Shown here: positions 1-40,540 of the stretch, in pieces | Layout: each line of letters starts with the position of its first letter | How positions within the stretch are numbered: the first letter of the stretch is position 1 | Origin: Lachnospiraceae bacterium | GTDB taxonomy: Bacteria > Bacillota > Clostridia > Lachnospirales > Lachnospiraceae | Length of the DNA: 40,540 bases | NCBI GenBank assembly: GCA_017513005.1 | Contig: JAFWDM010000107.1 | Coordinates: forward strand, 1-40,540 | Reading direction: 5' to 3' | Position numbers and translations under genes: made by a program | The notes under the pieces: model-generated | Seen by the model: the letters and a program-made list of their open reading frames with translations, nothing else | The model's database searches: none | What the model was told of the DNA's origin: nothing

Positions 1-210
1 CTGATAGGGCTTGACATTGACCGTGCCCCAGTAGGGGATGGTGCCATAGGTGGGGATGGCCTTGAGATATTTCTCATAGGTGTACATCAGGTCTTTTTTC
101 TTGGCGCCGACGGCCAGGGCGTACAGGGCGATGTCACGCCAGTTGTACTCCATGTAGCGGGGCTCCATCTTCTTGCCGATCAAAAGTTCATCAAGTTTCG
201 GGACTGCCAT
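1..210 (-). CDS. MaoC-type (R)-enoyl-CoA hydratase, N-terminal part (cut by window edge)
   Basis: Only the first 70 codons lie in the window; the gene continues beyond position 1. The start ATG is the complement of 208-210, with a GGAGGG box about 7 nt upstream. The visible protein begins MAVPKLDELLIGKK and contains YNWRDIALYALAVGA followed by a YEKYLKAIPTYGTIPYW stretch. That pattern is typical of the N-terminal hot-dog domain of MaoC / 17-beta-HSD4-type 2-enoyl-CoA hydratases. The family hydrates trans-2-enoyl-CoA to (R)-3-hydroxyacyl-CoA in the cytoplasm. The C-terminal catalytic half is outside the window, so activity cannot be confirmed. A sigma-54 promoter at 449-466 points at this gene, and a sigma-54 activator is encoded divergently, so it is probably the first gene of an activator-controlled acyl-CoA operon. 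Confidence 0.75.
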   Translation of the reverse strand, partial: MAVPKLDELLIGKKMEPRYMEYNWRDIALYALAVGAKKKDLMYTYEKYLKAIPTYGTIPYWGTVNVKPYQ

Positions 211-375
211 TTTAATACCCTCCTTATACATACGATTCTTTCTTATTACGGTTGAGTTCTTCGATTTTCCGTCTGCTGTGTCCTTCGTCCATGCGGAGCA
301 CGGGCTTCTGCTTTCCTTCGCTCCTGCGCTGTATGCAGGCTCCTTAGTCCTGCGGTGCCTCTGACAATTGTTTTC

Positions 376-431
376 GATCAAAGCCCGGCCTTTTTTGGCG
401 GTTCCATAATCACCGCTGCGGGCCTTTGATC
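376..431 (-). promoter_or_regulatory. Nested stem-loop at the 5' end of the MaoC transcript
   Basis: GATCAAAG (376-383) pairs with CTTTGATC (424-431), and adjoining CCG/CGG bases extend the stem past a bulge. Inside, GCGGT (398-402) pairs with ACCGC (412-416). The predicted sigma-54 start is near 439-440, so this structure would form the extreme 5' end of the message. No T-run follows on either strand, so it is not an intrinsic terminator. It could protect the 5' end or act in regulation (inference). Confidence 0.45.
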
Positions 432-448
432 ATCTCTGTCCATATATA

Positions 449-466
449 CAGCAAAGCCTGTGCCAA
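449..466 (-). promoter_or_regulatory. Sigma-54 (-24/-12) promoter for the MaoC gene
   Basis: Read on the minus strand the sequence is TTGGCACAGGCTTTGCTG. It matches the RpoN consensus TGGCAC-N5-TTGC with the correct GG/GC spacing. GG at -24 is the complement of 463-464 and GC at -12 is the complement of 451-452. It lies about 240 bp upstream of the MaoC start codon. Its only plausible activator, a PAS/AAA+/Fis protein, is encoded immediately upstream in divergent orientation. Confidence 0.8.
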
Positions 467-512
467 TATTCCTGTATCTTCAGGAAAATGAATAATTCAC
501 ATATTTACATTA

Positions 513-539
513 TATTATTATCAATAATACGTGTATAAT
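513..539 (+). promoter_or_regulatory. AT-rich palindrome next to a TATAAT box
   Basis: TATTATT (513-519) and AATAATA (523-529) form an inverted repeat with a 3-nt centre. TATAAT follows at 534-539, but no convincing -35 is seen. The palindrome lies between the sigma-54 promoter and the candidate upstream activator sites. It is therefore placed where a bend (IHF/HU type) or a repressor for the divergent regulator gene could act. Function is inference. Confidence 0.35.
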
Positions 540-666
540 TGCGGCTTTTGAGCGGGAAGTTCTTTGAAAGGACGGTGAAAGCGCTTTTTGCGGGGGGTAT
601 TGCAAGGCTCCGGACCATCGTTTTGTAGAAAAAATACCACACCTGGTTTGGGCAGTCTGATCAAGC

Positions 667-710
667 GTGTCATTTTTAACACAGATGATTTTCTTTGCTG
701 TGTCATTTTT
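667..710. promoter_or_regulatory. Candidate upstream activating sequence for the sigma-54 regulator
   Basis: GTGTCATTTTT occurs twice, at 667-677 and 700-710, a spacing of 33 bp or about three helical turns. Between the copies ACACAG (679-684) and CTGTGT (698-703) form an inverted repeat. The site is about 200-250 bp upstream of the -24/-12 promoter, a usual distance for an enhancer-type activator. The rest of the 211-885 gap shows no gene I can support. Confidence 0.45.
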
Positions 711-885
711 TCAATATTTCCGGTGGAGTTCTTGTTTTCAGACAGAGTGATTTCTATAATGGAAATGATTGGAATCGCACAGCCGCAGCATGCACCATCT
801 GTATTCTTCTCTGCAGTGCAATCGCAGAGAAGAAAATGCCCGGCATCGTGCCGCTACAGGATGTAACCGGTCCCGGAGTTCATGA

Positions 886-2436
<1,551 letters not shown>

Positions 2437-2483
2437 CTCCGTCGGCATGGCTTGAAATCTGAAATGCCCTATGACAATGCAAG

Positions 2484-2517
2484 GGGCAATGCAACGCCTT
2501 TCGGCGATGCATTGCCC
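2484..2517. terminator. Stem-loop between convergent genes
   Basis: GGGCAATGCA (2484-2493) pairs perfectly with TGCATTGCCC (2508-2517), and inside it CGCC pairs with GGCG around a TTTC loop. It lies in the 110-bp gap between the ends of the activator gene and the convergent ATPase gene. No T-run follows on either strand, so termination efficiency is uncertain. Confidence 0.5.
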
Positions 2518-2546
2518 TGCTGCTTCCGGTGCAAAACACGGTGGTA

Positions 2547-3596
2547 CTATAAAACCTCCTGCCTGAGGATAAATTCCCTGAATCTCGGCAGTGTGAAGGA
2601 CAGCCAGCCATAATCAGGCGACTGGATGATTCCCTTCTTTGTCAATCTCTTTCTATATGTCGAGAAACTGTTCGAGCTCATTTTCAGTCGGTTCCGTATG
2701 GTCTCAACTTTTGTAGAAGGTGCATCACACATAGCCGCGACGACCTCCTTGTCCTTCCTGGAAAGCTCGCTCCAGATCTTTTCGTATACATAATCCTCCA
2801 GATATGTATCATACTGAGGAAGCAGGTTCTCCAGCGATTTCTTTCCGCCTTCGCGCCACAGCAGATATCCCAAAACCTGAAACGCGAAAGGATATCCCAT
2901 GGTCGCCTTCGCCATCTCCAGGGCTTCATCCTCGCTCATTTCAAAAACCTCTCTATACTTCTGCATAATCAGCGGAATGCTGAGGGGTTTCAGTTCCACT
3001 TTAGGCGCACGGAAGAGGAATGTCAGCGTTTTCTCATTCTGAAGCTCGTAGATATTCTCATACAGGCCTGTCATGATCAGAAATACATTGAGATTTTCTC
3101 GCATAAAAATCTGAAACTGACTGGCAAATTCCCTGATCTGCCGGTTAAGAGTCAACTCGTCAATTGTTATGAGGATTCTCCTGCCGCTTTTGGTCAGCTT
3201 TTCCAACATTCTGCGCAGAGCTACAACCATGTCCGTTATAGGCGGTTCTCCGTCTATTTCCAGGCCGAATCCAAGGTAGGACAGGTTGATCTTCGCATCT
3301 CTGAACATCTCAAATAAATCCTTGCGATTGCTGAGTTCTGCCGTGAGGGTCCTGAGCAGGTCGCGCTCCGGATTGAGATTGACAATGATCCAGCGGCTGT
3401 CCGCAGCCAGTGTATTTGCAATCGCGGACATGGCGACTGTTTTTCCCGCTCCTCTCACCCCTGTGATCATGCAGACCTGATAAGAGGGGGTATCCGATTC
3501 GAAACTGTCCAGAATTTCATTGCTCTGATAATCGCGCGAAATGTAGCTGACCGGTTCCTTTCCAAAGGAAAGAGAAAATGGATTGCTCTTCTTCAT
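2547..3596 (-). CDS. AAA+ ATPase with C-terminal winged-helix-like region
   Basis: This is a 349-residue predicted P-loop ATPase. Walker A is GVRGAGKT (residues 46-53) and Walker B is ILITIDEL (141-148). A stretch of predicted helices follows, and the C-terminal 80 residues (SRKDKEVVAAM to FREFILRQEVL) look like a winged helix (SSNSFSTYRKRLTKKGII). This resembles the Orc1/Cdc6-like or archaeal-type ATPase groups that often sit alone in bacterial genomes. Its substrate is not known. I chose ATG 3596 because AGGAGG lies 12 nt upstream; an in-frame ATG at 3623 adds nine residues. The open frame continues further upstream but reads into the chromate transporter region without family-like sequence. 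It has its own promoter (3690-3718) and a duplicated leader motif. Confidence 0.75.
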   Translation of the reverse strand: MKKSNPFSLSFGKEPVSYISRDYQSNEILDSFESDTPSYQVCMITGVRGAGKTVAMSAIANTLAADSRWIIVNLNPERDLLRTLTAELSNRKDLFEMFRDAKINLSYLGFGLEIDGEPPITDMVVALRRMLEKLTKSGRRILITIDELTLNRQIREFASQFQIFMRENLNVFLIMTGLYENIYELQNEKTLTFLFRAPKVELKPLSIPLIMQKYREVFEMSEDEALEMAKATMGYPFAFQVLGYLLWREGGKKSLENLLPQYDTYLEDYVYEKIWSELSRKDKEVVAAMCDAPSTKVETIRNRLKMSSNSFSTYRKRLTKKGIIQSPDYGWLSFTLPRFREFILRQEVL

Positions 3597-3628
3597 CTGT
3601 CCGGCATTCCTCCTGTCATCCATCAAGC

Positions 3629-3679
3629 CTTTCACAACTTTCCACAACCTCTCTGTCTTTTCATAACTTTCCACGACCT
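3629..3679. repeat. 22-bp direct repeat in the ATPase leader
   Basis: Two copies, 3629-3650 and 3658-3679, match at about 19 of 22 positions with a 29-bp period. On the minus strand each contains GTGGAAAGTTRTGAAA. They lie between the predicted transcription start and the ATPase start codon. That is a position where a repressor or an RNA-binding regulator could act; no function is demonstrated. Confidence 0.5.
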
Positions 3680-3689
3680 GATGGGCTTT

Positions 3690-3718
3690 ATTATAAGGGA
3701 TAGATGAGAAAGGAACAA
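3690..3718 (-). promoter_or_regulatory. Promoter for the AAA+ ATPase gene
   Basis: On the minus strand TTGTTC (complement of 3713-3718) is followed by a 17-bp spacer and a perfect TATAAT (complement of 3690-3695). It begins about 30 bp past the chromate transporter stop codon, so the ATPase gene need not depend on read-through. Confidence 0.6.
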
Positions 3719-3745
3719 GGTTCACAATGGATCTGTGCCGCGATA

Positions 3746-4321
3746 TCACACACCTGCAAACCGGAAGAGGATGCCGGCTGCGGCCGAGAGGGCGATAAAG
3801 GCGATGGGATGGATCTTCGGAAAGGCCTTCTGGCCGGCGAAGATCAGGATGCCCAGCAGGACGGCCTTCCAGATGAAGAGGTCTCCGGGGTTGCGGGAGG
3901 CCCAAAAGGCGTCTATGTTGACCAGGGCGACTTTCGCCACGTTCAGGCCGGCGGCCGTGATCATCGCGATCGAGGCGGGGCGCAGCCCGTACAGGGCGTG
4001 CTGGACATGTCTGCTGTCCTTGAACTTCTGCAGGAAACCGGAGATGATCAGGATGATGATCAGGGAAGGGGTCGCCAGGGCCAGCGTTGCGATGACGCCT
4101 CCTGGATAGCCGGCTGTCTTGAATCCGGCATAGGTCGACATGTTGATGCCGATCGCGCCGGGGGTGGACTCGGAGATGGCGATCATGTCCGCAATGTCCG
4201 CGTGCGAGAACCAGTGGGTCTTGTCGGACATCTCATAGAGGAAGGGGAGGGTCGCAAGCCCGCCGCCGATGGAAAAGAGTCCGGTCTTGAAAAACTCGAA
4301 GAAGAGGCGCAGGTAGATCAT
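3746..4321 (-). CDS. chrA: Chromate transporter, second half-size subunit
   Basis: This 191-residue membrane protein belongs to the short-chain CHR family, in which the two halves of ChrA are separate genes. It starts MIYLRLFFEFFKTGLFSIGGG, the conserved FFK-x-G-x-FSIGGG entry of CHR domains. It also contains ISESTPGAIGINMSTYAGF, matching the family STPG motif. About six hydrophobic segments follow. Its ATG overlaps the stop of the upstream partner in ATGA (4318-4321), so the two are translationally coupled and probably form a heterodimer. The family exports chromate by sulfate-like anion transport, but in anaerobes the physiological anion is uncertain. Confidence 0.88.
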   Translation of the reverse strand: MIYLRLFFEFFKTGLFSIGGGLATLPFLYEMSDKTHWFSHADIADMIAISESTPGAIGINMSTYAGFKTAGYPGGVIATLALATPSLIIILIISGFLQKFKDSRHVQHALYGLRPASIAMITAAGLNVAKVALVNIDAFWASRNPGDLFIWKAVLLGILIFAGQKAFPKIHPIAFIALSAAAGILFRFAGV

Positions 4322-4911
4322 TTCTCCGCCTCCTTTCCGTTTGCCGTCGTATTTCCGGCTTTTCCGTCCCGGAGGCCGCCGATCAGCACGCCGAGGATGC
4401 CGGAGATGATGACGAGGACGGCGGCGGGAACCGCCAGAGGCAGCACGCCGGACAGGGCCGTCATCAGAAAGACAGCGAGGTAGAGGACCAGGGTGGTTTT
4501 GTCTACGACGGATTTATTCCACAGGCGCAGGACTGCCTGGATGATCAGGACGCATACGCATACACGGATGCCTGCAAAGGCGTTCTGCACGACGGGGAGG
4601 TCGGCAAAGCCCTGCAGGAACGTGGCGATGAGCAGGATGATCACGATCGGGGCGCTGACAAAGCCGACTGTCGCGGCGACCGCGCCTGCGATGCCCTTGC
4701 GGCGGCAGCCGATAAAGGTGGCCACATTGAGGGCGATCAGGCCCGGCGTGCACTGGCCGATCGCAAAATAGTCCGTCAGGTCCTCCGTCGTCGTCCAGCC
4801 CCGGGTCTCGACCAGGTCTCTTTCCAGCAGGGGCAGCATGGCATAGCCGCCGCCGAAATTGACGGCGCCGATTTTAAAAAAAGCGAGATACAGTTCCAGA
4901 ATTTCTTTCAT
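4318..4911 (-). CDS. chrA: Chromate transporter, first half-size subunit
   Basis: This 197-residue partner of the previous gene has the same fold. It opens ELYLAFFKIGAVNFGGGYAMLP and carries FAIGQCTPGLIALNVATFIG, the CHR-family CTPG motif. The hydrophobic helices end in a short charged tail (RDGKAGNTTANGKEAEK). The start ATG (complement of 4909-4911) lies in a 13-bp tandem repeat in which every unit carries an ATG. The immediate upstream sequence is GAAAGAAAACC with no good Shine-Dalgarno, so initiation may rely on coupling to the repeat-encoded mini-ORFs. The gene lies about 70 bp after the large dehydratase subunit and is probably part of the same transcript. Confidence 0.88.
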   Translation of the reverse strand: MKEILELYLAFFKIGAVNFGGGYAMLPLLERDLVETRGWTTTEDLTDYFAIGQCTPGLIALNVATFIGCRRKGIAGAVAATVGFVSAPIVIILLIATFLQGFADLPVVQNAFAGIRVCVCVLIIQAVLRLWNKSVVDKTTLVLYLAVFLMTALSGVLPLAVPAAVLVIISGILGVLIGGLRDGKAGNTTANGKEAEK

Positions 4912-4950
4912 GGTTTTCTTTCATGGTTTTCTTTCATGTTTTTCTTTCAT
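4903..4950. repeat. 13-bp tandem repeat covering the chrA start codon
   Basis: Units begin at 4903, 4916, 4929 and 4942 (TTCTTTCATGGTT on the plus strand). On the minus strand each unit reads ATGAAAGAAAACC or a near copy. ATGs therefore recur every 13 bp. The 9-codon frame from ATG 4937 stops in TGA overlapping the chrA ATG. Confidence 0.8.
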
Positions 4951-4980
4951 ATAGAAAGTCTGCAGGTCCGGCTGACATCG

Positions 4981-6243
4981 TCAGACCGGGACCGTGATTT
5001 TGCCCTCGACTGCCGTCCAGGCGGCGGTCTTCGGGGAGGCCAGGTAGATCTGGACCTTTGAGGTACCCATGCGGCCCAGGAAGTTGCGGTTATTGGTCGC
5101 GACGACGACTTCATTGTCGGTCAGGATCCCGCCGGCCCGCCCGCAGCAGAGGCCGCAGCCGGGGTGGGTGATCATGGCGCCTGCCTCGGCGAGCGTCTCG
5201 AGGATCCCCGCTTCCAGGGCTTCGCGGTAGATTTTGCGGCTGGCCGGGGTGACGATGAACTTGACGAAGGGGGCGACTTTCCGCCCTTTGAGGATCTCTG
5301 CGGCAGCGGCGAGATCTTCGAGGCGGCCGTTGGTGCAGGAGCCCAGGAAGACCTGGTCGACAGCTTTTCCCGCGATTTCGCTGACAGGATGGATGTTGTC
5401 CACCTGCGAGGGGCAGGCGGCGACGGGGACGAAGTCCTCTGCCCGGTAGGTCAGGACGCGGTCATAGACGGCGTCGGGGTCGCCCTTGAGATTCTGCAGG
5501 AATGTATCGTTTTTGAAGTCTGCAGGCGCTATGCCGCAGTATTCCGCCGTCTTTTCGTCCGGGGAGAAGAGGCCGCACTTGGCGCCGCACTCGACGGTCA
5601 TATTGGCCATGGTCATGCGGCTGGCGACGGTCATGGCATCAAAGGTGCTGCCGGCAAACTCCAGCGATTTGTAGGTAGCGCCGTCGGCCCGCAGGTCGCC
5701 GAGGATCTGCAGGATGACGTCCTTGGAGGTGACATTTGGGGGAAGGGTCCCGTCCACCTGGACCTTGATGGTTTCCGGGACGCGGATCCAGAGCTTACCG
5801 GTCCCCAGGATGCCGGCCATCTCGGTGTAGCCGATGCCGGTGGAGAAGGCACCCACGCAGCCGTAGGTGACGGTGTGGCTGTCGGTGCCGAAGGCGATAT
5901 CACCTGGCTTCACATAGCCGGCCTCCGTCATCAGCTGGTGGCAGATGCCGTCCGAGCGGTGCACATTTCTGACCCCGTATTTTGCCGCGAAGGCATCTCC
6001 TGTGGCAAAATGGCGGGCGTCGTCGAGCTGGCTCGCGGGGACCAGGTGGTCGTAGATGAGGACCATTTTGTCCGGATCCCAGATCTTTGAAAAGCCCATC
6101 TCTTCAAACTTGTCTGCGACGAAGGGAATAAAAATGTCGTGCACCATGACGCGGTCGACGTTCACTGTGACGATCTCGCCGGGGGTCACTTTTTCGCGCC
6201 CGATATTGCGGGCGATGATTTTTTCTATGAGTGTCTGGCCCAT
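4981..6243 (-). CDS. Aconitase-superfamily dehydratase, large subunit A (LeuC-like)
   Basis: This 420-residue protein is full length for a LeuC/homoaconitase-type large subunit. It has FGTDSHTVTYG, GSCTNGR with Cys303, and HPGCGLCCG with Cys363 and Cys366. These three cysteines are the expected [4Fe-4S] ligands. The enzyme dehydrates and rehydrates a 2- or 3-hydroxy-dicarboxylic acid, as in 3-isopropylmalate isomerisation. I start at ATG 6243 (MGQTLIEKIIARN), which has AAAGGAAC upstream; the longer frame adds 22 residues without family similarity. Its small subunit is the next gene upstream. A second, different large/small pair lies directly before that, so the two enzymes probably act on different substrates. 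No leuA or leuB is nearby. The substrate is not resolved. Confidence 0.85.
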   Translation of the reverse strand: MGQTLIEKIIARNIGREKVTPGEIVTVNVDRVMVHDIFIPFVADKFEEMGFSKIWDPDKMVLIYDHLVPASQLDDARHFATGDAFAAKYGVRNVHRSDGICHQLMTEAGYVKPGDIAFGTDSHTVTYGCVGAFSTGIGYTEMAGILGTGKLWIRVPETIKVQVDGTLPPNVTSKDVILQILGDLRADGATYKSLEFAGSTFDAMTVASRMTMANMTVECGAKCGLFSPDEKTAEYCGIAPADFKNDTFLQNLKGDPDAVYDRVLTYRAEDFVPVAACPSQVDNIHPVSEIAGKAVDQVFLGSCTNGRLEDLAAAAEILKGRKVAPFVKFIVTPASRKIYREALEAGILETLAEAGAMITHPGCGLCCGRAGGILTDNEVVVATNNRNFLGRMGTSKVQIYLASPKTAAWTAVEGKITVPV

Positions 6244-6341
6244 GGTCTGTTCCTTTCTCGGCTCCTTTACGCAAGGGTGGTTTTGCTGTCTTCCTGTCTG
6301 ACCGGCCATACAACAGATGGTACTTTGTATGGCAAAGAATG

Positions 6342-6833
6342 TCAGACTTTCCCGTTCAGGCGTTGCATGGCTCTCACCAGGCCGCCCGCTTCCAGGATGT
6401 CCAGCAGGTTCTGCGGCAGAGGGGAAATGGGATAGGTCTTATCCTTGTACCGGATGGAATCTCCCGCGCGCACGGTGATCTCCTCGCCCTCCTGCACATC
6501 CTTTACCAGGTCGGCGTTCTCGATCAGGAGCAGGCCGTTGTTGATGGCATTGCGGAAAAAGATGCGGGCGTAGGAGGCGGCGATGACACAGCGGATGCCG
6601 AGCGCCTTGATGACCTCGGGGGCCTGCTCCCGGGAGGAGCCGCAGCCGAAGTTTTTGCCCGCGACGATGATGTCGCCTTCGCGGATTTGCGCCGCCAGCT
6701 CCGGACGAAGCGGGGAGAAGGCGTAGGGGCACATGTCGTTGATGGTTTTCAGAGCCAGATATTCCGTGGGCATGATGATATCCGTGTCGATATCATCCCC
6801 CAGGAGCCAGACTTTTCCTGTGAATTGTTCCAT
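6342..6833 (-). CDS. Aconitase-superfamily dehydratase, small subunit A (LeuD-like)
   Basis: At 163 residues this is the short LeuD form that partners separate LeuC-type large subunits. Family marks are GDDIDTDIIMP near the N terminus and NFGCGSSREQAPE in the swivelling domain. The substrate-specificity loop reads YLAL (residues 25-28). Archaeal homoaconitase has an arginine in this loop and isopropylmalate isomerase has hydrophobic residues, so a hydrophobic substrate side chain is favoured (inference). Start ATG 6833 has AAAGGAC about 7 nt upstream. It lies 98 bp before large subunit A and 89 bp after large subunit B, giving the order small B, large B, small A, large A. Confidence 0.85.
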   Translation of the reverse strand: MEQFTGKVWLLGDDIDTDIIMPTEYLALKTINDMCPYAFSPLRPELAAQIREGDIIVAGKNFGCGSSREQAPEVIKALGIRCVIAASYARIFFRNAINNGLLLIENADLVKDVQEGEEITVRAGDSIRYKDKTYPISPLPQNLLDILEAGGLVRAMQRLNGKV

Positions 6834-6922
6834 AGATCGGTCCTTTCTTTATGCGCGTGTGCAGGCACCCGCGCAGCGCGTATCGGGCGTGTGCGATATG
6901 GATGCAATGAGCCATGCCGGCA

Positions 6923-8170
6923 TCACGTAAACGCTGCGCTGATCTCTCCCTTGATGGCGGAGGCGGTGACGGTGGCGGCGGAGCCGAGGTAGACAAAGGA
7001 GTCGCGGTGGCCGGCGCGTCCCTTGAAGTTGCGCGTACCGGTGCTGATGAGGGTCTCGCCCTTGCCGATGACGCCCTGACAGCTCCCCCAGCAGACGCTG
7101 CAGTTGGGGTTCATGACGATGGCCCCGGCCTCCATAAAGGTATCCAGGATGCCCTCCTTCATGGCTTCGAGGTAGACCTCGCGGCTGGCGGGGACGACGA
7201 GGAAGCGGACGGTCGGAGCGACCTTTTTTCCTTTGATGATGGAGGTGCCCAGGCGCAGGTCCTCCAGGCGGCCGTTGTTGCAGGAACCGAGGAAGGCCTC
7301 GTTGATCCTGACACCTGTGCATTCGCTGACGGGAGCGATGTTGTCGACGAAATGGGGCTTCGCGACGACCGGGACGATCGTGGACAGGTTGATGTCGTAG
7401 ACTTTTTCGAATTTTGCGTCCGGATCACTGGCAAAACAGGCCTCGGGTCTGCGGCCGCCGTGTGCGGCGAGGTAGTTCATCGTGATATCGTCGACCTCCA
7501 TCAGGGCGGTCTTGGCGCCTGCCTCGACGCAGAGGTTGCAGATCGCGATGCGGTCGCTCATGGTCAGGGAGGCCATGCCGGGGCCGGCGAACTCCATGGC
7601 GTGATAGTTTGCGCCGTTGGCCCCGATCTGTCCGATGATGGTCAGGATCAGGTCGCGGGCGGTCGCGCCGTTTGAGAGCGCGCCGGTCAGGTTGAAGCGG
7701 AGCGTCTCGGGCACCAGGACCCAGGATTTGCCGGTCACCATGCCGTAGAGATAGTCGGTGCAGCCGACGCCGGTGCCGAAGGCACCGAGCGCGCCGTAGG
7801 CGCAGGTGTGGGAGTCGGCGCCGAAGATCAGCTGTCCGGGGACGACATGGTTTTCGATCATGATCTGGTGACATACGCCGGCACCCTCGTAAAAGGTGAT
7901 GCCGTTTTCCTTCGCGAAATCGCGCATTTTTTTCTGCGAGGCCGCTGTTTTGGGACTGTCGCAGGGGACATTGTGGTCCACGATCCAGACGAGCTTTCTG
8001 ACATCCGCGATGCGGGGGTGTTTGAGCGCATTGTACATGTCGATCGTCAGGTGGGTCGTACCGTCGTTACTCATGAGAAAGTCGAGTTCGACAGTGTGGA
8101 TATCGTTTGCGTGTACCTCGGGCAGGCCGGCTGCCCGGGCGATGATTTTTTCGGCGATGGTCATTCCCAT
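6923..8170 (-). CDS. Aconitase-superfamily dehydratase, large subunit B (LeuC-like)
   Basis: This 415-residue protein is clearly a paralogue of subunit A but quite diverged. It has FGADSHTCAYGALGAFG, GSCNNGR with Cys297, and NPNCSVCWG with Cys357 and Cys360, so the iron-sulfur ligands are complete. The C terminus has STGTRNFKGRAGH, as in the archaeal/clostridial LeuC2 group. ATG 8170 is preceded by GAGGAG at 9 nt; ATG 8164 is possible. Candidate reactions in this superfamily in anaerobes include 3-isopropylmalate, citramalate/methylmalate and 2,3-dimethylmalate dehydration. The sequence alone does not choose between them. The promoter at 8853-8881 reads through this gene after small subunit B. 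Confidence 0.85.
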   Translation of the reverse strand: MGMTIAEKIIARAAGLPEVHANDIHTVELDFLMSNDGTTHLTIDMYNALKHPRIADVRKLVWIVDHNVPCDSPKTAASQKKMRDFAKENGITFYEGAGVCHQIMIENHVVPGQLIFGADSHTCAYGALGAFGTGVGCTDYLYGMVTGKSWVLVPETLRFNLTGALSNGATARDLILTIIGQIGANGANYHAMEFAGPGMASLTMSDRIAICNLCVEAGAKTALMEVDDITMNYLAAHGGRRPEACFASDPDAKFEKVYDINLSTIVPVVAKPHFVDNIAPVSECTGVRINEAFLGSCNNGRLEDLRLGTSIIKGKKVAPTVRFLVVPASREVYLEAMKEGILDTFMEAGAIVMNPNCSVCWGSCQGVIGKGETLISTGTRNFKGRAGHRDSFVYLGSAATVTASAIKGEISAAFT

Positions 8171-8306
8171 AAAAAAATACTCCTCTTATCCGGCTGTATC
8201 GGATCCTTCCTTCATTCATTGAACCGAGCTGTGTTCTGTACACAGGGTCTGGTCTTCATCGCGCAATACCCGTTCGCGGGTCTTGAATGCAAGATTACAC
8301 ATCCGG

Positions 8307-8774
8307 TCACACATCCAGGGAGGCGATCAGGCCGCCCTGGTCAAGGATGCCCTGCAGGTGGGCGGGGAGCTTCGTACATGCAAACGTCTGTCCGCCTGCC
8401 GTCACGGTGCCCTCGATCATGGACAGTTCGATATCATCCCCGGTGTGTACGTGCTCATACAGATCCTTGCAGACGATGGCGGGGAGACCGATGTTGATAC
8501 AGTTCCTGTAGAAAATGCGGGCGAAGGATTTCGCCAGTACGGCCTTTACTCCCAGGGCCTTCAGCACGCTCGGAGCCTGTTCGCGCGAGGAGCCGCAGCC
8601 GAAATTTTCCGCTGCGACGACGAAGTCGCCGGGCCTGACATTTTTTGCGAAGTCCGCATCGAGCGATTCAAACGTGTGCGGCGCCATCTCTTCGACAGAT
8701 GGAAACAGCAGATACTGCGAAGCAATGATCTGGTCTGTGTCCACGTCATTATCGAATCTGAATACCTTTCCCAT
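8307..8774 (-). CDS. Aconitase-superfamily dehydratase, small subunit B (LeuD-like)
   Basis: This 155-residue LeuD-type small subunit is the first gene of the dehydratase operon. It has FDNDVDTDQII at the N terminus and NFGCGSSREQAPS mid-protein. The specificity loop reads YLLF (residues 21-24), again hydrophobic and lacking the homoaconitase arginine, but different from YLAL in subunit A. Start ATG 8774 (MGKVFRFDND) has AAAGGAAC at 5-6 nt. An upstream extension of the same frame contains no family-like sequence and crosses the promoter, so I exclude it. A 136-bp spacer with a small ACCCG/CGGGT hairpin separates it from large subunit B. Confidence 0.85.
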   Translation of the reverse strand: MGKVFRFDNDVDTDQIIASQYLLFPSVEEMAPHTFESLDADFAKNVRPGDFVVAAENFGCGSSREQAPSVLKALGVKAVLAKSFARIFYRNCINIGLPAIVCKDLYEHVHTGDDIELSMIEGTVTAGGQTFACTKLPAHLQGILDQGGLIASLDV

Positions 8775-8852
8775 GTTGTTCCTTTCTTTTTGGCAGTATT
8801 TCCCTCCACGGGTTCCTGCGCTGCGGGGATGGTCCGTGGTCATCAGTTTCCT

Positions 8853-8881
8853 ATTATAAGCAAATGCAGGCGTTTTGTCAT
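8853..8881 (-). promoter_or_regulatory. Promoter of the double dehydratase operon
   Basis: On the minus strand ATGACA (complement of 8876-8881) and TATAAT (complement of 8853-8858) are separated by exactly 17 bp. Transcription would start near 8846, leaving a leader of about 70 nt. No leader-peptide attenuator or T-box is recognisable in it. Confidence 0.75.
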
Positions 8882-8939
8882 GAAAAAATGCAGGGCATTC
8901 CTTCACATCCGGATCTGTGGGGGCCTGCGGAAAGGTCTG

Positions 8940-8968
8940 TTGAGATAATTCCGCAGGACTGATAAGAT
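8940..8968 (+). promoter_or_regulatory. Promoter of the 29-residue peptide gene
   Basis: TTGAGA (8940-8945), a 17-bp spacer and TAAGAT (8963-8968) lie about 50 bp upstream of the small gene at 9018. Confidence 0.65.
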
Positions 8969-9017
8969 ATAGGAAAGGGCACACAACAGCAAACTGTAAT
9001 CTGAAAAGGAGGAAAAT

Positions 9018-9107
9018 ATGAAACGTATGATCATCGTCGTCACTGCTATTGCGGCCATCACAGCGATCGCGATCACGACCGTTTCCCTGCCGGAAAGATT
9101 TGAGTAA
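9018..9107 (+). CDS. Small single-span membrane peptide (29 aa)
   Basis: The frame encodes MKRMIIVVTAIAAITAIAIT followed by TVSLPERFE. That is two basic residues, about 20 hydrophobic residues, then a short polar acidic tail, the layout of a one-helix membrane peptide. AAGGAGGAAAAT directly before the ATG is one of the best ribosome binding sites in the window. A promoter (8940-8968) and a factor-independent terminator (9161-9203) frame the gene as its own short transcript. I do not recognise a family. It could be a membrane micro-protein or a type I toxin-like peptide. No antisense RNA is evident, though the divergent dehydratase promoter lies 60 bp upstream. Confidence 0.6.
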   Translation: MKRMIIVVTAIAAITAIAITTVSLPERFE

Positions 9108-9160
9108 ACAGACCGCGGGCACAGAGACAGATCAGGAAGAGAAGGGTATAAAGGCAAAAC

Positions 9161-9208
9161 AAAAAAGGCACCCGGCGCGAATCTTTCCGGGTGTCTTTTT
9201 GTTTTTTT
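9161..9208 (+). terminator. Intrinsic terminator
   Basis: GGCACCCGG (9167-9175) pairs with CCGGGTGTC (9187-9195), allowing one G-T pair. The stem is flanked by an A-run upstream and TTTTTGTTTTTTT downstream. It ends the small peptide transcript. The A-run gives the minus strand a short T-run, so it may also stop transcripts from the lysozyme side. Confidence 0.85.
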
Positions 9209-9291
9209 CAGGAAATGCCGGTTTTCGGGAAATGCCGGTTTTCAGGAGATGCCGGTTTTTCAGGAAATATCGGCTTTCAGGATATGCGCCG
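9206..9291. repeat. 17-bp tandem repeat, five copies
   Basis: Units start at 9206, 9223, 9240, 9258 and 9275 with consensus TTTCAGGAAATGCCGGT. The first three are nearly identical and the last two are degenerate. The array fills the space between the terminator and the lysozyme stop codon. Confidence 0.8.
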
Positions 9292-9318
9292 GGTCTGTCC
9301 GCCCGGTATTCTCCGGTA

Positions 9319-10701
9319 TTACTGCATCAGGCCGCTTTTCAGCACGAGGTCGCAGTCGACATTTCCTTTGATGCCGGGGATCCTGCCGCGGGAGGTGAAC
9401 TGCCACAGGTCATACCTGGTGGGCGTCTTGATGGTATTCGCATGGGCCCAGATGTTGGAGCCCGGCTTGTTCGTCCCCCAGTAGGCGTACCAGGTCGAAT
9501 AGCCGTTCAGCTTCGAGAGGTCATAGTAGCTGTTCAGATAGGCCAGGTTGAAGTAGAAGCCCGCCCTGCGGCCGTCCTGCCTGATGGTGCTGCAGAAGGC
9601 CCTGGTCATCTCCGTGATCTGTGACCGCCAGTTGGTCTTTCTGTAGGCTTTTTTCGACATATGGGCCTTCGCCTTGTCCATGGAGTCGTATTCCCAGTCG
9701 AAATAGACGGGAAGGTTGAGCTTGTACCCCTTGAGCAGGTTGAGGACATATTTTGCCTCTTCGACGGCCATCTGCTTTGTGTAGGCGTAGCTGAAGAAGT
9801 AGATTCCGACTTTCAGACCTGCCGCCTTGGCATTTTTTATATTCTGGTAAAAATATTTGTCGGTGTGCAGCTTTCCGTCGAATTTTCCGTATCCGCAGCG
9901 GATAATGACCGCCTTGACGCCGGAATTTCTGACTTTTTTGAAGTCGATGCTGCCCTGCCACTCCGAGATGTCGATCGTATGTGTGTATTTGTTGGAGGCC
10001 AGGGTCGAGGAGATCATCCCAAGGAGCTTTCCGTTCGAATCGAAGCGGTAGGTGTTGTTCCCGATCTTCTGTACGCCTGTCAGCAGCATGCCCAGGTGTC
10101 CTTTTTTGTTGCAGCTCGCATAATATCGGGATCCGGAAACCGTGAACCAGCCGGTCACCATCTTCCCGTCCGACCGGAAGTAGTACCGCCTGCCACTGAT
10201 CTTCCGGAACCCGGTGGCGACTGCGCCCGGATAAGGGCTGGACGAAGGATTCAGGAAATAGTAGGCTGAACCGATCTTTACAAGGCCGGTGAGGATCTGC
10301 CCCTTGCCCTTGGCGCCCTGCACATAACTGGCATAATATTTTTTTCCGCCGGAGGTGAAGAATCCCACCATGAGGTTGCCGTTGGAATCAAAATAATAGA
10401 GCTTCCCGTTGTATCTGACGAAGCCCTTCCGATAGCTGCCGCCTGAAGTCTGCAGGCGGAGCTTCCCGCCGACTGTCTTCCAGGTGGCACTCGAGATGTC
10501 TGCTCCGATCGGTGTGTGTGATTCCGTACTGTCGGTCATGAACGCATCGATTCCGGCAGCTGTCCCCGAAGCCTCTGCCTTTCCTGCGGCGGCACGCTCT
10601 GCGCCGGTCCGCACGGCCGCTTCTGCGGGCATGCAAAAAACACCTGCAGCAAGTGAGAAAAGCAGGAACCAGGTAAGCAGCCTTCTGAGCTGATTTTTCA
10701 T
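9319..10701 (-). CDS. Secreted GH25 lysozyme with cell-wall-binding repeats
   Basis: This 460-residue protein begins with a signal peptide (MKNQLRRLLTWFLLFSLAAG, cleavage near AEA-A). Residues about 75-235 contain repeats of the choline/glucan-binding type, such as KLYYFDSNGNLMVGFF, RYYFRSDGKMVTGWF and TYRFDSNGKLLGM. The C-terminal half is a GH25 muramidase with DISEWQGSIDF (Asp244) and the catalytic YFDWEYDS (Asp335, Glu337). It should hydrolyse the beta-1,4 bond between MurNAc and GlcNAc in peptidoglycan at the cell surface. A GGAGGG box lies just before ATG 10701. It has no holin or phage neighbour, so a housekeeping autolysin or competition role is more likely than a prophage endolysin. 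Confidence 0.92.
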   Translation of the reverse strand: MKNQLRRLLTWFLLFSLAAGVFCMPAEAAVRTGAERAAAGKAEASGTAAGIDAFMTDSTESHTPIGADISSATWKTVGGKLRLQTSGGSYRKGFVRYNGKLYYFDSNGNLMVGFFTSGGKKYYASYVQGAKGKGQILTGLVKIGSAYYFLNPSSSPYPGAVATGFRKISGRRYYFRSDGKMVTGWFTVSGSRYYASCNKKGHLGMLLTGVQKIGNNTYRFDSNGKLLGMISSTLASNKYTHTIDISEWQGSIDFKKVRNSGVKAVIIRCGYGKFDGKLHTDKYFYQNIKNAKAAGLKVGIYFFSYAYTKQMAVEEAKYVLNLLKGYKLNLPVYFDWEYDSMDKAKAHMSKKAYRKTNWRSQITEMTRAFCSTIRQDGRRAGFYFNLAYLNSYYDLSKLNGYSTWYAYWGTNKPGSNIWAHANTIKTPTRYDLWQFTSRGRIPGIKGNVDCDLVLKSGLMQ

Positions 10702-10760
10702 ACACCCTCCGATTCCCCGGGATCCGCACCGGTTTTATACGGCTGCAGACCCCTTTGCGC

Positions 10761-10780
10761 GATCACGAAGTTTCATGATC
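10761..10780. promoter_or_regulatory. Inverted repeat upstream of the lysozyme gene
   Basis: GATCACGAAG and TTTCATGATC form an imperfect palindrome of 20 bp, 60 bp upstream of the lysozyme start. A weak TATAAA-like element lies closer to the gene on the minus strand. It may be an operator; nothing more can be said. Confidence 0.35.
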
Positions 10781-10901
10781 TGTATGCAGTTACAACAATT
10801 TGGTGAAAAGGCTTCTGAGTATATAGGAGTATATAGGAAAAGAAACGATCTGTCCATGAAAAAAATGAGGTTTTTTCGTTTTAGTGTTTTCTTTTTTCGG
10901 C

Positions 10902-10947
10902 AAAAAAAGAACACCAGATCCGGGAAGACTCCTCAGAAGTGGTGCTC
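10902..10947 (-). terminator. Intrinsic terminator of tRNA-Lys
   Basis: On the minus strand GAGCACCA (complement of 10940-10947) pairs with TGGTGTTC (complement of 10909-10916). Seven T residues follow (10902-10908). It starts five bases after the mature tRNA end. Confidence 0.75.
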
Positions 10948-10951
10948 CTCG

Positions 10952-11024
10952 TGCGCCGTCAGGGACTCGAACCCTGGACACCCTGATTAAGAGTCAGGTG
11001 CTCTACCAACTGAGCTAACAGCGC
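10952..11024 (-). tRNA. tRNA-Lys (anticodon CTT)
   Basis: The 73-nt minus-strand sequence folds as a cloverleaf. Acceptor GCGCTGT pairs with ACGGCGC, the D-arm is TTAGCTCAGTTGGTAGAGCA, anticodon stem CCTGA/TCAGG encloses loop CTCTTAA, and the T-loop is GTTCGAGTC. The anticodon CTT reads AAG lysine codons. The 3' end is A73 followed by CGA, so CCA is not encoded and must be added by nucleotidyltransferase. It has its own promoter and terminator. Confidence 0.95.
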
Positions 11025-11071
11025 ATTTTCTGTTTTCGTTCCGGAAGAGCTCTCTCCCGAACGCAAGTGTT

Positions 11072-11100
11072 ATTATATGCGATGAGTTTCAGAAATGCAA
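11072..11100 (-). promoter_or_regulatory. Promoter of tRNA-Lys
   Basis: On the minus strand TTGCAT (complement of 11095-11100), a 17-bp spacer and TATAAT (complement of 11072-11077). A/T tracts just upstream (11105-11142) resemble an UP element, as expected for a stable-RNA gene. Confidence 0.8.
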
Positions 11101-11160
11101 GCACTTTTTTAAAAAAATATAAACTTTTTTAAACCCTTTTTAAAACCTTTCTCAAACTCG

Positions 11161-11169
11161 TGCTATAAT
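11161..11169 (+). promoter_or_regulatory. Extended -10 promoter for tatD
   Basis: TGCTATAAT is a TGn-extended -10 element with a poor -35. It shares the A/T-rich tract with the divergent tRNA-Lys promoter. The predicted start is near 11176. Confidence 0.6.
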
Positions 11170-11194
11170 GGGGAAGATCCTCAGAAACAGCCCC

Positions 11195-11223
11195 GGCGGC
11201 CGGCCTGCTTCCGGCCGGCCGCC
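11195..11223 (+). promoter_or_regulatory. 11-bp perfect GC hairpin in the tatD leader
   Basis: GGCGGCCGGCC (11195-11205) pairs without mismatch with GGCCGGCCGCC (11213-11223) around a 7-nt loop. It is followed by TTGCGGGC rather than a T-run, so it is not an intrinsic terminator. It lies between the predicted transcription start and the tatD ribosome binding site (GGAG, 11255-11258). Confidence 0.65.
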
Positions 11224-11265
11224 TTGCGGGCACACTTGCAGATACAGATGATCCGGAGTATAGGA

Positions 11266-12030
11266 ATGATTTTTGACACACATGCACATTACAATGATGA
11301 ATCTTTTGAGAATGACCGGGAGGAGATCTTTGCCCGGCTATCACAGGCGGGGATCGGCCGGGTAGTCAATATCGCCTCGGATCTGGCGAGCATCGACGAG
11401 TGCCTGGATCTGGCGCACCGGTATCCCTTTATGTACTGCGCGCTGGGGATCCATCCGTCGGACAGTGCGCCTCTGTCGGAGGAGATCCTGGAGGGAATCA
11501 GAAAGAAACTGGCGGACCCGCGCGTGGTGGCAGTCGGCGAGATCGGGCTGGATTACTATTGGGATACGCCGGACAGGGAGATCCAGAGGCACTGGTTTGC
11601 GGCGCAGCTGGACATGGCCCGGGAGGCCTCCATGCCGGTGGTGATCCATTCCAGGGAGGCCGCGCAGGAGACGATGCAGTTCATGAAGGAACACCATGCA
11701 GAGGAAAACGGCGGGGTGGTGCACTGCTACTCCTACAGCCTGGAGCTGGCGCGTGAATTTGTGAAAATGGGCTTCTATATCGGGATCGGCGGCGTCGTCA
11801 CTTTTAAAAATTCCAAAAAGCTGAAGGAGGTCGCGGCGGGGATCCCGATCGAGCATATCGTCCTGGAGACGGACTGCCCCTATCTGGCACCCGTCCCGTT
11901 TCGGGGAAAACGCAACTCCTCCCTCTATCTCCCCTATGTCGCGGAAGCGATCGCCGGGCTCAAGGGCATGGAGACGGAGGAGGTCATCGAGATCACGGAG
12001 AAGAATGCCGAGAGGCTCTACAGACTTTGA
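11266..12030 (+). CDS. tatD: TatD-family metal-dependent hydrolase/DNase
   Basis: This 254-residue TIM-barrel protein starts MIFDTHAHYNDESF, where DTHAH is the first metal-binding motif. Further family landmarks are VGEIGLDYYWD, VVIHSREA, VHCYSYSLE, GGVVTFKN and VLETDCPYLAPVPFRGKRN. TatD enzymes are Mg-dependent 3'-exonucleases/phosphodiesterases in the cytoplasm and act in DNA repair and turnover. ATG 11266 is chosen over the longer frame at 11224 because GGAG lies 7 nt upstream and homology begins at MIFDTH. It is followed 60 bp later by rsmA, a common Bacillota pairing. The leader carries a strong hairpin. Confidence 0.93.
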   Translation: MIFDTHAHYNDESFENDREEIFARLSQAGIGRVVNIASDLASIDECLDLAHRYPFMYCALGIHPSDSAPLSEEILEGIRKKLADPRVVAVGEIGLDYYWDTPDREIQRHWFAAQLDMAREASMPVVIHSREAAQETMQFMKEHHAEENGGVVHCYSYSLELAREFVKMGFYIGIGGVVTFKNSKKLKEVAAGIPIEHIVLETDCPYLAPVPFRGKRNSSLYLPYVAEAIAGLKGMETEEVIEITEKNAERLYRL

Positions 12031-12090
12031 ACCGGATGACAGGGCAGAGACAGATACAATGAAAAATAAGAGAAGGGGAAGGGAACAGAT

Positions 12091-12966
12091 TTGGCAAACT
12101 CTTTGAAACTGACATCCCCCGGGGCCACCCGGGCTTTGCTCGCGCAGTTCGGGATCCGCGCGCGCAAAAAATACGGACAGAATTTCCTGACGGACGCAAA
12201 CATAGTCCGCGGTATCGTAGAGGCGGCGGGCATCGGCGAAGAGGACTGCGTGCTCGAGATCGGGCCCGGGATCGGGACGATGACCCAGGAACTGTCGGAA
12301 GCGGCGGGCCGCGTCATCTGTGTGGAGATCGATGAGAACCTGCGGCCGGTCCTGGCACAGACCCTGGAGGACTGCACGAATGTGACGATCCTCTGGCAGG
12401 ATATCCTCAAAACGGATCTGCGCGCTCTGTCAGAGACCTGGAACGAAGGCAGGCCGCTGAAGGTGGTCGCGAACCTTCCATATTATGTGACTACACCGAT
12501 CCTCCTGCATCTTCTGGAGGAAAAAGGGTGCTTTTCCAGCATCACGGTCATGGTCCAGAAGGAAGTCGCGGACCGGATCTGCGCGGGACCCGGGAGCCGG
12601 GAATACGGGGCGCTTTCTCTTGCGGTGCAGTATTATACCTCCCCGGAGATCGTCCTGAAGGTCCCGCCCTCATGCTTTCTGCCCCGTCCGGCAGTGGAGA
12701 GCGCAGTCCTGTTTCTGCAGGCCTATGAAGAGCCCCCTGTGGACGCGGAGGAGGGCTTCCTCTTTGCCCTGGTCCGCGCATCCTTCAACCAGAGGCGCAA
12801 GACACTGGCAAACGGCCTGTCCCACGGCTTCAGGTACGGCGACAGGACGCTCACGCGCGCCAGGGTGGAGGAGGCACTCGCTGCCATGGGGCTGCCTGCG
12901 GACATCCGGGGCGAGAAGCTGTCGCTGGAGGAGTTCGCGGCGCTCAGCAGGATCCTGGTAAAGTAG
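12091..12966 (+). CDS. rsmA: 16S rRNA (A1518/A1519) dimethyltransferase
   Basis: This 291-residue KsgA/RsmA protein has the family entry KKYGQNFLTD, SAM-binding motif I EIGPGIGTMTQEL, the acidic ICVEIDENL, the catalytic NLPYYVTTPIL, and a C-terminal domain with SCFLPRPAVESAV and RASFNQRRKTLAN. It dimethylates two adjacent adenines in helix 45 of 16S rRNA late in 30S assembly. The start is TTG 12091 with AGGGGAAGGGA upstream. The nearest upstream ATG (12059) is out of frame. It is probably co-transcribed with tatD. Confidence 0.95.
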   Translation: MANSLKLTSPGATRALLAQFGIRARKKYGQNFLTDANIVRGIVEAAGIGEEDCVLEIGPGIGTMTQELSEAAGRVICVEIDENLRPVLAQTLEDCTNVTILWQDILKTDLRALSETWNEGRPLKVVANLPYYVTTPILLHLLEEKGCFSSITVMVQKEVADRICAGPGSREYGALSLAVQYYTSPEIVLKVPPSCFLPRPAVESAVLFLQAYEEPPVDAEEGFLFALVRASFNQRRKTLANGLSHGFRYGDRTLTRARVEEALAAMGLPADIRGEKLSLEEFAALSRILVK

Positions 12967-13070
12967 GCCCGGCACAGCGGTTACAGTTCACTCCCTGTCC
13001 GGGGCGGAATCAAAGCCTCGCATTGCCGTAACGCACAGCGAATCGACCCTGTCTTTTGCGCCTGTGTGCT

Positions 13071-13107
13071 TTGACATGGACTATAGCAGTGTGCTAAACT
13101 TGTTTAG
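13071..13107 (+). promoter_or_regulatory. Promoter with overlapping inverted repeat for the TPR gene
   Basis: TTGACA (13071-13076), an 18-bp spacer and TAAACT (13095-13100). The -10 lies inside CTAAAC-TT-GTTTAG (13094-13107), an inverted repeat positioned to block the promoter if bound. The -10 is weak, so confidence is moderate. Confidence 0.45.
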
Positions 13108-13195
13108 ATATACCTTCGGAATAACAGGTCTGAAAAAATGCCTTTGAACGGCCCGGAAACAAGTGTATGAACGATCCCGGGCGGGAGGATTTGCA

Positions 13196-14608
13196 TTGGA
13201 TAAATATGAACTGAAAGTCAGTATTGATGAGGTTGACCGCCTGATCGATGAGCGGCGGTTCCGGGAGGCCGCTGAGGTCGCCGATACGATCGACTGGACC
13301 AGGGTAAAAAGTGTGCACACGATCTGCAGGGTCAGCGACCTGTACAAGATCAATAAACGGTATGCGGACAGCCGCGATCTGCTGATGATCGCGTATGAAA
13401 AAAATCCCACAAACAGAAAGATCATCTATTCTCTGTGTGAGCTGGAGCTCAAGCTGAATAATTACATCCATGCCCTGCAGCTCTACAACGCTTTTATCAA
13501 TGTAGCGCCCAGGGATTCGGACCGCTACCTTCTGCAGTACAAGCTTTATAAAAAACAGGATGTCAATGTGCGGGAACAGATCGCCGTGCTGGAAGAGTTC
13601 CTGCAGCATGATTTCCGGGAGAGATGGGCCTATGAGCTCGCCACGCTTTACCTGCGGGCGGAGGAGCCGGAGCGCTGTATCGGCCAGTGTGACGAGATCG
13701 TGACATACTTTGGCGACGGACGCTTTGTGATCCGCGCTCTGGAACTGAAAAAATCACTCACACAGCTCACGCCCCAGCAGGAGGAGAGGCTGGAGATCCT
13801 CAAGAGCGGCGGGACGATCGCGCCGCCGGCGCCTGCCCCGGAGGCTGAGGAAGCAGAGAACGGGCAGGACCCGGTCCCTTCGGATGATCAGGAAAAGGAA
13901 AAGAGCGCAGACTCTGCAGAGGCGGAGGGCGCAGCATCCGCCGAAGCAGAGGACACGGTGCCTGCCCGGGAAGAAACAGCCCAGGTATCCGGCGATACAC
14001 GCCCCATGCCTGCCCTGTCCCGTGTCCGCCGGGATGCTGCTGCGGGAAATCCGGCAGCGGTGGAACCTGCGGCAGAGGAGCCGGCGTATGCAGAGCCGGA
14101 TGCCTATGAGAGCGGCAGCGGGGAGACGGATGAAGAGGACGGCGGTGAGCCCGCTGCCACACCCGAGGAATATACGGATGCCCTGCTCCGGGATGTGAAT
14201 ATGGAGGAGACGATCGCCCGGGGCATGCGCGAGATCGATGATTATGACAGTGTGCTGGCCCAGGAGACAAGCGGCCAGTTCACCATGGTCATGGAGGAGG
14301 ACCCGCCGGAGGAGACCCAGGTGGAGGGCCAGCTCGATCTGGAGCAGATCATGTCCGAATGGGAGAAGATCCGCAAAGAGAGCGAACAGCAGCGGCTCGC
14401 CCAGGCGCGCCGCCGTGTGCTCGAGAGATCCGAGGAGGCAAAGCGCCAGCTGTACGGCGAGGATGCCGCCGCGGGTACCGGCCCTGCCGGGGATCCGCAG
14501 GACGGCGGGACGGCAGCCGGCGGACGGGCGTCCGGCAGTACCGGTTCGACCCGGTCCTGGAAACGCGAGGATGTGGAAAAAGGTCTGCGGAAGCAGGCTC
14601 CAAAATAA
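13196..14608 (+). CDS. TPR-containing cytoplasmic protein with acidic disordered linker
   Basis: This is 470 residues from TTG 13196 (LDKYELKVSIDEVD), which has GGGAGG 7 nt upstream. Residues about 1-190 form helical tetratricopeptide-like repeats (FREAAEVADTIDW, YADSRDLLMIAYEKN, YIHALQLYNAFI, ELATLYLRAEEPERCI). Residues about 200-340 are a low-complexity stretch rich in Glu, Ala and Pro. The C-terminal part is conserved-looking and charged (QLDLEQIMSEWEKIRKESEQ, RRRVLERSEEAKRQL), probably coiled coil. There is no signal peptide or membrane segment. It looks like an unnamed scaffold protein known from Lachnospiraceae genomes; the partner is unknown. It precedes glgB by 67 bp. Confidence 0.75.
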   Translation: MDKYELKVSIDEVDRLIDERRFREAAEVADTIDWTRVKSVHTICRVSDLYKINKRYADSRDLLMIAYEKNPTNRKIIYSLCELELKLNNYIHALQLYNAFINVAPRDSDRYLLQYKLYKKQDVNVREQIAVLEEFLQHDFRERWAYELATLYLRAEEPERCIGQCDEIVTYFGDGRFVIRALELKKSLTQLTPQQEERLEILKSGGTIAPPAPAPEAEEAENGQDPVPSDDQEKEKSADSAEAEGAASAEAEDTVPAREETAQVSGDTRPMPALSRVRRDAAAGNPAAVEPAAEEPAYAEPDAYESGSGETDEEDGGEPAATPEEYTDALLRDVNMEETIARGMREIDDYDSVLAQETSGQFTMVMEEDPPEETQVEGQLDLEQIMSEWEKIRKESEQQRLAQARRRVLERSEEAKRQLYGEDAAAGTGPAGDPQDGGTAAGGRASGSTGSTRSWKREDVEKGLRKQAPK

Positions 14609-14675
14609 TAAAAACGGAAAACAGAAAACAGCGTAAACCATATTTCAGCAGGAGAGACCAAGAAAGGGGTTGCTT

Positions 14676-16589
14676 ATGGCTGCAAATGAAAACAGAGTTT
14701 TTGTATCAGAGACGGATGCGTATCTGTTCGGAAACGGTACACACTACGACATCTATAAAAAGCTCGGGGCACACCCCTCGGAGGAGAACGGTGAAAAGGG
14801 CTTTTTCTTTGCCGTCTGGGCGCCGAATGCCAAAGCGGTCCACGTGATCGGCAATTTCAATGGATGGGACGAGGAGAAGAGCCCCATGAAAAAGCTCAAT
14901 GACGGCGGAATCTGGACGCTGTTCATTCCCGGAATCGGCGCGGGCGAGATCTACAAGTACTGCATTACTCCTAAAAAAGGAGAGAAGATCTACAAGGCGG
15001 ATCCTTTCGCCAACGCGTCGGAGCTGCGTCCCGGCACGGCATCAAAGACGGCAGATCTCACGGGTTTCCACTGGACGGACGGCCGCTGGATGAACAAGCG
15101 CGGCAAAAAGAATCCCAACCAGCAGCCCCTCGTGATCTATGAGTGCCACATCGGCTCCTGGATGAAGCACCCCGACGGCGGGGACGGCTTTTATACCTAC
15201 CGGGAGTTTGCGGACCGGATCGTGGAGTACCTGAGGGAGCTTCCCTATACCCATATCGAACTGATCGGTATCTCCGAGCATCCCTTCGACGGGTCCTGGG
15301 GCTACCAGGTGACGGGGTACTATGCGCCGACTTCCCGTTACGGCACTCCCAACGACTTCATGTACATGATCAACAAGCTGCACAATGCCGGCATCGGCGT
15401 CATCCTTGACTGGGTACCCGCCCATTTCTGCCCCGATGCCCACGGACTTGCGAAGTTCGACGGTGAGTGCATCTTTGAAGATCCGGATCCGCGCCGCGGC
15501 GAGCACCCGGACTGGGGCACCCGCATCTTCAACCTGGGCAAGCACGAGGTCAGCAACTTCCTGATCGCCAATGTCTTTTACTGGATCAATGAGTTTCACG
15601 TGGACGGCATCCGCGTCGATGCCGTTGCCTCCATGCTGTATCTCGACTACGGCAAAAAGGACGGCCAGTGGCTCCCCAACAAGTACGGCGGGAACGAAAA
15701 CCTCGATGCCATCGAATTTTTCAAGCATCTCAACTCCGTCATTCATGGCCGTCACCCCGGATTCCTCTCGATCGCAGAGGAATCCACGGCCTGGCCAAAG
15801 ATCACGGCGAAGCCCGAGGACGGTGGTCTGGGCTTTGATTTCAAGTGGAATATGGGCTGGATGCACGATTTCTGCGAGTACATGAAGCTGGATCCCGTCA
15901 TGCGCAAGGGCGACCACAACGGGATGACCTTCGCTATGAGCTACAACAGTGCGGAGAACTACATCCTGCCGCTGTCCCACGATGAAGTCGTCCATCTCAA
16001 GTGCTCCATGGTGGAGAAAATGCCCGGCTACCGCGTGGACAAGTACTCCAACCTCCGCCTGGGCTACACCTTCATGATGGGCCACTGCGGCAAAAAGCTC
16101 CTCTTCATGGGACAGGAGTTCGGCCAGGAGCGCGAGTGGAGCGAAGCGCGCGAGCTCGACTGGTTCCTTCTCTCCGATGAGCAGAACAGAGGTATGAAGT
16201 ACTATGTCTCCAAGCTTCTCGAGATGTACCGGAACTATAAGTGCCTCTATGAGATCGACAACGACTGGGGCGGCTTTGAGTGGATCAATGCCAACGACGC
16301 TGACCGCAGCATCTATTCCTTCCTGCGCAAGGCCCCGTCCAGCCGCAAGGGCCTCGTATTCGTGCTGAACATGACTCCCGTCAAATATGAGGGATACCGC
16401 GTGGGTGTCCCGGTGAAAAAGCGCTACAAGCTCATCCTCAACAGCACGGATAAGCAGTTCGGCGGCTTCGGCGATACCCCTGTGCCGGAGGTCCTCCGTG
16501 CCAGGAAGGGCCTGTGCGACTTCCGCGACCAGTACATCGAGTTCGACCTGCCCGCCTACGGCGGACTGGTATTCGAGTTCCAGTATTGA
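14676..16589 (+). CDS. glgB: 1,4-alpha-glucan branching enzyme
   Basis: This 637-residue GH13 enzyme has an N-terminal CBM48 module (FFFAVWAPNAKAVHVIGNFN, about 45-65), the catalytic barrel and a C-terminal beta domain. Catalytic landmarks are DGIRVDAVASMLY (nucleophile Asp near 314), SIAEEST (acid/base Glu near 368) and PLSHDEVVH (Asp near 436). It transfers an alpha-1,4 chain to a C6 hydroxyl, creating alpha-1,6 branches in glycogen. The architecture and HIELIGISEHPFDGSWGYQ are close to the GH13 subfamily that includes eukaryotic branching enzymes. ATG 14676 follows AAAGGGG at a good distance. No other glg gene is nearby, so its glycogen pathway partners are elsewhere. Confidence 0.95.
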   Translation: MAANENRVFVSETDAYLFGNGTHYDIYKKLGAHPSEENGEKGFFFAVWAPNAKAVHVIGNFNGWDEEKSPMKKLNDGGIWTLFIPGIGAGEIYKYCITPKKGEKIYKADPFANASELRPGTASKTADLTGFHWTDGRWMNKRGKKNPNQQPLVIYECHIGSWMKHPDGGDGFYTYREFADRIVEYLRELPYTHIELIGISEHPFDGSWGYQVTGYYAPTSRYGTPNDFMYMINKLHNAGIGVILDWVPAHFCPDAHGLAKFDGECIFEDPDPRRGEHPDWGTRIFNLGKHEVSNFLIANVFYWINEFHVDGIRVDAVASMLYLDYGKKDGQWLPNKYGGNENLDAIEFFKHLNSVIHGRHPGFLSIAEESTAWPKITAKPEDGGLGFDFKWNMGWMHDFCEYMKLDPVMRKGDHNGMTFAMSYNSAENYILPLSHDEVVHLKCSMVEKMPGYRVDKYSNLRLGYTFMMGHCGKKLLFMGQEFGQEREWSEARELDWFLLSDEQNRGMKYYVSKLLEMYRNYKCLYEIDNDWGGFEWINANDADRSIYSFLRKAPSSRKGLVFVLNMTPVKYEGYRVGVPVKKRYKLILNSTDKQFGGFGDTPVPEVLRARKGLCDFRDQYIEFDLPAYGGLVFEFQY

Positions 16590-16684
16590 GAAAAGCGCAC
16601 CGGTATTGCGGAATGAATCCGGATGCCGGGACAGGTGTTCCGGTCAGGAAGATGTGTTCCGGTTTTGAAAAAGGAGAAACAACC

Positions 16685-17065
16685 ATGGTACTTCACGAAT
16701 CTGCAGAAGACTATTTGGAGACCATACTGATCCTGTATGAGAGGAACGGCCAGGTGCGGTCGATCGACATCGTCAACGAGATGAATTTTTCCAAGCCCAG
16801 TATCAGCATCGCGATGAAAAAGCTCCGGGAGAGCGGTTTCATCCGGATGGATATAAACGGGCTCATCACGCTGACGGACCAGGGAAGGGAAGTTGCTGAA
16901 CGCATCTACTCCCGGCACAAGCTTCTGACGAAGGTGCTCGAGGCGATCGGTGTCGATCCGCAGAAGGCTGCGGAGGAGGCCTGTAAGATCGAGCATGATA
17001 TCGATGATCAGACCTATGAGAAAATAAACGATTTTTATCAGTCTTATCAGAAGAAGAACAGTTAA
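16685..17065 (+). CDS. DtxR/MntR-family metal-dependent regulator
   Basis: This 126-residue regulator has an N-terminal winged helix (VRSIDIVNEMNFSKPSISIA, about 24-43) and a dimerisation/metal domain. Putative metal ligands by alignment with MntR are Asp9, Glu12, His78, Glu103 and His104. MntR Glu99 is replaced by Cys100, which is the residue DtxR/IdeR use. The site is therefore a mix of manganese-type and iron-type residues. There is no SH3-like third domain, as in MntR. ATG 16685 follows AAGGAG by 8 nt. It should repress metal-uptake genes when Mn or Fe is plentiful, but no transporter gene adjoins it. Upstream, GTGTTCCGGT occurs twice 20 bp apart. Confidence 0.88.
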   Translation: MVLHESAEDYLETILILYERNGQVRSIDIVNEMNFSKPSISIAMKKLRESGFIRMDINGLITLTDQGREVAERIYSRHKLLTKVLEAIGVDPQKAAEEACKIEHDIDDQTYEKINDFYQSYQKKNS

Positions 17066-17124
17066 GGCGCTGTTACTGAATAACTTCCGAAAATCTGCAG
17101 ACAGTGCCTGAAGAAAGGACAGAC

Positions 17125-17607
17125 ATGATCAGGATCACTATGAAGGACGGCGGCGTGATCGACCTCGAGCTCGACGCAAAGGCCGCGCCCATTACGGTCG
17201 AAAACTTTTTGAAACTCGTCAACGACAAATATTATGATGGTACGATTTTCCACCGGGTCATCCCCGGTTTCATGATCCAGGGCGGTGACCCCCAGGGCAC
17301 CGGCATGGGCGGCCCCGGCTGGACGATTAAAGGAGAGTTCAGTGCCAACGGTGTCGATAACCCCATCAAACACAAGAGGGGCGTCATCAGCATGGCGCGC
17401 GCCATGGATCCGGACAGCGCCGGCAGCCAGTTTTTCATCATGCACGCGGACGCAGACTATCTGGACGGCCAGTATGCGGCCTTCGGCCATGTCGTGCGCG
17501 GCATGGATGTCGTCGACCGGATCGCCGCGACCCCGACCAACCGCTGGGGCGGCGACCGTCCCTATGAGGACCAGGTCATGGAGAGTATCCGCGTCGTGGA
17601 GGAGTGA
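17125..17607 (+). CDS. Cyclophilin-type peptidyl-prolyl isomerase
   Basis: This 160-residue single-domain cyclophilin has FHRVIPGFMIQGGDPQGTGMGG (catalytic Arg in FHRVIPGF), SMARAMDPDSAGSQFFI and HADADYLDGQYAAFGHVV. Together these give a complete active site. It has no signal peptide, so it acts on cytoplasmic proteins. ATG 17125 has AAAGGAC upstream; an in-frame GTG at 17104 lacks a better site. It is 59 bp downstream of the DtxR-family gene and ends in a terminator-like hairpin. Confidence 0.93.
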   Translation: MIRITMKDGGVIDLELDAKAAPITVENFLKLVNDKYYDGTIFHRVIPGFMIQGGDPQGTGMGGPGWTIKGEFSANGVDNPIKHKRGVISMARAMDPDSAGSQFFIMHADADYLDGQYAAFGHVVRGMDVVDRIAATPTNRWGGDRPYEDQVMESIRVVEE

Positions 17608-17651
17608 GAAAAACGTATAGATGCCCGGAAGAGATCGGGAAACCGTTTTTT
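17608..17651 (+). terminator. Intrinsic terminator after the cyclophilin gene
   Basis: AAAAACG (17609-17615) pairs with CGTTTTT, and CCCG pairs with CGGG inside. Six T residues end the structure. It begins at the stop codon. Confidence 0.6.
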
Positions 17652-17709
17652 CATTGACTGTGTATACTGCATGTTGTGCAGTGCGTGTACGTGTATAGGA
17701 ACGGATGCG

Positions 17710-17755
17710 AAAAGCGCTGCAGCAGATGCCGCAAGACATTTGCCGCAGCGCTTTT
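17710..17755. terminator. Strong bidirectional hairpin
   Basis: AAAAGCGCTGC (17710-17720) pairs perfectly with GCAGCGCTTTT (17745-17755). The loop contains a further CAGATG/CATTTG pairing. Short A and T runs on either side fit a bidirectional terminator. Confidence 0.65.
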
Positions 17756-17807
17756 GCTGCTGTCACGTCCCCTGATACGCTTTGTGCAAAAAAGCCGAAA
17801 AAGTCAC

Positions 17808-17836
17808 TTGACAGGGCGTGGTTAGTTATAGATAAT
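17808..17836 (+). promoter_or_regulatory. Promoter of the large surface protein gene
   Basis: TTGACA (17808-17813), exactly 17 bp, then GATAAT (17831-17836). It is one of the closest matches to consensus here. Transcription would start near 17843, leaving a leader of about 117 nt. Confidence 0.8.
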
Positions 17837-17863
17837 AGTTAATGTCATCTAACTGCCTTGGGG

Positions 17864-17892
17864 AAAAGGCTTGCCGTATGGCAGGCCTTTTT
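17864..17892 (+). promoter_or_regulatory. Hairpin with T-run in the surface-protein leader (possible attenuator)
   Basis: AAAAGGCTTGCC (17864-17875) pairs with GGCAGGCCTTTT (17880-17891) around a 4-nt loop, with one G-T pair, and runs into TTTTTA. It lies about 20 nt after the predicted transcription start and 67 nt before the start codon. It could therefore terminate early transcripts. No known riboswitch is recognised. The rest of the 17608-17959 gap holds the two terminators and the promoter listed here. Confidence 0.5.
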
Positions 17893-17959
17893 ACAGCCAT
17901 GTGGGTTAGCTGAATATAACAAAAGGCATTCCTGTTAAATGCGATTGTAAGGAGGAGAT

Positions 17960-20900
17960 ATGCACAGAAAGATGACGAGATTCCTGTCTCTGTTCCTCTC
18001 CGCGGCCATGATGATGGGTTCTCTGAGCCTGCCTGCCGCTGCGGCGGAATCTTCACCTGCCTATGCAGAGACGGCAGCAGAAGCGGTGGAGGAGGAACAA
18101 TACGCCGCGCAGGAAGAGGCGGAAGCTGACCCTGCAAAGAGTGCAGAGGCGGAGGAGCCCCTGGATACTGCAGAGGAGACGGCTGAAACGCCGGATCCCG
18201 CCGGTGAAGCGCCTGCGGAGGAGGCGGCGGATGAGGAGGACGCTGCTGCGGCAGACGAGCCGGAAGAGCCTGTTTCCGAGGCGGAGGAGTCTTCTCCCGA
18301 GGCGGAGGAGCCCGCTTTTGAGGCGGAGGAGCCCGCACCGGAATCCGGGGACGAAACGGAGCCGGTGGAGACGGATCCTGCAGCTGCCCGGACAGATCGG
18401 AAAGCAGATTCTGCCGATGCCCCGGCAGAAGGGGAAGCTGTTCCTGCGGAAACCGCAGTAACCACGGAAGATGCGGCAGGGACTGCAGAGGAAGCGGTCA
18501 CAGACACAGCGGTAGATGCCGCCGGGACATCGGAGATCCCCCTTACCGGGCAGGGGTATGTTTTGATGAACATTCCCTATGCCGATTTCTATGCGGCAGA
18601 GGGAGTCGATGATGTCGACGCGGTGTCGTCCTCGACAAAGGCAAAGCCCCGCACCTGGAGGCTTGCGGCGGGATCCTATCACGTCCATGCGGACGGCAGC
18701 GATATCAGCGGGATCACATATCCTGTATTTGTGGAGGACCTGTCCGTCCTGGAAGGCCTGACAAGGATCACGGATGACAGCTCCGTGGAAATCACAGTGA
18801 CAAACCGGGGACAGACCACGACCGAGACCTATTCCGGAAAAGATGCCCTGTTTGAGGCGCCTGACTACGCCTTTTACGTGCTCGGCGGGGAACCTGCAGC
18901 CAGCAAAAAGCTGACGGTCGCGGGCGATGGATCCTTCTCTTTCGGGGCGGTCAGCAGGGATGCGCAGACTGTGCAGGGTGTGACCGGAGAAGTCACCTAC
19001 AACGGCAGGCACACAGACATCGAGATCCCCCTGGACGGGACAGACGGCATTTCGCAGGGGGACATGGTTTCGGCTGTAGTCCTGACGGATGCGGATGGAA
19101 ACAGGTATGGCATGCGCCATGTTTATAACATCTGGAGGGCGACGGAGCTGGGCTGGAATGACGATGAACTGGACCTGTACGGAAAAACCATCGTTAACAT
19201 CCGCTATATCACCCAGGAGGCGGTGATCGATTATCCCGTGGAGATCGCGCTCAAGAACAGAGTGTCCGGCGCAGAGGCGGCATTTGACGGGCTTGAGAAG
19301 GTGGTCGTGACCGGCCTGCCGGCGGATATTGAAAACCCGAAGGCGACCGTATCGAGCGTCGTCGGACGCGGAGAGACACCGGTCGTGATCGCAGACGGCG
19401 CGGATGTGGCGGACGGCGTGATCGTTACGGCGCAGGCGGCTGTTGCCGGCACCCAATATACGGTCAAGGTCGTGAGCGATAATTATGCGGATGTAAGTGT
19501 TAGTGCCACCGCCTATGCCAGGGAAGATATGAGCGCAGTCACGCTGGGCGGGGTCCAGTATTACTATGCCGATACGGCGGAGGATGATCCGGAGTTTACT
19601 TCCTATCACTTCAGTGTGACGACAGGAAGAGGGTCCAGTGCGGTGACGACAGACTATGCCTATCTGCGCGCGGACCTCACCCGGGTCGCGGGGACAGACT
19701 TCTTCTATATTGCGCAGCCCGGTGCGACTCCGCTTACCGGCACTTTGTACGGATTTGAAAACGGCAGCGGCAGCGCATCCGACTACAGGACCGTGTACGG
19801 CGGCCTGGGAGTCAACACGGACACGGATCCTGCCTACGATGCGGTGACGAGCGCGACCGGCTTCAGCGGGTTCCACGCCAAGGATATCCCTTCACTGGTG
19901 ACATTCGGCACAGATGCGGACGGCGAAAAGGCCATCACCGGCCTGACCCTGGGACGCAGCACAAAGACGGTCGACGCGACAGCGTATGTGGAGGCAGGCA
20001 TCCTGCAGGCAGCAGGGAGGGAACTGACGGCTGACCAGAAGGCAGCCCTGGATCTCACGCTGAAGGTCAATCCGATGGATGCGCCTGCAGAGTCGGAGAT
20101 CGCTGTGCGGCCTGCAGACGCATCTTTCGCGGCGTGCAGGTATGGCGCGGCGGAATTTGTGATCGTTCCGGATGATACTGTCGAGGGATATGTCTGGAGC
20201 GAATACTGGAACAGCGTCTATGCGGCGACCATCAGTGACGGGAAAAATACTGTCGGCGCGGTTCACTGGATCGATCTCTATGGAGAGGCGGCTGTCAGCG
20301 GCCACCACTACAACAGGCTGGAGATCGCACTGAACGACGGGGTGAGCAAAGGCTCCAATGAGGCGGACGTCAGCCGCTACGCGGCCTTTTTCGACGGCGG
20401 TTACATAAAAGCCGGCACCTATACCATCAAGGTGTATGCGGAGGGCTACACACCTCTGACAGCGGAGGTCGCTGTCGACAGGGGCCTCGTACTCAAAGAC
20501 AAGACCGTCGTGTACAAGGGACAGGCGGTCGGAATCGAGGCGTCCGCTCCGGCAGAGATCGACGGAGAGGTCGTCTACAGCTGGTACAGTGACAGGGGAT
20601 GCACAGCCCCTCTGAACGGACAGCCCAAAGACGCAGGTACCTACTATGTCAGGGCAGTCGCAGCGGACATGGTGACCTCCAACGTGGCGAAGCTGACGAT
20701 CAGCAAGGCGGCGCAGGCGTTTACGGCGAAGGCCGCGGCGGCGACGGTGCAGGCCGGCAGGACGACAAAGATCACGGCGTCCGGCGCAAAAGAGACCGCA
20801 AAGTATACCTATACATCCTCGGACAAGTCTGTCGCGACAGTTTCCTCCGACGGAACCGTGACAGGGAAAAAGGCGGGTACCGTCACGATCACGGTCACGA

Positions 20901-21568
20901 CCCCTGAAACGAAAAACTACAAAAAGGGAACAAAGACCGTCAAAGTCACGGTGCAGGCGGCTCTGAAAAAACCCGGCAACTGCCATTTTGTCAAGTGGAA
21001 CAATAAAAAATATACCAGCTGCCAGATCGCCTGGAAGAAGGTGGCCGGGGCGGACGGGTACCAGACACTTCTGAGCTGGACCGACGGAAGCCACGCCTCC
21101 TCGAAGATCCTCAAAGCCAATGTGCTGAGCCAGAACTGTGCGGTTGCGGCCAACCACGTCAGCCAGCTCAAGGTCAGGGCCTTTGTGAACACTGCCGGCG
21201 GCCGTGTGTATGGTCCCTGGTCCAACGTTGAATACATCACACCTTCTCCGGCTGCCACTTTCCGTTTCAAGAATGTCAGCACAGCCTCTCAGCTGAAGGC
21301 AAAAATCAGCTGGAACATTATTTACGGCTGCAACGGATACAATGTTTTCGTGACCACCAACCCGAACGGGACCTGGTACTGGAACCAGTCGACCTCTGTC
21401 AAGGCGAATGCGACCAGCGCCACGATCACCAAATACCGCGGCTCCAAGCTCAAAAAGAATACGACCTACTACGTCCGGATCGTCACCAGAAGGAAACGCA
21501 ACGGCGTATTCTGCACAGTACCCATGCCCGCGAAAAACACGTATATCGGCAGCTTTACGATCAAGTAA
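17960..21568 (+). CDS. Large secreted surface protein with Big_2 and fibronectin-like domains
   Basis: This 1202-residue protein has a signal peptide (MHRKMTRFLSLFLSAAMMMG, cleavage near AAA-E). Residues about 30-190 are an extended acidic Glu/Ala/Pro stretch. From about 197 a module begins GYVLMNIPYADFYAAEGV and contains DAVSSST (220-226) and GSYHVHADGSDISGITYP. It resembles domains I recall as Tp47-like in Firmicutes surface proteins (memory, not a search). A second region near 540-640 contains DAVTSAT (627-633). Residues about 915-1000 are a Big_2 immunoglobulin-like domain (SDKSVATVSSDGTVTGKKAG), and the last 200 resemble two fibronectin type III folds. There is no LPxTG or membrane anchor. 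AAGGAGGAG precedes the ATG. It may work with the flavin proteins downstream, but the link is only proximity and motif resemblance. Confidence 0.85.
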   Translation: MHRKMTRFLSLFLSAAMMMGSLSLPAAAAESSPAYAETAAEAVEEEQYAAQEEAEADPAKSAEAEEPLDTAEETAETPDPAGEAPAEEAADEEDAAAADEPEEPVSEAEESSPEAEEPAFEAEEPAPESGDETEPVETDPAAARTDRKADSADAPAEGEAVPAETAVTTEDAAGTAEEAVTDTAVDAAGTSEIPLTGQGYVLMNIPYADFYAAEGVDDVDAVSSSTKAKPRTWRLAAGSYHVHADGSDISGITYPVFVEDLSVLEGLTRITDDSSVEITVTNRGQTTTETYSGKDALFEAPDYAFYVLGGEPAASKKLTVAGDGSFSFGAVSRDAQTVQGVTGEVTYNGRHTDIEIPLDGTDGISQGDMVSAVVLTDADGNRYGMRHVYNIWRATELGWNDDELDLYGKTIVNIRYITQEAVIDYPVEIALKNRVSGAEAAFDGLEKVVVTGLPADIENPKATVSSVVGRGETPVVIADGADVADGVIVTAQAAVAGTQYTVKVVSDNYADVSVSATAYAREDMSAVTLGGVQYYYADTAEDDPEFTSYHFSVTTGRGSSAVTTDYAYLRADLTRVAGTDFFYIAQPGATPLTGTLYGFENGSGSASDYRTVYGGLGVNTDTDPAYDAVTSATGFSGFHAKDIPSLVTFGTDADGEKAITGLTLGRSTKTVDATAYVEAGILQAAGRELTADQKAALDLTLKVNPMDAPAESEIAVRPADASFAACRYGAAEFVIVPDDTVEGYVWSEYWNSVYAATISDGKNTVGAVHWIDLYGEAAVSGHHYNRLEIALNDGVSKGSNEADVSRYAAFFDGGYIKAGTYTIKVYAEGYTPLTAEVAVDRGLVLKDKTVVYKGQAVGIEASAPAEIDGEVVYSWYSDRGCTAPLNGQPKDAGTYYVRAVAADMVTSNVAKLTISKAAQAFTAKAAAATVQAGRTTKITASGAKETAKYTYTSSDKSVATVSSDGTVTGKKAGTVTITVTTPETKNYKKGTKTVKVTVQAALKKPGNCHFVKWNNKKYTSCQIAWKKVAGADGYQTLLSWTDGSHASSKILKANVLSQNCAVAANHVSQLKVRAFVNTAGGRVYGPWSNVEYITPSPAATFRFKNVSTASQLKAKISWNIIYGCNGYNVFVTTNPNGTWYWNQSTSVKANATSATITKYRGSKLKKNTTYYVRIVTRRKRNGVFCTVPMPAKNTYIGSFTIK

Positions 21569-21686
21569 AAAAAGGAACTGCCTGGCGATACCGCACACAG
21601 ACAGGCAGGATATACAGGGTATTCTTTATCAGGTCCTGAATCCTGCCATACTGCGAAAAGGAAGGCAGAGGCTTTAAAATGATCTG

Positions 21687-21740
21687 ACGGGCGCAGCGCA
21701 GCCAGGAGTTTCGGCTGTGCTGCGCTCCGTGTGTGCCCGT
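21687..21740 (+). promoter_or_regulatory. Large stem-loop in the leader of the FMN-binding protein gene
   Basis: GCGCAGCGCAGCC (21691-21703) pairs with GGCTGTGCTGCGC (21713-21725), 13 bp with one G-T pair. ACGG/CCGT bases further out (21687 and 21740) can close it. No T-run follows. The element ends about 50 nt before ATG 21792. It does not match the FMN riboswitch consensus as I know it. Confidence 0.5.
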
Positions 21741-21791
21741 AAAGGAATGCAGTCAGGCGCAGTGGTTTCCCTGCAGGAGAGTGTTTGAAAC

Positions 21792-24368
21792 ATGGAAATA
21801 ATGAGAGTTATAAAAATTCCCAAACCGATTCGTTCCCTGATGAACTTCTGGCCGGCAGTGCTGGTCCTGGTTCTGGTATCGCTGTCCCTTCCGGGGACTG
21901 TCCCGGTTCTGAACAGGATCCCTGCGAAGCTGACGATGCCGGCCGCAGAACCGTCCTCTCCGAAACCGGCCCTGCCTGCTCCCCCGGCGGCGCAGGAGGA
22001 GGAGCCTGCCGCCGATTCGGGCAGCACCTATACAGACGGTGTCTATAAAGGATCCGCCAGGGGATACGGCGGGATGATCACCGTGCAGGTCACTGTGGCG
22101 GACAAAAAGATCGCGGAGGTCTCTGTCCTGAGCGCCCCGGGAGAGACGGGGAGCTTTCTCTCCAAGGCCAAGGGAGTCATCGACCGCGTGATCCGGGCCC
22201 AGACCTGGGAGGTGGACGTGGTCTCCGGGGCGACCTACAGCTCCCGGGGGATCCTGGGGGCGGTCCGGAATGCCCTCACGGGAGAGACCGTGGAGAACGC
22301 AAAGCCCCCCGCGCAGCCGAAGCCGAAGGCCCCTCTCACACAGCAGCCTTTTGATGACACTGGGGTGTGGAAGGACGGCACCTATATCGGAAGCGCGATG
22401 GGATTCGGCGGGACCATCAAGGTGGAGGTCACGATCAAAGGCGGCAGGATGGATGCGATCAGGGTCCTGCAGCACGGCGGAGAGACGGATTCCTACTTTA
22501 ACAAGGCAAAGCGGGTGATCGCAAAGATCCTCTCTGCGGGGACCCCCAACGTAGACACCATCTCCGGGGCGACCTACAGCTCCAACGGCATCATCAATGC
22601 GGTCAAAAACGCCCTGAAAAAAGCGGCCGGCGGCAGCGGGGACTCCGCGCAGGAGGACGCCGGAGATTCCAAAAGTCCCGCGAAAACGCCGGCAAAGGCC
22701 CCTGCGCGGGATGACACGGAGGAACCGGATCTGACAGAAGGCTTCAAAGACGGCACCTTTACCGTGGATGTTGAGTGTACGGACGGCAGGATCTTTGACT
22801 ATACGATCCGCCTCACGATGGTCGTGAAAAACGGAAAGATCCAGTCGATCCGGGCGGAGAACATAGAGGACAGGTCTGACAGACCCGACATGAACAGGAC
22901 CTATCTCGGCTATGCGGTCAGCGGCCGCACGGTGGAAGGAAAGACTTACAGGGGCGTGATCAGTCAGATCCTGGCCGGGCAGACCACGAAAGGGGTGGAT
23001 ATTGTCAGCGGCGCGACCTACTCCTCTGAAGCGATCCTGCGGGGGGCCAAAAAGCTGCTCGCACAGGCCGCAAACGACAAAAAGCAGGCAGGCGGGAATG
23101 GCGGGGACGAAGATGAGAAAGAACAGGAGTCCGGGAAAAAGCCGACCCGCGGGGAAGAGGGATCCGGGACGGAAGCAGAACGGGAACCCCTGGATGAACC
23201 GGAACCGGAAAACGGCCTGAAAGACGGCACCTACTCCCTGGAGGGAATCTGTACGGACGATCCTTCCGATCCGCTTTTTGACTATACCGTCCTGGTGACG
23301 ATGAAAGTGGAAAACGGGGAGATCCTTTCGATCACGGCTGAGATCAAGGAAGACCGCTCCGAAGATCCCGATACGAACGCGGTCTATTTCCGCTACGCAA
23401 CAGAGGGAAGAACCCGCAAGGGGGTGGAATACACAAGTGTGATCGCCCAAATTCTGGATAAGCAGTCTACTGCGGACATTGATGTCGTCAGCGGCGCGAC
23501 TTATTCCTCCCGGACCATCCTCAGCACCGTGAATAAATTGCTGTGGCAGGCGGCGAAGACGTCTTCCGGGGATCCGGGAGAGGAAGAGAGCGGACCCGGC
23601 GGGGAGACAGAGCCCTCCGGGGAAGGCAGTACCGGCGGAGAAACAGAGCCCTCCGGGGAAGGCAGTACCGGCGGAGAGACAGAGCCCTCCGGGGAAGGCA
23701 GTACCGGCGGAGAAACAGAGCCCTCCGGGGAAAGCAAAACCGGCGAAGAGGCTGAGCCCTCCGGGGAAGGCAAAACCAGCGGAGAAACAGAGCCCTCCGG
23801 GGAAGGCAGCACCGGCGGGGAGACAGAGCCCTCCGGGGAAGGTAAAACCGGCGGAGAAACAGAGCCCTCCGGGGAAGGAAGCACAGGCGGGGAGACAGAT
23901 TCCTCCGGGGAAGGCAAAACCGGCGGGGAAGCGGAGCCTTCCGGGGAAGGTAAAACCGGCGGGGAAACAGAGCCCTCCGGGGAAGGCGGAACCGGGCAGA
24001 ACGAAAAAGAGGAGACGGAGAAACAGTACAAGGACGGAACATATTCGGCGAAAGCCCACTGCATCGACGATCCCGACGATCCGTTTTTCTCCTATACGGT
24101 CAAGGTTACGGTCACAGTCAAGGATGGAAAGATCGCAGACATCAGGGCTGAGCGGGTCGATGATGAATCCGAGGATCCGGAGGAAAATGCCCGCTATATG
24201 AACTACGCCGTGAAAGGCAGGACGAAAAAGGGGAAGACCTATAAGGGGATCCCGGAGCAGGCGATCGATGCCCAGAGTGCCTCCGGGCTCGATACAGTCA
24301 GCGGAGCCACTTATTCCTCCAAAGCCATCATCAAAGCGCTGAAGGAGGCAGTAGAGGATGCAAAATAA
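21792..24368 (+). CDS. Membrane-anchored protein with five FMN-binding domains
   Basis: This 858-residue protein has an N-terminal membrane anchor (FWPAVLVLVLVSLSLPG) and five FMN_bind modules outside the cell. Each module ends in the flavinylation motif Dxx(S/T)GATYSS, predicting covalent FMN on Thr148, Thr261, Thr409, Thr570 and Thr840. Modules 1-2 are the short type (DGVYKGSARGYGG, DGTYIGSAMGFGG). Modules 3-5 are a longer type with an extra loop (RSDRPDMNRTYLGYAVSGRT and relatives). Eleven Gly/Glu/Ser/Thr 12-mers separate modules 4 and 5 and would span the wall. The ApbE at 26231 can attach the FMN. The likely role is electron relay from the NapH-like membrane protein to an extracellular acceptor. 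ATG 21792 or 21801 could start it. A long minus-strand frame here is only a shadow. Confidence 0.9.
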   Translation: MEIMRVIKIPKPIRSLMNFWPAVLVLVLVSLSLPGTVPVLNRIPAKLTMPAAEPSSPKPALPAPPAAQEEEPAADSGSTYTDGVYKGSARGYGGMITVQVTVADKKIAEVSVLSAPGETGSFLSKAKGVIDRVIRAQTWEVDVVSGATYSSRGILGAVRNALTGETVENAKPPAQPKPKAPLTQQPFDDTGVWKDGTYIGSAMGFGGTIKVEVTIKGGRMDAIRVLQHGGETDSYFNKAKRVIAKILSAGTPNVDTISGATYSSNGIINAVKNALKKAAGGSGDSAQEDAGDSKSPAKTPAKAPARDDTEEPDLTEGFKDGTFTVDVECTDGRIFDYTIRLTMVVKNGKIQSIRAENIEDRSDRPDMNRTYLGYAVSGRTVEGKTYRGVISQILAGQTTKGVDIVSGATYSSEAILRGAKKLLAQAANDKKQAGGNGGDEDEKEQESGKKPTRGEEGSGTEAEREPLDEPEPENGLKDGTYSLEGICTDDPSDPLFDYTVLVTMKVENGEILSITAEIKEDRSEDPDTNAVYFRYATEGRTRKGVEYTSVIAQILDKQSTADIDVVSGATYSSRTILSTVNKLLWQAAKTSSGDPGEEESGPGGETEPSGEGSTGGETEPSGEGSTGGETEPSGEGSTGGETEPSGESKTGEEAEPSGEGKTSGETEPSGEGSTGGETEPSGEGKTGGETEPSGEGSTGGETDSSGEGKTGGEAEPSGEGKTGGETEPSGEGGTGQNEKEETEKQYKDGTYSAKAHCIDDPDDPFFSYTVKVTVTVKDGKIADIRAERVDDESEDPEENARYMNYAVKGRTKKGKTYKGIPEQAIDAQSASGLDTVSGATYSSKAIIKALKEAVEDAK
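23598..23993 (+). repeat. 36-bp coding minisatellite, eleven units
   Basis: Eleven in-frame 36-bp units encode variants of GGETEPSGEGST. Units 1-3 are identical at the protein level; later ones vary at Ser/Lys (GST/GKT) and Thr/Ala. Because the unit is a multiple of three, copy-number change preserves the frame and alters only spacer length. Confidence 0.95.
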
Positions 24369-24419
24369 AGTACAGGAAAGCCGGGGGTACAGGGCGATGT
24401 TTTATAACGGGGACGGAAA

Positions 24420-24884
24420 ATGAAATACATGAATTTTATCACCAGGGCTTTGTGCCTTGTGATCCTGCTGGTGACGCTCAGCCAGTACCAGGTGCGGGCG
24501 GCCAGGAAGGCACAGGAGGAAGCGGAAAACGCAGCGACGATCGCAGAGGTCGAAGCCTACAACAGAGAGGTGGAAAAAAAGATCGCAGAGGCGGAAGGGA
24601 AGAGCGCCTCTCCCTATGCCGACGGAACCTATGAGGGCAGTGCGGATGGATTCGGAGGTCCGATCCGGGTGGAGGTGACCATCGAAGGCGGAGATCTCAC
24701 GGCGGTCAATGTGCTGGAAGCGTCCTCCGAGGACCCTGCATATTTTTCACAGGCAGAGGCGGTTCTCGGCGAGATCCTCTCGACCCAGGGCGTGGCGGTA
24801 GAGACGGTCAGCGGGGCCACGTTCTCTTCCCGGGGCCTGATTGATGCTGCGACGGACGCGCTTCGTAAAGCCGCGGCACAGTGA
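24420..24884 (+). CDS. Membrane-anchored single FMN-binding-domain protein
   Basis: This 154-residue protein has an N-terminal membrane helix (ITRALCLVILLVTLSQY), a charged coiled-coil stem (about 27-60, RKAQEEAENAATIAEVEAYN) and one FMN_bind domain (YADGTYEGSADGFGG onward). The flavinylation motif ETVSGATFSS predicts covalent FMN on Thr134. It follows the five-domain protein by 51 bp and is probably in the same operon. The short stem should hold its flavin near the membrane, making it a plausible bridge between the NapH-like ferredoxin and the longer multi-flavin protein (inference). Confidence 0.9.
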   Translation: MKYMNFITRALCLVILLVTLSQYQVRAARKAQEEAENAATIAEVEAYNREVEKKIAEAEGKSASPYADGTYEGSADGFGGPIRVEVTIEGGDLTAVNVLEASSEDPAYFSQAEAVLGEILSTQGVAVETVSGATFSSRGLIDAATDALRKAAAQ

Positions 24885-24893
24885 AGCGGCACT

Positions 24894-24915
24894 GGCGGAG
24901 CCGTCCGGCTCCGCC
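24894..24915 (+). promoter_or_regulatory. Intercistronic GC hairpin
   Basis: GGCGGAGCC (24894-24902) pairs perfectly with GGCTCCGCC (24907-24915) around GTCC, 10 nt after the stop of the single-domain FMN protein. There is no T-run, so a role in mRNA stability or partial read-through between the FMN and NapH-like genes is more likely than termination. Confidence 0.5.
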
Positions 24916-25012
24916 GGCCTGTACCGCGCCGGAACAAAGGCTGTATGCACAGCCGCGGCACGCACAATGAACCGTTATGACTGCACTATAGTAGTAGAAA
25001 GGCGGCAGGAGT

Positions 25013-25918
25013 ATGCCTTTTTTTGGAGATATGACAACAAAGCAGCTTTCTGCCGGGCAGGAAAGAAAGCGCAGGAACCGCAGGCGGAGCCTCACGAGGG
25101 CGGCTATCCAGCTGCTCTTTTTTGTGAGCATGCCGGGCGCCTATGTGGCGGGCTTTAACGGAATCAAGTATATATTCCGGCAGCTCAGCAGCGGAGGCCT
25201 GCTGGAGTGGAACAGCTTTGTGACAGCCCTGGCCGGTCTGGGGGTCTTTACGATCATTTTCGGCCGGTTTTTCTGCGGATATATCTGTGCCTTCGGCTCC
25301 CTCGGGGATTTTGTCTACTGGCTGTCCGGCCTGTTTCAGAAAAAGATCCTGAAGAAAAAGAAGCAGGTCTCGATCCCGCAGACAGTCCTGCCGTGGCTGC
25401 AGAAGCTGAAATACGTCAACCTCGCATTTATTCTGATCGTAACGGCAATGGGCTGGAGCGGGGCACTTCAGGGCACGAGCGCCTGGGATGTTTTTTCCCG
25501 GCTGACTGCATTCCGGCTCCCGGACAGGTCTTTCGGGATCGGCATCCTGTGCCTGGCCGTGATCCTGGTCGGCATGGGCGTCCAGAGCAGGTTTTTCTGT
25601 CAGTTTCTGTGCCCCATGGGCGCTTTTTTCGCGACCCTTCCGATCCTTCCGTTCATGGCGCTCCGCAGAGATCCTGCAAACTGCCTGAAGGGGTGCAATG
25701 CCTGCCGGAATACCTGCCCGGCAGGTCTGAAGCTGGAGCCGGACGGACTGCGCAGCGGAGAATGCCTCTCCTGCGAAAAGTGCATCGGGATCTGCCCGAA
25801 AAACAACCTGCACTATCCGGCGGGAAGACTCTTCAAAAAGGAGGTCCTGTACATCCTGTTTCGTGCTGCCGTGTTTTTTGTGCTCGGGGCGTGGACGGGG
25901 CTCTGCCGCTTCCTGTAA
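25013..25918 (+). CDS. NapH/CcoG-like membrane 4Fe-4S protein
   Basis: This 301-residue polytopic membrane protein has about four to five hydrophobic segments. The membrane cysteine motifs FFCGYICAFGSLGDF (near residue 87) and RFFCQFLCPMGAFF (near 194) are the NapH-family CxxxCP-type signature. They are followed by two [4Fe-4S] ferredoxin motifs, CLKGCNACRNTCP (from Cys224) and CLSCEKCIGICPKN (from Cys251). Such proteins pass electrons from quinol or other donors through the membrane to extracytoplasmic redox partners. Lying between FMN-domain genes and apbE, it is the likely electron entry point of the flavin relay. The start is uncertain: ATG 25013 has GGAG only one base away, and ATG 25031 also has a close GGAG. 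The frame is complete. Confidence 0.88.
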   Translation: MPFFGDMTTKQLSAGQERKRRNRRRSLTRAAIQLLFFVSMPGAYVAGFNGIKYIFRQLSSGGLLEWNSFVTALAGLGVFTIIFGRFFCGYICAFGSLGDFVYWLSGLFQKKILKKKKQVSIPQTVLPWLQKLKYVNLAFILIVTAMGWSGALQGTSAWDVFSRLTAFRLPDRSFGIGILCLAVILVGMGVQSRFFCQFLCPMGAFFATLPILPFMALRRDPANCLKGCNACRNTCPAGLKLEPDGLRSGECLSCEKCIGICPKNNLHYPAGRLFKKEVLYILFRAAVFFVLGAWTGLCRFL

Positions 25919-26137
25919 AGCGGGTACAGTTCAGACTCGCCTGAAGCCTCGAAGTATTTTTCGCGAAAAACCCGGGTGCGACGGCGCGAACACACTTGCT
26001 TGCAAGTGTGTTGCACACAGTATGGCGTATTAGAATCGCCGCACGCAACGTTACATGTTGTTACGTGTCCACGCCCTTCAAGGGAGCGTGGACAGTAAGG
26101 TATAGCGAAAAGCTGCCGCCCCGCGCCGGCTTATGAT
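25919..26137. repeat. Intergenic element with two perfect inverted repeats
   Basis: AACACACTTGC (25989-25999) and GCAAGTGTGTT (26002-26012) form an 11-bp perfect palindrome with a 2-nt centre. GTCCACGC (26067-26074) pairs with GCGTGGAC (26086-26093) with an inner CCTT/AAGG. Parts resemble other spacers here: AGCGG-TACAGTTCA and AAGCCTCG recur near 12976-13020, and the AAGGG-CGTGGAC-GTAAG string recurs near 31436-31455. It looks like a degenerate dispersed repeat, possibly MITE-like. No gene is seen. Confidence 0.4.
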
Positions 26138-26167
26138 TTGACATGAGGTCTGCAGAACGTATATCAT
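26138..26167 (+). promoter_or_regulatory. Promoter of apbE
   Basis: TTGACA (26138-26143), an 18-bp spacer and TATCAT (26162-26167), about 60 bp before the apbE start. GCCGT-CTGAA-ACGGC forms a small hairpin just after the predicted start site. Confidence 0.65.
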
Positions 26168-26230
26168 AGGGAGACGCCGTCTGAAACGGCCGAAGCAGAA
26201 TGACCGATACTTTTGCAGATGGGAGAAAAG

Positions 26231-27712
26231 ATGAGAAGACCCGCTGAAAGAAATGAAAAAAAGAGCACGCAGATCTCTTCTGGCAGTGCTGTCAGCAGAT
26301 GCGCCGCGGTCCTTCTGGCCGCCCTGGTCGCGGTGAGCACTGCGGCCTGCGGAGGGCAGAGCGCCTTCGGGACGAAGACAGATGCCCGGCGCGCGGATGC
26401 CGGCGAAGGCAGCTCCACAGCGGAGGCGGTCCCGGCCGGGCAGCAGGAAGGCGCTTCTGCGGCGGGAACCGCTTCTGCGGAACAGACTGCGCAGCCGGCT
26501 GAGGACATCGAGATCCCCGAGGAGCCCTATGTCCGCGATGACGGCGGCGTATCCATGAATGTCTTCGCGATGGATACCTACATGACCTTACTGGCGTACG
26601 GTGAGAGCAGTGACGGAGATGAAGACGGCACCGCACAGGCAGAGCGGGCGGTCCGCGCGGCGGCAGAGGAGATCCACAGCCTCGATGAGATGCTGTCGAC
26701 CGGAAATCCCGACAGCGAGATCTCAAAGCTGAATGTTGCGGGCGGCGGTTCTGCGTCTAATGTGGTGATAAAGCTGATCAGACGCTCGCAGCAGCTGCGC
26801 AGGGAGACGGGCGGCCTGTTTGAGATCGCTATCTATCCTGTCATGAAGCTGTGGGGGTTCCCGACCCAGGACTACCACGTACCGGAAAAAGAAGACCTCG
26901 ACAAGGCCCTGAAGCTCGCCGATGCCTCCGCGATCACGATCGGGCAGGCGGGAACAGAAGCGAAGGATGCAAAAAAAGCCGTTTCTGCAGATACTGAGGG
27001 TACTGCCGCCGGTACGGCAGCGGCGGAAACAGGAGCGGCAGGCCGGGCTGGCACCGCTGCCGGGACAAAAGCGGAAGCCTCCGGCGCAGCCGTTTCGGCG
27101 GTCCCTGCTGCCGGTGCAGAAGCGGCGGCCTCGGGCGCATCGAAGGGAAATGATACGACTGTCTCCTTCGGCATTCCCGGCATGGAGATCGACCTGGGCG
27201 GTATCGCCAAGGGCTATACCAGCAGCCGCGTGATGGAGATCTTCAAGGAGCAGGGCATCAAACACGGTCTCGTCAGCCTGGGCGGCAATGTGCAGGCCCT
27301 GGGCAGCAAGGCGGACGGAAAGCCCTGGCGCGTGGCCATCCAGAATCCGGAGAGCGACCTGGATTACCTCGGGATCCTGGACATAGAGGGAAAATGTGTC
27401 ATTACGTCCGGCGGGTATGAGCGGTTCTTTATCGAGGACGGGGTCCGCTATCACCATATTATCGATCCCCGCACCGGCTATCCCGCCGACAGCGGCCTGC
27501 TCTCGGCGACCATTATCAGCGAGGACGGCACCCTGGCGGACGGACTCTCCACTTCCCTCTTTATCATGGGAAAAGAGGAGGCTGAGAAATACTGGCGCGC
27601 TCATCCCGGCACCTTTGACTACATTCTCGAGGATACGGACGGGACCCTGTATGTGACGAAGGGGGCCGCCGGTCTCCTCACGACAGAGGCAAAGACAGTC
27701 GTCGTGCAGTAA
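26231..27712 (+). CDS. apbE: ApbE-family FMN:protein transferase, lipoprotein
   Basis: This 493-residue protein has a lipoprotein signal (AAVLLAALVAVSTAAC, lipid-bearing Cys40). ApbE family marks are MDTYMTLLAYG, SLDEMLSTGNPDSEISKLN, IDLGGIAKGYTSSRV (Asp321 region), GLVSLGGNVQALGSK, HHIIDPRTGYPAD and LADGLSTSLFIMG. ApbE transfers FMN from FAD to Thr of Dxx(S/T)GAT motifs, using Mg, outside the membrane. Unlike typical ApbE of about 330-350 residues, it has a roughly 70-residue Ala/Gly/Thr-rich insertion (about 240-308) just before the DLGGIAKG motif. ATG 26231 is preferred because GGGAG lies 5 nt upstream; the frame opens at TTG 26213. It is the obvious modifier of the two FMN-domain proteins upstream and has its own promoter. 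Confidence 0.93.
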   Translation: MRRPAERNEKKSTQISSGSAVSRCAAVLLAALVAVSTAACGGQSAFGTKTDARRADAGEGSSTAEAVPAGQQEGASAAGTASAEQTAQPAEDIEIPEEPYVRDDGGVSMNVFAMDTYMTLLAYGESSDGDEDGTAQAERAVRAAAEEIHSLDEMLSTGNPDSEISKLNVAGGGSASNVVIKLIRRSQQLRRETGGLFEIAIYPVMKLWGFPTQDYHVPEKEDLDKALKLADASAITIGQAGTEAKDAKKAVSADTEGTAAGTAAAETGAAGRAGTAAGTKAEASGAAVSAVPAAGAEAAASGASKGNDTTVSFGIPGMEIDLGGIAKGYTSSRVMEIFKEQGIKHGLVSLGGNVQALGSKADGKPWRVAIQNPESDLDYLGILDIEGKCVITSGGYERFFIEDGVRYHHIIDPRTGYPADSGLLSATIISEDGTLADGLSTSLFIMGKEEAEKYWRAHPGTFDYILEDTDGTLYVTKGAAGLLTTEAKTVVVQ

Positions 27713-27803
27713 AGACCTGTCGTTTCATGACGCGGGAATTCCCGTATGTCTTTTCTTCCGACTACTTTGTCAAAAAGTGTCAAAAAGCCTCAGCGGTGCA
27801 GGG

Positions 27804-27850
27804 GCCTCCACAGGTGCCTGTATGTTTTACAGGCACAAAAGTATAGAGGC
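27804..27850 (+). other. Nested hairpin downstream of apbE
   Basis: GTGCCTGT (27814-27821) pairs with ACAGGCAC (27829-27836), and outside it GCCTC (27804-27808) pairs with GAGGC (27846-27850). The GTCAAAAAG direct repeat just upstream and a CGGGAATTCCCG palindrome near 27740 are the only other features in this first part of the 27713-28218 gap. No T-run follows, so it is not the terminator. Confidence 0.45.
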
Positions 27851-27896
27851 GGATCAGTACGGGCGGGGGAATCGATCAGGGCAGGCGTAATTCGAC

Positions 27897-27933
27897 AAAA
27901 AAGGCAGGTGTGTCACACATCTGCCTTTTTTTT
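27897..27933. terminator. Strong bidirectional terminator
   Basis: AAAAAAGGCAGGTGTG (27897-27912) pairs with CACATCTGCCTTTTTT around TCA, with one G-T pair. It is flanked by A and T runs on both strands and should end the apbE transcript. Confidence 0.88.
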
Positions 27934-28031
27934 GCCGGAAAACGCCGGCCCTTTCTTATATGTCGAAAATGCCCTTTCTTTTTTGCCGGAAAAACCTGCC
28001 TTTTTAGCTCAAAACGGCTGCCCTTTCTTTG
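27921..28031. repeat. Degenerate tandem repeat of about 22-27 bp
   Basis: Four to five copies of a unit like CCCTTTCTTTTTTGCCGGAA follow the terminator. Unit starts fall near 27922, 27948, 27970, 27997 and 28020. Copies differ in length and sequence, so the array is old or imperfectly copied. Confidence 0.6.
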
Positions 28032-28060
28032 TTGACTTTACCACTGTGACGTATTAACAT
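28032..28060 (+). promoter_or_regulatory. Promoter of the NhaC antiporter gene
   Basis: TTGACT (28032-28037), 17 bp, TAACAT (28055-28060). The predicted start near 28067 gives a leader of about 150 nt that holds nested hairpins. Confidence 0.6.
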
Positions 28061-28079
28061 TAAATAGATTCTGTACAAA

Positions 28080-28178
28080 CGGTACGAAACGTACCTGCTG
28101 CCGGAGTACGCAGAGAGGGGGATCCGGGCCCAGCGCGCAGCGCTGGGGAGACAGACGGGATCCGTCAGGGAAGGCAGC
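28080..28178 (+). promoter_or_regulatory. Nested structured leader of the NhaC gene
   Basis: Collinear helices can form: GCTGCC (28097-28102) with GGCAGC (28173-28178), GGATCC (28120-28125) with GGATCC (28158-28163), and CCCAGCGC (28129-28136) with GCGCTGGG (28140-28147). A separate GGTAC/GTACC hairpin (28081-28095) lies 5' of them. There is no T-run terminator, so translational control is likelier than attenuation. It does not match a riboswitch class I recognise. Confidence 0.5.
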
Positions 28179-28218
28179 CGGCGGAAGGAAACAGAGTGAG
28201 AGTGGGAGGTATGAAAAA

Positions 28219-29856
28219 ATGGAAAACAAGACACGTACTGTACGGGTGACGATCGCGGCCTTCGCCGCGGTGCTCATCTTCCTGGTCATTGCGGCTTTTG
28301 TGACCACGCCGGAGGGCGTCCAGCAGAGCTTCTGGTCGCTCATCCCGCCCATCATCGCCATTGTGCTGGCCCTGGTGACAAAGGAAGTCTACAGTTCGCT
28401 CTTCATCGGGATCCTGACAGGGTCGCTCCTGTATTCGGGCTTCAGCTTTGAGGGCACGCTGAATCATATTTTTACGGACGGCATCATCACGTCCCTGGCG
28501 GATGCCTGGAATGTGGGCATCCTGATCTTCCTGGTGATCCTGGGCATGATCGTGCAGCTGATGAACCGCACCGGCGGCAGCGCGGCGTTCGGGGAATGGG
28601 CCTCCAGGCGGATCCAGACCCGCAAGGGCGCCCAGCTGGCGACGATCGCGCTCGGCGTCCTGATCTTTATCGACGACTATTTCAACTGCCTGACGGTCGG
28701 CAGTGTCATGCGGCCCGTCACGGACAAGCACAATGTATCCCGTGCCAAGCTGGCCTATCTGATCGACGCCACGGCGGCACCGGTCTGCATCATCGCCCCG
28801 ATCTCCAGCTGGGCGGCGGCGGTCGCAGGCTTTGTCGAGGGCGAAAACGGCCTGTCTCTTTTTATCCGGACGATCCCCTACAACTATTACGCACTTCTGA
28901 CCATCGCCATGATGATCATGCTCGTGCTGATGAACATCAACTATGGTCCCATGGCGGCACATGAGTACAACGCCGTGTACAGGGATGACCTGTATACAAC
29001 GCCGGACCGCCCTTACGCGAACGCGGAAGAGGAGGAGGGGAGAAAAGGGCATATCTCCGATATGCTGGTGCCCATCTTCTCGCTGATCATCTGCTGCGTG
29101 ATCGGTATGATCTATACCGGAGGCTTCTTTACAGGGACGAGTTTTATCGATGCGTTTGCGGGCAGCGATGCCTCTGTGGGCCTCGTGCTGGGGTCCTTCG
29201 GCGGCCTCGTGATCACCATGGTCTTCTACCTGGTCCGCAACTCACTGCCCTTTGAGGAGATCATGGCCTGCCTGCCGGACGGCTTCAAACAGATGGTGCC
29301 CGCCATCCTGATCCTGACCCTGGCCTGGACCCTCAACGGGACCACAGCAAGTCTGGGAGCCAAGGAGTTCGTCGCCGCCTTCGTCGACAGCAACGCGAGG
29401 AGCTTCGCCATGTTCCTGCCCTGCATCATCTTCCTGATCGCCGTCTTTTTGTCCTTTGCGACCGGAACCTCCTGGGGCACCTTCGGTATCCTGATCCCGA
29501 TCGTCGTGGCCTGTTTCCAGATGACGGATCCCAAGATGATGATCATCGCGATGAGCGCCTGCATGGCCGGCTCCGTCTGCGGCGACCACTGCTCGCCGAT
29601 CTCCGACACGACCATCATGTCCAGTGCCGGTGCCCAGTGCAACCATATCAACCACGTCTCGACCCAGATGCCCTACGCGCTGACCTGCGCGGCTGTCTCC
29701 GCCGTGACCTACATCGTCGCCGGCGTCATGGAAGGGGGCATGCACAACGCGAACCCGGTCTTCCCTCTGGTGATCGGCCTGCTTCTGCTGTTCGCTGTCA
29801 TGTTCATCTTCAAGATCGCGGGCGGAAACGGAAATGACGCCCCTGCCGGGGAGTGA
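28219..29856 (+). CDS. NhaC-family Na+/H+ antiporter-type transporter
   Basis: This 545-residue polytopic membrane protein has about 11-12 hydrophobic segments. Family marks are FIDDYFNCLTVGSVMRP, LAYLIDATAAPVCIIAPISSW, FATGTSWGTFGILIPI and CGDHCSPISDTTIMSSAGAQCNHINHV. These place it in the NhaC/ion-transporter superfamily of Na+/H+ or substrate/H+ antiporters. Some members exchange amino or organic acids, so the ion cannot be fixed from sequence. GGGAGG lies 9 nt before ATG 28219; an earlier ATG at 28212 is out of frame. Its structured leader suggests post-transcriptional control. It is convergent with the HAD gene, 51 bp away. Confidence 0.9.
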   Translation: MENKTRTVRVTIAAFAAVLIFLVIAAFVTTPEGVQQSFWSLIPPIIAIVLALVTKEVYSSLFIGILTGSLLYSGFSFEGTLNHIFTDGIITSLADAWNVGILIFLVILGMIVQLMNRTGGSAAFGEWASRRIQTRKGAQLATIALGVLIFIDDYFNCLTVGSVMRPVTDKHNVSRAKLAYLIDATAAPVCIIAPISSWAAAVAGFVEGENGLSLFIRTIPYNYYALLTIAMMIMLVLMNINYGPMAAHEYNAVYRDDLYTTPDRPYANAEEEEGRKGHISDMLVPIFSLIICCVIGMIYTGGFFTGTSFIDAFAGSDASVGLVLGSFGGLVITMVFYLVRNSLPFEEIMACLPDGFKQMVPAILILTLAWTLNGTTASLGAKEFVAAFVDSNARSFAMFLPCIIFLIAVFLSFATGTSWGTFGILIPIVVACFQMTDPKMMIIAMSACMAGSVCGDHCSPISDTTIMSSAGAQCNHINHVSTQMPYALTCAAVSAVTYIVAGVMEGGMHNANPVFPLVIGLLLLFAVMFIFKIAGGNGNDAPAGE

Positions 29857-29907
29857 TGATCCTGCCGTCGTGGGATATGCACGCAAAAGGGATAACCTCC
29901 TGCGCTT

Positions 29908-30765
29908 TTACAGAAGCTCTGTCAGCTCCGCGAGAGACGGCACGATCAGATCGGGACGGTAGGGATACCGGTCCAGATCCTCCATCTGTGTCTCTCCGGT
30001 GAGCACCATGACCGACAAGGCCTTCGTGCCGTTCGCGATCGCGATATCGGTGTAAATGCGGTCGCCGACAAAGGCGAGCTCCTCCTCCGCAAATCCCGTG
30101 TGCCGGATGATATAGTCCAGGGTGTGGCGCGAGGGCTTCCCGTAGAAATCGGGGAAACGCCCCGTGGACTGCTCGACAAGCTTCGCGATCGATCCGCAGT
30201 CCGGAATGTAATCCAGCACACCGTTGTCGTCCACGGGGCAGTTGTAGTCCATGTTGACACCGTAGTAGGCGGCGCCGTGCCGCAGGTATTTGCAGGCCCT
30301 CGAGATCTTCTCGTAGGTCAGGGTGGTATCAAAGCCCAGGATGACCACATCCGGTCTTTCGTGTGCGGGGGCGGCATCTTCCGAACCGGCCGGATCAAAG
30401 ATCTTCAGCCCCGCCTGCCGGAAGGCCTCGACCAGATTCGGCGTCCCCACGATAAAGAAACTGTCCTCTCCATGGATCTGCCGCATCTCCTCCACGATGA
30501 CCTGCGTGGACAGGAAAACCTGTGCGGGATCCGCGGGGATCCCCAGCCTGTCCAGCTTCCGGACATAGTCCAGATGGTTGGCGGAGGAGTTGTTCGTGAA
30601 ATAGCAGTAACTGCGGCCGGTCTCCTCCAGCTTTTTCAAAAACGGCTTTGTGAACGGAAAGAGACGGCTGCTCAGGTAGATGGTTCCGTCCATATCCAGC
30701 ACAAAACATTTCACTTTCTGCAGGCGTGAAGCCGCCTGCGCGCTGTAGTCGTTGTTGTTTTTCAT
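29908..30765 (-). CDS. HAD-IIA family sugar phosphatase (NagD-like)
   Basis: This 285-residue haloacid-dehalogenase hydrolase has motif I FVLDMDGTIYLSS, motif II FTNNSS, the C2-type cap, GKPSRHTLDYII with the motif III Lys, and motif IV VGDRIYTDIAIANG. Such enzymes dephosphorylate small phosphate esters such as nucleotides, sugar phosphates or p-nitrophenyl phosphate in the cytoplasm. ATG 30765 has AGGA about 6 nt upstream; the longer open frame runs back through the tRNA-Ser gene and is not real. It diverges from tRNA-Ser. Confidence 0.9.
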   Translation of the reverse strand: MKNNNDYSAQAASRLQKVKCFVLDMDGTIYLSSRLFPFTKPFLKKLEETGRSYCYFTNNSSANHLDYVRKLDRLGIPADPAQVFLSTQVIVEEMRQIHGEDSFFIVGTPNLVEAFRQAGLKIFDPAGSEDAAPAHERPDVVILGFDTTLTYEKISRACKYLRHGAAYYGVNMDYNCPVDDNGVLDYIPDCGSIAKLVEQSTGRFPDFYGKPSRHTLDYIIRHTGFAEEELAFVGDRIYTDIAIANGTKALSVMVLTGETQMEDLDRYPYRPDLIVPSLAELTELL

Positions 30766-30806
30766 CCTGTGTCCTGCTCTCCTGGTACATGCGGAAAAGA
30801 AAGTAC

Positions 30807-30836
30807 TTGCAATTGACCGCTTAGATGGAATATAAT
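30807..30836 (+). promoter_or_regulatory. Promoter of tRNA-Ser
   Basis: TTGCAA (30807-30812), an 18-bp spacer and TATAAT (30831-30836), 29 bp before the mature tRNA. Confidence 0.7.
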
Positions 30837-30865
30837 TACATTTGTGCTTTGGCACAGTGATAGAT

Positions 30866-30955
30866 GGAGACGTATCGAAGCGGTCATAACGAGCTCGACT
30901 CGAAATCGAGTTGTCGGTTAGTCCCGGCACGTGGGTTCGAATCCCACCGTCTCCG
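30866..30955 (+). tRNA. tRNA-Ser (anticodon CGA)
   Basis: This is a 90-nt class II tRNA. Acceptor GGAGACG pairs with CGTCTCC, anticodon stem CTCGA/TCGAG holds loop CTCGAAA, a long variable arm follows (TTGTCGGTTAGTCCCGGCAC), and T-arm GTGGG/CCCAC encloses TTCGAAT. Anticodon CGA reads TCG. The discriminator G is followed by CGA, so CCA is not encoded. Confidence 0.95.
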
Positions 30956-30966
30956 CGATTTGAGAG

Positions 30967-31017
30967 ACCCGCGTAAACGCTGAGGATGCTGAAAATCCGG
31001 TGTTTACGCGGGTTTTT
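30967..31017 (+). terminator. Terminator of tRNA-Ser
   Basis: ACCCGCGTAAAC (30967-30978) pairs perfectly with GTTTACGCGGGT (31002-31013) and is followed by TTTT. The loop can form AGGAT/ATCC. Confidence 0.88.
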
Positions 31018-31172
31018 GCATTTCATGGACGTTACAATTTGTTTCACAGAGTCAACTTTTCTGCACATAGGAGAATACTGTGCAGCACGAAATGCAACAC
31101 GCGGCGGTCAGGCTCTTTGTTAATTCAGATGTCTTCACTGTTCCGCTCCCGGCATTTGATAATACCATCCTA

Positions 31173-31190
31173 ACACGTAGGAATACGTGT
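31173..31190. promoter_or_regulatory. ACACGTA/TACGTGT inverted repeat
   Basis: ACACGTA (31173-31179) and TACGTGT (31184-31190) are perfect arms around GGAA. A third half-site AACACGTATT follows near 31214. It is an operator-like cluster in a gene-free spacer; the regulated gene is not clear. Confidence 0.35.
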
Positions 31191-31282
31191 GCCAATGAGA
31201 ATGTTACGTATCAACACGTATTTGCTTCAAATGACTCTGGAACATCAAAGCCTTCCCCGATACGCGGATGGCTTTGAGGTCT

Positions 31283-31313
31283 CCCGGCCTGTTGCATCAG
31301 GCCGGGCAGTTTT
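31283..31313 (+). terminator. Orphan terminator-like hairpin
   Basis: CCCGGCCTG (31283-31291) pairs with CAGGCCGGG (31298-31306) around TTGCAT, followed by CAGTTTTGT. It is well formed, yet no gene ends directly upstream. It could close an unannotated small RNA from the 31080-31280 region. Confidence 0.55.
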
Positions 31314-31331
31314 GTATTATATTGGTATCTG

Positions 31332-31400
31332 TTCAGCACCCCGCGCCTCTGTCAGCCCGGAATTGCAGGTGCATAGCACCTGCAATATGGGGGTGCTGAA
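31332..31400. other. Double nested perfect stem-loop
   Basis: An outer 11-bp stem, TTCAGCACCCC (31332-31342) with GGGGTGCTGAA (31390-31400), encloses an inner 11-bp stem, ATTGCAGGTGC (31362-31372) with GCACCTGCAAT (31376-31386). There are no mismatches in either. The termini form perfect inverted repeats, so a small MITE-like element or a stable RNA is possible. The rest of the 31018-31612 gap has a GCAGTG/CACTGC hairpin near 31540 and no supportable gene. Confidence 0.5.
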
Positions 31401-31612
31401 TAGTTACTTAAATTGTGGGTAAGGGGGCACCGGCTCTAAGGGCGTGGACGTAAGAGATGTGCCGTTCGGGGGCTTCCGGCCGGTTCGCACTGGTTTCGCG
31501 GGCGTGGATACGGGAGAGGACCGGCGTATACCTATATGCGCAGTGAAACAGCGCACTGCACCTTTACCGAACAGAGATCGAAGTATCAGACAGCATTGGA
31601 AGGGAGGACGGG

Positions 31613-32653
31613 ATGAAAACAAAAAAAGACATCAGAAAGGCTGCTGCAGGTATCTTTTGTACAGCAGCCCTGGCACTGGCGCTTGCGGGCTGCGGGGATA
31701 CGGCAGTGATGGGCTCGGTGGTCAATGACGAGACGGGCGGCTTTGACGTGACTGCGGAAAATGCCTACGGCACCACGTGTTCCGGAAGTGTTTCGATCGC
31801 GGAGGGTGAATGCCTGGTGGTGAGCCCCATGCTCGAGAAGGGACATCTTCTCCTGACCGTCGCTCCGGAGGAAGAGTTAAATGCCGCGATTGAGGACGAG
31901 CCTGGCAAAACCCTGCAGGATGTCGGGACAGAGGATTTCAGCACGGACCACAGTGTGCAGTTCACTGTGGATGGCAAGGCCATGAGCGCCTATGCGCTGG
32001 AACCCGGTGCATATGAAGTGCTCGTCACGGCAGAGAAGGAGAAAACCACCGGGACGATGGCGGTCCTGCCGCGGAGCATCGAGGAGCTGCAGGCAGAGGA
32101 TGCGTCATTGGCGGAAGCTATCCGGGAACTGCCCATAGGATCCGCTCTGCCGGCGACGGAGATCCAGGACCTGACCGCGGGTGCCGGCGCTACAGGCGCA
32201 GAGGCCGCTCCCGAAGGAGGGGAAGCGCCGCAGGCGGGTGCATCGCAGGCGGGTGCATCGCAGGAGGCAGCAGTGGTGGAGGACGGCCAGAATCCCGTCA
32301 TGAACTTTGTCGGTCCCTACGTCTGGTACAGGGCGAATGCCCTGGTGGAAGCGGCCGGTACCGATGAGGCAAAGATCACGGTCGACTGGGCGAGCAGCGC
32401 AGCGGAGAACACCGAGTGGGTCATGAGCGGAAAGTTCGACCCCGAAAAGCTCACGGTCGAATACAGCAACTGTGTCAGGACCGATTACGTCTATAACGAA
32501 AACGGAGAGATCGAGTCACAGACGGTCGTCTTCGAGAACGGGACCGGCAGCATCACTTTCCGGGAGGGAAGTCCCCTCACCTTTGTATGGGAGATCGATC
32601 AGGAACAGTTCAACGACGAGGCCGTGTTTGAGTGGCACTTTGAGGCGCCGTGA
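31613..32653 (+). CDS. Lipoprotein with duplicated-linker layout, unknown function
   Basis: This 346-residue predicted lipoprotein has signal CTAALALALAGC, with lipidated Cys27. An N-terminal beta-rich domain (about 30-180) includes SGSVSIAEGECLVVSP and YEVLVTAEKEKTTG. An Ala/Gly/Gln-rich linker with tandem QAGAS repeats (about 190-220) follows. The C-terminal domain NPVMNFVGPYVWYRANALVEA to FEWHFEAP I recall as recurring in Lachnospiraceae lipoproteins without a named function. GGGAGG precedes ATG 31613 by 5 nt. Its last 44 bases overlap the 3' end of the convergent M20 gene. Confidence 0.8.
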   Translation: MKTKKDIRKAAAGIFCTAALALALAGCGDTAVMGSVVNDETGGFDVTAENAYGTTCSGSVSIAEGECLVVSPMLEKGHLLLTVAPEEELNAAIEDEPGKTLQDVGTEDFSTDHSVQFTVDGKAMSAYALEPGAYEVLVTAEKEKTTGTMAVLPRSIEELQAEDASLAEAIRELPIGSALPATEIQDLTAGAGATGAEAAPEGGEAPQAGASQAGASQEAAVVEDGQNPVMNFVGPYVWYRANALVEAAGTDEAKITVDWASSAAENTEWVMSGKFDPEKLTVEYSNCVRTDYVYNENGEIESQTVVFENGTGSITFREGSPLTFVWEIDQEQFNDEAVFEWHFEAP

Positions 32654-33815
32654 TTTCGGCGCTTTCGTTCACCAGCTCCAGGAACAGGTCTGCGGCTGTC
32701 TCCAGGATCCGGTCATTAAAGTCGTATCCGGTCGTGTGCAGGCCGGGATAGTCCACGCCGTTCCCGATGTAGAACATGGCACCGGGACACTCTTTTAAAT
32801 AATATCCGAAATCTTCCGAAGCCCGCCAGAGCTCCCGCATGGGAATGGCGGGCTTTTTCTTTATGCGGCAAAGCCTCTGTGCGGCATCCAGCACCCGGTC
32901 CAGGCACGCATCGTGATTGCGCGTCTCCGGGAAGTAATCGTGGATGCTGTGCGACAGTTCCAGTCCGCAGGAGGAAGCTGTTTCTCCGGAAAAATCCAGG
33001 ACGGCTTTCTCCATTTCGCGCAGGTCCTCCTCGGCCTCCGCCCGCAGCGTCATGCAGATCTCCCCCTCTCCCGGGGAGATCCCGAAGTCTCCGCTGCCGA
33101 GCCGGATTCCGGTAATGGTGCACAGGCACATGCCGTGCGCCTTTTCTTTTTTCCCTGTCCTCCCTGTTCTCCCGGTCAGTCTCTGTGCAAACAGCACGAT
33201 CCGGGCCAGCGCCTGCGCGGGATTGTTCCCCTTTTCCGGAGCGCTCGCGTGAGAGGTCCTGCCTGTCAGCCGGATCCGCAGCCCCTCCGAAGCGGGCTGG
33301 GTCAGCCCGCGGCGATAGACGATGGACCCCTCCGGGTACCCGCCGAGATTGTGGAAGGCATAGATCTCTCCGATTCCCTTCTCGCGGATCAGATCCCGGC
33401 ACAAAAGGGCACCTGCGCCTGTCTCTTCGCCCGGCTGGAAGAGCAGATAGATATCCCGGTCGGTTTCTATATTGTCCAGCTCCAGGGCCAGCCCGCACAG
33501 CGCCGCGCAGTGCCCGTCGTGCCCGCATTTGTGGGAGATCCCCTCATGCAGGGAGCCATAGGGCAGGTCGAGCGTCTCCGGAATCGGCAGCGCGTCCATG
33601 TCCGCCCGGAAGGCGATGGGAGGAAGAGCTCCGGAACCGCTTCCCCGCTTGCGGGCATAGAACTGCCCGCTGCGCCTGTGGATCGTGAGAGAGGTGTTTT
33701 TCTGCAGAAAATCCACGATGATCCCGGCAGTTTCTCTTTCCTGCATGGATAATTCCGGGTGCCGGTGCAGCTCGTGGCGGAGGTTGGTGATTTTTTTGAT
33801 ATTCTCTGAGTTCAT
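32610..33815 (-). CDS. M20 family amidohydrolase/peptidase
   Basis: This 401-residue metallohydrolase of the M20D type (amidohydrolase, IAA-amino acid hydrolase, N-acetyl-diaminopimelate deacetylase group) has the landmarks ELHRHPELSMQE, FRADMDALPIPE, HKCGHDGHCAALCG, LLFQPGEETGAGA, SHASAPEKGNNPAQAL in the dimerisation domain, and SEDFGYYLKECPGAMFYIGNG. The metal and catalytic residues Cys/His/Asp/Glu are all present. It should cleave an amide bond of an N-acylated amino acid or small peptide in the cytoplasm. ATG 33815 has only a weak AAGAA site. The 3' end overlaps the lipoprotein gene tail to tail. Confidence 0.9.
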   Translation of the reverse strand: MNSENIKKITNLRHELHRHPELSMQERETAGIIVDFLQKNTSLTIHRRSGQFYARKRGSGSGALPPIAFRADMDALPIPETLDLPYGSLHEGISHKCGHDGHCAALCGLALELDNIETDRDIYLLFQPGEETGAGALLCRDLIREKGIGEIYAFHNLGGYPEGSIVYRRGLTQPASEGLRIRLTGRTSHASAPEKGNNPAQALARIVLFAQRLTGRTGRTGKKEKAHGMCLCTITGIRLGSGDFGISPGEGEICMTLRAEAEEDLREMEKAVLDFSGETASSCGLELSHSIHDYFPETRNHDACLDRVLDAAQRLCRIKKKPAIPMRELWRASEDFGYYLKECPGAMFYIGNGVDYPGLHTTGYDFNDRILETAADLFLELVNESAEITAPQSATQTRPRR

Positions 33816-33907
33816 TTCTTGATCGAGTCGATTTTTGGAAAATACTTATGAAATAACTGAAATAACGACAGCTTATGTAAAGGCGGTAAGGCAATTACGG
33901 TAAGATG

Positions 33908-33936
33908 ATTATATGTAAAGATGCGGCTGCTTACAA
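33908..33936 (-). promoter_or_regulatory. Promoter of the M20 gene
   Basis: On the minus strand TTGTAA (complement of 33931-33936), 17 bp, TATAAT (complement of 33908-33913). The leader is about 85 nt and contains two TTACCG half-sites. Confidence 0.65.
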
Positions 33937-33966
33937 GGGAAGGACCGGGGGCAGAAAAACCCCGTG

Positions 33967-34020
33967 ATTGGCAAAACGGGACGTATTGGCAAAACAGGAC
34001 GGATTGACAAAACAGAATGT
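33967..34020. repeat. 18-bp tandem repeat, three copies
   Basis: Units at 33967, 33985 and 34003 share ATTGGCAAAACRGGACG. The third has changed TTGGCA to TTGACA and so supplies the -35 box of the next promoter. Confidence 0.8.
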
Positions 34021-34031
34021 CGCAGTACTAT
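34004..34031 (+). promoter_or_regulatory. Promoter of the AAA-ATPase/nuclease gene
   Basis: TTGACA (34004-34009) inside the third repeat unit, a 16-bp spacer and TACTAT (34026-34031). The leader to the start codon is about 180 nt with no strong structure seen. Confidence 0.5.
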
Positions 34032-34216
34032 TTATTGTTATAGCTGTTATAGCCTTGCGATGGATGGGAAAATGTCACATACCGTCACGTTGGATTGCGC
34101 GTCAATGTATGCTATGATGGGCAGAAGCGGAGGAATCCGCTGCACCGGTCCGGTATCTATGGGCGAACTGTCCTGAATCGCTTTCAAAAGCGCAGATTTG
34201 CAGAATGGAGGAGGAA

Positions 34217-35986
34217 ATGGGGATTTGTCTGAACAGTAAAATGCCATTTGACAATTATGCTAAAATGGCTGCATCCGCCTATTTTGTGGACAAGTCTCTC
34301 CTTCTTCAGGAGCTGATTCCCATCGTAGAGGATCCGATGGCGGTCCTGCAGGGGAATGATCTGTCCCGGGGCGGAGATATTCGATATGTCTGCATAACAA
34401 GACCGCGTCGTTTCGGGAAAACCGTTATGGCCCATATGATCGCCTCTTTTTTCGGAAAGAATACGAAGAGCCGTGAACTTTTTGCCAATCTGGCAATTGG
34501 AAGTCATCCTCGCTTTGATGCGCATGCAGGCAGACACAATGTGATTTTTCTTTCGCTGAATGAAATGCCGAGAAACTGCAGGTCCTACGAGCGTTTCATT
34601 GACCGCGTACAGGACAGGCTTCTATATGATTTAAAGGAGAGTTTTCCCGATGTTCCTGTCACGGATGACATTCCTGTGTGGGATGCCATGCGACTTATTT
34701 ATGAACAGAATGAGGATGCAAGGTTTATCTTTGTCCTGGATGAATGGGATTTTATTTTTCACAGGAACTTTATCACGGAACAGGACCGCATTGATTATGT
34801 CACTTTTCTCAGTAATCTGCTCAAGGATCAGCCCTATGTAGAAATGGCATACATGACAGGTATTTTACCGATCGCAAAGTATTCCAGCGGTTCCGAGCTG
34901 AATATGTTCTGTGAATATACAATGGCAAACGAAGAAAAGTTTTCTGACTGTTTCGGATTTACAGAGGAGGAAGTCGATCGCTTATATGCCATCTATGAAA
35001 GGCAGATAAAAGGGGCACGGTCCTGCGCTGCGCAGGGCTCAGGTAAGGCGGATATCTGCCGGAAAACCTCCTGCAGGGAGGAGGAGACAGGCAGTGCAGA
35101 CAGAGAAAAAAATGCTCTGAAGAAACAGCGTGTGACGCGGGAGGGGCTGCGCATATGGTATGACGGATACCATACAAAAGCAGGCATCAGGGTCTATAAT
35201 CCCCGCAGTGTCGTCTATGCGCTCTCCAACAACAACCTGGGCAGTTACTGGACCAGCTCCGGACCTTACGACGAGATTTTTTTCTATACGGAAAAAAATA
35301 TTGATGCGGTGCGGGATGATCTGGCACTTATGATCGCCGGCACACCTGTCCGGGCCAATGTGCGGGAATATGCGGCGTCCTCCATGGAACTGGTCACAAG
35401 GGATGAGATCTTCTCGGCCATGGTTGTCTACGGATTTCTCAACTATGACGATGGATTTATTTCCATCCCTAACAAAGAGCTCATGGACAAGTTTGAAGAC
35501 ATGGTCAAAAAGGAGAAATCTCTGGGATATATTCATCGACTGGCCGCATCCTCACAGCGGATGCTTTTTGCGACACTGCAGGGTGACACCGGGACGATGG
35601 AGACCATCCTCTCCTATGTTCATGATACGGAGAGTCCTCTTCTCATGTACAGCCATGAGACGGAACTTTCCGTGGTGGTCAACCTGGCTTATCTGTCCGC
35701 CAGGGACACATACAGGGTGGAGCGCGAAGACGAAGCCGGAACAGGCTTCGTGGATTTCATTTTTTACCCCCGCAGGCCTTCTGACGACTGTATTATTCTG
35801 GAACTTAAAGTAGATGATACACCGCGGAACGCGATCAGACAGATTAAGGAAAAGAAATATGCGCTGGCCTTTAAAGGAAAAACAGCAGAACCCGCACCCT
35901 ATACGGGACGGATCCTGGCGGTCGGCATAGGCTACAGCAAAAAAGATAAAGTACATCACTGTCTGGTAGAAGAGCTGCCGGACTGA
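34217..35986 (+). CDS. AAA-ATPase-like protein with C-terminal PD-(D/E)XK nuclease domain
   Basis: This 589-residue protein belongs to the widespread DUF1703-type family. The N-terminal ATPase-like domain has RPRRFGKT (62-69, Walker A) and FIFVLDEWDFIF (Walker B). The C terminus has GFVDFIFYP followed by CIILELKVDD, the D...ExK core of a PD-(D/E)XK nuclease, and AIRQIKEKKYALAF. Between them is IWYDGYHTKAG. A charged insertion (GARSCAAQGSGKADICRKTS) just before that looks like lineage-specific expansion. I start at ATG 34217 because GGAGG lies 5 nt before it, whereas ATG 34205 has none. Members often occur in many copies per genome. Their role is unknown, with mobile DNA or defence suggested. 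It stands alone here with its own promoter. Confidence 0.88.
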   Translation: MGICLNSKMPFDNYAKMAASAYFVDKSLLLQELIPIVEDPMAVLQGNDLSRGGDIRYVCITRPRRFGKTVMAHMIASFFGKNTKSRELFANLAIGSHPRFDAHAGRHNVIFLSLNEMPRNCRSYERFIDRVQDRLLYDLKESFPDVPVTDDIPVWDAMRLIYEQNEDARFIFVLDEWDFIFHRNFITEQDRIDYVTFLSNLLKDQPYVEMAYMTGILPIAKYSSGSELNMFCEYTMANEEKFSDCFGFTEEEVDRLYAIYERQIKGARSCAAQGSGKADICRKTSCREEETGSADREKNALKKQRVTREGLRIWYDGYHTKAGIRVYNPRSVVYALSNNNLGSYWTSSGPYDEIFFYTEKNIDAVRDDLALMIAGTPVRANVREYAASSMELVTRDEIFSAMVVYGFLNYDDGFISIPNKELMDKFEDMVKKEKSLGYIHRLAASSQRMLFATLQGDTGTMETILSYVHDTESPLLMYSHETELSVVVNLAYLSARDTYRVEREDEAGTGFVDFIFYPRRPSDDCIILELKVDDTPRNAIRQIKEKKYALAFKGKTAEPAPYTGRILAVGIGYSKKDKVHHCLVEELPD

Positions 35987-36119
35987 CGTATGGCGGAACA
36001 CGCTTTTACCCGGGGCCGGGGACGGCCTTTATAAGTGGTATAGGAATTTATAAGTGCCACAATGGCTGAAAAAACGTGCATAAAGGATTGAAAAAAGATT
36101 AAAAACAGGGAGGCGGACT

Positions 36120-37194
36120 ATGTTACGTATCGGTATGCTCACCAGCGGCGGCGACTGCCAGGCTCTGAACGCGGCGATGCGCGGCGTCTATAAGGCGGTC
36201 ACGCAGAACGCGAAGGAGCCGGTGGAATTTTACGGTTTTGAGGACGGGTACAAGGGGCTGATCTACAGCCACTTCCGGCTCCTGGACGGCAGGGACTTCA
36301 AGGGGATCCTGACGCGCGGCGGCACGATCCTGGGAACGAGCAGGTGCCCGTTCAAGACGATCCGCATCCCCGATGAGAATGGTGTCGACAAGGTCGCGGC
36401 GATGAAGCAGACCTACTACAAGCTGCAGCTCGACTGCCTGGTCATAGGAGGCGGCAACGGCTCTACGAAGACGGCGAACCTTCTCAGCCAGGAGGGGCTC
36501 AACGTCGTGACGCTTCCCAAGACGATCGACAACGATCTGTACGGGACCGACATGACCTTCGGCTTCCACAGCGCCCTGGATATCGCGACGAAGTGCATCG
36601 ATGATATCCACACGACGGCATCCTCCCACGGGCGCGTCTTTATCGTGGAGATCATGGGCCACAAGGTCGGCTGGCTCCCGCTGCACGCAGGGGTCGCGGG
36701 CGGCGCTGACATCATCCTGCTGCCGGAGATCCCCTATGACATCGACAAGGTCATCAAGGCGATCGAGGCGAGGGACCAGGGCGGCAGCCGGTTCACGGTG
36801 CTCGCCGTGGCGGAGGGCGCGATCTCGAAAGAGGACGCGAAGCTCAGCAAAAAGGCGTACAAGAAAAAAATGGCGAGCTACGAGTACCCCTCCGTGTCCT
36901 TAGATCGCCGACAGGATCCAGAAGGCCACCGGCCGGGAGGTGCGCGTGACAGTGCCGGGCCACACCCAGCGGGGCGGCGCACCGGATGCCTACGACCGCG
37001 TCTTCTCCACCCAGGTCGGGGCGGAGGCCGGGAAGCTGATCCTGAAAAAGCAGTACGGCTTCATGGTGTCCGTCATCAACGGGGAGATCACGAAGGTGCC
37101 TCTTGGCGAGGTCGCGGGCAAGCTCAAGGCGGTCGATCCGAATGCCCAGATCATCAAACAGGCGAAGCTGATCGGGATCTCCTTCGGCGACTGA
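36120..37194 (+). pseudogene. pfkA: 6-phosphofructokinase gene interrupted by a frameshift
   Basis: Codons from ATG 36120 (GGGAGG 6 nt upstream) give a normal phosphofructokinase up to YEYPSVS: MLTSGGDCQALNAAMRG, GGGNGSTKTANLL, LPKTIDNDLYGTDMTFGF, VEIMGHKVGWL and AGGADIILLPEIP. The frame then turns to unrelated sequence. The next frame resumes family sequence at IADRIQKATGREVRVTVPGH from 36904 through ISFGD, ending at 37194. So one base is gained, or two are lost, at about 36900-36903 (TCCTTAGATC). The PKTIDND lysine is the pyrophosphate-type signature, while Gly at the next key site is ATP-like. Glycolysis normally needs this enzyme, so a sequencing or assembly error is quite possible. A genuine pseudogene with a second copy elsewhere is the alternative. 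TTTATAAGTG occurs twice 19 bp apart in the upstream gap. Confidence 0.8.
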
Positions 37195-37236
37195 GGACAG
37201 TAGAGTCCTGCCTGGCAGCTGCAGTCCGTTTACATT

Positions 37237-37448
37237 TTTCATGTTTTTTGCTTTTTCATGTATTTTACTTTTTCATGTTTCAGCTCACATGATGCAGCTT
37301 TTATGATTTATACTCTTTAACGCTATTGCCTGCCGCTGTTGAAATATAATTGTACGTCATCGCTAATGATCCGGACATACACATCGGCAAACAAATGCGT
37401 TACTGAGTATAGCTTTCATGTTTCAGCTCACATGATGCGTCTTTTATG
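37237..37448. repeat. 17-bp tandem repeat and 35-bp direct repeat upstream of dnaX
   Basis: Three 17-bp units begin at 37237, 37254 and 37271 (TTTCATGTATTTTACTT type). The last unit starts a 25-bp sequence that recurs exactly at 37414-37438; extended to 35 bp it has two mismatches. The two copies lie 143 bp apart and bracket a TATAAT at 37345-37350. That box may serve dnaX, although no good -35 is seen. Confidence 0.7.
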
Positions 37449-37469
37449 TTTTGAACAGAGGGCATCACT

Positions 37470-39308
37470 ATGCCGGACCAGGAATATCTTGCGCTGTACC
37501 GCAAATACCGCCCGAACGACTTTGACGACGTGCGGGGACGGGATGTGATCGTGCGCACACTGAAAAATCAGATCATCTCGGGAAGGATCGGCCACAGCTA
37601 CCTCTTCTGCGGGACGAGGGGCACGGGCAAAACGACGATCGCCCGTATTTTTGCGCGCGCCGTGAACTGTGAGGACCAGCATGACGGAAATCCCTGCGGG
37701 AAATGCCCCACCTGCCTTGCGATCCAGGCGGAGGCGAACCTGAATGTCACGGAGCTCGACGCGGCGTCCAACAACAGCGTCGACGACATCCGCGCGATCG
37801 TCGACCAGGTGGAGTACTCCCCGACGCAGGGCCGCTACCGTGTCTTTATCATAGACGAAGTGCATATGCTGTCCAATGCGGCCTTCAATGCGCTGCTCAA
37901 GACACTGGAGGAACCGCCGTCCTATGCGATCTTTATCCTGGCGACGACGGAGCCCAACAAGCTTCCGATCACCATTCTGTCCCGCTGCCAGAGGTATGAC
38001 TTCGGCAGACTTTCGACGGACGTGATCAAAGGGAGGCTGCGGGAGGTGGCAGACCAGGAGTCCATCGAGGTCGAGGACAAAGCCCTGCGCTATATGGCGG
38101 GGGCTGCGGACGGATCCCTTCGCGACGGGCTAAGTCTCCTCGACCAGTGCAATGCGTTTAATCTCGGAAGTGCGGGAGGCCTGCTCACGTATGAGCGTAC
38201 CCTGGAGATCCTGGGCGCCGTCGACACGAGTGTGTTCGGCAGTCTGTACAGGAGCATCCATGATGGCAGAGTGGCGGACGCCCTCGCGGTCCTGGACGAG
38301 ATCCTGCTGCAGGGACGGGAACTCATGCAGTTCGTCACGGATTTTACCTGGTACCTGCGCAACCTGATGCTTCTGAAGGCCTCCGAGGATACGGCGCGCG
38401 CCCTCGATCTCTCCGCAGACAGCCTGCAGCAGATGATCGCGGAAGCCCGCATGTCGGAGATGGAGGAGATCATGCGCTGCATACGCGTATTCTCCGCCCT
38501 GCCCGACCTCATCCGCTATTCGCCGAACCGGAGGATCCTGACCGAAATGACGATCATCCGCGCCTGCCGCACCGCCATGGACGACGGCGCACAGGAAAAC
38601 GGCGGTATCGGCGCTCCCCTGCTGGAGAAGATCAAGACCCGGATCGGCGAGGTGGAGGCGCGCCTGTACCGGAACGAGACGGAGATTGACAGGATCGAGC
38701 GATCGGGAGGCGGGGCCGGAGGCTTTGGCTCCGGGGCGGCGGGAGGACACGCTTCCGGTTATAACGCAGGTGCCCGGAGCGGGGCCGCATATCCCGGATC
38801 CGGGGGCGCGGACCCGGCTGCAGAAACGGCAGGAGCAGCAGGGGCGGAAGGCCCCGGGCCCGGAGGCAGCTCTGCGCAGGCTGCGGCAGGGGGCCGTCCG
38901 GCCGCTGTCCCGCAGGAACTTCCGCCCGCCCTCCCCGACGAGATAAAAAACATCGTCGCGAACTGGTCAAAATATGCGGCGAATGCAGAGGCGGGATCGA
39001 GACGGCTGGCGCTCACCCACGCACGTCTGAGCCTGGGAGATCACGGCCAGCTCCTGATCGTTTTTGAAAACAAGTACGGGAATCCCTACCTCTACAACGG
39101 GACGGAGGGCGACGAGGCCTCAAAAAACCGTGTCGATGCCGACCGCCGCGAGCTGCAGCAGTACCTCCAGGACCAGGTCGGCAAGGCGGTGGAAATCGAA
39201 TACCGGGTACTTGACAGAGGCGGCCGGATAACAGACAATTATGTGGATTTGCTCTCTCTCGTCGAACCGGACATGATCCGGATGCCGATCGAGACAGAAG
39301 ATTTTTGA
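37470..39308 (+). CDS. dnaX: DNA polymerase III subunit gamma/tau
   Basis: This 612-residue clamp-loader ATPase has a P-loop GTRGTGKTT (48-56), a zinc module (CEDQHDGNPCGKCPTC), Walker B IIDEVHMLSNAAFNALLKTLEE, and the sensor/arginine-finger region LSRCQRYDF. Domain III follows to about 370. Residues about 410-470 are a Gly/Ala-rich flexible linker, then a C-terminal tau-like domain (ELPPALPDEIKNIVANWSKY onward). It loads the beta clamp at the replication fork. GAGGG lies 7 nt before ATG 37470. It heads the conserved dnaX-ybaB-recR set. No programmed frameshift for gamma is evident, as is usual in Bacillota. Confidence 0.95.
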   Translation: MPDQEYLALYRKYRPNDFDDVRGRDVIVRTLKNQIISGRIGHSYLFCGTRGTGKTTIARIFARAVNCEDQHDGNPCGKCPTCLAIQAEANLNVTELDAASNNSVDDIRAIVDQVEYSPTQGRYRVFIIDEVHMLSNAAFNALLKTLEEPPSYAIFILATTEPNKLPITILSRCQRYDFGRLSTDVIKGRLREVADQESIEVEDKALRYMAGAADGSLRDGLSLLDQCNAFNLGSAGGLLTYERTLEILGAVDTSVFGSLYRSIHDGRVADALAVLDEILLQGRELMQFVTDFTWYLRNLMLLKASEDTARALDLSADSLQQMIAEARMSEMEEIMRCIRVFSALPDLIRYSPNRRILTEMTIIRACRTAMDDGAQENGGIGAPLLEKIKTRIGEVEARLYRNETEIDRIERSGGGAGGFGSGAAGGHASGYNAGARSGAAYPGSGGADPAAETAGAAGAEGPGPGGSSAQAAAGGRPAAVPQELPPALPDEIKNIVANWSKYAANAEAGSRRLALTHARLSLGDHGQLLIVFENKYGNPYLYNGTEGDEASKNRVDADRRELQQYLQDQVGKAVEIEYRVLDRGGRITDNYVDLLSLVEPDMIRMPIETEDF

Positions 39309-39345
39309 TCCTGTTTCTCAGAAAAAATAGAACGGAGGAAAAGAG

Positions 39346-39672
39346 ATGGCAAGAAGAGGCGGATTTGGCGGCGGCATGGGTATGCCCGGCAACATGAATA
39401 ACCTGATGAAGCAGGCCCAGCGCATGCAGCGCCAGATGGAAGAGAACAAAAAGGCGCTCGAGGAGAAGGAATTCAAGGCAACTGCGGGCGGCGGTGCTGT
39501 TGAAGTCGTCATGACCGGCGCGCACCAGATGCAGGCCATCACGATCGACCCGGATGCCGTGGATCCCGAGGACATCGAGACTCTGCAGGATATGATCATC
39601 GTCGCTGTGAACGATGTCCTGGGCCAGATCACAGAGGAAAGCAGCAAGCTGATGGGCGGCATGGGATTCTGA
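39346..39672 (+). CDS. ybaB: YbaB/EbfC nucleoid-associated protein
   Basis: This 108-residue protein begins with a Gly/Met-rich segment (GGFGGGMGMPGNMNN) and then the YbaB core: LMKQAQRMQRQMEENKKALE, FKATAGGGAVEVVMTGAHQM and ITIDPDAVDPEDIETLQDMI. It is a small dimeric DNA-binding protein with alpha-helical tweezers. It lies 37 bp after dnaX and before recR, the standard arrangement. GGAGG lies 7 nt upstream. The last bases of the gene look like the first unit of the tandem repeat that follows. Confidence 0.95.
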   Translation: MARRGGFGGGMGMPGNMNNLMKQAQRMQRQMEENKKALEEKEFKATAGGGAVEVVMTGAHQMQAITIDPDAVDPEDIETLQDMIIVAVNDVLGQITEESSKLMGGMGF

Positions 39673-39768
39673 AAAATACAGGGGATCCCGAAATAGTGTA
39701 TGGGATTTCGGGAAAATGCGTGGAATTTCAAAAAGGTGCATGAGTTTCTGGAAAGTACATGGAATACC
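39671..39768. repeat. Degenerate ~20-bp tandem repeat between ybaB and recR
   Basis: Four to five units of 18-21 bp have a consensus near GAAAATGCATGGGATTTC (starts about 39671, 39690, 39711, 39730, 39751). The final codons and stop of ybaB (GGCATGGGATTCTGA) fit the same consensus, so the array may have grown from the gene end. Confidence 0.65.
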
Positions 39769-39783
39769 GAAAAAGGAAAATAA

Positions 39784-40383
39784 GTGGATCTATATTCTGG
39801 ATATATCAATAAACTGATCGAGGAACTTGCGGCGCTGCCGGGTATCGGCAATAAAACGGCCCAGCGTCTGGCTTTTCACATCATCGGCATGTCCCCGGCC
39901 CGGGTGAACCGGCTGGCGGAGACGATCCGCAGCGCAAAGGAGCATGTGACCTTCTGCAAAGTGTGTCAGAACCTGACGGATGAGGAGATCTGCCCGATCT
40001 GCAAAAATCCCGCGCGGGATGCAAGTACGATCATGGTTGTGGAAAACCCCCGGGACCTCGCCGCCTATGAGCGGACGGGACGGTTCCAGGGGCTCTATCA
40101 TGTGCTCCACGGTGCGATCTCTCCCATGCTGGGCATCGGACCCGCGGACATCCGCCTGAAGGAGCTCATGGAGCGCCTGCGCAGCGAGGAAGTCAGGGAA
40201 GTCATCATCGCCACCAACTCCAGCCTGGAGGGGGAGACGACGGCCATGTACATCAGCAAACTGATCAAACCCGCCGGCATACGGGTCACCCGGATCGCGA
40301 GCGGCGTGCCCGTTGGCGGTGATCTGGAAAACATCGATGAAGTGACCCTGCTGCGGGCTCTTGAAGGCAGGACCGAGCTCTGA
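39784..40383 (+). CDS. recR: Recombination protein RecR
   Basis: This 199-residue protein has a helix-hairpin-helix (IEELAALPGIGNKTAQRLAF), a C4 zinc finger (CKVCQNLTDEEICPIC), a Toprim domain (TIMVVENPRDLAAYERTGRF, YHVLHGAISPMLGIGP) and the C-terminal ATNSSLEGETTAMYI with GVPVGGDLENIDEVTL. With RecO/RecF it loads RecA during gap repair. The start is GTG 39784, preceded by AAAAAGGAAAATAA; no in-frame ATG lies close to the HhH motif. No clear terminator follows; the 49-bp repeats begin 55 bp later. Confidence 0.95.
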   Translation: MDLYSGYINKLIEELAALPGIGNKTAQRLAFHIIGMSPARVNRLAETIRSAKEHVTFCKVCQNLTDEEICPICKNPARDASTIMVVENPRDLAAYERTGRFQGLYHVLHGAISPMLGIGPADIRLKELMERLRSEEVREVIIATNSSLEGETTAMYISKLIKPAGIRVTRIASGVPVGGDLENIDEVTLLRALEGRTEL

Positions 40384-40437
40384 TCTCTCTTTAACAGACC
40401 ATTAGGCCATAGACTATTAAAATCGAGACGGCTGAGA

Positions 40438-40540
40438 CAGAAAGGCTTCCGGGTCCTGAGGCAGAGAGTTTGTCAGACGTCTGAACCAGAAAGGCTTCCG
40501 GGTCCTGAGACAGAGAGTTTGTCAGACGTCTGAACCAGAA
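40438..40540. repeat. 49-bp tandem repeat with palindromic core, cut by window end
   Basis: Units begin at 40438, 40487 and 40536. The first two differ at one base (GAGGCAGAG versus GAGACAGAG), and the third is cut off after 5 bases. Each full unit contains the perfect 12-bp palindrome TCAGACGTCTGA. The array continues past the window, so its length is unknown. Confidence 0.9.

Follow-up and report, generated by a model that had tools for sequence, protein, structure and literature searches.

The described systems closest to the locus reported here are the NapH-like flavinylation systems. Meheust et al. 2021 (PMC8238504) count 539 clusters of the stand-alone type that has a second FMN_bind gene, and the elements in common with our locus are genes for a NapH-like Fer4_5 membrane protein, FMN_bind proteins and ApbE. 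Many Gram-positive bacteria have multi-flavin clusters, whose role the same paper calls generally unclear. The relay type itself is thus published: NapH-like systems, multi-flavinylated proteins with several FMN_bind domains per extracytosolic protein, and large neighbours are all described in the texts of PMC8238504, PMC11334425 and PMC10339131. Beyond the shared elements, our locus has a gene dedicated to a one-flavin protein, another for a five-flavin protein, and a surface protein that is Tp47-like, and its cluster differs from the systems of PMC8238504 in having no reductase or oxidase. Our addition is to identify the part of these large neighbours that carried no annotation, by profile comparison, as Tp47-like.

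Gene content and genome setting of the locus

The window, the whole stretch of 40,540 nucleotides that we analysed, is contig C95 of a 2.68-Mb assembly of 130 contigs, from a genome that is 97% complete. ORF calls recovered the four genes of the original prediction, running in one direction (+) from 21792 to 27712 as it had proposed. The set does not start at 21792, as had been assumed: the gene at 17960–21568 (+), called BIG below, is part of it and is conserved in the clusters of relatives.

The first two genes encode anchored flavin proteins with one N-terminal hydrophobic segment each. F5 (21792–24368, +; 858 aa) contains five FMN_bind stretches (Pfam, 203.7 bits) with the flavinylation motifs DVVSGAT, DTISGAT, DIVSGAT, DVVSGAT and DTVSGAT, starting at 22215, 22554, 22998, 23481 and 24291. 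F1 (24420–24884, +; 154 aa) contains a single Pfam FMN_bind domain with the motif ETVSGAT at 24801. Six Dxx(S/T)GAT motifs had been predicted, five plus one in two anchored proteins; the number and distribution stand, but only the five of F5 are Dxx, that of F1 being Exx. A chance run of motifs was rejected because a search of the window in all six frames for [DE]xx[ST]GAT returned exactly these six, all inside the FMN_bind domains of F5 and F1, and no other. The F1 equivalents of the nearest named relatives, L041 and L042, carry DTISGAT instead of ETVSGAT. According to PMC12052999, a model enzyme was little affected when this motif Asp was changed to Ala, so F1 is, by analogy, probably still an ApbE substrate despite its Glu.

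With five FMN_bind domains bearing five motifs, F5 is by domain content a multi-flavinylated protein, and it differs from those described in mixing short and long domains in one chain. Domains 1 and 2 are short, while domains 3–5 are longer and resemble PplA (NCBIfam NF041941, 116.9 bits, below the cut-off of 325). The locus shares these PplA-like domains and ApbE with Listeria-type extracellular electron transfer but, among the cluster genes scanned with Pfam, has a NapH-like donor instead of Ndh2. In ten relatives (L050, L052, L053, L054, L055, L060, L062, L063, L064 and L067), the last FMN_bind domain of the multi-flavin protein has R, H, K or S in place of the motif Gly, often followed by Cys (for example DTVSRATCSS).

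The NapH-like Fe-S membrane protein (25013–25918, +; 301 aa) lies next to FMN_bind and ApbE genes. It matches Fer4_5 (PF12801) at 47.3 bits against a cut-off of 22, with CxxxC at residues 88 and 196 and two C-terminal cysteine clusters of the 4Fe-4S type in residues 224–261, which bears out the predicted membrane protein with two [4Fe-4S] motifs. It scores below the cut-offs of the NCBIfam models for NapH proper (TIGR02163, 81.9 against 213; NF007013, 77.9 against 234). The same genome encodes a second Fer4_5 protein of approximately 330 aa (C85:4901–5890, L113), on a contig with no FMN_bind place.

The last gene, apbE (26213–27712, +; further ATG at 26231), encodes an ApbE lipoprotein (FAD:protein FMN transferase) as predicted, with a Pfam score of 284.6 bits against 25.6 and the lipobox STAAC, and is the only ApbE gene found in the 97% complete genome. 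A long alanine-rich low-complexity insert lies near residues 255–318, between the two Pfam stretches. Upstream of apbE is a promoter-like site (26138–26167, +; TTGACA-18-TATCAT, 11/12 matches), a consensus match only, of a level at which three sites occurred in the 7.1 kb scanned and 1.9 were expected by chance. Because apbE has this promoter-like site of its own, the four genes may not form one transcript. The 294-base gap between napH and apbE (25919–26212) also contains inverted repeats such as ACACACTTGCTTGCAAGTGTGT; Rfam matched no RNA element there, and at gathering thresholds gave only two tRNAs in the window. After apbE comes a gene of the Na+/H+-antiporter family (28219–29856), and a protein with a near-identical N-terminus is encoded after apbE in L041 (3957–5576).

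The best named matches of the NapH-like protein are in assemblies of Lachnospiraceae, Clostridiales and Clostridia, some labelled sheep gut, which makes a Lachnospiraceae bacterium of the gut the probable host. FMN_bind occurs at seven places in the genome, six in the window and one at C19:13590. The latter adjoins an RnfB gene (Rnf region) and has a Hpre_diP_synt_I gene nearby, on a contig other than that of the window; a small gene pair beside Rnf on C19 had no NCBIfam match. We also found two MenA-like prenyltransferases, both below curated cut-offs, one of which adjoins HepT-, FixC- and FixX-like genes. Both (demethyl)menaquinol and ferredoxin are possible donors to the NapH-like protein.

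The predicted absence of an Ndh2-type donor and of a fumarate-reductase-like gene holds for the cluster, as neither appeared in a Pfam scan of neighbouring genes in the window. A search for a fumarate-reductase-like partner outside the cluster returned 13 FAD_binding_2 places in the genome, mostly short pieces; we set this idea aside, as the FMN_bind places of the genome are confined to the window and the Rnf region of C19. An iron-uptake setting was considered and rejected: a DtxR-like regulator lies upstream, yet the genes around it encode a branching-enzyme-like protein and a cyclophilin rather than Feo.

Conservation of the gene set in the family

We searched 299 genomes of the family (298 genera) with the NapH-like protein and obtained matches at E 1e-20 or better in 31 genomes, at 34 places. 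Eight of these are fused to FMN_bind and 26, the window included, are stand-alone; two of the stand-alone loci (L069 and L075) are cut by contig ends and were excluded, leaving 24. All 24 contain F1 and a multi-flavin gene with two to seven domains, 21 contain ApbE and 20 a Tp47-like gene. The fused loci look different, with ApbE in 4/8 and neither a separate multi-flavin protein nor a Tp47-like gene in any (0/8 each). The difference in Tp47-like genes (20/24 against 0/8) gives a Fisher p of 4.7e-5, uncorrected for phylogeny. The four stand-alone loci with no recognised Tp47-like gene are L051, L065, L066 and L072, and L051 has a BIG homologue that matches the second repeat.

Nine further related loci (L041–L049) stand outside these counts. 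Gene order in L041 and L042 is as in the window, in L043 and L044 FMN_bind and the Tp47-like part are fused in one protein, the set in L045 comes with no Tp47-like match, L046–L048 have the fused FMN–NapH form, and L049 gave no match. In L043, two genes (2932–4680 and 4947–5714) join FMN_bind domains to dockerin type I domains, an arrangement that might let a flavin carrier attach to a scaffold of the cellulosome kind. Our draw contained one more genome from the genus of the window (G267); it had no match to NapH, so the flavin gene set is accessory.

The Tp47-like domain and its flavin neighbours

BIG is a secreted surface protein of 1202 aa with an N-terminal hydrophobic segment and with Big_2 and PEGA above cut-off. 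An acidic N-terminal stalk is followed by a Tp47-like domain, by a second repeat whose motif is similar, and then by the Big_2 Ig domain and a C-terminal Ig/FnIII-like part. Tp47 is a syphilis antigen whose function is unsettled. The Tp47-like region of BIG (type A; 18497–19606, +; motif DAVSSST at 18617–18637) matched no Pfam family at E up to 1 and did not reach the cut-offs of PF14889 or PF14888; PF14889 had no match in the window's own genome. Against the Pfam-Tp47-type alignment, hhalign gave this domain a probability of 97 (E 1.1e-10). The best PDB match of its AlphaFold model was 1O75, at a Foldseek TM-score of 0.33; confidence in the model is low (pLDDT 61.7, and about 35 around the motif), and the VIA alignment covers model residues 137–338, with the motif-bearing part outside. 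By profile and modelled fold, the domain is best described as a distant Tp47 relative. It differs from the type B domains of relatives, which score above the Pfam cut-offs, and BIG as a whole differs from Tp47 (Pfam PBP-Tp47_a, _c) in being far larger, secreted, equipped with Ig-type modules and below the Pfam cut-off.

The second repeat (19520–20539, +; motif DAVTSAT at 19838–19858) aligns with L042. Its comparison with Tp47 gave an hhalign probability of 1.9 over 29 columns around the motif, and its AlphaFold model had a pLDDT of 44. A PDB sequence search with the whole of BIG yielded four weak Ig/FnIII-type matches.

We found the company of Tp47-like and flavin genes to extend well beyond the window. 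PF14889 was above cut-off in 12 of the 299 family genomes, every one of which belongs to the set of 31 with NapH (Fisher p 1.7e-13, with no phylogenetic correction); in 10 of them the match is at the NapH locus. A thirteenth genome, G204, scored 19.8 bits, below the cut-off of 25, and is not a NapH genome. In a phylum-wide draw PF14889 was found in 0/398 genomes. A type-A profile matched 29/299 family genomes, of which 20 are NapH genomes, partly by construction since the profile was built from proteins beside NapH. The nine genomes with no NapH match are a fairer test of the association, and at all ten of their loci an FMN_bind gene adjoins the Tp47-like gene or is fused to it. One of the ten (L154) also has a 69-aa NapH-like piece beside a four-flavin gene.

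At seven of these ten loci the FMN gene belongs to one family of membrane proteins, which have seven or eight TM segments by prediction, share similarly placed histidines and end in an FMN_bind domain. None of the seven is similar to NapH; for Ferric_reduct, whose cut-off is 28, one scored 34.5 and another 25.7, and five had no match. The two-gene pair of a Tp47-like protein and a 7–8-TM protein with C-terminal FMN_bind, with no NapH, was seen in L146, L147, L148, L150, L151, L152, L153 and L168. From its gene content, this pair would be a compact flavin system of its own.

Across the family, we examined 36 loci that encode a Tp47-like domain. In 32 of them the stretch retrieved also contains FMN_bind or NapH; the genomes of the other four (L155, L156, L158 and L159) carry a NapH gene elsewhere. 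A class-level draw gave matches in 7/391 genomes, five of them new, with pairing or fusion in three (G1021, G760 and G1061) and neither in two (G908 and G926). Three of the seven large proteins scanned have FMN_bind, Tp47_a and Tp47_c in one chain, all above cut-off. In Treponema pallidum, Tp47 has the tag 0574 (PMC5956850), and the annotation of TP0572 given in PMC5607219 is 'FMN-binding domain protein, putative membrane protein', which is consistent with the same Tp47–flavin pairing. In the open-licence library searched we found no published link between Tp47 and a flavin electron chain; among the passages of PMC8238504 searched, none was on Tp47 or penicillin binding.

This association bears on whether BIG takes part in electron transfer at all. 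Alternatively, the relay could be real and BIG only a structural or adhesive passenger, serving in wall anchoring or in surface or mineral binding. BIG consists mostly of Ig-like and FnIII-like parts, its relatives carry FIVAR, Shr-like_HID, SLH or dockerin modules typical of binding proteins, and the text of PMC8238504 notes SLH, Rib, FIVAR or LysM domains in large neighbours. However, the association holds for small Tp47-like proteins (389–649 aa) beside a different membrane donor, and FMN_bind is found fused to Tp47 domains. We consider a passenger role the less likely reading.

Using profiles that lack the motif, we found D..[ST].[AS]T in 36/36 full-length Tp47-like domains from the cluster loci (26 type A, 10 type B), which shows only that these loci hold no motif-less copy, as the rows behind the profiles had initially been chosen by motif. 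T. pallidum Tp47 aligns at this place with DAVSRAT. Such conservation raises the idea that the domain carries flavin in its own right, with D-x-x-[ST]-x-[AVPS]-T as a non-canonical ApbE target through which BIG would add one or two flavins to the chain. In keeping with it, G is likewise replaced by R, H, S or K in 11 of the 136 FMN_bind motifs counted in the cluster loci, and according to PMC12052999 a Gly-to-Ala change still allowed approximately 50% flavinylation in the model enzyme. The target motif published there is D-x-x-[ST]-G-A-[ST], and the Tp47-like domain departs from it: of the 34 matches counted, 32 have S, R or T at position 5 and one has G. The motif also degenerates in relatives with the 7-TM donor (SSVT, SSPT, TSPT or SSSN), and the window's own first copy reads SSST. 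Because S, R or T replaces G and the motif decays beside the 7-TM donor, we do not claim flavinylation of the Tp47-like domain, and regard it as improbable.

A candidate relay and its possible meaning for the Tp47 family

The reading that we prefer, at a little better than even odds (roughly 0.55), is that the locus encodes a flavin relay across the envelope of a Gram-positive, Lachnospiraceae-like bacterium, running from the NapH-like protein through F1 and F5 to the Tp47-like BIG and acting on an outside substrate. The NapH-like Fe-S membrane protein would take electrons from a quinol or ferredoxin pool and pass them to F1, and F1 to F5, in what we presume to be the direction of flow. ApbE would attach FMN to the flavin proteins, whose loading is likewise predicted. 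F5, putatively spanning the wall, would then hand electrons to the Tp47-like BIG or its ligand, with BIG binding or turning over the outside substrate and the Tp47-like protein as the putative outer, terminal module. We place this module at the far end, with the acceptor, because it follows the flavin genes across two unlike donors and is found in FMN_bind fusions; it may act there as a catalyst, a docking protein or an adhesin. The original prediction of a flavin-based extracytoplasmic relay fed by the NapH-like protein fits both the conserved set and the published design. Its open end at the five-flavin protein is not supported, as a Tp47-like surface protein is the conserved outside neighbour.

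Electrons could also flow inward, an outside donor being oxidised at the Tp47-like protein and the flavins feeding NapH and the quinone pool; the text of PMC8238504 does describe NapH-like clusters as serving reductases or oxidases. The genome, however, has an Rnf region and looks fermentative. In fermentative metabolism, outward disposal of electrons is the commoner need. We therefore give inward flow very little weight and retain the outward relay.

For the multi-flavin clusters, the Tp47-like domain is a specific candidate for what forms the chain's outer end, since it accompanies them in different genera, persists when the membrane donor is exchanged and occurs in fusions with FMN_bind. 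Because the surface domain belongs with Tp47, the syphilis antigen gains a testable setting as partner of an extracytoplasmic flavin electron chain. The near-constant company of Tp47-like proteins with flavin genes in the relatives suggests a redox role. More broadly, and only tentatively, the Tp47 family, the syphilis antigen included, may consist of redox modules served by flavin relays with NapH-like or heme-type donors, in which D-x-x-[ST]-x-x-T would handle a flavin or substrate and might be a non-canonical ApbE target. If this were true, the penicillin binding in the family's name would be incidental.
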